From contig NZ_JADOBQ010000006.1 of assembly GCF_015644665.1 (NCBI RefSeq), forward strand, positions 124,001 to 188,000: a stretch of DNA of 64,000 nt. Reading direction: 5' to 3'. Every line of letters starts with the position of its first letter. The stretch's first letter is position 1. The position numbers and the translations under genes are program-made. The notes beneath the pieces were generated by a model that saw nothing but the letters and a program-made list of their open reading frames with translations, had not been told where the DNA came from and searched no databases. Below are positions 1 through 64,000 of the stretch, piece after piece. This DNA is from Roseobacter sp. MH60115 (GTDB taxonomy: Bacteria > Pseudomonadota > Alphaproteobacteria > Rhodobacterales > Rhodobacteraceae).

Positions 1-498
1 GGACCTGCGCAGGCGCAGCGGATCGGGCCGGTGCAGAGCCCGATCCTGACCATAGATGCGGATCGTCTCTTTACGGAAAGCGATTTTGGCCAGCGCATGG
101 TCGCTGAATTCGAGGCCCGTGGCGCCGAGCTTGCCGCAGAGAACCGGCGCATCGAAGAGGCCCTTGAAGAAGAGGAACGCGACCTCACCGCGCAACGGGC
201 CGCGATGGAACCGGCCGCCTTTCGGGAACTTGCCGATGCCTTCGACGAGAAGGTACAGACGACCCGGCGCACGCAGGACGCCAAGACCCGCGAGCTCAAC
301 CTTGCTTTTGAAGAGCGGCGGGGCGTCTTTCTGACCGCTGCGGCGCCTGTGCTGGAGCGCCTGATGCGGGAGGCGGGGGCCGCGGTGATCCTGGACAAGC
401 GATCTGTCTTTCTCAGCTCCAACGCCGTTGATGTGACCCGCGCCGCGATCGAGCGCCTGAACGCCGTTCTGGGGAATGGCGAGGGCGTGCCCGAGTAA
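1..498 (+). CDS. OmpH/Skp family outer membrane protein chaperone, 5' partial
   Basis: The reading frame is open from the first base, so the true start and most of the signal peptide lie outside the window. The residues before the first GTG (PAQAQRIGPVQS) look like the end of an exported-protein leader with an AQA-type cleavage site. The visible part begins with ILTIDADRLF, a typical OmpH/Skp opening, followed by a long charged helical stretch rich in Glu, Arg and Gln (about residues 35-105) and a C-terminal segment ILDKRSVFLSS seen in this family. Skp-type proteins are periplasmic trimeric holdases for outer membrane proteins. In Proteobacteria the gene sits between bamA and the fabZ/lpx genes, which fits the genes that follow. 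Family assignment is firm; the symbol is withheld because the 5' end is missing. Confidence 0.85.
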   Translation, partial: GPAQAQRIGPVQSPILTIDADRLFTESDFGQRMVAEFEARGAELAAENRRIEEALEEEERDLTAQRAAMEPAAFRELADAFDEKVQTTRRTQDAKTRELNLAFEERRGVFLTAAAPVLERLMREAGAAVILDKRSVFLSSNAVDVTRAAIERLNAVLGNGEGVPE

Positions 499-657
499 TC
501 GCACCGCTGACAGCGCGCCGCTTCGGGGCGTTCTGCCGACGGGGTGGGGGTGACGCTGCGGCAGGAAACAATTCGGTGCCGTGCCGCCGCGCTTGCTCCG
601 GTGCGGCTGAATTGCTAGGCAAGGGGTCAAGCCCTTGAGGACAAAAGGACACCTAAC

Positions 658-1128
658 ATGACAAGCGCCGAAGCCGGTCCCGTGAACAGCGCCGATATTC
701 AGCTCATCCAACGCATTATCCCGCATCGCTATCCCTTTCTTCTGGTCGACAAGGTGGTCGATATCGACGGCACTGCGTCGGCCAAGGGCATCAAGAATGT
801 CACCATGAACGAGCCGCATTTTCAGGGGCATTTCCCCGGTCTGCCGATCATGCCCGGCGTGACGATCATCGAGGCGATGGCCCAGACGGCGGCGGTGATG
901 GTCGGCGTGACGCTTGGCATGGCCGACAAGAACATGAAGGTCTATTTCATGGCCATCGACAAGGCCAAGTTCCGCCGCAAGGTGGGCCCCGGCGATGTTC
1001 TGGAGATGCAACTGCAGACCCTGCGCGGCAAGCCCGGCGGCAAGGTCTGGCGCTTTGGCGGTGTGGCGTCGGTGGATGGCGAGATGGCCGCGGAATGCGA
1101 ATTCACCGCGATGATGGATCTGGGGTAG
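658..1128 (+). CDS. fabZ: 3-hydroxyacyl-[acyl-carrier-protein] dehydratase FabZ
   Basis: This 156-residue hotdog-fold enzyme dehydrates 3-hydroxyacyl-ACP to trans-2-enoyl-ACP in type II fatty acid synthesis. The family signature is plain: [13 protein letters not shown] near residue 20, then [15 protein letters not shown] with the catalytic His, followed by the catalytic Glu in IIEAMAQ. Length is normal. An AAAGGA ribosome binding site lies just upstream of the ATG. The gene stops six bases before lpxA and belongs to the lpxA-lpxI-lpxB cluster, which links fatty acid supply with lipid A synthesis from the same 3-hydroxyacyl-ACP pool. Confidence 0.97.
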
Positions 1129-1134
1129 CCGCAG

Positions 1135-1917
1135 ATGAGCAATATTCACCCCAGCGCGGTGATCGAAGACGGCGCGCAGATCGATCCGGGGGCGTGGGTC
1201 GGGCCGTTCTGTTGCGTGGGCGCGCAGGTGCGCCTGGCTGCGGGTGTGGAACTGAAGAGCCATGTGGTTGTCACCGGGCGCACGGACGTCGGGGAAGAGA
1301 CGGTGATTTTCCCGTTTTCGGTGATTGGCGAGATCCCGCAGGACCTGAAATTCAAAGGCGAAGCCAGCCAGCTGATCATCGGCAAACGCAACCGCATCCG
1401 CGAGCATGTGACCATGAATTCCGGCACCGAGGGCGGCGGCGGGGTGACCCGCATCGGCGATGACGGGCTGTTCATGGCGGGCTGCCATATTGCCCATGAC
1501 GCGATCATCGGCAATCGCTGTATCATCGTGAATTCCGTGGCCATCGCCGGGCATTGCATCCTCGAGGATGACGTGATCGTGGGCGGTCTCTCTGGCGTGC
1601 ATCAGTTCGTGCGCATCGGGCGTGGCGCGATCATCGGGGCCGTGACCATGGTGACCAATGATGTGATCCCCTACGGGTTGGTGCAGGCCCCCCGCGGCGA
1701 GCTGGACGGGCTGAACCTTGTGGGCCTGAAACGGCGCGGGGTGGCACGCAGCGATATCACCGCACTCCGGGCCGCGTTCCAGATGCTGGCGCAGGGCGAG
1801 GGCACGTTCCATGACCGGGCACGCCGTCTGGCGGATGAAACAACCAGCGATTACGTGCGCGAGATCGTTGAGTTCATCCTCGCCGACAGTGACCGCCATT
1901 TCCTGACGCCGCGCTGA
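1135..1917 (+). CDS. lpxA: acyl-ACP--UDP-N-acetylglucosamine O-acyltransferase LpxA
   Basis: LpxA (260 residues) catalyses the first step of lipid A synthesis, moving a 3-hydroxyacyl chain from ACP to UDP-GlcNAc in the cytoplasm. The N-terminal two thirds show the hexapeptide-repeat pattern of a left-handed beta helix (IHPSAVIEDGAQIDPGAWVG, VVVTGRTDVGE, and later IGNRCIIVNSVAIAGH). The catalytic His region CHIAHDAIIGN is present. The C-terminal part (GLNLVGLKRRGV, then a helical tail) matches the LpxA C-terminal domain. Its TGA overlaps the lpxI start by one base, suggesting translational coupling. Confidence 0.97.
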   Translation: MSNIHPSAVIEDGAQIDPGAWVGPFCCVGAQVRLAAGVELKSHVVVTGRTDVGEETVIFPFSVIGEIPQDLKFKGEASQLIIGKRNRIREHVTMNSGTEGGGGVTRIGDDGLFMAGCHIAHDAIIGNRCIIVNSVAIAGHCILEDDVIVGGLSGVHQFVRIGRGAIIGAVTMVTNDVIPYGLVQAPRGELDGLNLVGLKRRGVARSDITALRAAFQMLAQGEGTFHDRARRLADETTSDYVREIVEFILADSDRHFLTPR

Positions 1918-2708
1918 TGCTGGCGCTTGTGTCAGGACGCGGGAACCTGCCCGCACGTATTGCCGAGGCTTTGCCGGAACGACCATTGATGTGCGTTCTG
2001 CAAGGGTTCGAACCCGAGGGTGTGGCACCCGATATCCTCTTTCGCCTTGAGCATCTGGGCACGCTGCTGGCGGACCTGGAGGCGCGCGGCGTGCGTGAGG
2101 TGTGCTTTTGCGGCGGGATCGAACGGCCCCCCATTGACCCCGGCGCGCTTGATGCGGCGACCCTGCCGCTGGTGCCGGTAATCATGAAGGCCATCGCGGC
2201 GGGGGACGACGGTGCCTTGCGCGGCGTGATCGGCATTTTCGAGGAGCGCGGGTTCAAGGTGCGCGCCGCCCATGAATTGTCACCGGATCTTCTGGTGCCC
2301 GAAGGCGTGCTGAGCGTGGCGCAGCCGGATGACCAGATGACATCCGACATGGCGCGGGGCAGCGAGGTGCTCGCCGCGCTGGCACCGCTGGACGTGGGGC
2401 AGGGATGTGTCGTGGGCAAGGGGCAGGTCTGGGGCATCGAAACCCTGGGCGGCACCGATCATATGCTGAAAACCCTGCCGGGCGGGGCGGCCCAGGCGCG
2501 GGCGATCCTGATCAAGGGGCCCAAAGAGGGACAGGACCGGCGTTTTGATTTGCCCACCATTGGCCCGGAGACCATCGGCGTGTTGGCGGAGGCTGGCCTC
2601 GCCGGCGTGGTTGTCGAAGCGGGCGGTGTGCTGATGCTGGAGCGCGAGGCCACCGTGGCCGCTGCAGATGCGGCGGGGCTGGTGCTTTGGGCCCGCGCGC
2701 CGGGCTGA
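1917..2708 (+). CDS. lpxI: UDP-2,3-diacylglucosamine pyrophosphatase LpxI (DUF1009)
   Basis: This 263-residue protein belongs to the LpxI family (formerly DUF1009), which replaces LpxH in alphaproteobacteria and hydrolyses UDP-2,3-diacylglucosamine to lipid X. Family features are an N-terminal domain starting LALVSGRGNLPARIAEAL, the central FCGGIERP segment, and a C-terminal domain containing LIKGPKEGQDRRFDLPTIG and AGVVVEAGGVLML. The position between lpxA and lpxB is the standard one. Start ATG overlaps the lpxA stop; its own TGA overlaps the lpxB ATG. Confidence 0.95.
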   Translation: MLALVSGRGNLPARIAEALPERPLMCVLQGFEPEGVAPDILFRLEHLGTLLADLEARGVREVCFCGGIERPPIDPGALDAATLPLVPVIMKAIAAGDDGALRGVIGIFEERGFKVRAAHELSPDLLVPEGVLSVAQPDDQMTSDMARGSEVLAALAPLDVGQGCVVGKGQVWGIETLGGTDHMLKTLPGGAAQARAILIKGPKEGQDRRFDLPTIGPETIGVLAEAGLAGVVVEAGGVLMLEREATVAAADAAGLVLWARAPG

Positions 2709-3892
2709 TGCGCATCTTTATCATCGCGGGGGAACCCTCGGGCGACAAGCTGGGAGGGGCGTTGATGGCGGGCTTGAAAGCCCTGCGCCCGGACGTGCAG
2801 TTCGATGGCATTGGCGGCGCGGATATGCAGGCCCAGGGGCTGGTCAGCCGCTTCCCGATGGAAGAGCTGAGCGTCATGGGGATTGCGGAAATCCTGCCCA
2901 AGTATCGCGCTCTGATGGCCCGGATCAACGAGACGGCAGCGGCCGTGATGGAGACGGCGCCGGACGTTCTGATCACCATCGACAGCCCGGATTTTTCCCT
3001 GCGGGTGGCACGGCGGGTCAAGGCCGCGAGCACCGTGCGCACCGTGCATTACGTGGCTCCAACGGTCTGGGCCTGGCGGGCGGGGCGGGCGCAGAAGATG
3101 GCGCAGTGCATTGATCATGTCCTGGCCCTGTTCCCCTTTGAGCCGCCCCTGATGAGCGTGGATGGCATGGTCTGCGATTTTGTGGGCCACCCGGTCGTGG
3201 CGGAGCCGCAGGCAACCTCTGAGGACGCACAGGCCTTTCGCACGGACCAAAGGGTAGGGGACGCGCCGTTGCTGTTGGTTCTGCCCGGGTCGCGGCGCGG
3301 CGAGGTCTCGCGGCTGGCATCGGTCTTTGGTCAGTCCATCGCGCCCCTGCGCGCGCGGCACCCGGATCTGAAAGTCGTTGTGCCAGCGGCAGCCCCGGTG
3401 GCGGATCTGGTGCGTGAGGAGGTTGCCGATTGGCCCGGGGCACCCATCGTACTGGACCCGCGCGGGATGAGCCTTGAAGCCGCCGGGGCGTTGAAGCGCG
3501 CGGCCTTCCGCGCGGCGGATGTGGCGCTTGCGGCCTCGGGCACGGTGTCGCTGGAACTGGCAGCGGCGCGCACGCCCATGGTGATTGCCTACAAGATGAA
3601 CTGGCTGACCTTTCGGATGATCCGGGCCATGGCGCTGATCGATACGGTCACGCTGGTCAACCTGGTCTCTGACACCCGTGTGGTGCCGGAGTATCTGGGG
3701 CCTGCCTGTCAACCGGAAGCGATCGGCGCCGCACTGGTTCAGCAGATGGATGACCCGGCGGCGCAGCAGGCAGCCATGGAGGTGACCATGCAGCGGTTGG
3801 GTGAAGGCGGCGAAGACCCCGGCCTGCGCGCCGCCCGCGCCGTTCTCGCGCGCATGGGGGCGGTTTTACCAAAAGGACAGGCTGACGCCTGA
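2708..3892 (+). CDS. lpxB: lipid-A-disaccharide synthase LpxB
   Basis: LpxB condenses UDP-2,3-diacylglucosamine with lipid X to the tetraacyl disaccharide. The start is placed at the ATG that shares its A with the lpxI TGA, giving the conserved N-terminus MRIFIIAGEPSGDKLGG. An in-frame start seven codons upstream would read inside lpxI and adds non-conserved residues. Other family signatures are the VHYVAPTVWAWRAGRA segment, a glycosyltransferase-like LLVLPGSRRGEV motif and ALAASGTVSLELA near the C-terminus. About 394 residues, normal for the family. It is the last gene of the cluster. Confidence 0.96.
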   Translation: MRIFIIAGEPSGDKLGGALMAGLKALRPDVQFDGIGGADMQAQGLVSRFPMEELSVMGIAEILPKYRALMARINETAAAVMETAPDVLITIDSPDFSLRVARRVKAASTVRTVHYVAPTVWAWRAGRAQKMAQCIDHVLALFPFEPPLMSVDGMVCDFVGHPVVAEPQATSEDAQAFRTDQRVGDAPLLLVLPGSRRGEVSRLASVFGQSIAPLRARHPDLKVVVPAAAPVADLVREEVADWPGAPIVLDPRGMSLEAAGALKRAAFRAADVALAASGTVSLELAAARTPMVIAYKMNWLTFRMIRAMALIDTVTLVNLVSDTRVVPEYLGPACQPEAIGAALVQQMDDPAAQQAAMEVTMQRLGEGGEDPGLRAARAVLARMGAVLPKGQADA

Positions 3893-3901
3893 CATCATGC
3901 A

Positions 3902-3921
3902 TTTGACCCTGACGGGTCAAA
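3902..3921. terminator. hairpin between convergent lpxB and mnmA
   Basis: A perfect 8-bp stem (TTTGACCC / GGGTCAAA) with a TGAC tetraloop lies 10 bases after the lpxB stop. A second, weaker stem (GTCTG ... CAGAC) follows it before the mnmA stop. Neither is followed by a clear U-run, so the call as a terminator rests on position between converging genes. Confidence 0.45.
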
Positions 3922-3961
3922 CAGTCTGGCGCTTGATGGGCTGGCAGACCCTGTCGCGATG

Positions 3962-5104
3962 TCAGCCTTTGTGGATCCAGCCACCGCCATAGATACGGCT
4001 GCTCTCGGGGTCGTAAAAGACGCAGGCCTGTCCGGGAGAGACGCCTTCTTCGGGCGTCACCAGTTCAACGGTTGCTTGTGTTGCGCTGACAGGGTGGATG
4101 ATCGCCTCGGTCGGTGGACGGGTGGAGCGTACCTTGACGGCGACGTGCCACTCCGCACGGCTCTCGAAGGGGGCATCGCCCAGCCAGTTGATCTCGCGGA
4201 CCGGGACTGTTCGGGTCGCAAGCATGTCTTTCGGTCCAACCACCACGGTTTTTGTATCCGCGTCCAGTTTGACCACATAGAGCGGTTCTGCGAGCCCGCC
4301 GATCCCCAGACCGCGCCGTTGGCCGATGGTATAGTTGATGACGCCGTCGTGCCGACCCAGCGCGCGCCCGTCCGCATGCACGATGTCACCGGGATCCGCC
4401 GCTTCTGGCCGCAGCTTGCGGATGACCGAGGCGTAATCACCATTCGGTACGAAACAGATGTCCTGGCTGTCCGGTTTATCTGCCACGCTCAGCCCATATT
4501 TTGCCGCCAATGCACGGGTGTCGCCTTTTGAGGCCAGATGACCCAGCGGGAAGCGCAGAAATTCCAGTTGCTCCGGTGTGGTGGAGAACAGGAAATAGCT
4601 CTGATCGCGGGCGCTGTCTGCTGCAGCATGCAACTCCGCCCCTTGCGCGCCTGTCTTACGCTGAATGTAGTGGCCGGTGGCCATGCAATCGGCCTCCAGA
4701 TCCTTGGCCGTTTCCAGCAGATCCTTGAACTTCACCCGCTCGTTACAGCGGATGCAGGGCACCGGTGTAGCCCCGCCGAGATAGCTGTCCGCGAACTCGT
4801 CAATCACGGCATCTTTAAAAATGTTCTCATAATCCAGCACGTAATGCGGAAAACCCATGGTCTCTGCCACCCGCCGCGCGTCATGAATATCGAGTCCGGC
4901 ACAGCAGGCGCCTTTCTTGGCCAGCGCCGCACCATGGTCGTAAAGCTGCAGGGTCACGCCCACCACATCATAGCCCTCTTCGGCCAGCATAGCTGCAACA
5001 ACAGAGCTGTCGACGCCACCCGACATCGCCACAACCACCCGCGTGTCAGCGGGGGCCTTGGCAAAGCCAAGCGAATTCAAAGGGGGCTTTTGATCAAGCG
5101 GCAT
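3962..5104 (-). CDS. mnmA: tRNA-specific 2-thiouridylase MnmA
   Basis: MnmA (380 residues) thiolates U34 of tRNA-Lys, -Glu and -Gln. The N-terminal PP-loop [16 protein letters not shown] binds ATP. The two redox-active cysteines appear in [13 protein letters not shown] and [11 protein letters not shown], the usual sites. The C-terminal beta-barrel part ([23 protein letters not shown]) is complete. It is transcribed away from sciP/ctrA and convergent with lpxB. Length and motifs are typical. Confidence 0.97.
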
Positions 5105-5228
5105 TGGGGTTCTCCGGGACTTCTGAGGAAATATAGGAAAATCCTAATTACTCTCAAGAGCGCGCTTCATCGGTCTTTAAGGCCCTCGCGTCAAGATCAG
5201 TTCACCAGAGTAAGAATGGGTATGAGTG

Positions 5229-5507
5229 ATGTATCTAAAGAAAGTGGATGGGCCGCGATCGGTGACATTGGCAGACGGCAGTGTCATGACACAGGCCGAC
5301 CTTCCGCCTGCACGCACGAAACGCTGGGTGGCATCGCGCAAGGCTGCGGTGGTGCGTGGCGTGGCCTATGGGCTGATCACGCAAAGCGATGCGCTCAAGC
5401 GCTATCAGATCAGCGAAGATGAGTTTCACGAGTGGGTCAAAGCGGTGTCAGAGCATGGCGAAGACGCCTTGAAAGCCACAGCTCTACAAAAATATAGACA
5501 ACCCTAA
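5229..5507 (+). CDS. sciP: SciP-like CtrA inhibitor (DUF1153)
   Basis: This 92-residue protein has the DUF1153 signature of SciP, the small CtrA inhibitory protein first described in Caulobacter, where it blocks CtrA-dependent transcription outside the correct cell-cycle phase. The conserved sequence DGPRSVTLADGSVMT starts the protein, followed by a helix-turn-helix-like stretch around ARTKRWVASRKAAVVRGV and SDALKRYQISEDEFHEW. I used the ATG directly after an in-frame GTG because MYLKK matches the family opening. The immediate downstream neighbour is ctrA, the classic arrangement in Rhodobacterales. Confidence 0.9.
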   Translation: MYLKKVDGPRSVTLADGSVMTQADLPPARTKRWVASRKAAVVRGVAYGLITQSDALKRYQISEDEFHEWVKAVSEHGEDALKATALQKYRQP

Positions 5508-5534
5508 GTTGTTCGCGTAACTTTCTTGCAGACG

Positions 5535-5549
5535 GTAACGTGTAGTTAA
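5535..5549. promoter_or_regulatory. candidate CtrA box upstream of ctrA
   Basis: GTAA-N7-TTAA matches the CtrA consensus TTAA-N7-TTAA with one mismatch. It lies about 57 bases before the ctrA start, in a region with two further GTTAA/GGTTAA half sites (5545-5577). Autoregulation of ctrA through such boxes is established in Caulobacter; here it is inferred from the motif only. Confidence 0.5.
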
Positions 5550-5605
5550 CCTTTTTTGTTCACGGTTAATTCCGACGAAAACGTTCACTCGATGCGGAGA
5601 AACTC

Positions 5606-6325
5606 ATGCGCGTACTGCTAGTGGAAGACGATCCCACAACCTCGAAGAGCATCGAACTGATGCTGACACACGCCAATCTGAACGTCTATGCGACGGATCT
5701 GGGGGAGGAAGGGATCGATCTTGCAAAACTGTACGATTATGATCTGATTCTCCTTGACCTCGATCTGCCGGACATGAACGGGCATGAGGTGCTGCGTCAG
5801 CTGCGCCTGTCCCGTATCGAGACGCCTATCCTGATCCTGTCCGGCGCGGATGATACCGAAAACAAGATCAAAGGCTTTGGTTTCGGGGCGGATGACTATC
5901 TGACTAAGCCATTCCACCGGGAAGAACTGGTGGCCCGCATTCATGCGATTATCCGACGCTCGAAAGGGCATTCCCAATCCGTGATCGACACTGGCCTGAT
6001 TTCGGTGAACCTGGATGCTAAGACCGTCAGTGCGGACAACAAACCGGTGCATTTGACCGGCAAAGAATACCAGATGCTGGAGCTTTTGTCGCTGCGCAAA
6101 GGGACAACCCTGACGAAGGAAATGTTCCTGAACCATCTTTACGGCGGGATGGACGAACCCGAACTGAAGATCATCGACGTATTCATCTGCAAACTGCGCA
6201 AGAAACTCAGCACGGCGACAGGTGGCGAAAACTACATCGAAACCGTCTGGGGGCGTGGCTACGTGCTGCGGGACCCGGAGCCCAACCAGGTTGACGACCC
6301 ACAACGGCTCGCGGTCGGCGCCTGA
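5606..6325 (+). CDS. ctrA: cell cycle response regulator CtrA
   Basis: CtrA (239 residues) is an OmpR-family response regulator. The receiver domain carries the acidic pocket EDD at residues 7-9 and the phospho-accepting Asp51 in [10 protein letters not shown]. The winged-helix DNA-binding domain includes [17 protein letters not shown], a stretch nearly invariant in CtrA, and ends with [13 protein letters not shown]. In Caulobacter CtrA controls replication and division; in Rhodobacteraceae it mainly drives motility, quorum-linked phenotypes and gene transfer agents, usually as a nonessential regulator. The C-terminus ends in VGA rather than the di-alanine degron of Caulobacter CtrA. The upstream GTAA-N7-TTAA site suggests autoregulation. 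Confidence 0.97.
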
Positions 6326-6336
6326 ACACGCTTTAC

Positions 6337-6369
6337 CTGGTCCGGCCAAGTCGGCTTGCGCCGGACCAG
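6337..6369. repeat. strong hairpin downstream of ctrA
   Basis: The arms CTGGTCCGG (6337-6345) and CCGGACCAG (6361-6369) pair over 9 bp, and an inner CAAG/CTTG stem closes a TCGG loop. It starts 12 bases after the ctrA stop. A U-run does not follow on the plus strand (the next bases are ACGCAAAAAA), so it may act as a processing or pausing hairpin rather than a classical terminator. Confidence 0.6.
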
Positions 6370-6400
6370 ACGCAAAAAATCTTCCACGCGAAATGAACTG

Positions 6401-10666
<4,266 letters not shown>

Positions 10667-10693
10667 GCGCACCGTCGCATTTTGTTCGCGAAT

Positions 10694-10708
10694 GTTCTCA
10701 TTAAGTTC
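10694..10708. promoter_or_regulatory. LexA (SOS) box, GTTC-N7-GTTC
   Basis: GTTC at 10694-10697 and GTTC at 10705-10708 are separated by exactly seven bases, a perfect match to the established alphaproteobacterial LexA operator GTTC-N7-GTTC. A third GTTC at 10684 precedes it with 6-base spacing. A candidate -10 element TAAAAT (10721-10726) lies downstream, which puts the box over the -35 region. The next gene is the 42-codon ORF that starts 55 bases beyond the box. Confidence 0.75.
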
Positions 10709-10762
10709 TTTACAGTTGATTAAAATTATGAGAACAAAGAGGAAACAGAACGGAGGGTTGTC

Positions 10763-10891
10763 ATGTCCATACTGCTACAGATCAAAGACATCGCATCGCG
10801 GTCTCACGCGACGTTGCTTCAGGATGCAGCAGGGGCAACGGCACTCATCGTGATGCTTGTGGTGGGGTTACACCTGCCGTCTCTTACCTGA
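10763..10891 (+). CDS. small membrane peptide (42 aa), predicted SOS-controlled
   Basis: The ORF has an ATG preceded by a clear CGGAGGG ribosome binding site (10751-10757) with 5-base spacing. It encodes 42 residues: a short N-terminal part with Lys, Arg and His (MSILLQIKDIASRSHATLLQ), then one hydrophobic segment (about residues 24-41, with LIVMLVVGLHLP) ending at Thr. It looks like a single-pass inner membrane peptide. I recall similar short Rhodobacteraceae proteins with a VMLVVGLHLP tail but cannot verify this. The upstream LexA box predicts DNA-damage induction. By analogy with Caulobacter SidA, a 29-residue SOS-induced membrane inhibitor of division, a checkpoint role is possible; that is inference. 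Confidence 0.75.
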   Translation: MSILLQIKDIASRSHATLLQDAAGATALIVMLVVGLHLPSLT

Positions 10892-11071
10892 TTTCTGCCT
10901 GCGATCTCGCGCCTTGTATGTGCCAGCACTTTTCCCAATCCGGTGCTTGAGACGAACACTGCCTGTTCCACGTCTCATCAGGGCTTCCCCCTGCCGCATG
11001 TACAGGACTCCCCCGCGAGAGACGCTTAACCTGACGCCGCCGTCCTGCTCGGGACGTGCGGCGTTTTTTTT
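10892..11071 (+). ncRNA. structured 3' UTR or small RNA downstream of the 42-aa gene
   Basis: The 180 bases after the small gene contain no ORF of note but several clean stems: AGCAC/GTGCT (10925-10947), GAGAC-GAACA / TGTTC-GTCTC with a CTGCC loop (10949-10976), and a long-range TCTCGCG/CGCGAGA pairing (near 10905 and 11014). They are followed by a rho-independent terminator. This pattern suits a stable 3' UTR or a 3'-derived sRNA. It does not match the SRP, 6S or tmRNA signatures I know. Confidence 0.4.
11034..11071 (+). terminator. rho-independent terminator
   Basis: The arms ACGCCGC (11034-11040) and GCGGCGT (11058-11064) pair, with an inner CGTCC/GGACG stem. The 3' arm runs into eight T residues (11064-11071). 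It terminates plus-strand transcription from the small SOS-linked gene, just before the end of the convergent chemoreceptor gene. Confidence 0.85.
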
Positions 11072-11081
11072 CGCAGGGACG

Positions 11082-12476
11082 TCAGAAAGTGTAGGCCAGC
11101 CGCAACCCACCCCAGTGCCTGCCCTGCACAAAAATAGGCGCGGACAGGTCCTTCATCATCTTGAACTCACCGCCGCCCATGTCCCGGCGATAAACCTGCA
11201 GCAGGAACGGCTCGGTGTTGCGCCCCGCCTTCAGCCCGACCCGATCGTCGAAAATGCGGCGATTGCGGCAATGGGCCATGTTCCACACCGGATCGTCGCT
11301 GGGCGGATGGGAGAATTTGCGGTTGTGTGTCGGCAGATACCCGTTTGTGTCGACGGCTGCACAGAAAACAACCTTGCTGTCCATCTCCAGAACCGGTTCC
11401 TGCAAGGGCGGCAGGATACGGTCCATCACTTCGGTACACTCATTGATGACCTGCTCCGGATCGGATCCCGGGATCGGGCGATAGTTGCGGTCAAACAGAC
11501 GCGACATCGTGGTGGTCCCGCTCTCCACGGCGTCCTCCAGGCGGTCACCCAACTCGCGCGCAAGGCTCTGCGCCCGTTGAATGAAAGGCGTGTCCACGGA
11601 ATTGCCGCCCAACAGGGCAGTCGATTGAACAATCGTCTCCGAGGTGTCGATCAGGCGCAACACCCGTTCATGGGTCTTCTCGATACCGGAAGAGGTTGAC
11701 TGCACGGCGGTGTCGATCTCCTTCAGGGCAGGCTCGAAATCAGACATGGCGGAATGCATGCGCTCTGCCTGCTCGGCGATCCGCTGCGCCTGTTGGTTGG
11801 CCGACGTGATCGAGGTCTCCATCCGGCTGAGCGCCGTGTCCGTGCCACCAGCATTTTCCAGCACGTCAGCGGCCTGTGTCGCAATCCCGCTCGCTTCCTT
11901 GCCAAGCTCCAAAATCCAGTCCGCCAGGGATTCGATGTTGTTGGAAATCTCGACCGCTGCATCGCGGGTTTTCTGGGACAACTCGTTGATGGCATCGGCC
12001 ACCACGGCAAAGCCCCGCCCCGCGTCACCGGCGCGGGCCGCTTCGATCTTGGCGTTGATCGCCAGCGTGTTCACCTGCGTCGCAATGCCGGCAATCTGCT
12101 GATTGTTGGTTTTCACCGCTGAGAGCGTGTCGCCGACCGCTTCGGTTTTCTGGGACAGATCCTGTACCCATCCGGCAACACTGCGGGTCTTTTCCCCCGT
12201 TGTCCGGACCAGTTCGGCGGAAGATTTCACATCGCGGGCGGTCTCATCGGTGTTCTGCGCCATGGTCTGCACCGCGTCGCGCACATCGGAATTGGCTTTG
12301 CCCATTTCGCTGGCACGCTCATCCAGCACGCTCAACCCGCGGCGCTGCGCCCTTGCGTGTTCCTCCACCAGATCGAGAAACCCGGCAATGTCGACGATTT
12401 CATATCCAAGCGCTGCCGCGGCCTGCGTCAACCGATCCGCATGTCTGTTGTCGTCAAACTGAGGTTGGATGTTCAT
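11082..12476 (-). CDS. cytoplasmic methyl-accepting chemotaxis protein
   Basis: This 464-residue chemoreceptor has no transmembrane segment. Its conserved signalling hairpin is [20 protein letters not shown] followed by [16 protein letters not shown], at about residues 125-165. The N-terminal 60 residues are short and helical. The C-terminal 110 residues (from about 350: [18 protein letters not shown] ... [20 protein letters not shown]) look like a PAS/Cache-type sensor placed after the signalling domain. It is presumably a soluble receptor coupled to CheA/CheW, with an unknown ligand. A CCGCAG/CTGCGG stem (12483-12500) lies just before the start. No chemotaxis partner genes are in the window. 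Confidence 0.88.
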
Positions 12477-12549
12477 GCTGCCCCGCAGATTTGCCTGCGG
12501 AACTTACTGTCACGAATTTACTTAAAAATTGCTAATACAGGTCCTGATC

Positions 12550-13002
12550 TCAGGCGCAGTCGGCCTGAAGCGCCTGTGTCATTGCCTCGCAGGCCGCCTC
12601 AATGCTCAGCAGAATAGAGGCATGACGGTTCTTGTAGTCCCGCGCGGGCTCCAACACCTCGAACCCGTCAAAGGGGGCGACAGGCACCGGGCCTGCGTCT
12701 TTCAGCATGGACCGCAGTTCGTCACGCGCCGCTTCAAGCTCCGGCAGGGTCCGGCCAATGATCGCACCGCCCGTGACGGCAGCCGCCGCTTGCCCCAGCG
12801 CACAGGCCTTCACATCCTGCGCATAGGCGCTGACCTGTCCGTTCTCGACATTCAGATCGACCGTGACGGCAGAACCGCAGAGGGGCGAGCGTTTCTTGAC
12901 CCGCGCCATCGGCGCATCAAGCTGTCCCAGATGCGGGATATCTGCCGCAAGGGCCAGAATACGGCCGGAATAGAGTTTGATCAGATCGTTTTCGCCAGAC
13001 AT
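12550..13002 (-). CDS. NifU-like iron-sulfur cluster scaffold domain protein
   Basis: This 150-residue protein resembles the IscU/NifU N-terminal domain. It shows KRSPLCGSAVTVDL (first cysteine), AYAQDVKACALGQAAAAV (second cysteine) and a third Cys in SIEAACEAMTQ. The third site deviates from the usual RxxCALLP pattern, so it may be a divergent or carrier-type scaffold. It is divergent from hisI; in Rhodobacteraceae this pair often neighbours each other. Probable cytoplasmic role in Fe-S cluster assembly. Confidence 0.8.
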   Translation of the reverse strand: MSGENDLIKLYSGRILALAADIPHLGQLDAPMARVKKRSPLCGSAVTVDLNVENGQVSAYAQDVKACALGQAAAAVTGGAIIGRTLPELEAARDELRSMLKDAGPVPVAPFDGFEVLEPARDYKNRHASILLSIEAACEAMTQALQADCA

Positions 13003-13079
13003 GGGACCCAGACGGCCTTCCGTTGTTTTCGACTTTCATACATAAGTCCTGACGCAGCAGATGCAAAAAGGTTTTTCGC

Positions 13080-13451
13080 ATGTCTCACGATCCCGTTCCC
13101 TTCGACCCCGACAGCCTGCGCTATAACGAAGCTGGTCTGATCCCCGCAATTGCGCAGGATGCCGACAATGGCGAGGTGCTGATGATGGCCTGGATGAACC
13201 GCGAGAGCGTGATGCAGACGCTTGCGACAGGCAAGGTCACCTATTGGAGCCGGTCGCGGCAGGCTTTCTGGATCAAGGGCGAGACCAGCGGACATCACCA
13301 GACGCTGGTGGACATGCGCGTGGACTGCGACCGCGATTGTCTATTAATGCAGGTCCAGCAGGTGGGCGCGGCCTGCCACACAGGTCGGCGCAGCTGTTTT
13401 TATACGGGCGTGTCCGAAGCTGGTGAGGTGGAACTGTCAAAGCCCCTGTGA
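13080..13451 (+). CDS. hisI: phosphoribosyl-AMP cyclohydrolase HisI
   Basis: HisI (123 residues) opens the purine ring of PR-AMP in histidine synthesis. Family motifs are [29 protein letters not shown], and the metal-binding cysteines in [10 protein letters not shown] and [12 protein letters not shown]. It is the stand-alone cyclohydrolase without the HisE domain, as usual in alphaproteobacteria. It overlaps the 3' end of the convergent gluQRS by 15 bases. Confidence 0.96.
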
Positions 13452-14327
13452 GCCTGCCGTCGAGGGCAGGCCCAGCATGCTACGAATGTCAGCGGGCTGC
13501 AGATCCTGATCGCGGTAGGTGGCCAGCGCACGGGCATCATCGCGCTTGGCCAGCCTCTTGCCAGCCTCATCCCGGATCAGCCGGTGGTGATGGTAAAGCG
13601 GTGTCGGCAGGTCCAGGAGATCCTGCAGGACCACGTGGATCGCCGTCGCCTCAAAGAGATCAGCGCCGCGCGTGACATGGGTGATGCCCTGCGCCGCGTC
13701 GTCCATCACGACCGACAGATGGTAAGAAGTGCCCATATCACGTCGGGACAAAACCACGTCTCCGACGTGCTGTATCAATTGATCGGGCGTCACGGTGATC
13801 AGGCCGGTTTCACCCCCGGGCCCCGCACCGGTTTCGGTATAGGCAAAGAGGCGCTGCGCCACGGCGCGGCGCATATCAAGCCGCAGCGCGCTGTCCCGGG
13901 GACGGTCTGTGCCGGGGGCGCGGGGGGTATCCCGGCAGGTGCCGGGGTAGATTAAGCCATCGGGGCCCATGGGCAGGGTCGCACCTTCCTGCGGGGCGGA
14001 CATCGCCTCCAGAATATCCCGGCGGTTGCAGCTGCAGGGGTAGAGCAGGCCCGCTTGCCACAACCGGTCCAGGGCGCTTTCATAGGCGGCCATGTTCTCC
14101 GACTGTCGCAACACGGGCCTCGGCCAGTCGAGGCCGAGCCACTGCAGATCCTCATAGATCTGCGCCTCCCATGCGGGCCGGGCGCGTGATGTATCGATAT
14201 CCTCGATCCGCAGCAGGAATTCACCCTCTGCCGCATGGGCCATGTCGTAGGCAACAAGCGCCGAGAAGGCATGACCAAGATGCAGAGGCCCCGTCGGGGA
14301 TGGGGCAAACCGGGTGCGGATTGTCAA
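13437..14327 (-). CDS. gluQ: glutamyl-Q tRNA(Asp) synthetase GluQRS
   Basis: This 296-residue protein is a truncated class I glutamyl-tRNA synthetase without an anticodon-binding domain, matching GluQRS, which attaches Glu to queuosine of tRNA-Asp. The N-terminal [19 protein letters not shown] contains the HIGH-like motif. A zinc-binding region includes [10 protein letters not shown]. The KMSKS counterpart is degenerate ([10 protein letters not shown]), as in this family. Its start overlaps the stop of the upstream methyltransferase by four bases. Confidence 0.93.
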
Positions 14328-14938
14328 TTTTTCTCAAGCACGTAGACGTTGGAGTTCAAGTTGATACCGGGTAAATGCGGGCCGCTTTCGCGAAACAGCA
14401 AACGGGCGGCACCGCAGTCGATCCACTCGCAGAGACGGGCTTCGTTTGTGCGGTCCTGCAGAGCGTGATCATTCAGCGACAGGACCAGAAAACCCCCCGG
14501 TGCCAGGGCTTTCATCAGGTCGTCAAACACCGAAATGGGGGCCGCCCCAGCGCCGATCACACCGATGGCGGCAATCGCGGCATAATCGCCCGGCGTGACG
14601 GGGAGCGGCGCATCCGCCTCGATCACCGTGAGGGTGCGGTAGAGCCTTTTGGCGCGGGCCTTGGCCAACATCTCTTCGGACAGATCCACTCCGTCGATGG
14701 TGGCAAACCCGGCAAGCTTCAGCGCCAGCCCCGAAAGCCCGGTACCACAGCCGAAATCCAGCACCGGCAGGGTCTGATCCTTCATGAATCGCGCCAGAGC
14801 ATCGGCGCATCTGCCGGGCGTCGCATAGCCCTGACTGCTCACTTCGGCGTCGTAGCTGGCCGACCAGTCATCGTAGAGAGTGCGTGTTTCATCCGCGTCG
14901 CGGGCGTCGTAGACCTTGTCCAGAAATTTTTGTGTCAT
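14324..14938 (-). CDS. class I SAM-dependent methyltransferase
   Basis: The start is at the ATG giving MTQKFLDKVYDARD; a longer reading frame would add 52 residues of non-conserved sequence. The 204-residue product has the Rossmann-type SAM motif VLDFGCGTGLSGLAL, the acidic second strand in IDGVDLSEEMLAKA, and a later LAPGGFLVLSLN strand. Substrate cannot be told from the sequence. It is cotranscribed with gluQRS and lies downstream of trmFO, so a link with tRNA modification is possible but unproven. Confidence 0.87.
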   Translation of the reverse strand: MTQKFLDKVYDARDADETRTLYDDWSASYDAEVSSQGYATPGRCADALARFMKDQTLPVLDFGCGTGLSGLALKLAGFATIDGVDLSEEMLAKARAKRLYRTLTVIEADAPLPVTPGDYAAIAAIGVIGAGAAPISVFDDLMKALAPGGFLVLSLNDHALQDRTNEARLCEWIDCGAARLLFRESGPHLPGINLNSNVYVLEKN

Positions 14939-14960
14939 GGCCCAAGGGTAACCGGCTTGG

Positions 14961-16325
14961 CTAGGCGGCGTCCAGTGCGCCGGTGCCAAGCCACTTATGC
15001 CAAGCCGCCTTGGCCCGGTCCGTATAGGCCTTGTAGCGGTCCTTGCGGCCACGTCTGCCGCCCTTGAGGCCCTCAACCGGGGGGAAGAGGCCAAAGTTCA
15101 CATTCATCGGCTGGAAGGTCTTGGCCTCGGCCCCGCCGCTGATATGTGTGATCAGCGCGCCGGTCGCCGTGCTGGGGGGTGGCGTCTCCATCGGGCCGCC
15201 CAAAATGGCACTGGCCGCCAGACGCCCCGCCAACAAGCCCATGGCAGCGGATTCCACATAACCTTCGACCCCGGTGATCTGCCCGGCAAAGCGAATGTTC
15301 GGACGCGAGCGCAGCCGCATCTGCCCGTCGAGCAACGTTGGGGAATTCAGGAAGGTATTGCGGTGGATACCGCCCAGCCGGGCAAAGCTCGCATTCTCCA
15401 GGCCCGGAATACGTTTGAAAACATCCGTTTGTGCGCCGTATTTCATCTTGGTCTGAAAGCCAACGATATTATAAAGCGTGCCGAGCTTATTGTCGCGGCG
15501 CAGCTGCACCACCGCATAGGGTTTCACGTCCGGCTGATGCGGGTTGGTCAGGCCAACGGGCTTCATCGGGCCAAAGCGCAGGGTCTCGCGCCCGCGCTCC
15601 GCCATCACCTCGATGGGCAGGCACCCGTCGAAATACCCGGCTGTTTCGCCTTCGTGGAACTCGGTCTTGTCGGCGGCCATCAGCGCATCGATGAACCCTT
15701 CGTACTGGTCGCGGTCCATCGGGCAATTGAGATAGGCGGTGCGCTCTTCCTCCGTCTCGCCCTTGTCATAGCGCGACTGCATCCAGGCGCGCGACATGTC
15801 GATGCTGTCGAAATAGACAATCGGGGCGATGGCATCGAAGAAGGCCAGCGCCTCGGCCCCGGTTTCTGCTGCGATGGCCTGTCCCAGCGCGCTGGAGGTC
15901 AGCGGGCCGGTGGCGATGATCCATTGGCCGTCGCTGGGCAGCTCGGTGATCTCGCCATATTCGACACGCACATTCGAGTGCGCGACCAGCGCATCGGTGA
16001 CAGATTGCGCAAAGGGATCCCGGTCCACGGCCAGCGCGCCACCTGCGGGCAGGCGGTGTTTGTCGGCCATCTGCATGATCAACCCGCCCGCAGCGCGCAT
16101 TTCCCAATGCAAGAGCCCAACGGCGTTTTGTTCATTGTCGTCGGAGCGAAAGGAGTTGGAGCAGACCATCTCGCCCAGAAGGCCGGTCTGATGCGCGAAT
16201 GTGCCGACCTTGGGGCGCATTTCATGCAAGACGACCTGCACACCCATATGCGCCGCCTGCCAGGCTGCTTCCGATCCGGCCATGCCGCCACCGACGATAT
16301 GCAATTCTTCTGTCATGTCCGCCAT
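14961..16325 (-). CDS. trmFO: methylenetetrahydrofolate--tRNA (uracil-5-)-methyltransferase TrmFO
   Basis: TrmFO forms m5U54 in the T loop of tRNA using methylene-THF and FADH2. The FAD-binding N-terminus is [20 protein letters not shown] conserved [12 protein letters not shown] carries one of the functional cysteines, and [20 protein letters not shown] and [12 protein letters not shown] are family hallmarks. I use the ATG giving MADMTEEL; a second ATG three codons later (16316) is equally possible. The frame stays open upstream to 16574, but those residues are Arg/Pro-rich and look non-coding. A long foldable leader precedes the gene. Confidence 0.93.
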
Positions 16326-16397
16326 GTAAGGCAGGCCCCGATCCGGCGCAACCGCAACGGCGGGGGATACCTGTCTGAACATCAATCCGGGAAGGGG

Positions 16398-16478
16398 GTT
16401 TCGGGGGCGCCGCGACGGGAATGGTGCACCAGCGAGAGACTGGTGTGGAGGAACCTTCCGCCCACGGCGACCCGAAAA
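16398..16478. ncRNA. candidate structured leader between trmFO and the thioesterase gene
   Basis: The 346-base gap (16326-16671) holds a compact foldable block. The outer arms TTTCGGG and CCCGAAA (about 16399-16405 and 16470-16476) close it, an inner CGCCG/CGGCG-type pairing follows, and two adjacent hairpins lie inside: CACCAG/CTGGTG and GTGG-GGAA/TTCC-CCAC. Either strand could fold this way. On the minus strand it would be in the trmFO leader, downstream of a TATAAT at about 16526-16531. I do not recognise it as a known riboswitch. The rest of the gap shows nothing clear. Confidence 0.35.
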
Positions 16479-16671
16479 CATCAAGACGTTTCCGCCTTGC
16501 CCTTTAATTGCCACCTTGCCGCCCGAATTATAAGGGCCGCCGGTCGAAACTCTGCTGCGCCGAATTGGAAACAATGGCGCGACGTGGCGTCAAATGTTCG
16601 CACGCGCCAGGCTGGCTTGCCCTGCGGATTGAATTCGCTCAACCTGCCCTCGGGGCAAGGGGAGCATGTGC

Positions 16672-17103
16672 ATGGACATCAAAATGGACGCGGCCGCGTT
16701 GAATAGCTTTCTCGATCAGGTGTTTGAGCAGGTGGCCGATGACTTCACCGTCGAGGAGGTGGCGCCCGAGGCGCTGACCGTGCGCCTGACTGTCAGCGAC
16801 AAGCATCTGCGTCCGGGCGGCACTGTTTCGGGCCCGACGATGTTCGCACTGGCAGACGTCGGGGCCTATCTCATCACGCTGGCGCGGATCGGCCCACAGG
16901 CGCTGGCGGTGACGACCAATTGCACGATCGACTTCATGCGCAAACCGGCGGCGGGGGTCGACCTGATCGGCAAAGTGCGGTTGCTGAAGCTTGGCAGGCA
17001 GTTGTCGGTCAGCGATGTGTTGATCTATTCCGAAGGCGTCGACGCGCCCGTTGCCCGGGCGAGCCTCACCTACGCCATTCCACCGGCAAAAGCGCCCGCG
17101 TAA
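16672..17103 (+). CDS. PaaI-family hotdog thioesterase
   Basis: This product of about 143 residues is a 4HBT/PaaI-type acyl-CoA thioesterase. It contains the family segment GGTVSGPTMFALADVGAYL, with the catalytic acidic residue in the central helix, and a TTNCTIDFMRKPAAG strand. I chose the second of two close ATGs because AAGGGGAG lies 7 bases before it; the first (16666) would be only one base from this site. Substrate unknown. Expected to be a cytoplasmic tetramer. Confidence 0.85.
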   Translation: MDIKMDAAALNSFLDQVFEQVADDFTVEEVAPEALTVRLTVSDKHLRPGGTVSGPTMFALADVGAYLITLARIGPQALAVTTNCTIDFMRKPAAGVDLIGKVRLLKLGRQLSVSDVLIYSEGVDAPVARASLTYAIPPAKAPA

Positions 17104-17161
17104 CAGGGTCTTGTTCAACCGGTGCCAATCTGGTCATCTCTGGCCTGAAAACGGGGGAACC

Positions 17162-18094
17162 ATGTCGGACTGGATCACGCTGGACTGTACGGGCACGCCG
17201 CATTGTCGGCATGAAAACGGGTTTGCGGCCCTGGACGGCAAATTCTACCTTTTTGGCGGGCGGCGCATTCAGCCGGTCGACATCTTTGATCCCAAGACCA
17301 ACACCTGGACATCCGCGTCCCCGCCACCGATGGAAATCCACCACTTTCAACCGGTCATCGTCGGGCGCGAAATCTGGCTGCTGGGCACGATGACGGGGGA
17401 GTTCCCGCGCGAAACGCCGCTGGAGACGGTCTATATCTATCAGCCCGATAGCGACACCTGGAAAGAGGGGCCGCGCATCCCGCACGCGCGGCGGCGCGGG
17501 GCGGCGGGCTGTGCGCTGCACGCGGACGGCTGGATTTATGTGGTCGGCGGGATCATCGACGGGCATCACTCCGGCACCCAGGCCTGGTTCGACCGGATCA
17601 ACCCGGAGACGGGCGAGTGGCAGGTGCTGCCCGATGCGCCGAACAAGCGCGACCACGCGCCCTGCGCCATCGTGGGGGATAAATTGTACTTCTTTGGTGG
17701 GCGGGAGACCGGGCGCCACAACGGGCAGGACTATGATGCGCTGTTCTTTGCCACGATCGGCGATGTGGATGTCTATGATTTCACGACCGGCACATGGTCC
17801 GTCCATGATGAACCCTTGCCCATTGAAACCGCGGCCGGCGGCACCGGGGTGATCGACGGCAAAATCCACTATGTGGGGGGCGAGGCCGGGCGCATGGAGG
17901 CCTTTGTGGAGATGCAGATATTCGATGCGGCCAAAGGCACATGGCGCATGGGTCCGAGCCTCAACCGCGCGCGGCACGGGACAAACTGCTGTGTGCATGA
18001 TCGCAAGCTCTGGATCGCGGCGGGCAGCGGCGCACGCGGCGGTGAGCCGGAGCTGACCAGCATTGAATGCATCGAGGTCCCCGAGGCACCATAA
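17162..18094 (+). CDS. kelch-repeat beta-propeller protein
   Basis: The 310-residue protein is built of kelch-like repeats, each with a Gly-Gly doublet and a distant Trp: FYLFGGRRIQPVDIFDPKT, WIYVVGGIIDGH, LYFFGGRETGRH, IHYVGGEAGRMEA, and the repeated xxTWxxG pattern (TNTWTSAS, SDTWKEGP, TGTWSVHD, KGTWRMGP). It is expected to fold as a six- or seven-bladed propeller. There is no signal peptide, so it is likely cytoplasmic. Function is unknown. It ends directly before a strong terminator. Confidence 0.85.
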   Translation: MSDWITLDCTGTPHCRHENGFAALDGKFYLFGGRRIQPVDIFDPKTNTWTSASPPPMEIHHFQPVIVGREIWLLGTMTGEFPRETPLETVYIYQPDSDTWKEGPRIPHARRRGAAGCALHADGWIYVVGGIIDGHHSGTQAWFDRINPETGEWQVLPDAPNKRDHAPCAIVGDKLYFFGGRETGRHNGQDYDALFFATIGDVDVYDFTTGTWSVHDEPLPIETAAGGTGVIDGKIHYVGGEAGRMEAFVEMQIFDAAKGTWRMGPSLNRARHGTNCCVHDRKLWIAAGSGARGGEPELTSIECIEVPEAP

Positions 18095-18097
18095 AAA

Positions 18098-18121
18098 AAG
18101 GCCGGGATAAAACCCGGCCTT
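18098..18121. terminator. bidirectional terminator between kelch gene and DUF1127 gene
   Basis: The perfect 9-bp arms AAGGCCGGG and CCCGGCCTT enclose an ATAAAA loop. On the minus strand the stem is followed by seven T residues, making it a good terminator for the DUF1127 gene. On the plus strand it sits 4 bases after the kelch stop. Confidence 0.85.
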
Positions 18122-18152
18122 AAGGAAGAGGTCTGGTCGCGTACCGGGGAGG

Positions 18153-18386
18153 TTACGCGCGCCAGAACACCTTGGCTGCCTCATCACGAGCCTGCCTTGG
18201 TGTCAGTCCCACATCGTCCAGCTGCCAGACCGTCAACTGTTTCAGCGCGCGTCTGGTACGATAGCGTGTGGCCCATTTCGTCACGCAGACAGCAAACTCA
18301 ATCGCGATGATGGCCAGTGTTGGCATCTCCTTGACCTCATTGAGAAAGGCCAGGGTCCGGGGCGATGGTGTCTGTGCGTGTGCCAT
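18153..18386 (-). CDS. DUF1127 small protein
   Basis: This 77-residue protein carries at its C-terminus the DUF1127 pattern RRALKQLTVWQLDDVGLTPR followed by QARDEAAKVF. A hydrophobic helix lies upstream (LAIIAIEFAVCVTKW). The start follows an AGGAGA ribosome binding site. DUF1127 proteins are small, Arg-rich and often stress-related; some members bind RNA or influence phosphate and sRNA metabolism. It is divergently transcribed from the MocR regulator, with an operator-like repeat between them. Confidence 0.85.
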   Translation of the reverse strand: MAHAQTPSPRTLAFLNEVKEMPTLAIIAIEFAVCVTKWATRYRTRRALKQLTVWQLDDVGLTPRQARDEAAKVFWRA

Positions 18387-18400
18387 GGGAAATCTCCTAA

Positions 18401-18416
18401 ATTGTATTGACACAAT
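18401..18416. promoter_or_regulatory. inverted repeat ATTGT-N6-ACAAT with TTGACA
   Basis: The 5-bp arms ATTGT and ACAAT flank a 6-base spacer that overlaps a perfect -35 hexamer TTGACA (18407-18412) oriented toward the MocR gene. It resembles the site at 18475-18491 but with one base less spacing. It lies 15 bases upstream of the divergent DUF1127 start. Confidence 0.45.
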
Positions 18417-18474
18417 ATAGCGGTATAGCTATGCAATATTGATACGATAACTGATACAAACGCGCTAGGAAAAC

Positions 18475-18491
18475 ATTGTAATGGGTACAAT
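18475..18491. promoter_or_regulatory. palindrome ATTGTA-N5-TACAAT over the MocR start codon
   Basis: A perfect 6-bp inverted repeat with a 5-base spacer contains the ATG of the MocR gene in its spacer. A dimeric regulator bound here would block transcription or initiation, pointing to autoregulation. Confidence 0.55.
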
Positions 18492-19896
18492 TTGGCAACC
18501 AATGCTGATCGACGGGCAGGGCCCAAAGTATCAATCGGTTGTAAACAGTATCCGACAGGGGATAGGGGTCGGCGATCTGAAACCCGGTGACAAGCTGCCG
18601 CCGGTGCGCGATCTGGCCTGGAAGCTGAGCATCACCCCCGGCACCGTGGCCCGCGCCTACACGATCCTGACGGACGAGGGCACTCTGACCGCAGAGGTTG
18701 GGCGTGGCACCTTCGTCGCGCCGCCGCGCACCATGCAAGTCTCGGATGCGCCCATCGAAATCGACGTCATATCGCATACTGCAGAGGCAGATGGCGACCA
18801 GCACAATGTCAGCCTGTTCTCGCCGCATCTGCCCTGCGTCGGGCAGGACAAGGTGATCCGGCAGCTGATGGCGCAGGTGGCGCAGGATCCGCCCTCGGGG
18901 GTCATGCATTATCCCAGCCGCACCAGTGCCCGCGCGGCGCGCGAAGCGGTGGTGCACTGGCTCAAGGGCACACCGCTGGGGCCGCTGCGCGAAAAGGATG
19001 TCGTCCTGTCCCACGGCGGGCAAAACGGGATCATGCTGATTTTTCAATCCATCCTGGAAGGGCGCCGCCCGACCGTGCTGATCGAGGAACTCGCCTATCC
19101 CGGATTTCGACGGGCCGCAGAACTGCTGCGCGCCGATGTGGTACCGGTGGCCATGGATGAGGACGGCGTGATCCCCGAGGCGCTGGAAGCTGCTGCCCGC
19201 GCCCATGATGCGCAGGTATTCTGCACCTCACCAGAGGTACATAATCCCACGGGCGGGTTCACCCCCGTGGCGCGGCGCGAAGAGATTGCGAAAATCGCCC
19301 GGAAACATGACTTTCAGATTGTGGAAGACGATTGCTACCGCATGGGCGTGAACCGGGCCCCCTCCTACCGGATGCTGGCGCCGGGACGGGGGTGGTATGT
19401 GTCCTCCATCGCCAAGACCATCACGCCGTCCTTGCGGTTCGGTTTCGCGATCGCCCCCGAAGGCAAATCCTCGGTCCTGCGCCGCACGGCGGAGCACAGT
19501 TTTTTCGGGCTGGCCACGCCGCTGACGGATCTCTGCGCTGGCTTGCTGACCCACCCGCAGATCGACGCGCTGACCGAGCAGACGCGCAAGGCGTTCAATA
19601 CCTATGTGCAAAGTGCCGTGAATGTGCTTGGTGCTTATGATCTGGTCTGGCGGCCAGATGTCCCGTTCCTCTGGCTGCGGCTGCCGATGGGGTGGCGGGC
19701 AGGGGCCTTCTGTCAGGCCGCAGAAGCAGAGGGCATCCAGATACGGACGGCCGAGGAATTCGTCTGCCGCGACGCCCGCGCCCCGCATGCGGTGCGTATG
19801 GCGGTCAATGCGGGTGTGTCCCTGAAAAGCTTTGAGGCCGCGATGATGCGCCTGCGCGACCTGCTCGACAGCCCGCCGGAGCAGCTCAGCGTTTGA
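18481..19896 (+). CDS. MocR-type (GntR-HTH / aminotransferase-like) transcriptional regulator
   Basis: The 471-residue protein fuses an N-terminal GntR winged helix (residues about 10-80: LPPVRDLAWKLSITPGTVAR, AYTILTDEGTLTAEVGRGTF) to a fold-type I aminotransferase-like domain. The PLP-binding Lys is probably Lys312 in SSIAKTITPSLRFGF, and CTSPEVHNPTGGF is the usual preceding motif. MocR regulators sense PLP or amino-compound ligands and often act on a neighbouring divergent gene and on themselves. Here the divergent neighbour is a DUF1127 gene rather than a metabolic enzyme. Target pathway unknown. Confidence 0.92.
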   Translation: MGTIWQPMLIDGQGPKYQSVVNSIRQGIGVGDLKPGDKLPPVRDLAWKLSITPGTVARAYTILTDEGTLTAEVGRGTFVAPPRTMQVSDAPIEIDVISHTAEADGDQHNVSLFSPHLPCVGQDKVIRQLMAQVAQDPPSGVMHYPSRTSARAAREAVVHWLKGTPLGPLREKDVVLSHGGQNGIMLIFQSILEGRRPTVLIEELAYPGFRRAAELLRADVVPVAMDEDGVIPEALEAAARAHDAQVFCTSPEVHNPTGGFTPVARREEIAKIARKHDFQIVEDDCYRMGVNRAPSYRMLAPGRGWYVSSIAKTITPSLRFGFAIAPEGKSSVLRRTAEHSFFGLATPLTDLCAGLLTHPQIDALTEQTRKAFNTYVQSAVNVLGAYDLVWRPDVPFLWLRLPMGWRAGAFCQAAEAEGIQIRTAEEFVCRDARAPHAVRMAVNAGVSLKSFEAAMMRLRDLLDSPPEQLSV

Positions 19897-19932
19897 GTTA
19901 TAGCGCGGTGACACTTCCAGAAAGCCCGGCAA

Positions 19933-19945
19933 AGAAGTAACTTCT
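19933..19945. promoter_or_regulatory. 13-bp palindrome upstream of the HEPN-like gene
   Basis: AGAAGT-A-ACTTCT is a perfect 6+1+6 inverted repeat, 34 bases before the start of the AT-richer downstream gene. It is a possible operator for self-repression. Confidence 0.4.
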
Positions 19946-19979
19946 GATCTAGGAAGCGCTCCAACACCGAAGGCCATTG

Positions 19980-20792
19980 ATGATACGAATTGCAATGCCA
20001 TGGATTATTGATGCAACAGCGAAGTTTGACCAGCTTCAGAGCGTCAATGACAGCATGGACAAGACTGACCTATACATTCATTTGGCTATGGCGAAGACTG
20101 CGTTGGATCAACTGTATGTAGACAGTATTTACAGATCATACTTGCGGGTTTCGTCGCAAAAAGCTCATGAGCTAGCACAGCGCCTACAGTCGTTAACTGA
20201 CGATTTGAACGAGAACTGGGAAACAGAAATTGAGGCCTGGCGCATTGCGGCAATTCGTTCTGAAGCGCAGACATTTCAGCAAATACTCACGTCCGAACTA
20301 GGAACCCTCCCAAGCTTTCTTGTTCTACCAAAAGGCGGTTTCGATGTAGGGTTTTTGACTGAGCAGGGTGAGTCAATGTTCCCAGCAGACACTGCGGAAA
20401 AAGTTCCGGGTACTTTAGCCGATATGAAGCAAGCCGCTAAGGCGCTTGCTTACGAACTTCCAACTGCGAGCGGATTTCATATCTTCCGAGTTCTAGAAGC
20501 CGTTTTGCGCGCATATTGGGATCAAGTAGCCGATGGCAAAGCTCACCCGCAATCCAAGACGATAGGAATGTACGCAGAGGGCCTACGGAAAGGTCAGCAT
20601 GGGGACGCAAAAGTTTGGGAGGCATTGAAACAGGTTAAGGATCTTCATCGAAACCCGCTGGCTCACCCAGAAGTCATCTTGAGCACTGAAGAAGCAATTG
20701 GGATTGTAGGAATTGCATATAGCGTCATTGGCGAAATGCTCCGCTCCATGCCAGATGCACCCGCAACCACGGCCAGTCCTCCAGCGTCCTAA
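19980..20792 (+). CDS. HEPN-like protein with R-N-x3-H motif, unknown function
   Basis: The 270-residue product is not one I recognise as a named family. Near its C-terminus DLHRNPLAHPEV provides R224-N225-x3-H229, the R-polar-x3-6-H motif of HEPN ribonuclease domains, placed in a helical region as expected (LKQVKDLHRN and EEAIGIVGIAYSVIGEML). The N-terminal 110 residues are helical. The start is the ATG after a GAAGG site; an in-frame TTG lies directly before it. Codon use and base composition are visibly more AT-rich than neighbours, suggesting recent acquisition between the MocR gene and rplM. HEPN proteins often act as toxins or antiphage RNases. No antitoxin-like partner (MNT nucleotidyltransferase) is next to it. 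Confidence 0.6.
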   Translation: MIRIAMPWIIDATAKFDQLQSVNDSMDKTDLYIHLAMAKTALDQLYVDSIYRSYLRVSSQKAHELAQRLQSLTDDLNENWETEIEAWRIAAIRSEAQTFQQILTSELGTLPSFLVLPKGGFDVGFLTEQGESMFPADTAEKVPGTLADMKQAAKALAYELPTASGFHIFRVLEAVLRAYWDQVADGKAHPQSKTIGMYAEGLRKGQHGDAKVWEALKQVKDLHRNPLAHPEVILSTEEAIGIVGIAYSVIGEMLRSMPDAPATTASPPAS

Positions 20793-21094
20793 GCATCGCG
20801 CCCGCATTTAAACGAACTGCTTGGGAAAGGTCTACATCCCGTGATCTGGATTTGACGTTAGGTGTAGCCGTACGCGTCGCATATCGCAGAGCCTTCTGAT
20901 ACGATGCAATGGTTGCGACTGAACAAGTCATGAAGTCATTGGGGTAAGATAATACCTTATTTTTAAACCATTGATATATATAGATATTACATGATCTCTG
21001 CCGCTTGACCCGCAATTTGGCTGCTGTATAACCCCCCAATCGAATTCGGGCTGATGCGATAGCACAGTCTTTCACCTCAAACGGGGAACCATCC
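20793..21094. other. AT-rich intergenic region upstream of rplM
   Basis: About 300 bases without a convincing gene. The middle part (20940-20995) is AT-rich (TTGATATATATAGATATTAC). The 3' end carries the rplM promoter. I see no direct repeats or inverted ends that would mark an inserted element. Confidence 0.6.
21005..21032 (+). promoter_or_regulatory. sigma-70-type promoter for rplM-rpsI
   Basis: TTGACC (21005-21010) and TATAAC (21027-21032) are separated by 16 bases and lie about 60 bases before the rplM start. Each hexamer is one base off consensus, fitting a strong ribosomal protein promoter. Confidence 0.65.
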
Positions 21095-21556
21095 ATGAAA
21101 ACCTTTTCTGCAACACCCGCAGATATCGACAAGAAATGGATCCTGATCGACGCCGAGGGCGTTGTTCTGGGCCGTCTTGCCTCGATCGTCGCCACGCGTC
21201 TGCGTGGCAAGCACAAGCCGTCCTTCACACCGCATATGGATATGGGCGACAACGTGATCATCATCAACGCCGACAAGGTCCAGCTGACCGGCAAGAAGCG
21301 TGAAGAGCATCACTATTGGCACACCGGACATCCGGGCGGGATCAAGTCCCGCACCAAGGCGCAGATCCTCGAAGGTGCGCATCCCGAGCGTGTTGTGACC
21401 CTCGCGGTCAAGCGCATGCTGCCCGGCAACCGTCTGTCGCGCCAGCAAATGACCAACCTGCGCGTCTATGCAGGTGGCGAACACCCCCATGAGGCGCAAA
21501 GCCCCGAAGTTCTGGACGTGAAATCCATGAACAGCAAAAACACCCGGAGTGCATGA
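21095..21556 (+). CDS. rplM: 50S ribosomal protein L13
   Basis: The 153-residue protein matches L13: [20 protein letters not shown] at the N-terminus, [20 protein letters not shown], and the conserved [10 protein letters not shown] and [13 protein letters not shown] segments. A GGGGAACC region precedes the ATG. It is cotranscribed with rpsI, as in most bacteria. Confidence 0.98.
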
Positions 21557-21558
21557 GC

Positions 21559-22047
21559 ATGGCTGAAGAAATCAACACACTCGAAGAACTCGGCCAGGCG
21601 GCTGGTCTTGAAGCGGCTCCCGAAGTTGTCGAAACACCCCGTGAGCCCGTCCGTGACGATCTCGGCCGCTCCTATGCCACCGGCAAGCGGAAAGACGCGG
21701 TTGCCCGCGTCTGGATCAAGCCCGGCTCCGGCAAGGTGACCGTGAACGGCAAGCCGCAGAATGACTACTTCGCGCGCCCCGTGCTGCAGATGATCCTGGC
21801 ACAGCCGTTCTCCGTCTCCGGCACCGAAGGCCAGTTCGATGTGGTGGCCACCGTCAAGGGCGGTGGCCTCTCCGGTCAGGCCGGCGCGGTCAAGCACGGC
21901 ATCTCCAAGGCGCTGCAGCTCTACGATCCCTCCCTGCGCGGCGCGCTGAAAGCGGCAGGCTTCCTGACCCGCGATAGCCGTGTGGTCGAGCGGAAGAAAT
22001 ACGGTAAGGCCAAGGCCCGGAAGAGCTTCCAGTTCTCCAAGCGTTAA
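21559..22047 (+). CDS. rpsI: 30S ribosomal protein S9
   Basis: S9 (162 residues) with the alphaproteobacterial N-terminal extension. The core shows [40 protein letters not shown] and the C-terminal [20 protein letters not shown] ending in QFSKR, whose last residues contact P-site tRNA. Two ATGs are possible. The one at 21553 overlaps the rplM stop but is only three bases from the GGAG site, so I prefer 21559. Confidence 0.97.
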
Positions 22048-22065
22048 GCTTTTCCAACAGATCCC

Positions 22066-22093
22066 AAAAGGCCGTCCATCCGGGCGGCCTTTT
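22066..22093 (+). terminator. rho-independent terminator of rplM-rpsI
   Basis: AAAAGGCCG and CGGCCTTTT form a long GC stem with an inner TCC/GGG pairing and an ATCC loop, 19 bases after the rpsI stop. The 3' arm ends in TTTT. Confidence 0.85.
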
Positions 22094-22258
22094 GCATTCC
22101 GGCGACCGGTTTTGGAGCTTGCACGCTGGGGAACGCGATTTTTGGTACCAAATCATCCAATTTTCGGCTAGTTCTCGGTAAATCAGTTTGGCGGGGTCGC
22201 ACTTACGGCACAATTCCCCGCTACTTTTATGTGGTGATTCAATACGGTTGGACCTGGT

Positions 22259-23290
22259 ATGGTGATACGGACCTTCATAGCCTTCGACAGCGAAGCCCTT
22301 GTCGTACAGTCGAGCTCCAACGGGAGCATTGTCGGCAATCCGATCATCAACAACTCCTCCACGCCCAACGGCACGATCTTCGAATACACCGGTGGCAATG
22401 CGGCGGAGGTGTCGCTGAACGACACCGGCGGCGGTAGCGGACGGTTCAACGACGATCAGCCCGGCAACCACGTCATCACCAATGGCAACGGGCTGGTCGC
22501 CAATGGCACGCAGGTTGAATCGGAATCGATCATCCGCATCCGCGCGCTGGACGACAACGGGAACCAGACGGGCCCGACGATCAACGTTTATGTCTTCTCG
22601 CAAAACGGCAACTTCAGCGATGTCTGGGGGTTCGCCACCAGTGAATTGCTTCAGGATGGCACGTCCTACGTCAAGACCGGCGGCAATAATGCCGGGACCT
22701 CGCGCTACAACAACTTCGTCACCTGTTTCGCCGATGGCGCGCGCATCGCATCACCGGACGGAGAGATACCGGTCGAGGATATCACGGTTGGCCAGCAGAT
22801 CTGGACCCTGGACAAGGGCCCAATGCCGGTGCGATGGGTGGCCAGCACAACGGTAACCGGGCAGGGCGCTTTTGCGCCTGTGGTGTTCGAGGCAGGAGCC
22901 ATTGGCAACGACGCGCCGCTGACCGTCTCTCAGCAGCACCGCATCTGGATAAAGAACGCGATGGCCGAACTGCTCTTCGGCAAGTCCGAAGTGCTGGTCG
23001 CGGCCAAGCACATGGTTGGCGTGCCGGGGGTTTGCCTGCGCCCGCAGGAGACGGTGACCTACACGCATTTCATGTTCGACAGCCACCAGATCGTGCGTGC
23101 CAACGGGGCCCTGACCGAAAGCTTCTTTTACGGAGAAAACGCGCTCGGCACGTTGGAGGCGGCACAGCGCGCGGAGCTGGAGGCGCTGTTCCCCATATTG
23201 GGCAGCGGCTTTGACAGTTTCGGCGTGACCGCAACCATGACGCTGAACGGACGCGAGGCGGCAGCGCTGCGCCCCTATCTTGCGGCCTGA
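22259..23290 (+). CDS. Hint-domain (hedgehog/intein) protein
   Basis: The 343-residue protein has an N-terminal part rich in Asn, Gly and Ser (residues 1-150, possibly an extracellular or beta-rich domain) followed by a Hint domain of the kind frequent in Rhodobacteraceae. The Hint part starts at VTCFADGARIASPDGEIPVE with the catalytic-type Cys, continues DITVGQQIWTLD, and has the later histidine motifs SQQHRIWI and YTHFMFDSHQIV. No signal peptide is visible, so export, if any, would be by a type I-like system. Probable self-processing protein of unknown role. Upstream sequence 22094-22258 shows no other gene. Confidence 0.85.
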   Translation: MVIRTFIAFDSEALVVQSSSNGSIVGNPIINNSSTPNGTIFEYTGGNAAEVSLNDTGGGSGRFNDDQPGNHVITNGNGLVANGTQVESESIIRIRALDDNGNQTGPTINVYVFSQNGNFSDVWGFATSELLQDGTSYVKTGGNNAGTSRYNNFVTCFADGARIASPDGEIPVEDITVGQQIWTLDKGPMPVRWVASTTVTGQGAFAPVVFEAGAIGNDAPLTVSQQHRIWIKNAMAELLFGKSEVLVAAKHMVGVPGVCLRPQETVTYTHFMFDSHQIVRANGALTESFFYGENALGTLEAAQRAELEALFPILGSGFDSFGVTATMTLNGREAAALRPYLAA

Positions 23291-23908
23291 CTAGTCGTCC
23301 GGGTTGATCAGACCAAGCCCGCGCAAGTAAATACCGATCCCCGTTTCCAACAGATCATCCGCCGGGAAGGGCGAGGCCCGTCCCGGTGAGTTGCGCGCAA
23401 AAAGCTCAACCACCCCGTGGCTCAGCGCCCAGATATGCGCCGAAAACATCGACGCCGGGGGGCGTTTGTCTTCGGGGATGTGCTGGCTGAGGTCCGTTGC
23501 CGCCTTTTCCAACACACTGTTGGCACGGGTCGCGACGGCGGCCAGCTCCGGCGTGCGGTTCACCGATATCCCGCTTTCAAACATCGCGATATAGTGGCCG
23601 GGATACTTGCGCGCGAAGGCCAGATAGGCGCGCCCGGTCGCGGAAAACGCCGCCAGCGCAGAGGGTTGGCCTTTCTCATAGGCGTATTCCATCAGGTCGG
23701 CGAAAATCTCATAGCCCTGCAGTGCGGCTTCGGCAATCAGATCCTCCCGCCCCTCGAAATGCCGGTAGACGGCGGCGGGGGTCACGCCCGCCTGTTTCGC
23801 GGCTTCCGACAGGGTAAAGCCCATCGGGCCACGCGCCTCGATCAGCTGCAGTGCCGCGTCAATCAGGGCCTGACGCAGGTTGCCGTGGTGATAGCCGCGT
23901 TTAGGCAT
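23291..23908 (-). CDS. TetR family transcriptional regulator
   Basis: The 205-residue protein starts [19 protein letters not shown] and has the TetR helix-turn-helix [20 protein letters not shown] followed by [13 protein letters not shown]. The C-terminal domain resembles WHG-type TetR regulators ([29 protein letters not shown]). Ligand unknown. A longer open frame upstream would read into ppk2 and is not used. Its start overlaps the 3' end of ppk2 by eight bases, so both are likely transcribed together. Confidence 0.9.
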
Positions 23909-24770
23909 CCCAGATGTCCGGCCCACCGCAAATCGATGTGTCGATCTTGCCAATCGCACGGGCATCCTTGCGCGCATAGTCCAGCCCGTGCAGCACCGTG
24001 CGGATGGCGTTGAGCCGCGCGCGGCGCTTGTCATCCGATCTCACAATGGTCCAGGGGGTCGCCTCTCTATGGGTCCGCGTCAGGGTTTCTCCAATCGCGT
24101 CCGTGTAGGCGTCCCAGCGTTTGAGGCCCTCGACGTCAATCCAGCTGAGTTTCCACTGTTTCAGCGGGTCACATTCCCGCACCAGGAGGCGCCGCAGTTG
24201 CTCTGCCCGTCCCACATTCAGCCAGAATTTGAAAAGATGCACGCCATCTTCGACCAGCGTGTCCTCGAAGGGCGTCACTTGCGTGAAAAAGTTTTCCCGT
24301 TCTTTGTCGGTGCAGAAGTCAAAGACCTTCTCGACAACGCCGCGATTGTACCAGCTGCGATCATAGAACGCCATTTCACCAACCGTTGGCAGATGGGCCA
24401 CATAGCGCTGGAAATACCATTGCCCCGCCTCGGTATCGGTCGGTTTCTGCAAGGCGACAATGCGGGCACCACGTGGATTAAGATTGGCACGGAAGCGGCT
24501 GATTGTACCGCCTTTTCCGGCACCATCACGTCCTTCATAGACGATCACGACACGCGCACCGCTTTCCTTGACCCAGGCCTGCATCTTGACCAGTTCGATC
24601 TGCAGCGCTGCCAGTTCCTTCTCGTAGGGCTTGCGCGCCATACGCTCGCTGTGCGGGTAGGTGTCGGACAGGATATCGCCCTTTTCACTCCGCTTGATGG
24701 CGGCGCGGATTTCCTTGGGGGCTTCTGAGGCAAAGTAGGTGCTGATCGCGCCGTCAAATGGCAGGTTCAT
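23901..24770 (-). CDS. ppk2: polyphosphate kinase 2
   Basis: The 289-residue PPK2 uses polyphosphate to phosphorylate nucleoside diphosphates (or the reverse). Walker A is [10 protein letters not shown] at residues 79-88, the lid and Walker B regions are [20 protein letters not shown] (residues 120-139) followed by WYNRGVVE, and the C-terminal [20 protein letters not shown] is conserved. Length agrees with single-domain class I PPK2. It is cytoplasmic and forms a likely transcription unit with the TetR gene that follows. Confidence 0.94.
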
Positions 24771-24819
24771 GGGCCCTCCGGGGCAGGTGCTCTGCTTTCA
24801 ATATGGGATGTTAACAGGC

Positions 24820-25797
24820 TTAACGCAAACCTGCGCGGGTTGCCGCGCGGTCAATGGCCGCTTCTACGGCATCAGGGTCCGCATGATGTGGCATATGGCC
24901 CACACCTTCCATCCGGGTCAGCGTCGCATTGGGCAGCAATTGCGCCAGAGGTTCGGAATGAACGCGCAGCGGCACGATGGTATCTTCGGTGCCATGCAGG
25001 ATTTCCACGGGCAGGGTCAGATCCGGATACTGCGTCGCCATCTCGACCACATGCGGGCGCAGGCTGTTCACCTGCTGCGCATTTGCCCGCAGGGTGGGGC
25101 GCCGCAGGGTCATTTCAGGCCCGAAGTGATCCAGATACCCCTCGGGCGTCGCCTGCGGCTTGAAGATGGAGGCGACGGTCTCTTCAATGCGCGACGCTGG
25201 CGCAAAGGCGGCAATCAGCGGGATCACCACGGCGCTGCCGATCCGCGAAGAATTGATCTGGTAGAGCGGACCAAGGCGGCCGGGCCAGGGGTTGGAGGCA
25301 GCCCCGAGCAGGACCAACGCCGCCGTATCCTCCGGCCGTTCCAGCGCCCAGGCCAGTGCCACCGCACCGCCGTAGGAATGGCCCAGAACAATCGGACGCG
25401 TCACCCCGACCTGATCCAGCGCCTTTTGCAGCACGCGTGCCTGCACCGCCGGCGGTTCGGCCCAGGTGTTCAACACGCCGGTATAGCTCTCCCCTGCACG
25501 ACTGCTCCAGCCCAGCCCCGGGCGGTCCACCATGATGACGCGGTAGCGGTCGGTCAGACGCCCCATCAAGTCGAAGGTGAAATCGCGTATTGATCCATTT
25601 GCGCCATGGATCAGCACCAGATCGGGGCCGGTACCTTCGACGCGCAAATGAATGCGTGTGCCATCGACCTCGATGAACTGACCCGAGGGCGGATAGTCGG
25701 TCTCAGCCTGCCTTTCACGCGCCGCGGCGCGCCAATGCACAACCGCAACGGTCAGCAGGATCAGCAAGAGGACAAAGAGCAACACCTTACGTCCCAA
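24820..25797 (-). CDS. membrane-anchored alpha/beta hydrolase
   Basis: The protein has an N-terminal hydrophobic anchor ([18 protein letters not shown]), then an alpha/beta hydrolase fold: [14 protein letters not shown] (oxyanion region), [11 protein letters not shown], the nucleophile elbow [10 protein letters not shown], an acidic residue in [11 protein letters not shown] and the catalytic His in [12 protein letters not shown]. Substrate unknown. The start is uncertain. The ATG at 25866 would overlap metA by 80 bases and lacks a ribosome binding site. I use TTG 25797 (MGRKVLLF); GTG 25785 is another option. Expression is likely coupled to metA. Confidence 0.82.
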
Positions 25798-26704
25798 TGC
25801 GTGCCATCTCGAAGGGGGCAGATTGATATATCTCGTTGATCCAATTGCCGTATAGGAGATGCGCATGGCTGCGCCACCGGTTCAGCGGCATCTGGGTGGG
25901 ATCGTCCTCCGGGTAGTAATTCGCGGGCAGGGTGATGGCGCTGCCTTCGGCGACATCCCGGTCGTATTCCTGTTTCAGCGTATCCCGGTCGTATTCGAAA
26001 TGGTTGAAGATATAGAGCGCGCGATGCGCCGGATCCTCGACCAGACAGGGGCCGACCTCGTCACTGCCCAGCAGTGTTCTCAGCCCGGGGGCGGCATCGA
26101 TCTCTGCCTGCCGCATCTCGGTCCAGCGAGACACGGGGATGACGCAATCGTCCGAAAAACCACGCAGGTACTGCGACGCAGGCGCAAGGTTGCGGTGCCG
26201 GAAACAGCCAAACGCCTTGCCGTCCAGCATGTGTTTCTGCACGCCGTGGAAATGGTTGATCATCGCCATTCCGCCCCAGCAGACCCCAAAGGTGGAATGC
26301 ACATTGGTCTGGGTCCAATCCATCACTTCGAGCAGCTCGTCCCAATAGGTAACCTCTTCGAACGCCAGGTGCTCGATGGGGGCGCCGGTGATGATCAAGC
26401 CGTCGAATTTCTGATCCTTAACCTCCTGGAACGGGCGGTAAAAGCTCTCCATATGTGCAGCGGCGGTGTTCTTGGTCTGATGCTCCGACATGCGGATCAG
26501 GCTCAGTTCGATCTGCAGCGGGGTCGCGCCGATCAGCCGGGCAAACTGGTTCTCTGTCTGGATTTTCTTGGGCATCAGGTTCAGCAACGCAATGCGCAGC
26601 GGCCGGATATCCTGACGCGCCGCCTGATCCTCATCGACCACCATCACACCCTCGTGCTTCAGCACGTCATAAGCGGGCAGGTCTGCGGGTATCTTGATCG
26701 GCAT
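25787..26704 (-). CDS. metA: homoserine O-acetyltransferase, MetA type
   Basis: The 305-residue MetA acylates homoserine in the first committed step of methionine synthesis. Features are [14 protein letters not shown], the catalytic Cys in [16 protein letters not shown], and [10 protein letters not shown] with the His/Glu pair. Residue 111 is Glu ([13 protein letters not shown]); in MetA enzymes Glu at this position goes with acetyl-CoA use, while Gly goes with succinyl-CoA. So despite the usual succinyltransferase label this enzyme is predicted to use acetyl-CoA. I looked for a SAM-II riboswitch upstream and did not find one; only a hairpin AGCCCC/GGGGCT (26740-26756) is there. Confidence 0.93.
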
Positions 26705-26795
26705 GGTCTTTTTCCGGCGCTATGTCAGAGCAGTCAGATAGCCCCTTGCCGGGGCTGTCTCAAGGGGGACGGTCTCACAGGTCAGTGACGCAGTC

Positions 26796-27644
26796 TTACA
26801 GGCAGGCGGCAATCAGATCCTCGAAGTCTTCCGGGGTCTTCAGGGCAGCCACCTGATCGGCGGTCACCGTCACCCCCCAGCGCGCCATGGCCGCATAGCG
26901 CGGTTGCCGATGCGCCAGCGCCCGGGCATAGGTAAAACGCACGAAGGTATCGGGATCAACATCCGCCTCGACGCAATTGTTTTCGCTGAGATATTCCTGC
27001 CAGACACGCATCAGGAATTCCGGCTGATAGGCCATGGGTTTGGGCGCGCGGTCAAACCGGCGTATCAGCTCCTGCGTGTGCGCCTCATCGCCCTTGATCC
27101 AGATCAGCAGGCAGTGTTTGGCCAGATCCGCCAGCATCGCGTCATCGTCATCCGCCGCATCGACCCATTCACAGATCGACCCGCCGGTGTCGCAGATGAA
27201 ATGCGGATAGCCATAAAGCGCCTCGGCCCGCTCCGCGAAATGCGCGGTGTCGTAGAGGGCCGAGATTTCGGCCTGCCGGAACTGATCCTGCCGCCGTGTG
27301 TATTCGGCCATCGGCAGGCCGCCTTTGGCCGGATCACCGGGCTTGCCCAGATAGGTGGCGACCGGCGCCAGGTTGTCGAAGGTGATGTTGGAGCCGATGT
27401 AGATGCTGTCGCTCATCAAGAGCTCGCGCAGAAAGGGAACCTTCATCGCCTCGGCCTTGGCGTTGTCGGTGATAAACTCGCCCATGTAGCGGGTGCCGAT
27501 GCGGTAGTCGATGGAGTAGTGGAACCAGTCCCCGCTGGCGCGCAGCAGGTTCGACATATGGGTCTTGCCGAGACCGGACATGCCGTAGACCAGCACGGAT
27601 TTGCGCGGGGCGGCCCGCCAGTCGGCGGCAGAAGAATAAAGCAT
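26796..27644 (-). CDS. P-loop NTPase of unknown function
   Basis: The 282-residue protein has a Walker A motif VYGMSGLGKTHMSNLL near residue 20 and otherwise no domain I can name. Later features are ICDTGGSICEWVDAADDDDA (a possible Walker B/acidic patch) and LLIWIKGDEAHTQELIRRFD. It is soluble. The gene lies directly upstream of metA on the same strand with a hairpin in the 91-base gap, so the two may be cotranscribed. The fold suggests a nucleotide-binding kinase or ATPase. Confidence 0.7.
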   Translation of the reverse strand: MLYSSAADWRAAPRKSVLVYGMSGLGKTHMSNLLRASGDWFHYSIDYRIGTRYMGEFITDNAKAEAMKVPFLRELLMSDSIYIGSNITFDNLAPVATYLGKPGDPAKGGLPMAEYTRRQDQFRQAEISALYDTAHFAERAEALYGYPHFICDTGGSICEWVDAADDDDAMLADLAKHCLLIWIKGDEAHTQELIRRFDRAPKPMAYQPEFLMRVWQEYLSENNCVEADVDPDTFVRFTYARALAHRQPRYAAMARWGVTVTADQVAALKTPEDFEDLIAACL

Positions 27645-27705
27645 GGGGCGCGTCCTGACGGCGTGAGTGGCCCTCAGTCCTAGCCGCGACCATGGGAGGG
27701 GTCAA

Positions 27706-28632
27706 TCAGTCTGCGACGGGCTGCGGGGATTTTCGACGCCTGCGCAGCAGCCGCCCGTCCAGCACCGCAAGCCCCAGCGCCAGCAGGGCAAAGCCGCCGT
27801 AGACATTGGGGCTCAGCGCTTCATCCAATACCAGCGCGCCCAGCAGGATGGCGAAGGGGGTGATCAACAGGGTGACCAGCATCAGGTTGCCGCTGCCCGC
27901 CCGCGCCAACACGTAATAATAGAGCAGGTAGGCCCCGGCAGTGGCGATCACCGCGTAGTAACCAATGGCGATCAGCGTCACAGGCGCCAGATCGAATTTG
28001 ATCGGGCCTTCGACAAGCAGCGCCAGGGGCAGGGTGACCAGCGTCGATCCGGTCAGCATCCCTGCGGCGGCAACCTGCGGGGACAGACCCGACAGGGTTT
28101 TGCGGCCCCATACACTGGCCAGCGCATAGGAGATCGTCCCGCCCAGCACGGCCAACTGCGCAAGCGACTGCAGATCGAAATTCCGCAGGTTTTCCAGACC
28201 GATGACCGTCGCGACACCGATGAACCCGAGCGTGACACCGATGGCCTTTCTCAAGCTCAACCGCTCATCGGCAAAGAAGATCGCCGCCGTGATGACGCCA
28301 AAGACCGCCGTAGCGGCATTGAGGATGGAGGTCAGCCCGGTTTCGATGTGCAGCTGTCCCCAGGCCATTAGGCCAAAGGGGATCACGTTGTTGAGCAACC
28401 CCATGATCAGGAACGCCATCCAAACGACCGGATCACGCGGGATCGGCAGCCGCATGACCGCAACGACCAGCCACAGCACAAGCATCGCCCAGAAGGTGCG
28501 GTGCGCCACAGAGGTCAGCGGGCCGATCTCGTTCAACGCGATTCGAATCGACAGAAAGGAGGCGCCCCAGATCATCGCGAGCAGGATCAGCGCGCCCCAG
28601 GCTCTGGCGGAAAGTGTCATTTGCTGTGTCAT
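27706..28632 (-). CDS. DMT superfamily (EamA) transporter
   Basis: The 308-residue protein has about ten hydrophobic helices arranged as two EamA repeats (residues 10-140 and 155-295). Typical pieces are WGASFLSIRIALNEIGPLTS and FADERLSLRKAIGVTLGFIG. It is an inner membrane exporter of metabolites, possibly amino acids; substrate not predictable. It ends in a short charged tail (GRLLRRRRKSPQ). A hairpin lies upstream in the gap before the FadL-like gene. Confidence 0.9.
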   Translation of the reverse strand: MTQQMTLSARAWGALILLAMIWGASFLSIRIALNEIGPLTSVAHRTFWAMLVLWLVVAVMRLPIPRDPVVWMAFLIMGLLNNVIPFGLMAWGQLHIETGLTSILNAATAVFGVITAAIFFADERLSLRKAIGVTLGFIGVATVIGLENLRNFDLQSLAQLAVLGGTISYALASVWGRKTLSGLSPQVAAAGMLTGSTLVTLPLALLVEGPIKFDLAPVTLIAIGYYAVIATAGAYLLYYYVLARAGSGNLMLVTLLITPFAILLGALVLDEALSPNVYGGFALLALGLAVLDGRLLRRRRKSPQPVAD

Positions 28633-28681
28633 GCTGGAAACCTAGGCAGGGCTGCATCAAAGAGCCACCCGGATCATGCGT

Positions 28682-28715
28682 GAAAGCCCCGCAGATTTTG
28701 GTCCACGGGGCTTTC
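28682..28715 (-). terminator. terminator-like hairpin after the FadL-like gene
   Basis: GAAAGCCCCG (28682-28691) and CGGGGCTTTC (28706-28715) form a perfect 10-bp stem with a 14-base loop, 25 bases past the stop of the minus-strand porin gene. Only three T residues follow on that strand. Confidence 0.6.
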
Positions 28716-28739
28716 GGGTTTGTTCAGTCGTCTAGTAAC

Positions 28740-29864
28740 TCAGAAGGTGTAGCCTATCTTGACGCCGATGGCGACAGCATCGTTGTTTTCAAACCGCGCA
28801 GCCGGTGCAGCCGCTCCGGCGACTGTAATTGTATCGCCGATGCGAACATAGCGGATGCCTGTGGTGATTTTCATGTTTCCTTGGCTGTAGATCGCGGCGA
28901 GACCAATGCTGCGCTGACCATCAGAGGGACCTAGGTTGGTGAAAAGGTTGTTCTGCGTTTCCTCGTATCCCAGTGTTGCGGCAACAGACCACGTGTCGTT
29001 CAGTTTGCGCCCGAGGCCAAGCGTATACGTGAATACATCTTCTCTGTAGCTGAGCAACGACCCGGTGGTCACTTGTTGGTAAAGCGAAGGTGTCAGTGCG
29101 AAGTCGGACCAATCCACCCAACGAATGCCACCAAACAGCAGCGTATTTGGCGCGATACCGGTTTGAAAAGCCAGATTGACGGACTGTGGGGTTTCGAACT
29201 CCGTAACAGATGTTCGTGTTAACGGAAGAGGGCTGGTGAGCGTTTCAGATGTGTCGTTTTCATGTGAAATCTCTGAATTGTACGTCAAGGAGACACGCAG
29301 GGCGATTTCCGGTTTTTCATAGGCAACACCTACGACGTAGCCGACTCCATAATCGCGTTGGGCATCTACTGAATAGTCGAGGTTCAGACCAAGAGCCGGT
29401 GCGTTGAATTGAATCGTCGCGTTGGCCTCCGCCGATTGCAGCCGCAAACCACCGAACACGCTGACGCCATTGTTTAAGTTGTACTGCAAAAGGCCGGTCA
29501 GCGCGACCGAATCGTATTCTGCTGAGGAGCCAGCGGCAAAGTAACCGGTACCAGTGGGGTAGTCGACCGAAGCGTCGAACGGCTGATCAAGGATAATGGC
29601 ATAGGACAGCCTATCGTTGATATCCGCCTTATACGCCGCACCATATTGCTGGTACGAGGGTGAAATGTCGCCCGACCCGATCCCGTTCGAGAGGACCGAT
29701 CCCGTGCCACTCAAATTCGGCGATATCGTCGCAAAGCTGAACTCCACATACCGCCCGTCCTCGAAGAGCACGTCAACGGATTGTCCCGTCCGGTCCAGAG
29801 CACCTGCATGCGCGCCGCCTGCTGCAAGACACAATGCCGTTACACTTTTAAGGTAGTTTCTCAT
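28740..29864 (-). CDS. FadL/OmpP1-like outer membrane transport protein
   Basis: The 374-residue protein has a signal peptide (MRNYLKSVTALCLAAGGAHA) and then a beta-barrel pattern ending in an aromatic residue (GVKIGYTF). It contains FadL-like pieces: SYAIILDQPFDASVDYPTG, GVSVFGGLRLQSAEA, FGGIRWVDWSDFALTP, and SVAATLGYEETQNN. It likely takes up hydrophobic compounds such as long-chain fatty acids across the outer membrane. Base composition is visibly lower in GC than the flanking transporters. A strong GGGGAGGAG ribosome binding site precedes the start. Confidence 0.87.
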   Translation of the reverse strand: MRNYLKSVTALCLAAGGAHAGALDRTGQSVDVLFEDGRYVEFSFATISPNLSGTGSVLSNGIGSGDISPSYQQYGAAYKADINDRLSYAIILDQPFDASVDYPTGTGYFAAGSSAEYDSVALTGLLQYNLNNGVSVFGGLRLQSAEANATIQFNAPALGLNLDYSVDAQRDYGVGYVVGVAYEKPEIALRVSLTYNSEISHENDTSETLTSPLPLTRTSVTEFETPQSVNLAFQTGIAPNTLLFGGIRWVDWSDFALTPSLYQQVTTGSLLSYREDVFTYTLGLGRKLNDTWSVAATLGYEETQNNLFTNLGPSDGQRSIGLAAIYSQGNMKITTGIRYVRIGDTITVAGAAAPAARFENNDAVAIGVKIGYTF

Positions 29865-29995
29865 GAATCTCCTCCCCAGAAGATGCGCCTATAATTCTGC
29901 GTAATGTTTTCAAGTAGGCAGGGGCAATAAATCACGATCCCCGGTCCGGTCAATTCGTGACGCTAGGGAAGCCTCGACTGTTACCCCACGTAAAA

Positions 29996-30859
29996 TCAAG
30001 TCTTTTGACGGGTTTCGACCCAAATGTTCAAATAGTTGCCTGCAAAGATGATCGCAGCCCCCAGAAAGACCCAGACATCGACGGTCTCATTGTAGAGCAG
30101 CATGCCGATGATCGCGATGGCGGGCAGGCGGATGAAATCGATCGGCACCACCACCGTTGCGGGGGCAATTGCCAGCGCGTTTGTCATGCAATAGTGCGCC
30201 AGCAGACCGGCAAACCCAATCATGATCACAAAGGGGAGACTGGCCGCATCCGGCAGGGCGATGTCGCCATCGTACCCGGCGGCGATCAGGCCCATCACCA
30301 GCTGCATCGTGGTCAGGTAGAAGAGAATGCAGGTGATCGTCTGGCTGCGCGTCAGCCGTTTGGTGAACATGATGGTCAGCGCAAAGAAGATGGCGGAGGC
30401 GGCCGCCGTGACCACGCCCGCGTTGATGCCCGCCATATCGGGGCGCGCCACGATCAGGATGCCGATGAACCCCATGATGGCCGCGATCCCCCGCACCGCT
30501 GTCAGCCGCTCGCCCAGGATAAGCGGGGACAGGACGATGACCCAAAGCGGCGAGGTAAATTCCAGGGCAAAGACCTGCGCCAGCGGGATCACCGTCACCG
30601 CATAAAACCATAGGTTCTGCCCGGTGAAATGCGCCATATTGCGCACCAGATGCGCGCCCAGACTGTCGCGGTTAATCTGCCGCCATGTGCCTGTGACCCA
30701 GGCGACAGCCACCACCACGACCACCCCGATCAGGCTGCGGTACATCATGATCTCAAAGGTATCGAGCTGGGCCGCGGCTTCGCGCCCCGCAACGGCCATG
30801 GTGGAGAAGGAGGCGATGGCGCCACTCATCCACAGTGCAGCCTTGAGAATGGGGGACAT
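29996..30859 (-). CDS. DMT superfamily (EamA) transporter
   Basis: The 287-residue protein begins MSPILKAALWMSGAIASFS, the ATG after an AAGG site; a longer frame to 30916 adds 19 Arg/Pro-rich residues. About ten transmembrane helices in two EamA repeats are visible, including SLIGVVVVVAVAWVTG, FALEFTSPLWVIVLSPLILG and ERLTAVRGIAAIMGFIGILI. It is an inner membrane exporter with unknown substrate. It is only distantly similar to the other DMT protein in this window. Confidence 0.9.
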   Translation of the reverse strand: MSPILKAALWMSGAIASFSTMAVAGREAAAQLDTFEIMMYRSLIGVVVVVAVAWVTGTWRQINRDSLGAHLVRNMAHFTGQNLWFYAVTVIPLAQVFALEFTSPLWVIVLSPLILGERLTAVRGIAAIMGFIGILIVARPDMAGINAGVVTAAASAIFFALTIMFTKRLTRSQTITCILFYLTTMQLVMGLIAAGYDGDIALPDAASLPFVIMIGFAGLLAHYCMTNALAIAPATVVVPIDFIRLPAIAIIGMLLYNETVDVWVFLGAAIIFAGNYLNIWVETRQKT

Positions 30860-30943
30860 GGGCGTACCTTGCTGTGGGTATGGGCGGCCTAGTGCGCGCG
30901 TCCGGGCCGTCGCCACCGGGACTGCGTTTTGAGCGTCAGCGGG

Positions 30944-32506
30944 TCATTCCCATTCGATGGTGCCCGGAGGCTTGGATGTGATGTCGTAAGTGACGCGGTT
31001 GATCCCCGGCACCTCGTTGATGATCCGCGTGGCCGTCTCGCCCAGAAACTCATGGCTGAAGGGATAGTAATCCGCGGTCATCCCATCGACGGAGGTGACG
31101 GCGCGCAGCGCGCAGGCGTAGTCATAGGTGCGGTAATCGCCCATGACGCCCACGGTGCGGACAGGCAGAATCGCCACGAAGGCCTGCCAGATGTCATCGT
31201 AAAGCCCGTGCTTGCGGATCTGGTCGATATAGACCGCATCGGCCTCGCGCAGGATGTCGAGTTTTTCGCGGGTGATTTCGCCCGGGCAGCGGATGGCGAG
31301 ACCCGGGCCCGGGAAGGGGTGCCGCCCGATGAAGCTCGGCGGCAGGCCCAATTCACGCCCCAGCGCGCGCACCTCGTCTTTGAAAAGCTCGCGCAGAGGC
31401 TCCACCAGCTGCATGTTCATGCGCTCGGGCAGGCCGCCAACGTTGTGGTGCGATTTGATCGTCACCGAAGGCCCGCCCGAAAAGGACACCGATTCGATCA
31501 CATCCGGATACAGCGTGCCCTGCGCCAGGAAATCGGCGCCGCCCATCTCGCGTGCGTGCCTCTCGAAGACATCGATGAAGAGACCGCCGATGATCTTGCG
31601 CTTGGTTTCAGGGTCGCTGACCCCCTCAAGCTTGCCCAGAAACAGATCGGATTCGTCGGCGTGGATCAGCGGCAGGTTATAATGTTCGCGGAACATGCCC
31701 ACGACCTGCTCGCTCTCGCCTTTGCGCATCAGCCCGTGGTCGACATAGACGCAGGTCAACTGCTCGCCGATGGCCTCATGGATCAGCACGGCGGCAACCG
31801 AACTGTCGACGCCGCCGGAGAGGGCGCAGATGACCTTGCCGTCCCCAACCTGATCGCGAATGCGCTGGATCGCCTCCTCGCGGTAGGCGCCCATGGTCCA
31901 GTCGCCCTTGAACCCGGCCAGCCGCACGAAGTTCTCGTAAAGCTTGGCGCCGTTGGGTGTGTGGTGCACTTCCGGATGGAACTGCACCGCATAGAAATTT
32001 CGGTCGATGTCGGCGGTGATCGCAAAAGGCGCATTGGGGGAGGTGCCATAGACATCGAACCCCGGCGCGATTTCACTAACGTGATCGCCGTGGCTCATCC
32101 AGACCTGCTCGCGGTCTGCGGCGAACCACCCCTCCAGCAGCGCCAGCCTGCGCGCTTCCGGCGTCACATAGGCCCGTCCGAACTCTGCCGTGCCGTGGCC
32201 ACGTTCCACCTTGCCGCCCAGACAGTGCATCATCACCTGCTGGCCGTAGCAGATCCCCAGAATCGGCACGCCGAGATCAAAGACGCTCTTGGGCGGCATC
32301 GGCGCGCCTTCGGCAAAGACAGACGACGGCCCCCCGGAGAAAATCACCGCTTTCGGCGCGAAATCACGCAGAAACGCGTCCGTGACCATATTGAAGGGGT
32401 GGATTTCGCAATAGACGTTCAGCTCTCGCAGGCGGCGCGCGATCAATTGCGTTACCTGGCTGCCGAAATCGATGATGAGGAGGCGGTCGTGTTCGGATGT
32501 GCTCAT
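30944..32506 (-). CDS. guaA: GMP synthase (glutamine-hydrolysing)
   Basis: GuaA (520 residues) converts XMP to GMP. The N-terminal class I glutamine amidotransferase has [20 protein letters not shown], the nucleophile Cys in [14 protein letters not shown], and the His/Glu pair near [10 protein letters not shown]. The ATP pyrophosphatase domain has the PP-loop [19 protein letters not shown], and the C-terminal dimerisation domain ends [19 protein letters not shown]. All parts are complete and of normal length. Confidence 0.98.
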
Positions 32507-32693
32507 GGGTGCTGATTAGGCGCGCGCGGTCGCAGTGGCAAGAGGCCGAATGCCCAACACCTGTGCATAGTCTTATTATAAAGGGCGAAAGGCGCGGACA
32601 TGTCGCTTTTTTCCCTGCAAGGCCGCTATACGGATGAGGACGCCAGGTGGAATACTGTAGCACCGGCGCAAGTGAGACATCGGGAGTATCTAC

Positions 32694-34238
32694 ATGGCAC
32701 AGGCAGCGGAGCGCAGACGGGGACGTGGCGGCGGTGGAGCAGCACGACGTGCCGAGCGCAGCGCGGTGTCCTTTGAAACGGCACGCTACATCGAGCGCAA
32801 TATCCCCAACTTCGAGGTGCTGACCGAAGAGGCGCTGGAGATCATCGAGACCAATGCCGAAAAGGTTCTGGCAGAGATTGGCGTGAATTTCGTCGAGAAC
32901 CCTGCGGCTTTGGCGCGCTGGCGTGATGCCGGGGCCGATGTGGATGGCGAACGGGTGCGCATTCCGCTGGGTCTGGCGCGCAAACTCTGCGAAACCGCGC
33001 CCCCCAGCTATACACAACACGCCCGCAATCCTGCGCGGAACGTGGTTGTCGGCGGCAAAAACCTCGTACTGGCTCCGGTCTACGGCCCGCCCTTTGTGCG
33101 CGATGCGGTGGGCGGGCGGCGCTATGCCACGATGGAGGATTTCCGCAAATTCGTGAAGCTGGGCTATATGTCCAAGTGGCTGCATCACTCCGGCGGCACG
33201 GTCTGTGAGCCGACGGATGTGCCGGTGAACAAGCGGCACCTGGACATGCTGCACGCGCATATGACGCTCAGCGATAAACCCTTCATGGGGTCGGTGACGG
33301 AGCCCAGCCGCGCGCAGGACAGCGTGGAGATGTGCGAGATACTCTTCGGCAAGGAGTTCGTGCAGGACAACACCGTGATGACCTCGCTGATCAACATCAA
33401 CTCGCCCATGACCTTCGATGACGTGATGATGGGCGCGCTGGAGATCTATGCGAAGAACAATCAGGCCTGCATCATTTCACCCTTCATCGTGGGCGGTGCG
33501 ATGGCGCCGGTGTCGGTGGCGGGTACGCTGACGCAGGTGCTGGCCGAATGCCTCGCGGGCATCGCTTACAGCCAGTTGATTCGTCCCGGTGCGCCGGTGA
33601 TCATGGGCGCCTTTGTGACTTCCATCGACATGAACTCAGGGGCGCCCACCTTCGGCACGCCGGAGGCCGCGCATATCACCTATGGGGCAGGGCAGCTTGC
33701 CCGTCGTCTGGGGCTGCCCTACCGCTCTGCCGGGTCCTTTTGCGGGTCCAAACTGCCGGATGCGCAGGCTGCCTACGAGACCTCGAACAGCCTGAACATG
33801 GGGCTGCTGGCAGGGGTGAATTTCATGCTGCATTCCTGCGGCTGGCTGGAGGGCGGGTTGGTGTCTTCCTTCGAGAAGTTCGTCATGGACGCCGACCAGT
33901 TGGGCACCCTGCATCACCTGGCCCAAGGCGTCACGGTCGACGAGAACGCCCAGGCCATGGACGCCATCCGCGAGGTCGGACCGGGCGGGCATTACCTGGG
34001 CTGCGATCACACCCAGCGCAACTTCAAGTCAGCCTTCTGGAAGTCTGATCTGCTGGACTACAAACCCTTCGAAACCTGGGAGGATGAGGGCGCCCGCGAC
34101 ACGCAGACCCTTGCCAGCCTGCGTGTTGAAAAGATGCTGGCCGATTATCAGCAGCCAGCGCTTGATCCATCGATCAACGAGGCGCTTTCGGACTACATCG
34201 CGCGCAAAAAGGCAGCCGAGCCCGACAGCTTCATGTAG
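32694..34238 (+). CDS. MttB-family methyltransferase, non-pyrrolysine
   Basis: The 514-residue protein belongs to the trimethylamine methyltransferase (MttB) superfamily: ERNIPNFEVLTEEALEIIET, the barrel strands around CIISPFIVGGAMAPVSVAGT, GAPTFGTPEAAHITYGAGQL and SFCGSKLPDAQAAYETSNSL. It reads through without an in-frame UAG, so it is a non-pyrrolysine member, such as those demethylating glycine betaine or related quaternary amines. The N-terminus (residues 1-25) is Arg/Gly-rich. No corrinoid protein or reductase gene is adjacent. Substrate is unknown. Confidence 0.88.
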   Translation: MAQAAERRRGRGGGGAARRAERSAVSFETARYIERNIPNFEVLTEEALEIIETNAEKVLAEIGVNFVENPAALARWRDAGADVDGERVRIPLGLARKLCETAPPSYTQHARNPARNVVVGGKNLVLAPVYGPPFVRDAVGGRRYATMEDFRKFVKLGYMSKWLHHSGGTVCEPTDVPVNKRHLDMLHAHMTLSDKPFMGSVTEPSRAQDSVEMCEILFGKEFVQDNTVMTSLININSPMTFDDVMMGALEIYAKNNQACIISPFIVGGAMAPVSVAGTLTQVLAECLAGIAYSQLIRPGAPVIMGAFVTSIDMNSGAPTFGTPEAAHITYGAGQLARRLGLPYRSAGSFCGSKLPDAQAAYETSNSLNMGLLAGVNFMLHSCGWLEGGLVSSFEKFVMDADQLGTLHHLAQGVTVDENAQAMDAIREVGPGGHYLGCDHTQRNFKSAFWKSDLLDYKPFETWEDEGARDTQTLASLRVEKMLADYQQPALDPSINEALSDYIARKKAAEPDSFM

Positions 34239-34239
34239 T

Positions 34240-34530
34240 CTATGCCACTTGCGAGGCGCGCAGCACGCGGGCCTCGCCCAGCATGGCGATCAGCACGTCG
34301 ACGTGACGGATCAGGCTGTAACTGGTATCCCCGCCAGTCCGCTGCGCGTTCAGGTCGGATTCGATCTCGATCAACCGAAACAAGGCTGCCCCGTGACGCG
34401 GCAGAACGCCGTAGCCCAACAGCCGCGGCAAATGCACCGTGCGTCGGTAGTCCTCCGCACCGATCCGCGCAGCGCGCATCAAAAGTGGTGGCCGACGAAT
34501 GGCGTGCAGCATTGAAAGCAGGTCTTGCAT
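34240..34530 (-). CDS. DUF6477 family protein
   Basis: The 96-residue protein matches a small Rhodobacteraceae family annotated DUF6477: IRRPPLLMRAARIGAEDYRR, then LPRLLGYGVLPRHGAALFRL and ESDLNAQRTGGDTSYSLIRH. No catalytic motif is evident. Function unknown. It runs convergent to mttB, almost end to end. Confidence 0.75.
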   Translation of the reverse strand: MQDLLSMLHAIRRPPLLMRAARIGAEDYRRTVHLPRLLGYGVLPRHGAALFRLIEIESDLNAQRTGGDTSYSLIRHVDVLIAMLGEARVLRASQVA

Positions 34531-34906
34531 TGGAAGTTCCTTTGTACCGTCTATCCCCAGGGGATTTCTCCCCGACGGCTGCGATAATACACAGGGCGGC
34601 CGCCTGTTGCGCAGGCACGCGGAGCCACGCTCGGAGGGCTTAGGAACTTGTTAACACTCTGAGAAGCGTGGGAATTTAGGCGCAGGCAGAAAGATTTCAC
34701 CGGCGCGAGAGGCCCGGGATCCGCCCGGCACGCCGCCTGTTGCGGCAGCGCGTTTTACGCCGTGCGGAGGTTTAAATACTGTTTATAATTTAGAGACAAT
34801 AATTCTCAAATCAGAAACTGTTAACGAACGGGTAACCAATTCCTCTTTAGGTTGTGTTTTGAATTGTGGCACAACTAAGGCATGCTATGACGCCGGATCG
34901 GACCTT
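34531..34906. other. intergenic region with regulatory signals
   Basis: A stretch of 376 bases separates the divergent DUF6477 and DUF6456 genes. It holds GTTAAC (34648-34653) and a CtrA-like site (34821-34835) in an AT-rich zone. I see no convincing ORF. Confidence 0.55.
34821..34835. promoter_or_regulatory. candidate CtrA box upstream of the DUF6456 gene
   Basis: TTAA-N7-GTAA, followed by C, fits TTAA-N7-TTAA with one mismatch, 72 bases before the ATG of the DUF6456 gene. It lies in an AT-rich promoter-like region with TTTATAATTTAGAG at about 34782. Confidence 0.4.
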
Positions 34907-36085
34907 ATGAAAGAGCTGGAGATGACCCCCTCACGCGGCTGCGACAGACCCGAGGCAACACTGCCCGATTGGGTCCCCGCAGCGGCACAGGTGTATCTGG
35001 CTCATACCGAAGCCGGTTTGCCAATCCGGGCCCTTGCCCGGGCGGCAGGCTGCCACGCCTCTACAATCCTGCGCCAGATTCGGCGCGTGGAAACGAGGCG
35101 GGACGATCCATTGGTCGATGCGGCGCTCAAATCCTTGGGTGCCGCGCATTTTGTTCCCCGTTCCAACGCTGCCAGAGTGAACGAAAAGGACCTTCCGCGC
35201 ATGAGCTTCCAAGACAGAATATCTGCTCCGACGTCGACATCAGATGACCCGCCCAGCGAGGATGTGCTGAAGGCGGAAGGCGCGCGTGTCCTGCGCCGCC
35301 TGTGTGAAACCGGCGCGGTGCTTGCCGTCGCCGCCGAGATGGAAAAGGCCGTGATCGTCCGGGACGGGGCAGGCGGGCAGGCAACGCGGACCGGGGTTGT
35401 GCCCCGCCAGATTGCCGAAGCCATGGCGCTGAAGGAGTGGATTTCGGCCCAGACGACGGGCAAAATCACCCGCTATTCGATCACCCCGGCGGGGCGCGCG
35501 GCGCTCGAAGACATGCTGGACGCGGAAGGCGGGACCACGGCAGGCGGATTTGCCGAAGCACCCGCCGATTTTGCTGGCCAGCACCGCAGCTGGGGCGAAA
35601 AAGTTCTGCCCGATGTCGATACCGGACGGCCGCGCCGCATGCGCTACAACCTGGCGGAAAGCCCGCTGACGGCCCTGGCCCGGCGGCGGGACAAGAACGG
35701 TGAGCCCTTCCTCAACGACGATCTGGTCACCGTCGGCGAACGCCTGCGCGAGGATTTCGAGCTGGCGCAGATGGGCCCGCGCGTGGCCCAGAACTGGGAC
35801 CGCTTTCTGACAGCGGGTGGACGGGGCAGTTTCGTGCCGGACAGCGGTGTCGGCGACGGCCCCTCCAATGCCCGCAAACGGGTGGCCGATGCGCTCTCCG
35901 ATCTTGGGCCGGGCCTCTCGGATGTGGTGTTGCGCTGCTGCTGCTACCTCGAAGGGCTTGAGACGGCGGAAAAGAAACTGGGCTGGTCCGCGCGGTCGGG
36001 AAAGATCGTGCTGCGGATCGCACTGATGCGGCTGAAGCGACACTACGACGAGACCATCGGCCCCGGCGGGCCGCTCATCGGATAG
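34907..36085 (+). CDS. DUF6456 family DNA-binding-like protein
   Basis: The 392-residue product has an N-terminal helix-turn-helix-like stretch (TEAGLPIRALARAAGCHAST, ILRQIRRVETRRDDP, residues about 32-66), a linker, a second part reminiscent of a winged helix (ATRTGVVPRQIAEAMALKEW, RYSITPAGRAALEDML), and a C-terminal DUF6456 region (YNLAESPLTALARRRDKNG, LSDVVLRCCCYLEGLETAEK, KLGWSARSGKIVLRIALMRL). It is likely a regulator specific to Rhodobacteraceae. Possible starts are TTG 34859, ATG 34907 and ATG 34922. I use 34907. Confidence 0.75.
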   Translation: MKELEMTPSRGCDRPEATLPDWVPAAAQVYLAHTEAGLPIRALARAAGCHASTILRQIRRVETRRDDPLVDAALKSLGAAHFVPRSNAARVNEKDLPRMSFQDRISAPTSTSDDPPSEDVLKAEGARVLRRLCETGAVLAVAAEMEKAVIVRDGAGGQATRTGVVPRQIAEAMALKEWISAQTTGKITRYSITPAGRAALEDMLDAEGGTTAGGFAEAPADFAGQHRSWGEKVLPDVDTGRPRRMRYNLAESPLTALARRRDKNGEPFLNDDLVTVGERLREDFELAQMGPRVAQNWDRFLTAGGRGSFVPDSGVGDGPSNARKRVADALSDLGPGLSDVVLRCCCYLEGLETAEKKLGWSARSGKIVLRIALMRLKRHYDETIGPGGPLIG

Positions 36086-36277
36086 AATAACAAGGCAGGC
36101 AATCGAGACCTGAGACGGGGGGCGTTGAAAAACGCGCCCCGTTTTCGAATGGCGCCTGGCGCACATCTGCCATGCAGCCCGCGGCGTTGCCTCGTGGTTG
36201 AACCTGACCCCCGACATCGTCTACACCTTGACCGACTGTGGATGTCTCATACATCCAGATGTGAAGGAGCGCATGTC

Positions 36278-37237
36278 ATGGCCCCACGCGATCTGAAAAT
36301 CCCCGAACAGCGCCACCCTGAAAAGGCGCGGCGCCCGGACAATCCGCAGCCCAAGAAACCGGATTGGATTCGCGTCAAGGCACCGGGCGGGCAGGGCTAT
36401 GCCGAAACCGCGCGGATCATGCGGGACAACAATCTTGTCACCGTCTGCGAAGAGGCAGGATGCCCCAACGTCGGCGAATGCTGGAGCCAGGGCCACGCCA
36501 CCATGATGATTATGGGCGAGGTGTGTACCCGCGCCTGCACTTTCTGCAACATCGCCACCGGCAAACCGCCCGAAGCGCTGGACGCCTTTGAACCCGGCCG
36601 CGTGGCCCATGCCGTTGAGAAACTGGGGTTGAATCACGTGGTGATCACCTCCGTGGACCGCGACGATGTGGAGGACGGTGGCGCCGATCACTTTGCCCAG
36701 ACGATTCGCGCCATACGTCACCGTAGCCCCGACACCACGATTGAAATCCTGACGCCCGATTTCATCAAATGTGGCCCGGAAGCGCTGGAGGTTGTGGTCG
36801 AGGCGCGCCCCGATGTGTTCAATCACAATCTCGAAACCGTGCCCGGTCTCTACCCGGAGGTCCGGCCCGGTGCCCGCTATTTCCATTCCCTGCGCCTGTT
36901 GCAGCGGGTGAAAGAGCTTGATCCGTCGATGTTCACCAAATCCGGCATCATGGTGGGTCTGGGCGAAGACAAGCAGGCCGTCATGCAGGTGATGGAAGAC
37001 ATGCGTGCCGCCGACATCGATTTCCTGACCATCGGGCAGTATCTGCAGCCGACGCCGAAACACCACCGGGTGGATCGATTCGTGCACCCGGATGAGTTCG
37101 CGACCTATGAAAAGGCGGCCTACGGCAAAGGCTTTCTGATGGTCTCCGCCACGCCCCTGACACGGTCATCCTACCACGCGGGAGACGATTTCGCCCAGCT
37201 GCGCGCAGCCCGGAATCGCAAGCTCGGCATCGCCTGA
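36278..37237 (+). CDS. lipA: lipoyl synthase
   Basis: LipA is a radical SAM enzyme that inserts two sulfurs into octanoyl groups. It contains the auxiliary cluster motif [20 protein letters not shown] and the radical SAM motif [10 protein letters not shown]. The C-terminal serine region [15 protein letters not shown] is present. The start ATG ([11 protein letters not shown]) follows an AAGGAG site with 8-base spacing. A longer frame starting at 36125 lacks conserved residues. The 319-residue length is normal. Confidence 0.97.
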
Positions 37238-37349
37238 TCGACGTGACGTTGCGTAAATGGGGGAAATTCACTGTCTCATTCCCGTGACAATTATCGCCTT
37301 GGTTGTGTACTCGGTACCTGACAATTCCTAACTCTCCAAGGCAGATAAG

Positions 37350-37529
37350 ATGACCGATATTCATTGGGCAATTCTGGCCCTGCGTGACATTAATTGCGCA
37401 CTCGACCGAAAACGCTATGACGTTGCAAGCCACCATATTGATGATGCAATTTTTGCCATCATGGCACGGGACGCGCAGGACACTCTTTCCGTTGTGCGGA
37501 AAACCAGCCAGGGCCGGGCGAAAGTCTGA
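37350..37529 (+). CDS. small hypothetical protein (59 aa)
   Basis: An ATG after CAAGG (8-base spacing) opens a 59-codon frame: MTDIHWAILALRDINCALDR, then KRYDVASHHIDDAIFAIMA and RDAQDTLSVVRKTSQGRAKV. It is mostly helical and soluble, with no motif I recognise. It lies alone between lipA and hpt. Support is the ribosome binding site, the amphipathic helical pattern and the isolated position. Function unknown. Confidence 0.55.
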   Translation: MTDIHWAILALRDINCALDRKRYDVASHHIDDAIFAIMARDAQDTLSVVRKTSQGRAKV

Positions 37530-37540
37530 CCTCCGGCGTC

Positions 37541-38083
37541 CTAGTCCTGCGTGAACCGCACCTTGCCGATGAACGGCAGATTTCGGTTCCGCTGGGCAAA
37601 ATCGATCCCATAGCCCACGACAAATTCATCTGGTATTTCAAAGCCGGTCCAATCGGCTTTGAAATCCACTTCCCGTCGGCTGGGTTTATCAAGCAGGGCA
37701 ATGGATTTCAGGCGCGCGGGCAGGCGGCTGTCGAGCAGGTGTGTCACGTGGTTCAGCGTGTGGCCCGTGTCGACGATATCCTCGACCACCAGCACATCGC
37801 GGCCTTCTATGGCACCGCGTAAGTCCTTGAGAATGCGGACTTCCCGCGTGCTTTCCATGCCGTCGCCATAGCTTGAGGCTTCGAGGAAATCGACCTCGAT
37901 CGGCAAATCCAGCTCGCGCACCAGATCGGCGATAAAGACAAAGCTGCCGCGCAGCAGACCGACAACCACCAGCTTGTCGGTGTCCTTGAACTCGCCCTGA
38001 ATCTCGCGGCACAGATCCTCGATCCGCGCGGCAATCGCCTTGGCCGAGATCATTTCGTCTATGACATAAGGACGCGTGGGCAT
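37541..38083 (-). CDS. hpt: hypoxanthine phosphoribosyltransferase
   Basis: The 180-residue enzyme salvages hypoxanthine and guanine. It has the PRPP-binding motif [14 protein letters not shown], the earlier [20 protein letters not shown] and the C-terminal [19 protein letters not shown]. Typical length. It is transcribed divergently from the COQ10-like gene. Confidence 0.95.
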
Positions 38084-38152
38084 GGGTTAGACCTTGATCT
38101 TGGCAAGCGGACAAAGCACATGGATGGCTAACCTTCACAACCTGACAAATCA

Positions 38153-38608
38153 ATGCCCACGCACGCCGAAACCCGAACACTCCCCTACAGCGCCCAGCAA
38201 ATGTATGATCTCGTGGCCGATGTGGGCAGTTATCCGGAGTTTCTGCCCTGGTGTTCCGCGGCACGGGTAAAGTCGGTGACCCCGCAAGGCAACGCGCAGG
38301 TGATGGAGGCCGACCTGGTGATCAGCTTCAAGGTTTTCCGCGAGCGGTTTACCAGCCGCGTGGTGTTGATGCCCGACGACAAGAAGATCGACACCGAATA
38401 CCTCGACGGGCCGTTTCGCTACATGAAATCCAACTGGGCGTTTCGTGATGTGCCAGAGGGCTGCGAGGTCAGCTTCTTTGTCGATTTTGCCTTTCGCAAC
38501 ATGATTTTGCAGCGCCTGATCGGGGTGGTCTTCAATGAGGCGATGCAGCGGATCGTGCGCGCCTTTGAAACCCGCGCTCAGGCGCTCTACGGTACGCAGC
38601 AGGTTTGA
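38153..38608 (+). CDS. COQ10/RatA-like START-domain protein
   Basis: The 151-residue protein is a START-like lipid-binding domain: LPYSAQQMYDLVADVGSYPE, FLPWCSAARV, LVISFKVFRERFTSRVVL, and FFVDFAFRNMILQRLIGVVF. Close relatives are coenzyme Q-binding COQ10, which supports respiration, and RatA, originally described as a ribosome-association toxin. In alphaproteobacteria the ubiquinone role is more plausible. It ends 22 bases before the MmgE/PrpD gene. Confidence 0.88.
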   Translation: MPTHAETRTLPYSAQQMYDLVADVGSYPEFLPWCSAARVKSVTPQGNAQVMEADLVISFKVFRERFTSRVVLMPDDKKIDTEYLDGPFRYMKSNWAFRDVPEGCEVSFFVDFAFRNMILQRLIGVVFNEAMQRIVRAFETRAQALYGTQQV

Positions 38609-38630
38609 TCTGCTCAGCGAAGGACCGGCG

Positions 38631-39941
38631 ATGATGGGGATCACCGACAGACTGATCGCCTTCACCGCGGCAGATCCCGACCGCGACGCGCTGGAGATGA
38701 TGCGGCTGTCGCTCTTTGACTGGGCGACATGCGGCATTGCCGGCGCGCAAGAGGCCGAGTTCGCGGGGTTCCGTGCCGCGGTGACCCAGGCTGGCGGTGC
38801 GACAGAGGCAACGATCTTTGGCGGCGGCGCTGCACCTGCCTCCACGGCGGCCCTCGTCAATGGCACGCTGAGCCATGCGCTGGACTTTGACGACACTCAT
38901 TTTGCGCATATCGGTCACCCGTCAGTTGCCGTTGTCCCCGCCGCGCTGGCGGTTGCGGAACGGTCGGGGGCGTCTTTCGACGATATGCTGGCGGCAGCGC
39001 TGATCGGGGTCGAGGCCTCGATCCACGTGGGGCTGTGGCTGGGTCGGGATCACTACCAGGTGGGGTTTCACCAGACCGCGACGGCGGGTGCTTTCGGGGC
39101 AACGCTGGCTGCGGCCCGTTTGCTGAACCTGTCCCCGGATGAGGTCCGCCACGCGCTTGGGCTTTGCGCGTCCTTGGCTTCTGGCCTGAAGGCGCAATTC
39201 GGTACAGGCGGCAAACCGATGAATGCGGGTCTCGCCGCACGCAGCGGGGTCGAAGCGGCCCTTTGGGCGCAGGCGGGGTTGACCGGTGCTGCGGACGGTC
39301 TGGCCGGACCGCTGGGGTTTGCAGAGACACATCACGCCACCGGATCGACGGCGCATCTGGCACATCTGGGCGCCGTGCCGTGGCAGATCATGACGATCAG
39401 CCACAAGTTCCACGCCTGTTGCCACGGGCTCCACGCGATGCTGGAAGCGCTAAGCGCGGTGCAGTTCGATGTCGGACAGATTGAGCGCGTTTCGGTATTC
39501 ACACACCCCAGATGGATGAGCGTCTGCAACAAGCCCGATCCCGACACCGGGCTTGCGGCCAAATTCAGCTATCGCCACACGGCAGCGATGGCGTTGTCAG
39601 GCATCGATACAGGCCGCACCGGGAATTTCTCCGACGCAATGGCGCAGGATTCGGCGCTGGTTGCCTTGCGGCAAAGGGTGGCTGTTTCGGAGGAGGAAAC
39701 GCTGTCGGAAATGCAGTGCCGTGTCGAGCTTGCGCTTAGGTCAGGGGAGGTCATCAACCGCTCTCACGATCTGGCCTCACCGATGCCCTTTGACACTCGG
39801 CGCGAAAAACTCACCGCCAAAACACGGGGATTTCTTGGGGAAAAACAAACTGATGACCTGTGGCAGTCCGTGGTATCCGGCGATCTTCCGGGCTTCACAT
39901 CGCTTCTAAAGCGCCTAGAGCCCGTCACGCAGCAAGCGTAG
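38631..39941 (+). CDS. MmgE/PrpD family protein
   Basis: The 436-residue protein resembles 2-methylcitrate dehydratase-type PrpD and MmgE enzymes: LFDWATCGIAGAQEAEFAGF, FGGGAAPASTAALVNGTLSH, ALDFDDTHFAHIGHPSVAVV, and FHACCHGLHAMLEAL. The start is set at ATG 38631, 7 bases after AAGG. A longer frame begins inside the previous gene. No other methylcitrate genes are nearby, so substrate is uncertain; such proteins also include cis-aconitate decarboxylase-like enzymes. Likely cotranscribed with the COQ10-like gene. Confidence 0.87.
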   Translation: MMGITDRLIAFTAADPDRDALEMMRLSLFDWATCGIAGAQEAEFAGFRAAVTQAGGATEATIFGGGAAPASTAALVNGTLSHALDFDDTHFAHIGHPSVAVVPAALAVAERSGASFDDMLAAALIGVEASIHVGLWLGRDHYQVGFHQTATAGAFGATLAAARLLNLSPDEVRHALGLCASLASGLKAQFGTGGKPMNAGLAARSGVEAALWAQAGLTGAADGLAGPLGFAETHHATGSTAHLAHLGAVPWQIMTISHKFHACCHGLHAMLEALSAVQFDVGQIERVSVFTHPRWMSVCNKPDPDTGLAAKFSYRHTAAMALSGIDTGRTGNFSDAMAQDSALVALRQRVAVSEEETLSEMQCRVELALRSGEVINRSHDLASPMPFDTRREKLTAKTRGFLGEKQTDDLWQSVVSGDLPGFTSLLKRLEPVTQQA

Positions 39942-40379
39942 CGCGTGATCGCGCGCCGCGACGCGGACATTGTCCCGCCCGCGCGCGCCAAACTCCACTG
40001 TTTCCGTCTGCACTGTCTCGCCGCGCGCCACCCCGAAACAGACCCGGCCTTCGGGTTTGTGCTCCGACGCGCCGGGACCGGCAATACCGGTGATCGACAC
40101 GGCAATCTGCGCCTGCGATGCGGCCAGCGCACCGCGCGCCATCTCTGCCGCCACCTCTTCGGAGACGGCCCCATGGGCGGCGAGGGTGGCAAGCTTCACG
40201 CCCAGCATCTCTGTCTTGGCCGCGTTTGAATAGGTGACAAACCCCCGCTCCACCACGAAAGAAGAGCCGGGGATATCGGTCAGCGCCGCCATCACCATAC
40301 CGCCGGTACAGCTTTCCGCAGCTGTGATCATCATCTGCGCCGCCGCCGCCTTTTCAAGGACGTCCCGCGCGAGGCTCAT
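39915..40379 (-). CDS. pncC: CinA-family nicotinamide-nucleotide amidohydrolase
   Basis: The 154-residue protein is the stand-alone CinA C-terminal domain that hydrolyses NMN to nicotinate mononucleotide. Typical pieces are ITAAESCTGGMVMAALTDIP, GSSFVVERGFVTYSNAAKTE, the GAVSEEVAAEMARGAL helix and ITGIAGPG. It is the last gene of the ispD-ispF-pgpA-pncC run, its start overlapping pgpA by four bases. Confidence 0.92.
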   Translation of the reverse strand: MSLARDVLEKAAAAQMMITAAESCTGGMVMAALTDIPGSSFVVERGFVTYSNAAKTEMLGVKLATLAAHGAVSEEVAAEMARGALAASQAQIAVSITGIAGPGASEHKPEGRVCFGVARGETVQTETVEFGARGRDNVRVAARDHALRLLRDGL

Positions 40380-40873
40380 GCCAGAACGCCGTGGTAAAGC
40401 CCGGCGAGGATCAGCACCCCGATGGCGGCGAAAATGCCTGCGATCACGTCATCCAGCATGACGCCCAAGGCATCACCGCGCCGGTCTGCCCAGCCAACCG
40501 GCCCCGGTTTCAGGATGTCGAAGAGGCGGAACAGAAGGAAAGCGGCGATCCAGCCGGGCCACATCACCAGGATGTTTATCCCCATTGACCAAGCGGCGTA
40601 GGACAGCGGCAGCAGCGCAATCCATTGACCGACAACCTCATCCACCACGATCTCTGAAGGATCGTGATCGGCGCTGCCCTTTGTCATGATGGCCGTCGCC
40701 CACCACCCCTTGGCGAACCCGGCAAAAATACCCAGCAGCAAAAGGGGAAAACCCCCCAGAACATGCAGCAGCCAGCCCCAGGGCAGGGCGACCAGCGACC
40801 CCCATGTGCCCGGCGCAGGGCGGATGTAGCCCACCCCCATCATGGTCGCGATCAAGGTCGCCGCACGGTTCAT
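40376..40873 (-). CDS. pgpA: phosphatidylglycerophosphatase A
   Basis: PgpA (165 residues) dephosphorylates phosphatidylglycerol phosphate at the inner membrane. Features are [20 protein letters not shown], the acidic [17 protein letters not shown] motif and [17 protein letters not shown]. Hydrophobic segments match the family. The start at MNRAAT overlaps the ispF stop in an ATGA. Confidence 0.94.
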
Positions 40874-41349
40874 GGTTTCACCAGCGCAGCGGTGGCGAGG
40901 CAGGCGATGCCCTCGCCGCGCCCGGTAAAGCCGAGCCGTTCCGAGGTGGTCGCCTTGACCGAGATACGATCCACCTCCAGCGCCGTGATCCGCGCCAGAT
41001 TTTGCCGCATGGCGGCGGCATGGGGGCCGATCTTGGGTGCCTCGCAAATCAGCGTGCAATCGACATTGGAAAGGCCAAACCCCATCTCGGCGGCAAGGGA
41101 CACGGCATGGGCCAGAAAGATGTCGCTCGCGGCCCCCTTCCATTGGGGGTCACTGGGCGGGAAGTGCTGGCCGATGTCGCCCTGCGCCAGTGCCCCGTAA
41201 ATCGCATCCGTGATCGTATGCAGCGCCACATCCGCATCGGAATGTCCCACAAGCCCCTGATCGTGCGGGATTTTCACACCGCAGAGGATCACGTGATCAC
41301 CCGGACCAAAGGCATGCACGTCAAATCCGTTACCCAGTCTGATGTCCAT
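40870..41349 (-). CDS. ispF: 2-C-methyl-D-erythritol 2,4-cyclodiphosphate synthase
   Basis: IspF (159 residues) cyclises CDP-ME-2-phosphate in the MEP isoprenoid pathway. It has the metal-binding Asp and His in [29 protein letters not shown] and [15 protein letters not shown]. Its N-terminus overlaps the end of ispD by 20 bases. IspD and IspF are separate proteins here, whereas many alphaproteobacteria fuse them. Confidence 0.96.
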
Positions 41350-42004
41350 CTCTTGCCCTCAGGATACGTTCCGCGCGGATGAAATCCTCCGCCACGGTGA
41401 TTTTCAGATTGTCTTCGCTGCCCTGGGTAATGGCAACCGCCAAACCGGCGCGACGCGCCAGCTCGACATCATCCGCAGCACCCTCGGGGCAGGCCCGATG
41501 CGCGGCGATGATCTCGGCCAGATGGAACCCTTGCGGGGTCTGCGCGCGAAACAGGCCATCGCGCGACACCGTGCCAGCCACCCTGCCGTCCTCGCCCCGC
41601 CACAGGGCATCGACCACGGGCACTGCGGGCGCCGCAGCCTTTCCGTTGCGCAGCGCAGCAATGACCCCGTCGATCACGGCGCGCGACACGCAAGGCCGCG
41701 CGGCATCGTGGATCAGAACCTGATCACAATGGCCTTCCAGCACCGCCAGCCCCGCAAGCACGGAAGCGCTGCGCGATGCACCGCCCTGCACAACCTCGGC
41801 GGCAGGGTCGTTTGGAAAATCCCCCGTGGTAAGATCGTCCGGGCTGACCACCAGCACGAGATGGTCAATCTGTGGATGATCGGCAAAGGCGCGCATGGCA
41901 AAGTAGGCGCTGGAATGGCCCGCCAGCGGTCGCCACTGCTTGGGCTGACCGGCCCCTGCGCGCAGACCGCGTCCGGCGGCCACAATCACAGCGGCGATTT
42001 TCAT
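41330..42004 (-). CDS. ispD: 2-C-methyl-D-erythritol 4-phosphate cytidylyltransferase
   Basis: IspD (224 residues) forms CDP-ME from MEP and CTP. The glycine-rich nucleotide motif is [20 protein letters not shown], followed by [20 protein letters not shown] and [17 protein letters not shown]. It starts the ispD-ispF-pgpA-pncC unit and is divergent from dusB, as in other Rhodobacteraceae. The 181-base gap between them holds short inverted repeats (for example TTGG/CCAA at 42162-42175) but no clear promoter. Confidence 0.95.
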
Positions 42005-42185
42005 GTAAATGTGGGCTCTGACATGTTCCCGTATCTAGGCCTTTGCGGTGGCGGAGGCAATTGGCCCTGCAATTTGCCTAAAAATTGTGCATATTGGCTC
42101 GGTGACCGATGCCTGAGCCCCTTGGAATATTGAGGAAATACCGCTCAATTGATAGACGCATTGGCAGTGCCCAAGGATTAAGCAT

Positions 42186-43169
42186 TTGAACTCAACCGCT
42201 CTGCCGTTCGATTTGACACCCCCTGTGCTTCTGGCTCCCATGGCCGGAATCACCGATCTGCCGTTCCGCACACTGGTGGCGTCATTTGGTGCCGGACTGG
42301 TGGTGTCCGAGATGGTCGCCAGCCATGATATGCTGAACGCGCGCCCCGGAAGCCGGGAGAAAGCCGAACTGGGTCTGGGTCATGTGGGCACGGCGGTGCA
42401 ACTGGCCGGGCGCGAAGCTGCCCCCATGGCCGAGGCCGCGCGCATGGTCGAAGGGCAGGGCGCGCAGGTCATCGACATCAACATGGGCTGCCCCGCCAAG
42501 AAGGTCACGCAGGGCTACTCCGGTTCTGCACTGATGCTCACCCCGGATCATGCGCTCACGTTGATCGAGGCAGTGGTGAATGCGGTGGACATCCCGGTGA
42601 CGCTCAAGACCCGGCTGGGCTGGGACGACAAGATGCTGAACGCCCCGCAGATCGCCAAACGCGCAGCGGATGCGGGCATCGCGATGATTACCATTCACGG
42701 GCGTACGCGGTGCCAGTTCTACAAGGGCCGCGCAGATTGGGCCGCCATCCGGCAGGTCAAGGATGCGGTGCAGATCCCGGTGATTGCGAATGGCGATGTT
42801 ATAGATGCCGCATCGGCACGCGATGCCTTGGCGCTGTCCGGCGCGGATGGCGTCATGGTGGGCCGCGGCGCGCGCGGCAAACCCTGGCTGCTGGCCCAGA
42901 TCGCGCATGAACTCTTCGGCACAGCCGCCCCGGTGATCCCGCGCGAGGAGGCGTTTTCGCAGATGGTGCGGGCGCATTACGAGGCGATGATCCGGTTCTA
43001 CGGTCCCGAACTGGGGCTGCGCGTCGCCCGCAAACACCTGGGATGGTACATGGACACCTGCGACACGCCCGACAGCCTGCGCCGCGCTATTTTGACGGCG
43101 GACACGGTGCCCGATACCATGCGTCTGCTCTCTGACGTCAGCTATTCAGATCACCCGGTGGCCGCATGA
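42186..43169 (+). CDS. dusB: tRNA-dihydrouridine synthase DusB
   Basis: The 327-residue flavoenzyme reduces uridine in the D-loop of tRNA. It shows VLLAPMAGITDLPFR, the catalytic Cys102 in DINMGCPAKKVTQGYSGSAL and the FMN-binding IPVIANGDVIDAAS and DGVMVGRGARGKPWL. The start is TTG 42186 with AAGGA 8 bases upstream; the next ATG would remove conserved residues. In Rhodobacter this gene was called nifR3 and heads the ntrBC operon, as here; ntrB starts within its stop. Confidence 0.95.
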   Translation: MNSTALPFDLTPPVLLAPMAGITDLPFRTLVASFGAGLVVSEMVASHDMLNARPGSREKAELGLGHVGTAVQLAGREAAPMAEAARMVEGQGAQVIDINMGCPAKKVTQGYSGSALMLTPDHALTLIEAVVNAVDIPVTLKTRLGWDDKMLNAPQIAKRAADAGIAMITIHGRTRCQFYKGRADWAAIRQVKDAVQIPVIANGDVIDAASARDALALSGADGVMVGRGARGKPWLLAQIAHELFGTAAPVIPREEAFSQMVRAHYEAMIRFYGPELGLRVARKHLGWYMDTCDTPDSLRRAILTADTVPDTMRLLSDVSYSDHPVAA

Positions 43170-44242
43170 ATTCGGATGGTGCCATCTGGGCCAGCCTGCC
43201 TGTGCCGACGTTGATCATCGGTCCGGACGACCAGATCGTCGACATCAATTCCGCCGCCGAAGGGTTTCTGAACGTCTCCGCCAAATCCGTGCGGGATGTG
43301 CCGGTCTGGGACCAGATCGCGGTCAACGACCCGCTGGAGGCGGCCTTTGAGCGGGCCCGCGCCAGTGGGACACCGCTCTTTGTGAACGATGTGGACGTGG
43401 GCAGTGGCGAACGTGCGCCGATGCAGTCCGATCTGCAGGTCGCGCCGCTTGTCGGGCACGCCGGTCACATGATCCTGATGATCTCGCCGCGCGAGCTGGC
43501 GGGGCGGATGACGCAGAACCATTCCGTGAAATCCGCAGCCAAATCCGCCATTGGCATGGCGGAGATGCTGGCGCATGAAATCAAGAATCCGCTGGCGGGC
43601 ATCACTGGTGCCGCGCAGCTACTCAGCATGAATCTCGGCGCGGAAGACCTTGAATTGACGGATTTAATCGTCGAGGAAAGCCGCCGTATCGTCAAGCTGC
43701 TGGGGCAGGTGGAGCAGTTTGGCAACCTCTCGGTGCCCGACTTTCAGCCGGTGAACGTACATGATGTGCTGGACCGGGCGCGGCGCTCTGCGCTGCTGGG
43801 CTTCGGCGCGCATATGAAGATTGTGGAGGACTACGACCCCTCCCTGCCGCTGGCCCATGGCGACCCGGATCAGCTGCTGCAGGTGGTCTTAAACCTGCTT
43901 AAAAACGCCTCGGAAGCGGCGGGCGAGAGCAAGGGCACCATCCGGCTGCACAGCTACTACGAGCACTCGTTTCGCCTGCGCCGCGCCGATGGCACCGGCC
44001 AGTCCCTGCCTCTGCAGATCGAGATCATCGACGATGGCCCGGGCCTGCCGGAGGCGATCAAGGGCGATGTCTTTGATCCCTTCGTCTCGGGCCGAGAGAA
44101 TGGCACCGGTCTGGGCCTGGCCCTCGTCAGCAAGATCATTTCCGACCACGGGGGGTGGATTTCCGTGACCTCCATTCCCGGTCGTACGGTTTTTCGCATT
44201 TCCCTGCCCCGCGCGCCCAAGGCCGCTCAGCACAGCCAGTAA
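43166..44242 (+). CDS. ntrB: nitrogen regulation sensor kinase NtrB
   Basis: NtrB (358 residues) has an N-terminal PAS domain (LPVPTLIIGPDDQIVDINSA), then the phospho-accepting His137 in EMLAHEIKNPLAGITGAAQL and the ATPase boxes VVLNLLKNASEAAGE, IIDDGPGLPEAIKG and GTGLGLALVSKI. It is soluble. It phosphorylates NtrC under nitrogen limitation, with PII control. It overlaps dusB by four bases and precedes ntrC. Confidence 0.96.
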   Translation: MNSDGAIWASLPVPTLIIGPDDQIVDINSAAEGFLNVSAKSVRDVPVWDQIAVNDPLEAAFERARASGTPLFVNDVDVGSGERAPMQSDLQVAPLVGHAGHMILMISPRELAGRMTQNHSVKSAAKSAIGMAEMLAHEIKNPLAGITGAAQLLSMNLGAEDLELTDLIVEESRRIVKLLGQVEQFGNLSVPDFQPVNVHDVLDRARRSALLGFGAHMKIVEDYDPSLPLAHGDPDQLLQVVLNLLKNASEAAGESKGTIRLHSYYEHSFRLRRADGTGQSLPLQIEIIDDGPGLPEAIKGDVFDPFVSGRENGTGLGLALVSKIISDHGGWISVTSIPGRTVFRISLPRAPKAAQHSQ

Positions 44243-44257
44243 AAGGAGTTCCGACAG

Positions 44258-45622
44258 ATGGATGGTACAATTTTGGTCGCCGACGACGACAGGACGATCC
44301 GCACCGTGTTGACGCAGGCGCTGACCCGCGCGGGCTGCAAGGTGCACGCGACCTCCAGCCTGACGACGCTGATGCGCTGGGTGTCGGAGGGCAAAGGTGA
44401 TGTGGTGATTTCGGATGTGATGATGCCGGATGGCAACGGGCTAGAGATGCTGCCCAAGATTTCGCAGGATCGCCCCGGTCTGCCGGTCATCGTGATCTCG
44501 GCGCAGAACACGATCATGACGGCGATCAAGGCGGCGGAGGCAGAGGCCTATGACTATCTGCCCAAACCTTTTGATCTGCCGGATCTGATGAAACGCACCG
44601 CCCGTGCGTTGGAGACGCGCCCGCAGAACCGACGCCTGTCGGATGAGGCGGAGGCGCGGCCCGATGATCTGCCGCTGGTGGGGCGTACGGCGGTGATGCA
44701 GGCGCTTTACCGGGTTGTCGCGCGGGTCATGAACACCGATCTGCCAGTGCTGATCTGGGGAGAGTCCGGCACGGGCAAATCGCTGATCGCACGGGCCATC
44801 CATGATTTCTCCGATCGGCGCAATCTGCCGTTCATCACCGCGTCTTCCGAAGACTTGCAGGATCTGGAGGGGCCTGCGCGGCTGCTGGCGCGGGTCAAGG
44901 GCGGGTCCTTGCTGGTTGAAGAGATCGCCGATCTGCCCGCCGATCTGCAGGCGCGGCTGGTGCATATGATGGACACGCCCGGCGAGTACGCGCCGCGGTT
45001 TCTGGCCACCAGCCAGTCGGATCTGAACGCCGCCATGGAGGCGGGCCAGATGCGCAAGGACCTCTATTACCGGCTGAGCGGCGCCACGCTGACCGTTCCG
45101 GCCCTGCGCGAGCGGGTGGATGATATCCCGATCCTCGCGGATCATTTTCTGGCCAAGGCCGAAGCCGCCGGGGCCGCCCCGCGTGAGCTCTCACGCGAGG
45201 CCGGGGACATTTTCCGCAATTACTCCTGGCCGGGGAACGTACGCCAGCTGGAAAATGCGATCCGGCGCCTGGGCCTCACCAGCCGGGCGGCGGAAATCAG
45301 CGCCAGCGAGGTGGAGCAGGTCTTGGGGGCCCAGCCCGATCTGGAACCGATGCGTGCCTCGGGCAATACTGAGAAGCTAGGCGCCTCGGTGGAGCGACAT
45401 CTGCGGCGATATTTCGACCTGCACGGGAACATGCTGCCGCCAGCAGGCCTCTACACACGCATTCTGCGCGAGGTGGAGGCTCCTTTGATCGAAATTTCCC
45501 TCGAAGCGACCGGCGGGAATCAGGCAAAATGCGCCGATTTGCTCGGGATCAACCGAAATACCCTGCGAAAAAAGATCACCGACCTCGATATAGAGGTGAC
45601 ACGCCGCCGAAAATTGATGTAA
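44258..45622 (+). CDS. ntrC: nitrogen regulator NtrC lacking the GAFTGA loop
   Basis: NtrC (454 residues) comprises a receiver domain (phospho-site Asp53 in [11 protein letters not shown]), an AAA+ domain with Walker [15 protein letters not shown] and an altered Walker B ([15 protein letters not shown] instead of DE), and a C-terminal Fis-type helix-turn-helix ([20 protein letters not shown]). Between the Walker motifs the GAFTGA sigma-54 contact loop is absent (the region reads [20 protein letters not shown]). This is the R. capsulatus type of NtrC, which works with sigma-70 polymerase. Cotranscribed with ntrB. Confidence 0.95.
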
Positions 45623-45724
45623 AACTGCCACACAAAGCGTGGCCATTGGGGGACACCCCTGATCAGGACCACAAGATAAGGCGGTAAGGCGCGTCAAGCG
45701 CCACATCATGAGTGAGGGCATCGG

Positions 45725-47977
45725 GTGAATCCCCGTGTAGAAAGGTCACTATGGCTGCGGCTGGGGCGTTTGCGCCGCATTCGCAAGGTGCGCAATTTCG
45801 CGACCCTCGGCCTCGTGGTACTAGGGCCGGTTCTGGCGCTCTCAACCTATCTGGTGCTCGGTCCCTTAGGTCAGGCGAGCAACACGCTGGGGCTGCGCCT
45901 CATTCTTCTGGCCGATCTCGTTTATGTCCTTGTGGTGGCGGCGCTGGTGCTGGCCCAGGTCGGTCGCCTGATCGCGGCGCGGCGGGCCAAATCCGCAGGC
46001 TCCCGGCTGCACCTGCGGCTGACCGGGGTTTTTGCCTCGCTGGCTCTTATTCCCACGGTCACCGTCGCGATTTTTGCAGGGTTGACCGTGAATGTCGGGC
46101 TGGAGGGGTGGTTTTCCGACCGCGTCCGCGAGGTGGTGGGCAGCTCCCTTGCGGCAGCACAGGCCTATGAGGCGGAACAGCGGAGCGATCTGGCTGAAGA
46201 TGCGCTGGCCCTTGCAGAAAGCCTCGACGAGGCGCGCCGCTCCGGTATCAACATCTCCGACAGCGAAATGCTTGGCGAAGGTCAGCGGCAGATTCAGCGC
46301 GGGCTGCGCGAGGCCTATCTCATTGATGGCACACGGGAAATCCGGGCGCGGGGGGATCGCTCCTACCTCTTTGACTATGAACCGCCAAGCCTTGCGGAAC
46401 TGCAGGCCGCTGACGAGCAGGATGTCGTCGTCATCGAGGATTGGGACAACAACGAATTCCGCGCGCTTGTCCGTCTGTCGGCCTTCGTGGACCGTTTCCT
46501 CTACATCAGCCGGGACGTGGATGGCGAAATCCTCTCGCTGCTGGATGAAACCAAGGAAACCGTGCTCTTCTATCAGCAATTGGAGGATGAACGCGGGCGT
46601 CTGCTCTTTGATTTCGGGCTGCTCTATCTCGCTTTTGCCCTGATCCTGATCCTGGCGGCGATCTGGCTGGGGCTCTGGTTTGCCGAACGTCTGAGCGGCC
46701 CGGTCGGACGTCTGACGGGTGCGGCGCAACACGTCGGGGCCGGCGATCTGGATGTTCAGGTGCGTGAGGAGGAAGGTGACGACGAGATCGCCATGTTAGG
46801 TCGTTATTTCAACCAGATGACGCGACAACTTAAAGCACAACGTGAAACGCTGGTGGAGAACACGGAACAAATCGAACGCCGCCGCCGCCTGTTCGATTCC
46901 GTGTTGAGCTCCGTCACCTCCGGCGTGGTGGGCCTTGATCCGCGCGGGAGAGTGACTTTTGTGAACCGCGCGGCGGAACGCCTGCTGGACTGGCAGGGCG
47001 GGCAGGAGTCGCTGGCGCTCAAGGTTGCTGTGCCCGAGTTTGGCCCGCTGTTCGAGACCATCGTTCAATCGCGCAACGAGGTTGCCCAGGGCGAGGTCAA
47101 GGTGTCGCGGCAAGGGCGACTGGAGAACCTTCTGGTCCGCATGGCGACGCGGCGCGCGCAGGATGGCACGCTGGAAGGCTACGTGGTGTCCTTTGACGAT
47201 GTGACCGATCTGGTGAGCGCACAGCGCATGGCCGCCTGGGGCGACGTCGCGCGCCGCATCGCGCATGAGATCAAGAACCCGTTGACCCCGATCCAGCTCT
47301 CCGCCGAACGGATCAAACGCAAGTTTTCCCCCAAAGTGGGCGAGGAAAGCGAAACGCTGGATCAGATGACCGATGTGATTGTCCGCCAGACCACGGATTT
47401 GCGGCGGATCGTGGATGAGTTCTCCAAATTCGCCCGCATGCCGGAACCAGAGCGCAAACCGGTGAACCTCAAGGATCTGCTGCGTGATGCGGTGCTGCTG
47501 CAACAGACCGGACAGCCGGGCGTGAAGATTGCGCTGACCTTGCCAGACACGCCGATCACGGCGGACCTTGACGCCACAATGATCAGCCAGGCCCTGACGA
47601 ATTTGATCAAAAACGCCGGGGAAGCTATTGAATCCCTTCAAAATAAGGGCGCGCCGGAAGGTCATTCCCCGCGGATCGAAGTTTCACTGACGTCGGATGA
47701 GAACCGGGCCCAGATCACCATTGCAGACAATGGGATCGGGTTGCCCGAAGACCGGGCCCGGCTGTTTGAACCCTATGTTACCACGCGCAGCGAAGGCACC
47801 GGCCTGGGCCTGCCCATCGTGAAGAAGATCATGGAGGAGCACGGCGGCAGCCTGTCCCTCGAAGATGCGCCTCTTTTTGACGGCCACACCCATGCCGGCG
47901 CCATGGCGGTGATCACCTTGCCGTGCTCCCCCATAGACGCCGAAACACATCCTGAGCAGGAGGAAACTGACCGATGA
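45725..47977 (+). CDS. ntrY: nitrogen/redox sensor kinase NtrY
   Basis: The 750-residue membrane kinase has hydrophobic helices near residues 25-65 and 95-120, a periplasmic or extracytoplasmic loop, another helix pair around ILILAAIWLGLWFAERL, a HAMP domain, a PAS domain (VLSSVTSGVVGLDPRGRVTF), phospho-His514 in IAHEIKNPLTPIQLSAERIK, and ATPase boxes ALTNLIKNAGEAI, ADNGIGLPEDRARLF and GTGLGLPIVKKI. The start is GTG 45725 with GAGGG upstream. NtrY pairs with NtrX, whose start overlaps its stop. Confidence 0.94.
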   Translation: MNPRVERSLWLRLGRLRRIRKVRNFATLGLVVLGPVLALSTYLVLGPLGQASNTLGLRLILLADLVYVLVVAALVLAQVGRLIAARRAKSAGSRLHLRLTGVFASLALIPTVTVAIFAGLTVNVGLEGWFSDRVREVVGSSLAAAQAYEAEQRSDLAEDALALAESLDEARRSGINISDSEMLGEGQRQIQRGLREAYLIDGTREIRARGDRSYLFDYEPPSLAELQAADEQDVVVIEDWDNNEFRALVRLSAFVDRFLYISRDVDGEILSLLDETKETVLFYQQLEDERGRLLFDFGLLYLAFALILILAAIWLGLWFAERLSGPVGRLTGAAQHVGAGDLDVQVREEEGDDEIAMLGRYFNQMTRQLKAQRETLVENTEQIERRRRLFDSVLSSVTSGVVGLDPRGRVTFVNRAAERLLDWQGGQESLALKVAVPEFGPLFETIVQSRNEVAQGEVKVSRQGRLENLLVRMATRRAQDGTLEGYVVSFDDVTDLVSAQRMAAWGDVARRIAHEIKNPLTPIQLSAERIKRKFSPKVGEESETLDQMTDVIVRQTTDLRRIVDEFSKFARMPEPERKPVNLKDLLRDAVLLQQTGQPGVKIALTLPDTPITADLDATMISQALTNLIKNAGEAIESLQNKGAPEGHSPRIEVSLTSDENRAQITIADNGIGLPEDRARLFEPYVTTRSEGTGLGLPIVKKIMEEHGGSLSLEDAPLFDGHTHAGAMAVITLPCSPIDAETHPEQEETDR

Positions 47978-49389
47978 GCGATATTCTTATTGTGGATGAC
48001 GAGCGCGATATCCGGGAACTGATCTCGGATATTCTCAAGGACGAAGGCTTCGCCACCCGGCTGGCGGGGAACTCCGACGATGCGATGGCCGCGATCAACG
48101 CCGAGGCGCCTGCGCTCATCGTCCTCGACATCTGGCTCAAGGACAGTCGGATGGACGGCATCGACATCCTCAAGGCGGTCAAGCGCGACAACCCGGATGT
48201 GCCGGTGGTGATCATTTCCGGCCACGGTAATATCGAGATCGCGGTCGCCGCGATCAAACAGGGGGCCTATGATTTCATCGAAAAGCCCTTCAACATCGAA
48301 CAGCTGCTGGTGGTGATCCGCCGCGCCATGGAAACCTCGCGCCTGCGCCGCGAGAACCAGAGCCTGCGCCGCCGGGACGTGACCAAATCGGATATGATCG
48401 GCACCTCGGCGGCCTTCCGGGCGCTGGTGGGGCAATTGGATAAGGTCACCAAATCGAACGGGCGTGTCATGCTGACGGGTCCTGCAGGGTGCGGCAAGGA
48501 GGTCGCTGCGCGCTATATCCACGCCAATTCCAACCGGGCTTCGGCGCCCTTTGTCACGGTCAATTGCGCCGGGGTCGCGCCGGAGCGGATGGAAGAGGTG
48601 CTTTTTGGACGCGAAACGCCGGAGCGTGGGGTGGAGCCCGGCCTGCTGGAGGAAGCCCACGGCGGGGTGATCTATTTCGACGAAGTGGCCGATATGCCGG
48701 TGGGGACGCAATCCAAGATCCTGCGCGTGCTGGTGGATCAGCAATTCCAGCGCGTCGGCGGCAATGACAAGGTGCGGGTGGATTTGCGGGTGATTTCCTC
48801 CACCAACCGCAACCTGGAGCAGGCGATCCAGGCCGGGACCTTCCGCGAGGAATTGTATCACCGGCTGAATGTGGTACCGATCCCGGTGCCGTCGCTGGAA
48901 GAACGGCGCGAGGATATTCCGGCGCTGGCGGCGCATTTCATTGCCGAGATGAACGCGTCCCAGGGCTTGCCGCTGCGCGAGATCAGCGAGGATGCACAGG
49001 CACTGATGCAGACGATGATCTGGCCTGGCAATGTGCGCCAGTTGAAAAACCTGGTGGAGCGGGTGCTGATCCTCGGCGATGGCAGTGGCGCGATCGAGGC
49101 GCGCGAGCTGCCCGGTGTCGATGAAGGCAGCGGTGACGAGAACCGCGTGGTGCTTTCCGGGGCCCTGGCGACACTGGCGCTGCGCGAGGCGCGTGAAGCC
49201 TTCGAGCGTGAATACCTGCTGACGCAGATCAACCGATTTGGCGGCAACATCTCCCGCACCGCGAATTTTGTGGGTATGGAACGCTCCGCCCTGCACCGCA
49301 AGCTGAAATCACTGGGCGTGGTCACCTCGGCCAAATCCGGGGCGCGCGTGGCGCATGTGGACGAAGAAACGGAAACGGCGGCGGAGTAG
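47974..49389 (+). CDS. ntrX: response regulator NtrX lacking the GAFTGA loop
   Basis: NtrX (471 residues) has a receiver domain with Asp52 in ALIVLDIWLKDS, an AAA+ domain with Walker A LTGPAGCGKEVAAR and Walker B GGVIYFDEVADMP, and a Fis-type HTH (GGNISRTANFVGMERSALHR). The expected GAFTGA segment is replaced (LFGRETPERGVEPGLLEE), as described for NtrX of other alphaproteobacteria, so activation through sigma-54 is unlikely. NtrYX are reported to act in nitrogen and redox responses and in the cell envelope. Confidence 0.95.
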   Translation: MSDILIVDDERDIRELISDILKDEGFATRLAGNSDDAMAAINAEAPALIVLDIWLKDSRMDGIDILKAVKRDNPDVPVVIISGHGNIEIAVAAIKQGAYDFIEKPFNIEQLLVVIRRAMETSRLRRENQSLRRRDVTKSDMIGTSAAFRALVGQLDKVTKSNGRVMLTGPAGCGKEVAARYIHANSNRASAPFVTVNCAGVAPERMEEVLFGRETPERGVEPGLLEEAHGGVIYFDEVADMPVGTQSKILRVLVDQQFQRVGGNDKVRVDLRVISSTNRNLEQAIQAGTFREELYHRLNVVPIPVPSLEERREDIPALAAHFIAEMNASQGLPLREISEDAQALMQTMIWPGNVRQLKNLVERVLILGDGSGAIEARELPGVDEGSGDENRVVLSGALATLALREAREAFEREYLLTQINRFGGNISRTANFVGMERSALHRKLKSLGVVTSAKSGARVAHVDEETETAAE

Positions 49390-49390
49390 G

Positions 49391-50416
49391 TTACCCGGCG
49401 ATCTCGGCCAGCACATCGACGCCCTGCATCTTCAGAAAGTGAAGCATGTCGATGAAAATCCAGTTTTCCGCAAGCCGGTCGCCGTCGCGCCGGTAAACAT
49501 CGACCACACGCATATCGGCGCGGGTGTCGTTCTCCGGCACCCCCATGAAGCCGCCGGTGTTGGTCAGCGTCAGATTGGGCCAGCCAAAGAACCCGCCATA
49601 GGTCCCCTCGGCCATGCGACAGAGATGCCCGTTGAAGGCCCGCCCCGATATGCCCCGGCGAAACGGTCCCTGATGCTGCTCGATATAGCGGTCGATGGTA
49701 TAGGTCGCCCCGATGCCCGCAGGTCCCCACCAGATCATGTCGTCATGCCAGTTCTGCGCCAGTTCCTGTTCGGGCGGCAGCGGATCGGGGCTTGCATTGG
49801 CGTGATTGATGGACCCGATCATCTGATTGATGCGCGACAAGCTGCGCGCCGTTTCCGCGGCGTTCTGCGGGCTGAGCAATAAACCGTCGTGGTTCATCGG
49901 CCCCGGTTGTATCAGATGCACCCCGGTTTGCGGCGCGCGCAGCGGGTTCAGTCCCGCCTGCAGCATCAGATGCAGCAAATCGACAAACAGTGCACTCTGC
50001 GTGATCCGGCCGTTTTCAACCCTGTTGAATTCCGCGTAGCGCAGAAACCCCATCTTGCGCGTGGCCGGGATATTGAGGAAGGGCGCATCGAAAAGGCCCA
50101 TCAGATGCCCCATGGAGCAGGTCCATTGCCCCTGGAATCCATCCATCTCGTTCAACCCTGCGAAAAAGATGTCTTCGCGGCGCTGCACGGAGGTAAACGC
50201 CTGCAGAAACGGTGCCCAAAACGCCTCGGCAATTGCCTCAGGCCCGGTCTGTTCGTGAAACGGATGCATCCCGTACCAATGGCAGTCCGGGGCCATGTGC
50301 TGCGCCAGGATCGTGGCCACATCCTGCGGCGTCGCCTGAGACAGCGCCGCGTAGTGGTCGCGGACGACGGATTTGGTGGCTTGGAGATCGAGGTTCGGGA
50401 GATTCGGCATGTTCAT
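49391..50416 (-). CDS. SnoaL-like (nuclear transport factor 2 fold) protein, two domains
   Basis: The roughly 341-residue protein contains two related SnoaL-like halves (residues about 12-160 and 195-340), each with a Trp/His-rich pattern: MAPDCHWYGMHPFHEQTGPE in the first and LAQNWHDDMIWWGPAGIGAT in the second, and a matching ENWIFIDMLHFLK in the second. Family members include polyketide cyclases and ester-cyclase-like enzymes. Function here is unknown. It starts at one of two ATGs (50416 or 50410). It is inserted, on the opposite strand, in the usual ntrX-trkA order. Confidence 0.75.
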   Translation of the reverse strand: MNMPNLPNLDLQATKSVVRDHYAALSQATPQDVATILAQHMAPDCHWYGMHPFHEQTGPEAIAEAFWAPFLQAFTSVQRREDIFFAGLNEMDGFQGQWTCSMGHLMGLFDAPFLNIPATRKMGFLRYAEFNRVENGRITQSALFVDLLHLMLQAGLNPLRAPQTGVHLIQPGPMNHDGLLLSPQNAAETARSLSRINQMIGSINHANASPDPLPPEQELAQNWHDDMIWWGPAGIGATYTIDRYIEQHQGPFRRGISGRAFNGHLCRMAEGTYGGFFGWPNLTLTNTGGFMGVPENDTRADMRVVDVYRRDGDRLAENWIFIDMLHFLKMQGVDVLAEIAG

Positions 50417-50469
50417 GGGCCAAGCTGTAGAAAGGCCGCGTCCTGACTTCCAGCCCAAATGCGACGTGA

Positions 50470-50952
50470 TCAGCCCGCCTGGGTCACAATCTGCCAGGAG
50501 CCGTCATCATTGCGGATCGCGCAGCTCTGTGCAGACAGGCGCGGCAGCACTTGCGTCGCCCCCGGTGGCGCGGCACGGGACACCCCGTTCGGACAATTCG
50601 GAATGGTTGCAGGGACGTATCCCTGGTTGGCCATGCATTGCTGTTCCGCCCGGGCGCGGAGATTGCGATTGACGTCGACCGTATATATTTCGCCGGGCAC
50701 ATAGTAGCCGCCGCGCCGGTAGCAGGAGCCATCTGCCCGGCAATACCGACGGCCCGGGATATAGCGCGGCGGATCGCGGCGGATCTGATTGGCAACCGGT
50801 GCATCCGCCAGTGCCGATATCTCACAGGCCAGCAGGTCGGACTGCATGCGGCTGACCGGCACGCCCTCGCGGTGGTAGATCGACAGAGGGGCACAGGCGG
50901 TCCAGACCAGCAGGCCAACACCAAGCACAACAAGGCAGCGCAAAGAAATCAT
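50470..50952 (-). CDS. putative lipoprotein, unknown function
   Basis: The 160-residue protein opens with a signal peptide MISLRCLVVLGVGLLVWTAC; the cysteine would be lipidated, though the residue at -3 is Trp rather than Leu, Val or Ile. The mature part is Cys-rich (about six Cys) with RRYCRADGSCYRRGGYYVPG and EQQCMANQGYVPATIPNCPN. It suggests a periplasmic, possibly disulfide-bonded lipoprotein. The longer frame up to 51018 is not preferred. Family unknown to me. Confidence 0.68.
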   Translation of the reverse strand: MISLRCLVVLGVGLLVWTACAPLSIYHREGVPVSRMQSDLLACEISALADAPVANQIRRDPPRYIPGRRYCRADGSCYRRGGYYVPGEIYTVDVNRNLRARAEQQCMANQGYVPATIPNCPNGVSRAAPPGATQVLPRLSAQSCAIRNDDGSWQIVTQAG

Positions 50953-51057
50953 GCGCCCAGTTTGCCCTGCCGCGCGGGAAAGGACAATTGAATTGACCGC
51001 CCAGAGGGCATCTGCCATTCAGAAGACCGCGAAATGGCTCGAAGGACGTAAGAGCGC

Positions 51058-52434
51058 ATGAAAGTGATTATCTGTGGCGCGGGGCAGGTAGGCTGGCAAA
51101 TTGCACGCCACCTGTCGGGCGAACGCAACGATGTCACCGTGGTCGATAACAACCCTGATCTGGTGCGCCGGGCAACCGATACGCTGGACGTGCAGGGGAT
51201 TGCGGGCTTCGCAAGCTATCCGGATGTGCTGGAGCGGGCAGGGGCCCGCGATGCGGAGATGGTGATTGCCGCGACCTATTCGGATGAGGTCAACATGGTC
51301 ACCTGCCAGGTGGCCCATTCGGTCTTCGGCATCAACCGCAAGATTGCCCGGCTGCGCAGCAAGTCCTATCTGGACGCGATCTATTCCGACCTCTACCGCC
51401 GCGACCACATGCCCATCGACGTGGTGATCAGCCCCGAGAAGGAGGTTGCGGCCGCCGCGCTACAGCGTCTCTCAGCGCCCGCGGCCTTTGACACCGAAGT
51501 GTTCATGAACGGGCAGGCGCATCTGATGGGCATCACCATCGAGGAAGAATGCCCGGTGGTGAACACGCCCCTGCGGCAGCTGACCGATCTTTTCTCCACC
51601 CTGCGCGCCACGGTGGTCGGGGTGCGCCGCGAGGGATCGCTCTTTGCGCCGGAGGCCAAGGATCAGCTCTTTGTCGGGGATGATTGCTATGTCTTCACCC
51701 ATGTGGATGACATTCCCCGCACGCTGGAAATCTTTGGCAAGAAGGTCACCAAACAGGAGCGCGTGGTTCTGGTCGGCGGTGGCAATGTCGGGCTGGCCGT
51801 GGCGCAGACGCTGGAGGCGCGGGCCAAACGCGTACGCGCCAAGGTGATCGAGAAAAACCGCATCTGCGCGGAGAAGGCTGCCGAAGCGCTGGAACGCACC
51901 ATTGTGCTCAACGGAGACGGTCTCGATGCGGGGCTCTTGGCAGAGGCCGGAATTTCCCGCGCCGATGCGATGCTGGCGATCACAGATGACGACAAGACCA
52001 ACATGCTGGCCTGCGTGCGCGCCAAGGCCGAGGGCTGCCCCTATACCATCGCGCTGATCAACGATCCGACGCTGGTGCCGCTGATGACCCCGCTCGGGAT
52101 CGACGCCTATATCAATCCGCGCGCCACGACCGTCAGTTCGATCCTGCGCCACATCCGTCATGGCCGGGTCCGCGCGGTCTATTCCATCGGCGATGCCGAG
52201 GCCGAAGTGATCGAGGCGGAGGTGATGTCGACCTCGCCGCTGGCGGGCCGGCGCATCTCCGAGATCGATTTCCCCGAGGGCGTGCTGGTCGGCGCGGTGC
52301 GCAAGGGCAAAGAGGTGATCCGCCCGCTGGGTTCGACCCGCATCGATGAAGGCGATGTGGTGGCGATCTTTGCGCTGGCGGGCGACGTGCCAGAGGTGGA
52401 GCGGCTGATGCAGGTCTCCATCGACTTCTTCTGA
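51058..52434 (+). CDS. trkA: Trk potassium uptake regulatory subunit TrkA
   Basis: TrkA (458 residues) has two NAD-binding RCK repeats, each starting with a Rossmann motif: VIICGAGQVGWQIARHLSGE at the N-terminus and VVLVGGGNVGLAVAQTLEAR around residue 240, each followed by a TrkA-C domain. It gates the TrkH channel in response to nucleotides. The gene lies directly before trkH, after the ntrYX genes and two inverted genes, agreeing with the alphaproteobacterial ntr-trk-hfq order. Confidence 0.96.
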   Translation: MKVIICGAGQVGWQIARHLSGERNDVTVVDNNPDLVRRATDTLDVQGIAGFASYPDVLERAGARDAEMVIAATYSDEVNMVTCQVAHSVFGINRKIARLRSKSYLDAIYSDLYRRDHMPIDVVISPEKEVAAAALQRLSAPAAFDTEVFMNGQAHLMGITIEEECPVVNTPLRQLTDLFSTLRATVVGVRREGSLFAPEAKDQLFVGDDCYVFTHVDDIPRTLEIFGKKVTKQERVVLVGGGNVGLAVAQTLEARAKRVRAKVIEKNRICAEKAAEALERTIVLNGDGLDAGLLAEAGISRADAMLAITDDDKTNMLACVRAKAEGCPYTIALINDPTLVPLMTPLGIDAYINPRATTVSSILRHIRHGRVRAVYSIGDAEAEVIEAEVMSTSPLAGRRISEIDFPEGVLVGAVRKGKEVIRPLGSTRIDEGDVVAIFALAGDVPEVERLMQVSIDFF

Positions 52435-52437
52435 CCC

Positions 52438-53991
52438 GTGGGACGCATTCGGTCCATTCAGAAACGCCGCAGCGCCTTTGATCAGCTGATGGATCTGCCG
52501 CTGTTCCTGCTGATCTTTGGTGCCGCCTCGATTGCGATGCTGGTCCCGGCGCTGCACGGTGGCGTGGTGCGCAATCTCGATACCGCACGGATGTTTTTCT
52601 ACAGCGGCATCCTCGGCATCACCGCCTTCCTGCTGATCGCCATTGCCCATGCCGGGCGCAGGCCGCGCCACGGGGCCCTTGGCACGCTGTTGTCATTGTT
52701 TGCCACTTTCGTGTTTCTGCCGGCCTTCCTGGCCATTCCCTTCTACGAAGGCCTGGGCACCACCACATTCATGAACGCCTACATGGAGATGGTGAGTGCC
52801 GTCACCACAACCGGCGCGACGCTCTTTCAGAACCCCGGACGGCTGGACGGCACATTGCACCTCTGGCGCGCGCAGGTGGGTTGGATGGGCGGCGCCGTGA
52901 TGTGGATCGCCGCCTCTGCAATCCTTGCCCCGCTCAATCTGGGCGGCTTCGAGGTCACGGCACAGGCCGAGCCAGGGCAACGCGAAGCCGCCACCAGCCT
53001 GAATGGTCGGGTCAATCCGCGCGAAAGGCTGGTGCGGGTGACCGCAACGCTGCTGCCGATTTACATCGGGCTGACGCTGCTGTTGTGGGTTTTGCTGATG
53101 ATCAGCGGCGATGCCTCGCTCGTCGCGCTCTGCCATGCGATGTCGGTCATGGCCACGTCGGGGATCTCCCCGGTGGGCGGCGTGGAATTCAGCGGCTCGG
53201 GCGTCACAGGCGAAGCACTGGCGCTGCTCTTCATGTTCTTTGCCCTGTCGCGGCTGACCTTTTCTTCGGACACCATCACTGCGACGCAGGGTGGGCTGCG
53301 CACCGATCCTGAATTCCGTCTCGGGCTCGTCCTGATCCTCGGTGTGCCGCTGGTTCTGTTCTTCCGCCACTGGCTGGGCGCCTTTGATGTCGCCGCCGAA
53401 GACGATCTGTCGCAGGCCGCGCTGGCGCTCTGGGGGTCGATTTTCACCGTGATGTCCTTCCTGACGACCACCGGATTTGCCAGCGAACACTGGGCGCAGA
53501 CGCAGGCCTGGTCCGGTCTCGACACACCAGGGCTGATCCTCATGGGGCTGGCCTTGATCGGCGGCGGGGTGGCCACAACGGCGGGCGGCGTGAAGCTGCT
53601 GCGTGTCTTCGCGCTCTACCTGAACGGGCTGCGCGAAATGGAGCGGCTGGTGCACCCCTCCTCGGTCAGCGGTGCGGGCAGCGATACCCGGCGCCTGCAG
53701 CGCAACGGGGCCTTTATCGCATGGATTTTCTTCATGCTTTTTGCCCTGACGCTGGCCGTGCTGACGATCCTGCTGGCGCTGCTCGGCGTGTCCTTTGAAA
53801 ATGCGCTGGTCCTCAGCATCGCCGGTCTGTCCACCACCGGCCCGCTGACCGCACTGGCGGCCGACGCACCCATCGTCCTGACGGAACTCAGCACCGCGGC
53901 CAAGGCGGTTTTCTGCGCAGCCATGGTGCTTGGCCGTCTTGAAACCCTTGCAATTGTCGCCCTTTTGACCCCTGATTTATGGCGGGCCTGA
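52438..53991 (+). CDS. trkH: Trk potassium uptake channel TrkH
   Basis: The 517-residue membrane protein has four pore-like repeats, each with a filter-type Gly segment: SAVTTTGATLFQNPG, SVMATSGISPVGGVEF, SFLTTTGFASEHW and AGLSTTGPLTALA. About ten transmembrane helices are visible. The start is GTG 52438, three bases after the trkA stop, without an obvious ribosome binding site, suggesting coupling with trkA. Confidence 0.94.
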   Translation: MGRIRSIQKRRSAFDQLMDLPLFLLIFGAASIAMLVPALHGGVVRNLDTARMFFYSGILGITAFLLIAIAHAGRRPRHGALGTLLSLFATFVFLPAFLAIPFYEGLGTTTFMNAYMEMVSAVTTTGATLFQNPGRLDGTLHLWRAQVGWMGGAVMWIAASAILAPLNLGGFEVTAQAEPGQREAATSLNGRVNPRERLVRVTATLLPIYIGLTLLLWVLLMISGDASLVALCHAMSVMATSGISPVGGVEFSGSGVTGEALALLFMFFALSRLTFSSDTITATQGGLRTDPEFRLGLVLILGVPLVLFFRHWLGAFDVAAEDDLSQAALALWGSIFTVMSFLTTTGFASEHWAQTQAWSGLDTPGLILMGLALIGGGVATTAGGVKLLRVFALYLNGLREMERLVHPSSVSGAGSDTRRLQRNGAFIAWIFFMLFALTLAVLTILLALLGVSFENALVLSIAGLSTTGPLTALAADAPIVLTELSTAAKAVFCAAMVLGRLETLAIVALLTPDLWRA

Positions 53992-54008
53992 ACGGTCCCA
54001 TTTTTTAG

Positions 54009-54029
54009 GTCCGTAACGGACTGTTTTTT
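54009..54029 (+). terminator. rho-independent terminator after trkH
   Basis: A GTCCG/CGGAC stem with a TAA loop followed by TG and six T residues lies 18 bases after the trkH stop. It separates trkAH from hfq, so hfq probably has its own promoter in 54030-54121; TTGACT at 54044 is a possible -35. Confidence 0.7.
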
Positions 54030-54121
54030 GGGGTGGAATCTCCTTGACTGGCGTTCCATAATTGCGCCAGAGGGGCGGGCTCGATCTGCGGGCTCCGGCA
54101 AGAAAAAAGGCGAGTGCTAAA

Positions 54122-54361
54122 ATGGCGTCGGACAGACAGAACCTTCAGGATGCGTTCCTGAATCATGTGCGCAAGACAAAAGTTCCTGTGACAATTTTCC
54201 TGATCAACGGGGTGAAACTGCAAGGTGTCATCACGTGGTTCGACAATTTCTGTGTGTTGCTGCGTCGCGATGGTCAATCCCAGCTTGTCTACAAGCACGC
54301 GATCTCCACCATCATGCCGAGCCAGCCGATCAGCCTGTATGAGGGCGAAGACGCTTCTTGA
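54122..54361 (+). CDS. hfq: RNA chaperone Hfq
   Basis: Hfq (79 residues) is a hexameric RNA chaperone. It shows [20 protein letters not shown], the Sm1 motif [20 protein letters not shown] and the Sm2 motif [11 protein letters not shown]. The C-terminal tail is short, as in alphaproteobacteria. The start is the ATG giving MASDRQNL; a longer frame upstream begins at 54062 and is Arg/Ala-rich. The stop overlaps hflX. Confidence 0.97.
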
Positions 54362-55656
54362 GCAAAGCGCCATTTCAAGTCGAGAATGACGAGGCCGCGC
54401 GGGTCACCCGCGCCTGGGTTTTGCATCCCGACATCAAATCAGATCCGAACCGTCGCCTCGCCGATCATGGATTGGCCGAGGCGATTTCGCTGGCCCGCGC
54501 CCTGCCGGAACTCGAGGTGGTCGGCGGCGAGGTCGTGCCGCTCAAGACCGTGCGGGCCGGCATGCTCTTTGGCTCCGGCAAGATCGAAGACATCAAGGAA
54601 ACCCTGCACGATCAGGAGATCGAACTGGTGCTGGTGGACGGCCCGGTCAGCCCCGTGCAGCAGCGCAACCTAGAAAAGGCCTGGGGCGTCAAGCTCCTCG
54701 ATCGCACCGGGCTGATCCTGGAGATTTTCAGCGACCGCGCCGCAACCCGCGAGGGTGTCTTGCAGGTGGAGATGGCCGCGCTGAGCTATCAGCGCACGCG
54801 GCTGGTCCGGGCCTGGACCCACCTTGAACGTCAGCGGGGCGGGTTGGGTTTTGTCGGCGGTCCCGGTGAGACGCAGATCGAGGCAGACAGGCGCGCCATC
54901 GATGAGCAGCTCGTGCGCCTGCGGCGTCAGCTCGACAAGGTGGTGAAAACCCGCGCCCTGCACCGCGCGGCCCGCGCCAAGGTGCCTTATCCGATTGTGG
55001 CGCTGGTGGGCTATACCAACGCTGGCAAATCCACTCTCTTCAATCGCCTCACCGGGGCGGAGGTGATGGCCAAGGACATGCTCTTTGCCACGCTCGACCC
55101 GACCATGCGCCGGGTGCAATTGCCTGACGGGCCGGAGGTCATCCTCTCGGACACGGTGGGGTTCATCTCCGATCTGCCGACCGAACTCGTGGCGTCCTTC
55201 CGCGCCACGCTCGAAGAGGTGCTGGCCGCGGACGTGATCTGCCACGTGCGCGATATCTCGCACCCGGAAACGGAAGAGCAGGCGCGGGACGTACAGGACA
55301 TTCTGACTTCCCTCGGCGTGGAGGAGGAGCGTCCCTGCTTCGAGGTCTGGAACAAGCTGGACCTGCTCGATGAAGAGGCCGCAGACGCGATGCGCGCCCG
55401 CGCAGACCGGGACGACGCGGTCTTTGCCATCTCCGCGCTCACGGGCGCGGGTGTCGCCCCGTTGCTGGATGCCATCACGACGCAGATACAGGGCGCCAAA
55501 CGTCAGACCGACCTGCATCTCAGCTACGCCGACGGCAAAAAACGCGCCTGGCTCTTTGACCACGAGCTGGTCGAGGCGGAACAGCAGACCGAGGATGGCT
55601 TTGACATCACCGTGCGCTGGACCGTGCAACAAGAGGCCCAGTTCGAGCGTCTCTGA
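54358..55656 (+). CDS. hflX: ribosome-associated GTPase HflX
   Basis: HflX (432 residues) has an N-terminal HflX domain, a glycine-rich linker ([20 protein letters not shown]) and a GTPase domain with G1 [18 protein letters not shown]3 [10 protein letters not shown] and G4 NKLD. It acts on 50S subunits and stalled ribosomes. The start TTG 54358 overlaps the hfq stop; hfq-hflX coupling is conserved in Proteobacteria. Confidence 0.95.
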
Positions 55657-55683
55657 CACGCGCAAACAGCAGGTAGGGTGGGC

Positions 55684-56247
55684 CTATGGGCCACCTTCCG
55701 ACGCGAACCGCCACGCGCCCGGGCTCAGCGCGTTCAGCTTCCATATCCCGACCTGCACCCGGATCAACCGCAGGCAGGGTAACCCCACATGCGCCGTCAT
55801 GCGCCGCACCTGCCGGTTGCGCCCCTCGCGAATGGTCATGCGCAGCCAGGCATCGGGCACGGTCTTGCGAAACCTCACCGGCGGGTCCCGGGGCCAAAGC
55901 GGGTCGGGGGTTTCAATCTGATCGACCTCCGCCGGTTTGGTCACGCCGTCCTTCAACGTGACCCCGCGCCGCAACGCCTCCAGCGCCGCGGCATCGGGGG
56001 TACCTTCGACTTGGACCAGATAGATCTTGGCCATCTTGAATTTGGGATTGGCAATCCGCGCCTGCAGCTTGCCGTTATCGGTCAAGACCATCAGGCCTTC
56101 GCTGTCCTTGTCGAGCCGCCCCGCCGGGTAAAAGCCGGGTTCGTCGATGTAGGCAGAGAGCGTCGGGCGCGGCGAGCCTTCCGTCCCCTTGTCGGTGAAC
56201 TGCGACAGCACGCCGAAGGGCTTGTGAAACAGGATAACGCGCCCCAT
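55684..56247 (-). CDS. RsuA/RluE-type ribosomal pseudouridine synthase
   Basis: The 187-residue protein begins MGRVILFHKPFGVLSQF and has the catalytic Asp in YPAGRLDKDSEGLMVLTDNG. The C-terminus has TIREGRNRQVRRMTAHVGLP, a pseudouridine synthase signature. It lacks an S4 domain, so RluE (23S rRNA) is the closest E. coli match. A longer frame to 56361 overlaps the upstream acylase and is not used. It follows the penicillin acylase gene closely. Confidence 0.9.
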   Translation of the reverse strand: MGRVILFHKPFGVLSQFTDKGTEGSPRPTLSAYIDEPGFYPAGRLDKDSEGLMVLTDNGKLQARIANPKFKMAKIYLVQVEGTPDAAALEALRRGVTLKDGVTKPAEVDQIETPDPLWPRDPPVRFRKTVPDAWLRMTIREGRNRQVRRMTAHVGLPCLRLIRVQVGIWKLNALSPGAWRFASEGGP

Positions 56248-56251
56248 GGCC

Positions 56252-58717
56252 TCAGGGGCGCGGCTGCAGGACAGTGACACCGACGGCCGCCGCCCGCGCC
56301 AGATCTTCATCCAGAGACATCGGAATATACTCGCCGCGCCGCCACAGCTGGGCCAGATCATCGTAATGCCGCGACAGAAAATGACCCGACTGCCCCGTCG
56401 AGGTCACAAAGACCGAACTGTCCGGATCGGCGAAATCATAGACCCCGCGATACCCCGCGCCATGCACATTGTGGAAAGGATCGGGCCCGGAGCCACTGGT
56501 GAGGCCCCGCTGCAGGGTATTGTCGCCCCCATTGGTGGATTGCCGGATGTTCACGAAGAACCGCAGGATCGGCACCTCTCCCAGCACCGGGTGATCATGG
56601 GTCGCCTGATGCGCATCGCCCCAGCGCAGCGTCTCCAGCGCCGGTCCCCAAGTCTCCTCGATCCAGATCAGCGCGTCATCCAGTGCCAGCCGCGCCATGT
56701 CTGCACAGGTCTCGACCGGTGCCGACTGGATCACGTCACACCAGACAGAGGCGCCGTCGATGTCGCGAAAGGCCCGCTCGATGAACAGAGGCTCCACATG
56801 GGTCAGTTCACTGGCCAGCGGCCCCAGCTCGTCCTGCACCATGCGCGCCTGCAGGCTGCGCAGCCACGCCATGTAGATCAGCGGCTCGGGCATATGTTCG
56901 TTCATCTCGCCCGACCAGCTGGCCAGCAAGGTCAGGGCGCGTTGTCGCTTGCGCAGGGGCGTGCCTTCCGGCGCTGCTTCCCCGGTGAACCACAGTTCCG
57001 CCCCAATGAGCGGCAGCAGCGACCGCGCGGTAAAGCTGACCGTGTCCAGCTGTGCCTCGATGAAACTGTCGCGGGTATGCACCTCGCGCGCCTGCATCAG
57101 CCGTTGCCAGCGCTGCACCCGCTGCGTGTCGCCCCAGTCAAAGGAGACGTGGTTCGGAAACGGCCGGTCCACGATCTTGTTGTTCGAATTGCCCAGGATC
57201 CCGCCATTGGGCGCGACAAAGGAGGGGTTCGACGCATAGGGCAGGCGGCCCTGCCAGCGGTTCGCCTCGATCCAGCCCGGGCTGGGCAGGCGCCCCTGGC
57301 TTTGATGCTGCACATCCCGCCTTGGCATCGCGCCAATCATCTTCATCGCGATGTTCTCGCGGTCCACCAGCATCAGGTTCTGCGCAGGCGCGATAAACCC
57401 TTCGATCGCATCTATGCCGTCCTGCACCGATTGCGCCTCCATCAGACGCAGGGCGGCGGCCATCGAGGTATCCTTCGGGCTCAGCACCGTCCAGGCGAGC
57501 GAGGCGACGTGACCCGGCGGGGTGATGCTCGCCAGATTGTAATGCGTGCCGGGCAGCACCGGGCCGTTATCGGTCCAGCGCAGCGTAATGGTGATCGGGG
57601 TCTCATCCTTGATGTTTATGATGGACCCGCGGGTCTCGAACCGCTTGTAGCCATCGGGCGTGCGGTACTCTTCGGGGTTTTCCGGGTTCAACGCCTCGAT
57701 ATAGACATCCTGATCGTCCATCACGGCAGAGGTCAGCCCCCAGCCAAGCGCCTCGCTGCGCCCGCTCAGCACCAGAGGCATGCCGGGGATCGTGGCCCCG
57801 ATGATACCGCCTGATTGCAATTGCAGCCGCGCCAGATACCAGATCGCCGGGGCGGTAAAGCCCAGATGCGGATCATTGGCCAGCAGGGTCCCACCCGAGG
57901 CCGAGCGCGTGGGGGCAGCGGCCCAGGCATTGGACGCCCCCGCAAAGACGCTGCGGTTGAAAGGCGACAGCGGATGCGCGGGCATTTCGGTCGTTTCGGC
58001 AAACCGGGACACGCCGGGCACCAGCTGCGCATATTCCGGCAGGGCGGCGATACCGCTGCCGGGCGCATCCGGCAGGATGTCGGCGAGCCGGTCCGCATCA
58101 GAGAGCGCAAGCGACATGCGCGCGCGCAGCACTTCCTTGTCCAGATGCCCCGACAGCTGCAGCCCCATCAGCTTGATGATCGCCAGCGAATCCGCCGGAC
58201 GCCACGCAGACACCGGCGCGTTGAAGATGAACATTTCCGGCGCGCCCCGGCCCAGAGCGCTTGAATTGATCTCGTCCAGCCGCGCATTCACCCCGGTGGC
58301 ATAGGCGCGCAACAGCAGCATCGTGCGGTCATCCTGCGCATCAACAGAGGCAACGGCGCGCGCATAAATGTCCAGCCGCCGCACCAGTTTGTCGATGTTC
58401 ACGGTTGCCGTGCCAAACACCTCGGACAGGCGCCCCTGCGCGGTGCGGCGCAGCATCGTCATCTGCCACAGACGGTCCTGCGCATGGGCGTAGCCGAGGG
58501 CATAGAACACGTCCGGATCGGCCTCGCCAAAGATATGCGGCACATTGGCGTTGTCGCGCACGATCTCGACCGGCGCCGTCAGATAGGGCAGCTCCAGCAC
58601 CTTGTCGTAATCCGGCAGCGACCGCGAGGCGAGGTAGTACACCATGCAGACACCCAGCACCACGAGCACCACCGATGCCGCTGCCAATCGCATCAACCAA
58701 GTAAAGAGCAGACCCAT
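56252..58717 (-). CDS. penicillin acylase family (Ntn-hydrolase) protein
   Basis: The 821-residue protein has an N-terminal signal anchor (about residues 5-30). After the alpha chain region the autocatalytic cleavage site is at Ser262 (FAGASNAWAAAPTRSASGG), the N-terminal nucleophile of the beta chain, with LLANDPHLGFTAPAIWYLAR following, a typical acylase motif. Family members hydrolyse amide bonds of penicillins, cephalosporins or acyl-homoserine lactones. The substrate cannot be decided. It is upstream of the pseudouridine synthase gene on the same strand. Confidence 0.9.
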   Translation of the reverse strand: MGLLFTWLMRLAAASVVLVVLGVCMVYYLASRSLPDYDKVLELPYLTAPVEIVRDNANVPHIFGEADPDVFYALGYAHAQDRLWQMTMLRRTAQGRLSEVFGTATVNIDKLVRRLDIYARAVASVDAQDDRTMLLLRAYATGVNARLDEINSSALGRGAPEMFIFNAPVSAWRPADSLAIIKLMGLQLSGHLDKEVLRARMSLALSDADRLADILPDAPGSGIAALPEYAQLVPGVSRFAETTEMPAHPLSPFNRSVFAGASNAWAAAPTRSASGGTLLANDPHLGFTAPAIWYLARLQLQSGGIIGATIPGMPLVLSGRSEALGWGLTSAVMDDQDVYIEALNPENPEEYRTPDGYKRFETRGSIINIKDETPITITLRWTDNGPVLPGTHYNLASITPPGHVASLAWTVLSPKDTSMAAALRLMEAQSVQDGIDAIEGFIAPAQNLMLVDRENIAMKMIGAMPRRDVQHQSQGRLPSPGWIEANRWQGRLPYASNPSFVAPNGGILGNSNNKIVDRPFPNHVSFDWGDTQRVQRWQRLMQAREVHTRDSFIEAQLDTVSFTARSLLPLIGAELWFTGEAAPEGTPLRKRQRALTLLASWSGEMNEHMPEPLIYMAWLRSLQARMVQDELGPLASELTHVEPLFIERAFRDIDGASVWCDVIQSAPVETCADMARLALDDALIWIEETWGPALETLRWGDAHQATHDHPVLGEVPILRFFVNIRQSTNGGDNTLQRGLTSGSGPDPFHNVHGAGYRGVYDFADPDSSVFVTSTGQSGHFLSRHYDDLAQLWRRGEYIPMSLDEDLARAAAVGVTVLQPRP

Positions 58718-58822
58718 CTGTGCATCACCTATCGAATATGCGTCGTTTTGTTGACCCTATTGCCCTGACTGTTAGGTAGGAGAAGAACGTAAAGCAACAT
58801 TGAATACGGGAAGGGTAATCAT

Positions 58823-59692
58823 ATGGCCAAGCTGGCATTTTTGGGACTGGGCGTCATGGGGGGGCCGATGGCCGGGCATTTGCAGAAGGCTGGCCACGAC
58901 GTGACCGTGTACAACCGCACGGCAACCAAGGCGGACGACTGGGTTTCCACCTATGGTGGTGCCATGGCAAAAACTCCGCGCGAGGCCGTCAGGGACGCGG
59001 ATTTCGTGATGTCCTGTGTTGGGAACGACGATGATCTGCGCTCGGTTTGCCTTGGGGACGACGGGGCATTTGCCGGGATGACCTCCGGGACGGTCTTTGT
59101 GGACCACACAACCGTGTCCGCCGCCGTGACCCGTGAGCTTTATGCCGCGGCCAATGAAAAACAGGTGAGCTTTGTCGATGCGCCGATCTCGGGTGGGCAG
59201 GCGGGGGCCGAGAATGCGGCGCTGTCGATCATGTGTGGCGGCGACGAGGGCGCCTATGACCGGGCGCTGCCGGTGATGGAGGTTTATTCCAAGATCTGCC
59301 GCCGCCTTGGAGACAGTGGCGCGGGCCAGATGACCAAGATGTGCAACCAGATTGCCATCGCGGGGCTGGTGCAGGGGCTGAGCGAGGCGCTGCATTTTGC
59401 CGACAAGGCCGGCCTGGATGGCCGTGCCGTGGTCGAGGTGATCAGCCAGGGCGCAGCCGGCAGCTGGCAGATGGACAACCGCTACGAGACCATGCTCGAC
59501 GATCATTTCGATCACGGGTTTGCCACCGACTGGATGCGCAAGGATCTGGGCATCTGCCTCTCCACCGCGAATGAGACGGGGGCCAGCCTGCCGGTCACGG
59601 CGCTGGTCGATCAATTCTACAAGGACGTGCAGAAAATGGGCGGCGGTCGCTGGGATACCTCCAGCCTCTTCAAGCGTCTACAGGCACTCTGA
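58823..59692 (+). CDS. 3-hydroxyisobutyrate dehydrogenase-family oxidoreductase
   Basis: The 289-residue protein has the Rossmann motif AFLGLGVMGGPMAGHLQKAG for NAD(P), the substrate-binding DAPISGGQAGAENAALSIMC, the catalytic Lys in GDSGAGQMTKMCNQIAIAGL and a KDLGICLSTANETGASLP helix. It is a beta-hydroxyacid dehydrogenase; the exact substrate (3-hydroxyisobutyrate, tartronate semialdehyde or other) is unknown. The gene is monocistronic and ends at a terminator. Confidence 0.93.
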   Translation: MAKLAFLGLGVMGGPMAGHLQKAGHDVTVYNRTATKADDWVSTYGGAMAKTPREAVRDADFVMSCVGNDDDLRSVCLGDDGAFAGMTSGTVFVDHTTVSAAVTRELYAAANEKQVSFVDAPISGGQAGAENAALSIMCGGDEGAYDRALPVMEVYSKICRRLGDSGAGQMTKMCNQIAIAGLVQGLSEALHFADKAGLDGRAVVEVISQGAAGSWQMDNRYETMLDDHFDHGFATDWMRKDLGICLSTANETGASLPVTALVDQFYKDVQKMGGGRWDTSSLFKRLQAL

Positions 59693-59706
59693 CCCGCGCA
59701 ATGAAG

Positions 59707-59730
59707 GCCCCGCCATCTGGCGGGGCTTTT
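59707..59730 (+). terminator. rho-independent terminator after the dehydrogenase gene
   Basis: Perfect 8-bp arms GCCCCGCC and GGCGGGGC with an ATCT loop and a TTTT tail, 14 bases after the stop. Confidence 0.85.
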
Positions 59731-59734
59731 GGCA

Positions 59735-60301
59735 TCAGGGAATGATGCGGTTATACTTGGAGCCTTGCAGCGTGGCCCCCAGCAGCAACCCGGCGCGGCC
59801 GAACACAACCGCCTGGACAGGGGCCAGCGCCGTTGTGGTGTCCGCCTTCACGCCGTCACCCTGGTCCGAGAACACGTATTCCACGTCACCGCCCACGGTC
59901 CAGCCCGGAGACCGGCGGAAGCTTGTCAGCGCCTCTTCGGTCAGGAAAAACAACACATGTGCATATTGCTGCGCCCCGATCTGCAGCCCGCCGGTGACCT
60001 GCGTGGTGGAATAGTAATCCACGGTCACATCATTGACCCTCAGCGCGCCACGCCCATAGGCCCCGCCAAAACCAAAGCCCGCTTTGGTCACCAGTGGCAT
60101 CACCAGAATACCGTTTGCCTTGTCGGCGAGGTTTCGGGTGGCCGGATAGCTTCTGTACATCTCGGCCAGGGTCGCATCGACCCGCGCGTCGATCGTGTCG
60201 CCACCGCGTGATCCGACGCCATTGCCGCAGGCCGCCGTGACCGACACGGCAGCAAGCGCGCCAAGGGTGAACCCCCTGCGAGAGAAATTTGGAATATTCA
60301 T
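59735..60301 (-). CDS. SYLF/Ysc84-domain lipoprotein
   Basis: The 188-residue protein starts MNIPNFSRRGFTLGALAAVS, a twin-arginine-type leader (SRRGFTL), then VTAAC with a lipidated Cys. The mature part contains the SYLF lipid-binding domain: LADKANGILVMPLVTKAGFG, FGGAYGRGALRV, GGLQIGAQQYAHVLFFLTEE and GRAGLLLGATLQGSKYNRI. Likely anchored in the membrane facing the periplasm. Function is unknown. Confidence 0.87.
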   Translation of the reverse strand: MNIPNFSRRGFTLGALAAVSVTAACGNGVGSRGGDTIDARVDATLAEMYRSYPATRNLADKANGILVMPLVTKAGFGFGGAYGRGALRVNDVTVDYYSTTQVTGGLQIGAQQYAHVLFFLTEEALTSFRRSPGWTVGGDVEYVFSDQGDGVKADTTTALAPVQAVVFGRAGLLLGATLQGSKYNRIIP

Positions 60302-60407
60302 GTCATCCGCCTGTACTATGTTGCTCGATTGCCGGTTTGCCCGACTTATGCGCGAACATACGCTGATTGCGGCACGGTGTCACTCAAAACGTCCCCGTTT
60401 GCGCAGC

Positions 60408-61412
60408 TTATCGCTGCCCGTTCAGCACCCGTGCCGCGGCTGGGGCGAAGTAGGTCAGGATCCCGTCACAGCCCGCACGTTTAAAGGCCATCAGGCTTTC
60501 CATCATGACTTTCTCGCCGTCGATCCAGCCATGTTCGGCGGCGGCCTGGATCATGCTGAATTCGCCTGACACCTGATAGGCATAGGTCGGCGCGCCAAAG
60601 GTCTCCTTCACGCGGCGGCAGATGTCGAGATAGGGCAGGCCAGGTTTCACCATGACCATATCCGCCCCCTCGCGCAGGTCCCGTTCGATGAGCCGCAGCG
60701 CCTCGTCCGAATTGCCGGGGTCCATCTGGTAGGTCTTCTTGTCCCCGGTGAGCGCGCCTGAGGCGCCAACGGCGTCACGGAACGGCCCATAGAAAGCCGA
60801 GGCGTATTTGGCCGAATAGCTCAGGATCATCACGTTCTGATGCCCCGCGGCCTCCAGCGCCTGCCGCATCGCGCCCACCCGCCCGTCCATCATATCCGAC
60901 GGCCCGATGATATCCGCGCCCGCCTCCGCCTGCGCCAGCGTCATCTTGACCAGCGCTTCGACCGTGCGGTCATTCACGATCTCGCCGTCTTCCACGAAAC
61001 CGTCATGCCCGTTGATGTTATAGGTATCGAGCGCCACATCCGTCATCACCGCGATGTCCGGCACCGCCTTCTTGATCGCACGGATGGCGCGGTTGGCATG
61101 GTTGTCCGGGTCCCAGGCCCCGGCGCAATCCTCCGTCCGCTCCTCGATCCCGGTATAGGGAAAGATGCAGATCGCCGGAATGCCCAGATCCGCTGCCTCC
61201 CGCGCCGCCTGCACAACCTTGTCGACGGAGCGGCGGAACACCCCCGGCATGGAGGGGATCGGCTCTTCAATGCCGGTGCCCGCGCGGACAAAAACCGGCC
61301 AGATGAAGTCATCCACGCTCAGGCTGTTTTCACGGGTCAGCGCGCGCACCGCCGGGCTTTGCCGGATGCGGCGCAGACGGGTTGCGGGAAAGGAGCTTTG
61401 AATGGGGCGCAT
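60408..61412 (-). CDS. hemB: delta-aminolevulinic acid dehydratase HemB
   Basis: HemB condenses two 5-aminolevulinate molecules to porphobilinogen in haem and vitamin B12 synthesis. Both Schiff-base lysines are visible, in SYSAKYASAFYGPFRDA and MVMVKPGLPYLDI. The start ATG gives MRPIQSSFPATRLRRIR; a longer frame runs to 61916 but its extra part is low-complexity and is not used. The zinc-site cysteines of other HemB types are not evident, consistent with the Mg-dependent class. 334 residues. Confidence 0.95.
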   Translation of the reverse strand: MRPIQSSFPATRLRRIRQSPAVRALTRENSLSVDDFIWPVFVRAGTGIEEPIPSMPGVFRRSVDKVVQAAREAADLGIPAICIFPYTGIEERTEDCAGAWDPDNHANRAIRAIKKAVPDIAVMTDVALDTYNINGHDGFVEDGEIVNDRTVEALVKMTLAQAEAGADIIGPSDMMDGRVGAMRQALEAAGHQNVMILSYSAKYASAFYGPFRDAVGASGALTGDKKTYQMDPGNSDEALRLIERDLREGADMVMVKPGLPYLDICRRVKETFGAPTYAYQVSGEFSMIQAAAEHGWIDGEKVMMESLMAFKRAGCDGILTYFAPAAARVLNGQR

Positions 61413-61532
61413 GGGAAATGTCCAGTTTGGGTGACACTTCATGACTGCCATGTATTTTTCGGCAAGCCAAGGGTAGGAATTGCCGCGCCCTATCGCTAAG
61501 AGGGTCAAAACACGTAACAAAAGCGTACCCCT

Positions 61533-62060
61533 TTGAGCTTTTACCAGAACGTTTTTGAACTGATAGACATGCGGTCTTTTTCGAACCTGTGGTTCTGGAT
61601 CGCACTGGCGGTTCTGTGGTCCACGGCCAGCCATTGGGTGCTGGGCGTGCCCTATGACATGGTGCTGCGCGCGCGCCGCTACGGCGGGCAGGCGGAACAG
61701 GACCTTGAGGATATGGTGCGGATCAACACCAACCGCCTGCTTTTCATCGGCAATGTTTCGGGGCTGTGGCTGCTGGGGCTGGGGTGTTTCCTGCTGACCG
61801 CGCTTGGCGTTCTGGGGTTTTTCTACGCGCTGGAGATCGCCCAGGCGCTCTTCCTCCTGGGGCTGCCGATGTCCATCGTGGGGCTGCTGTCGCTCTCCAC
61901 CGCCCGTCTGATCCAACAGGAGCTGTCAACCGGCGAGGCGCTGCGGCGCCGTCTGACGCGGCATCGGCTCTACGTGCAGATCATCGGGATGATCTCGATT
62001 TTCGTCACCGCACTCTGGGGCATGTATCAAAACCTCTCCATCAGCCCATTGAGCGGTTGA
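61533..62060 (+). CDS. conserved Rhodobacteraceae inner membrane protein
   Basis: The 175-residue protein has four hydrophobic segments (SNLWFWIALAVLWSTASHWV, LFIGNVSGLWLLGLGCFLLT, QALFLLGLPMSIVGLLSLST, and YVQIIGMISIFVTALWGMYQ) with a charged cytoplasmic loop (RARRYGGQAEQDLEDMVRIN). I recall similar proteins annotated 'component of SufBCD complex' in Rhodobacterales, but nothing in this sequence supports that role. The start TTG 61533 gives MSFYQNVFELIDMRSF; the alternative is ATG 61569. It immediately precedes mfd. Confidence 0.75.
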   Translation: MSFYQNVFELIDMRSFSNLWFWIALAVLWSTASHWVLGVPYDMVLRARRYGGQAEQDLEDMVRINTNRLLFIGNVSGLWLLGLGCFLLTALGVLGFFYALEIAQALFLLGLPMSIVGLLSLSTARLIQQELSTGEALRRRLTRHRLYVQIIGMISIFVTALWGMYQNLSISPLSG

Positions 62061-62093
62061 CACCACGCGGTCAAAGACCAATTGAGACAGGCC

Positions 62094-64000
62094 ATGGCTG
62101 ATCCAAAGCATATCACCGTCTCCGGCGTGCCCGAAGGGTATGACGCGCGCTTCCTGCTGGCCGAGCTGGAGCGGCAGGAGACGCCCATCCTGCACGTCGC
62201 GCGTGATGACAAGCGGCTGGCGGCGATGCGGGCAGCCCTGCGGTTTTTTGCGCCCGACATGCCGGTGGTGACCTTTCCCGGCTGGGATTGCCTGCCCTAT
62301 GACCGGGTCTCGCCCAACGCCGATATCTCCGCACAGCGCATGGCGACGCTGGCGGGGCTGGTGCATGGCATGCCGCAGCAGTTCATCCTGCTGACCACGC
62401 TGAACGCCGCGACCCAACGTGTGCCCGCGCGTGCGACCCTCAGGGATGCGGCCTTTACCGCCCGTGTGGGCGACCGCGTGGACGAAGCCGCCCTGCGCCG
62501 GTTTCTCGTGCGCATGGGGTTCGTGCAGAGCCCCACGGTCACCGAACCGGGCGACTATGCAATTCGCGGCGGCATCATCGACATTTACCCGCCGGGTGAT
62601 CTGGGACCGGTGCGGCTGGATTTCTTTGGCGATGTGCTCGACGGCGCGCGCCGTTTCGATGCGGCCACGCAGCGGACCACGGAAAAGCTTGATCTGGTGG
62701 AGCTGGCCCCGGTGTCGGAGGTCATTCTGGACGAGGCGGCAATCACCCGGTTCCGGCAGAACTACCGCATCGAATTCGGGGCTGCGGGCACCGATGATCC
62801 GCTTTACGAGGCCATCAGCGCGGGGCGCAAACACCAAGGGGCCGAGCATTGGCTGCCGTTTTTCCATGACAGGCTGGAGACGCTTTTCGATTATCTGCCC
62901 GATGCCGTCATCACCCTGGATGATCAGGTCACGCCCAGTCGGCTGGCCCGCTGGGAAAGCATCGCCGATCAATATGAGACCCGGCGGCTTGCCATGGCGA
63001 ACCGTTCCAAGATGGACAGCGTTTACAAACCGAGCCCGCCGGAGGCGCTTTATCTGGACGACGCCGCCTGGGAACGGGCAACAGCTGCCCGGCGCATGCT
63101 GCAACTGGCCGCGCTGCCACAACCGACGGGGCTGGGTGTCACGGATGCCGGTGCCCGTATCGGGCGCAGTTTCGCGCCAGAGCGCCAACAGGAGTCCCTG
63201 AGCCTCTTTGGCGCTCTGGCAGCACATATAAAGACCAAGATGGCCGAGGGGCCGGTCGTGATCGCCAGCTATTCCGAGGGTGCCCGTGAACGGCTGACCG
63301 GTCTGATCGAGGACGAAGGTGTGGCCGAGGCGATCCCGGTGCCCGATGCCACGCGCATCGGCAAACGCGGGCTGCACTTGGCGGTCTGGGCGCTGGAGCA
63401 TGGGTTCGAGGCGCCGGGCCTTACGGTGATTTCCGAGCAGGACGTGCTGGGCGACCGGCTGATCCGGCGCCCGGCCAAGAAACGCCGCGCGGAAAATTTC
63501 CTGACCGAGACGCAATCGCTCAGCCCCGGCGATCTGATCGTGCATGTCGACCACGGGATTGGTCGCTACAAGGGGCTGGAGGTGGTCACGGCCGCAGGGG
63601 CGGCGCATGAGTGTATCTTGCTGGAATATGCCGAAGGATCAAAGCTGTACCTGCCCGTCGAGAACATCGAATTGCTGTCGAAATACGGCCATGAAGAGGG
63701 GCTGCTCGACCGGTTGGGCGGCGGTGCGTGGCAGGCCAAGAAGGCGCGCCTCAAGGAGCGCATCCGCGAAGTTGCCGATAAGCTCATCCGCATTGCCGCC
63801 GAACGGGCGCTGCGCAAGGCGCCGGTGCTGGAGCCGCCGCCGGGCATGTGGGATGCCTTCTCCGCCCGCTTTCCCTATCAGGAAACCGATGATCAGCTGC
63901 GCGCCATCGGCGAGGTGATCGATGATTTGACCAGCGGCAACCCGATGGACCGTCTGGTGTGTGGTGATGTGGGCTTTGGCAAGACCGAAGTGGCCATGCG
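62094..64000 (+). CDS. mfd: transcription-repair coupling factor Mfd, 3' partial
   Basis: The frame from ATG 62094 runs 635 codons to the window edge without a stop. It begins MADPKHITVSGVPEGYDARF and shows the UvrB-homology module (TFPGWDCLPYDRVSPNADIS; GDYAIRGGIIDIYPPGDLGP), the RNA polymerase-interacting domain (SPGDLIVHVDHGIGRYKGLE) and the start of the RecG-like helicase, stopping at Walker A (GDVGFGKTEVAMR). Mfd removes stalled RNA polymerase and recruits UvrA. The helicase domain and C-terminal part lie outside the window. Confidence 0.93.
   Translation, partial: MADPKHITVSGVPEGYDARFLLAELERQETPILHVARDDKRLAAMRAALRFFAPDMPVVTFPGWDCLPYDRVSPNADISAQRMATLAGLVHGMPQQFILLTTLNAATQRVPARATLRDAAFTARVGDRVDEAALRRFLVRMGFVQSPTVTEPGDYAIRGGIIDIYPPGDLGPVRLDFFGDVLDGARRFDAATQRTTEKLDLVELAPVSEVILDEAAITRFRQNYRIEFGAAGTDDPLYEAISAGRKHQGAEHWLPFFHDRLETLFDYLPDAVITLDDQVTPSRLARWESIADQYETRRLAMANRSKMDSVYKPSPPEALYLDDAAWERATAARRMLQLAALPQPTGLGVTDAGARIGRSFAPERQQESLSLFGALAAHIKTKMAEGPVVIASYSEGARERLTGLIEDEGVAEAIPVPDATRIGKRGLHLAVWALEHGFEAPGLTVISEQDVLGDRLIRRPAKKRRAENFLTETQSLSPGDLIVHVDHGIGRYKGLEVVTAAGAAHECILLEYAEGSKLYLPVENIELLSKYGHEEGLLDRLGGGAWQAKKARLKERIREVADKLIRIAAERALRKAPVLEPPPGMWDAFSARFPYQETDDQLRAIGEVIDDLTSGNPMDRLVCGDVGFGKTEVAM

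Follow-up and report, generated by a model that had tools for sequence, protein, structure and literature searches.

A family-wide, unnamed membrane peptide encoded behind a LexA-type operator in Rhodobacteraceae

SOS-induced inhibitors with a single transmembrane (TM) segment that target FtsW or FtsN recur among the systems described in PMC4211646 and PMC13396833. In Caulobacter crescentus, SidA is described as a small SOS-induced inner-membrane protein under a GTTCN7GTTC box (PMC4211646, PMC12700426). YneA of Bacillus subtilis, SosA of Staphylococcus aureus, and ChiZ of Mycobacterium are damage-induced single-TM inhibitors of late division; AlphaFold 3 models place YneA, ChiZ, SosA, and SidA on FtsW, the latter three not with high confidence according to the authors (PMC13396833). 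The peptide examined here resembles SidA in being very small, alphaproteobacterial, with one predicted TM segment and an SOS-type GTTCN7GTTC box. The SOS-induced membrane peptides TisB and DinQ of Escherichia coli, which are similar in size to this peptide, are type I toxins with antisense RNA. In the TisB type, the membrane helix forms a pore by means of its polar or charged residues.

The locus lies in a 64,000-nt stretch of DNA (the window). The features of the locus and its neighborhood are as follows, in coordinates of the window:

5226..5507, plus strand: sciP, NCBIfam equivalog above cut-off
5606..6325, plus strand: ctrA, NCBIfam equivalog above cut-off
8576..10666, plus strand: recG, the upstream neighbor, NCBIfam RecG equivalog above cut-off, directly upstream in 68/70 loci
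10684..10687, plus strand: upstream GTTC half-site, 10 bp before box 1, each base conserved in 61 to 63 of the 68 box-bearing loci
10694..10708, plus strand: LexA box 1, GTTCTCATTAAGTTC (GTTCN7GTTC), perfect in 68/70 loci and in 80/80 further contigs
10709..10714, plus strand: TTTACA, probable -35 element, 79 to 100% conserved per base over 68 loci and TTGACA-like in some
10732..10746, minus strand: second, inverted, degenerate LexA-type box, GAAC-N7-AAAC (GAAC-N7-CAAC in most relatives), a candidate LexA site
10751..10757, plus strand: ribosome binding site CGGAGGG, by sequence
10763..10891, plus strand: gene of a 42-residue membrane peptide, 185/198 genera, pN/pS 0.20, one predicted helix at residues 3-41
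11033..11071, plus strand: putative intrinsic terminator of the peptide transcript, hairpin of -25 kcal/mol (z -6.2) followed by a U run
11082-12476, convergent, downstream of the peptide gene: gene with the MCP signaling domain PF00015, a neighbor in only 4/20 wider loci

A sequence-only reading of the window had proposed an exact GTTC-N7-GTTC at 10694-10708 and a 42-codon gene for a one-TM peptide, with a CGGAGGG ribosome binding site, located after ligA-recG. We found the box at that position as GTTCTCATTAAGTTC, 54 nt from the ATG of an open reading frame (ORF) at 10763-10891 that is preceded by CGGAGGG at 10751-10757. Both ligA and recG lie directly upstream, and a hydropathy of 2.16 from residue 22 points to a single TM segment within the predicted helix. 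The observation of a LexA box and a membrane-peptide ORF is confirmed. The promoter proposed in the same reading did not hold up as well: it took TAAAAT (10721-10726) as the -10 and had the box overlie the -35. Because TTTACA is conserved and the TAAAAT stretch is not, the -35 probably abuts box 1 rather than lying under it. That reading missed the half-site, the inverted box, and the terminator. A consensus promoter scan gave no match at the region upstream of the peptide gene, and the terminator escaped a simple terminator scan.

To place the operator among relatives, we used loci chosen by peptide similarity alone, with the box not used in the choice. When 146 genomes were searched at the protein level, 82 had a match at an E value of ≤1; every one of the 19 genomes of the genus, the window's own included, was among them. 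We fetched 70 of these 82; the 12 left out had E values of 0.013 to 0.94 (G141, G119, G064, G048, G129, G072, G019, G127, G113, G102, G022, and G092). A perfect, sense-direction GTTCN7GTTC was found within 160 nt upstream of the start in 68/70 loci (all except L060 and L062), against 2 boxes elsewhere in the same loci over 447,446 strand-bases, or 0.0007 per 160 nt as the local background. Further contigs from a separate scan had the box in 80/80 and recG upstream in 80/80. These 80 contigs come from Roseobacter, Sulfitobacter, Tateyamaria, Ruegeria, Phaeobacter, Tritonibacter, Rhodovulum, Phaeovulum, Defluviimonas, Frigidibacter, and others, some species being shared with the first set. Conservation of peptide and box in related genomes, which the sequence-only reading had set as its own check, was therefore found for both, the peptide occurring in 185/198 genera of the family.

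The operator is a composite of the GTTC half-site, the perfect box, the TTTACA -35-like element, and the second, inverted, degenerate box. Aligned over the 68 box-bearing loci, its consensus is GTTC-N6-GTTCTTAAAAAGTTCTTTACA-N14-TGAGAACAAARRGGCAACA, in which the middle box cannot vary, because bearing it was the condition for inclusion, while the other letters were free to do so. GAACN7NAAC was present within 160 nt upstream in 68/70 loci, and the last half-site of the inverted box begins with C in 58/68, with G in 4, and with A in the window. Spacing is fixed, with an identical 18-base spacer in 59/67 distinct operators. Across the 68 loci, the sequence separating the two boxes shows no conservation. 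The pattern GTTCN7GTTCTTNAC-N14-22-GAACAA occurred in 139/198 genera of the family, which we take to be the GTDB Rhodobacteraceae, once per genome, and its reversed control gave 0. In a class-wide draw the same composite pattern was found in 4/372 genomes, all 4 among the 5 Rhodobacteraceae members of the draw, and in 0/367 of the other alphaproteobacterial genomes. Read in the other direction, 69 of 70 operator loci (L251-L320) encoded the peptide, the exception being L285; three genomes are present twice in this set, leaving 67 distinct loci, 66 of them with the peptide. Taken together, the comparison strongly supports control of the peptide gene by a LexA-type operator across Rhodobacteraceae, and LexA probably binds there. 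In Caulobacter, ∼97% of SOS promoters have a single box (PMC12700426); against that background, the double operator suggests tight control.

An alternative upstream start, in a frame reading MRTKxQQ, was considered and rejected, as it joins the peptide frame only in some relatives. Several third codon positions of that frame are as conserved as the others, and we read it as operator DNA. In most of the 68 loci, operator positions 34-36 read ATG, GTG, or TTG.

LexA-type boxes of the same kind were found elsewhere in the window's own genome, at lexA, at recA, and at ORFs read as imuA and imuB. Two opposite-orientation LexA-type boxes, one of them imperfect, were present at the recA promoter of the genus in all 11 plus-strand loci read (of 17); the recA loci concerned are L084, L135-L144, and L149. 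As a separate observation, two perfect LexA-type boxes of this genome, at C12:58346 (L079, ∼1502) and C13:377254 (L081, ∼1504), share contig stretches with serine-recombinase-like ORFs and possibly mark SOS-controlled mobile elements.

A profile search found the peptide in 179/198 genera at an E value of ≤0.01. Six divergent, boxed versions found by hand behind recG (G530, G562, G525, G490, G051, and G572) bring the total to 185/198, with position and design as the sole basis for adding them; G490, G572, and G562 have position, size, and boxes in common with the others but little sequence, and their starts were chosen by hand. The weak matches G546 and G579 lay outside the hand inspection. An identical peptide is encoded in L171, and by operator count the gene is single copy. 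Over 30 independent sequence pairs, pN/pS was 0.20 in frame but 1.25 and 2.84 when the frame was shifted; since the ratio is low only in its own frame, the sequence is selected as protein.

We collected 192 distinct peptides through homology or operator searches, with filters on length and hydrophobicity and exclusive of the versions found by hand behind recG. A D-x-x-G/A core was present in 191/192, and the lone exception was dropped before columns were counted. In 178/191, the distance from the conserved D to the end is exactly 21 residues, and no charged residue follows that D in any of the 191. The half before D has a mean net charge of +1.3 and is moderately amphipathic (moment, 0.37), while the TM half is almost without hydrophobic moment (0.05); by the positive-inside rule, the N terminus would be inside and the C terminus outside. 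The most conserved TM positions (G24, L28, L32, L36, and P39) all fall on the same side of the helix, residues 27 and 35 are small, and AlphaFold2 predicts one helix over residues 3-41 (mean pLDDT, 88.7; pTM, 0.46). A conserved one-TM peptide throughout the family is thus strongly supported by comparison of predicted sequences.

No fitting family was found in Pfam, NCBIfam, or PDB, the best single-member E values (0.0095 and 0.008) belonging to unrelated large families; the gene has therefore probably been missed in annotation. These searches also linked the peptide to no known division inhibitor by family, which counts against the division reading. A mobile origin was considered and rejected: there were 0 matches in 50,697 phage records, and the plasmid collection gave 1 match, on a 1.58-Mb Pseudorhodobacter replicon. 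In the open-licence PMC literature we found no paper on the peptide and no named SOS division inhibitor for Rhodobacteraceae, and neither recG nor "small protein" appears in the main text of a paper on LexA sites of D. shibae (PMC6473078).

The peptide was missing in 13/198 genera (G026, G032, G035, G047, G072, G077, G495, G509, G522, G555, G567, G594, and G595), and a LexA match was also missing in 5 of those 13. Among all 14 genomes without a LexA match, the peptide was missing in 5 and present in 9, most of the 9 being incomplete. When the comparison was limited to genomes with ≥90% completeness and ≤5% contamination, the peptide was missing in 4/6 LexA-negative versus 7/168 LexA-positive genomes (Fisher P = 1e-4, uncorrected for relatedness). 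The peptide is nevertheless present without a LexA match in G550 (complete) and G560 (complete or nearly so), which speaks against a strict link to LexA; the other seven such carriers are incomplete or contaminated genomes. We inspected the region behind recG by hand in 29 genomes, mostly weak or negative in the profile search, and the 23 true recG loci among them had both peptide and box in 16 and neither in 7. Six of the 13 genomes lacking the peptide (G032, G047, G077, G495, G522, and G555) also yielded no RecG in the search, their matches being Mfd-like or absent; G522 and G555 are incomplete.

recG was upstream on the same strand in 68/70 loci (not in L050 and L067). In three genomes, at L050 (G078), L067 (G052), and L401 (G575), operator and peptide occur without an adjoining recG, and the unit still adjoins NifU-like and gluQ-like ORFs as in the window (gene names by reading). 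These recG-free loci indicate that the unit does not depend on recG. On a larger scale, the upstream block of sciP, ctrA, ligA, and recG (window 5226-10666), a cell-cycle and repair neighborhood, was kept in 16/18 loci with recG and at least 6 kb upstream; of the 20 loci fetched, L390 (too short) and L401 (no recG) were not counted. Outside the family, a boxed small TM ORF behind recG was found in 0/30 loci (of 40 found in 41 genomes of other alphaproteobacterial families); one of the 30 had a lone box 382 nt behind recG, and three had a small hydrophobic ORF. The operator, the protein, and their linkage are thus conserved and fixed, and they are restricted to the family.

We conclude that the membrane peptide encoded behind the LexA-type operator is real, occurs family-wide, is unnamed, and belongs among the LexA-controlled small membrane proteins. 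SidA, set apart here by its description, has 29 residues versus 40 to 42 in our peptides, which have an extra amphipathic half; unlike SidA, the peptide has a double operator and a recG/ctrA neighborhood and was found only in Rhodobacteraceae. The sequence-only reading noted no residue similarity between the two. DidA of C. crescentus is likewise a small damage-induced membrane protein and blocks division, but it is described as SOS independent and induced by DriD (PMC4211646), whereas the operator here is of the LexA type. YneA and ChiZ each carry a LysM domain in the periplasm, and SosA has a long extracellular portion; here, the chain runs only some three residues past the TM proline.

We propose that the locus is an autonomous SOS transcription unit in which LexA would occupy two boxes flanking the core promoter and keep it off. 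Upon DNA damage, RecA would be activated, LexA would cleave itself, and a short mRNA would be made, giving a 40- to 42-residue inner-membrane peptide with its N terminus predicted to be cytosolic and its C terminus outside. Comparison across genomes strongly supports SOS control of a predicted membrane peptide, and LexA repression with RecA-dependent release follows from established SOS biology; that the peptide inserts into the inner membrane and engages a partner by its conserved face is what we infer. Once released, the peptide would form a helix that is amphipathic in its cytosolic half and contains one TM segment, whose conserved face (G24, L28, L32, G35/L36, and P39) would dock on a membrane partner. 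The partner would most likely be the late septal synthase FtsW/FtsI/FtsN, with division held until LexA re-accumulates; we favor it because SidA and YneA act there and because of the published AlphaFold 3 models on FtsW. On this analogy, we give about even odds (roughly 0.5) to a LexA-repressed, damage-released peptide that blocks late division as SidA does in Caulobacter. Mutants of R. capsulatus in lexA reportedly filament, which would fit a division block.

It is important to note that box 1 taken alone is not above chance: the window holds 3 exact GTTCN7GTTC against 1.41 expected, 15/100 shuffles reached 3, and GTTCYN5AGTTC was unenriched in the whole genome (8 matches versus 13 in the reversed control). 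The significance of the box comes from the comparative evidence rather than from the window or its own genome, and its retention in 68/70 and 80/80 relatives, far from the local background given above, refutes a chance match, to which we leave next to no probability. Nor is the conserved product at all likely to be a small RNA with an incidental ORF. The transcript would be short with a strong terminator, and two Rfam matches were obtained (E values of 0.09 and 0.64, far below gathering scores), but the low pN/pS in the peptide's own frame only and the stop placed 21 residues after D in 178/191 peptides argue for a protein. A membrane-depolarizing SOS toxin of the TisB kind, slowing growth or making persisters, would share the size, the SOS control, the one hydrophobic segment, and perhaps the N-terminal moment of 0.37. 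The charged membrane helix of the TisB type is absent, however: the TM half is uncharged in 191/191 with a moment of 0.05, unlike a pore-forming amphipathic helix, and its single conserved face suggests a specific partner. As for the antisense RNA of TisB and DinQ, no conserved sign of one was seen between the boxes, where the sequence lacks conservation; the alignment showed nothing conserved beyond the operator, and a simple promoter scan gave no promoter-like site. We consider such a toxin unlikely and rank it second among the rivals.

The main rival is that the LexA-controlled peptide tunes some other inner-membrane protein, such as a sensor kinase of the CckA/DivL-CtrA system, a membrane protease, or a transporter. 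Many membrane partners outside the divisome would leave the same trace, which counts against the division reading, and the conserved TM face is compatible with any specific helix partner. Moreover, ctrA and sciP are conserved neighbors (16/18 loci), and in R. capsulatus, both cckA and the gene transfer agent are described as already subject to LexA action (PMC6473078, PMC6363796). A neighborhood is weak evidence on its own, though, and we hold this rival to be a tentative possibility. That the TM helix binds a membrane kinase of the CckA/DivL-CtrA relay (or a shared division hub) and thereby links DNA damage with arrest of division, with the output of CtrA, and with release of the gene transfer agent strikes us as distinctly improbable. 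For the block of late division, a checkpoint role is likely but unproven, and plausible by analogy with SidA, YneA, and SosA.

Marine and photosynthetic model organisms belong to the Rhodobacteraceae, as does the field of gene transfer agents. A tiny gene with a damage switch, adjoining recG and kept in nearly all sampled genera, is a good candidate for a signal that holds division during DNA repair in these bacteria, and whether division is so held becomes a one-gene knockout question. The naturally varied set of TM peptides may, in addition, allow the inhibitor site on the partner to be mapped.
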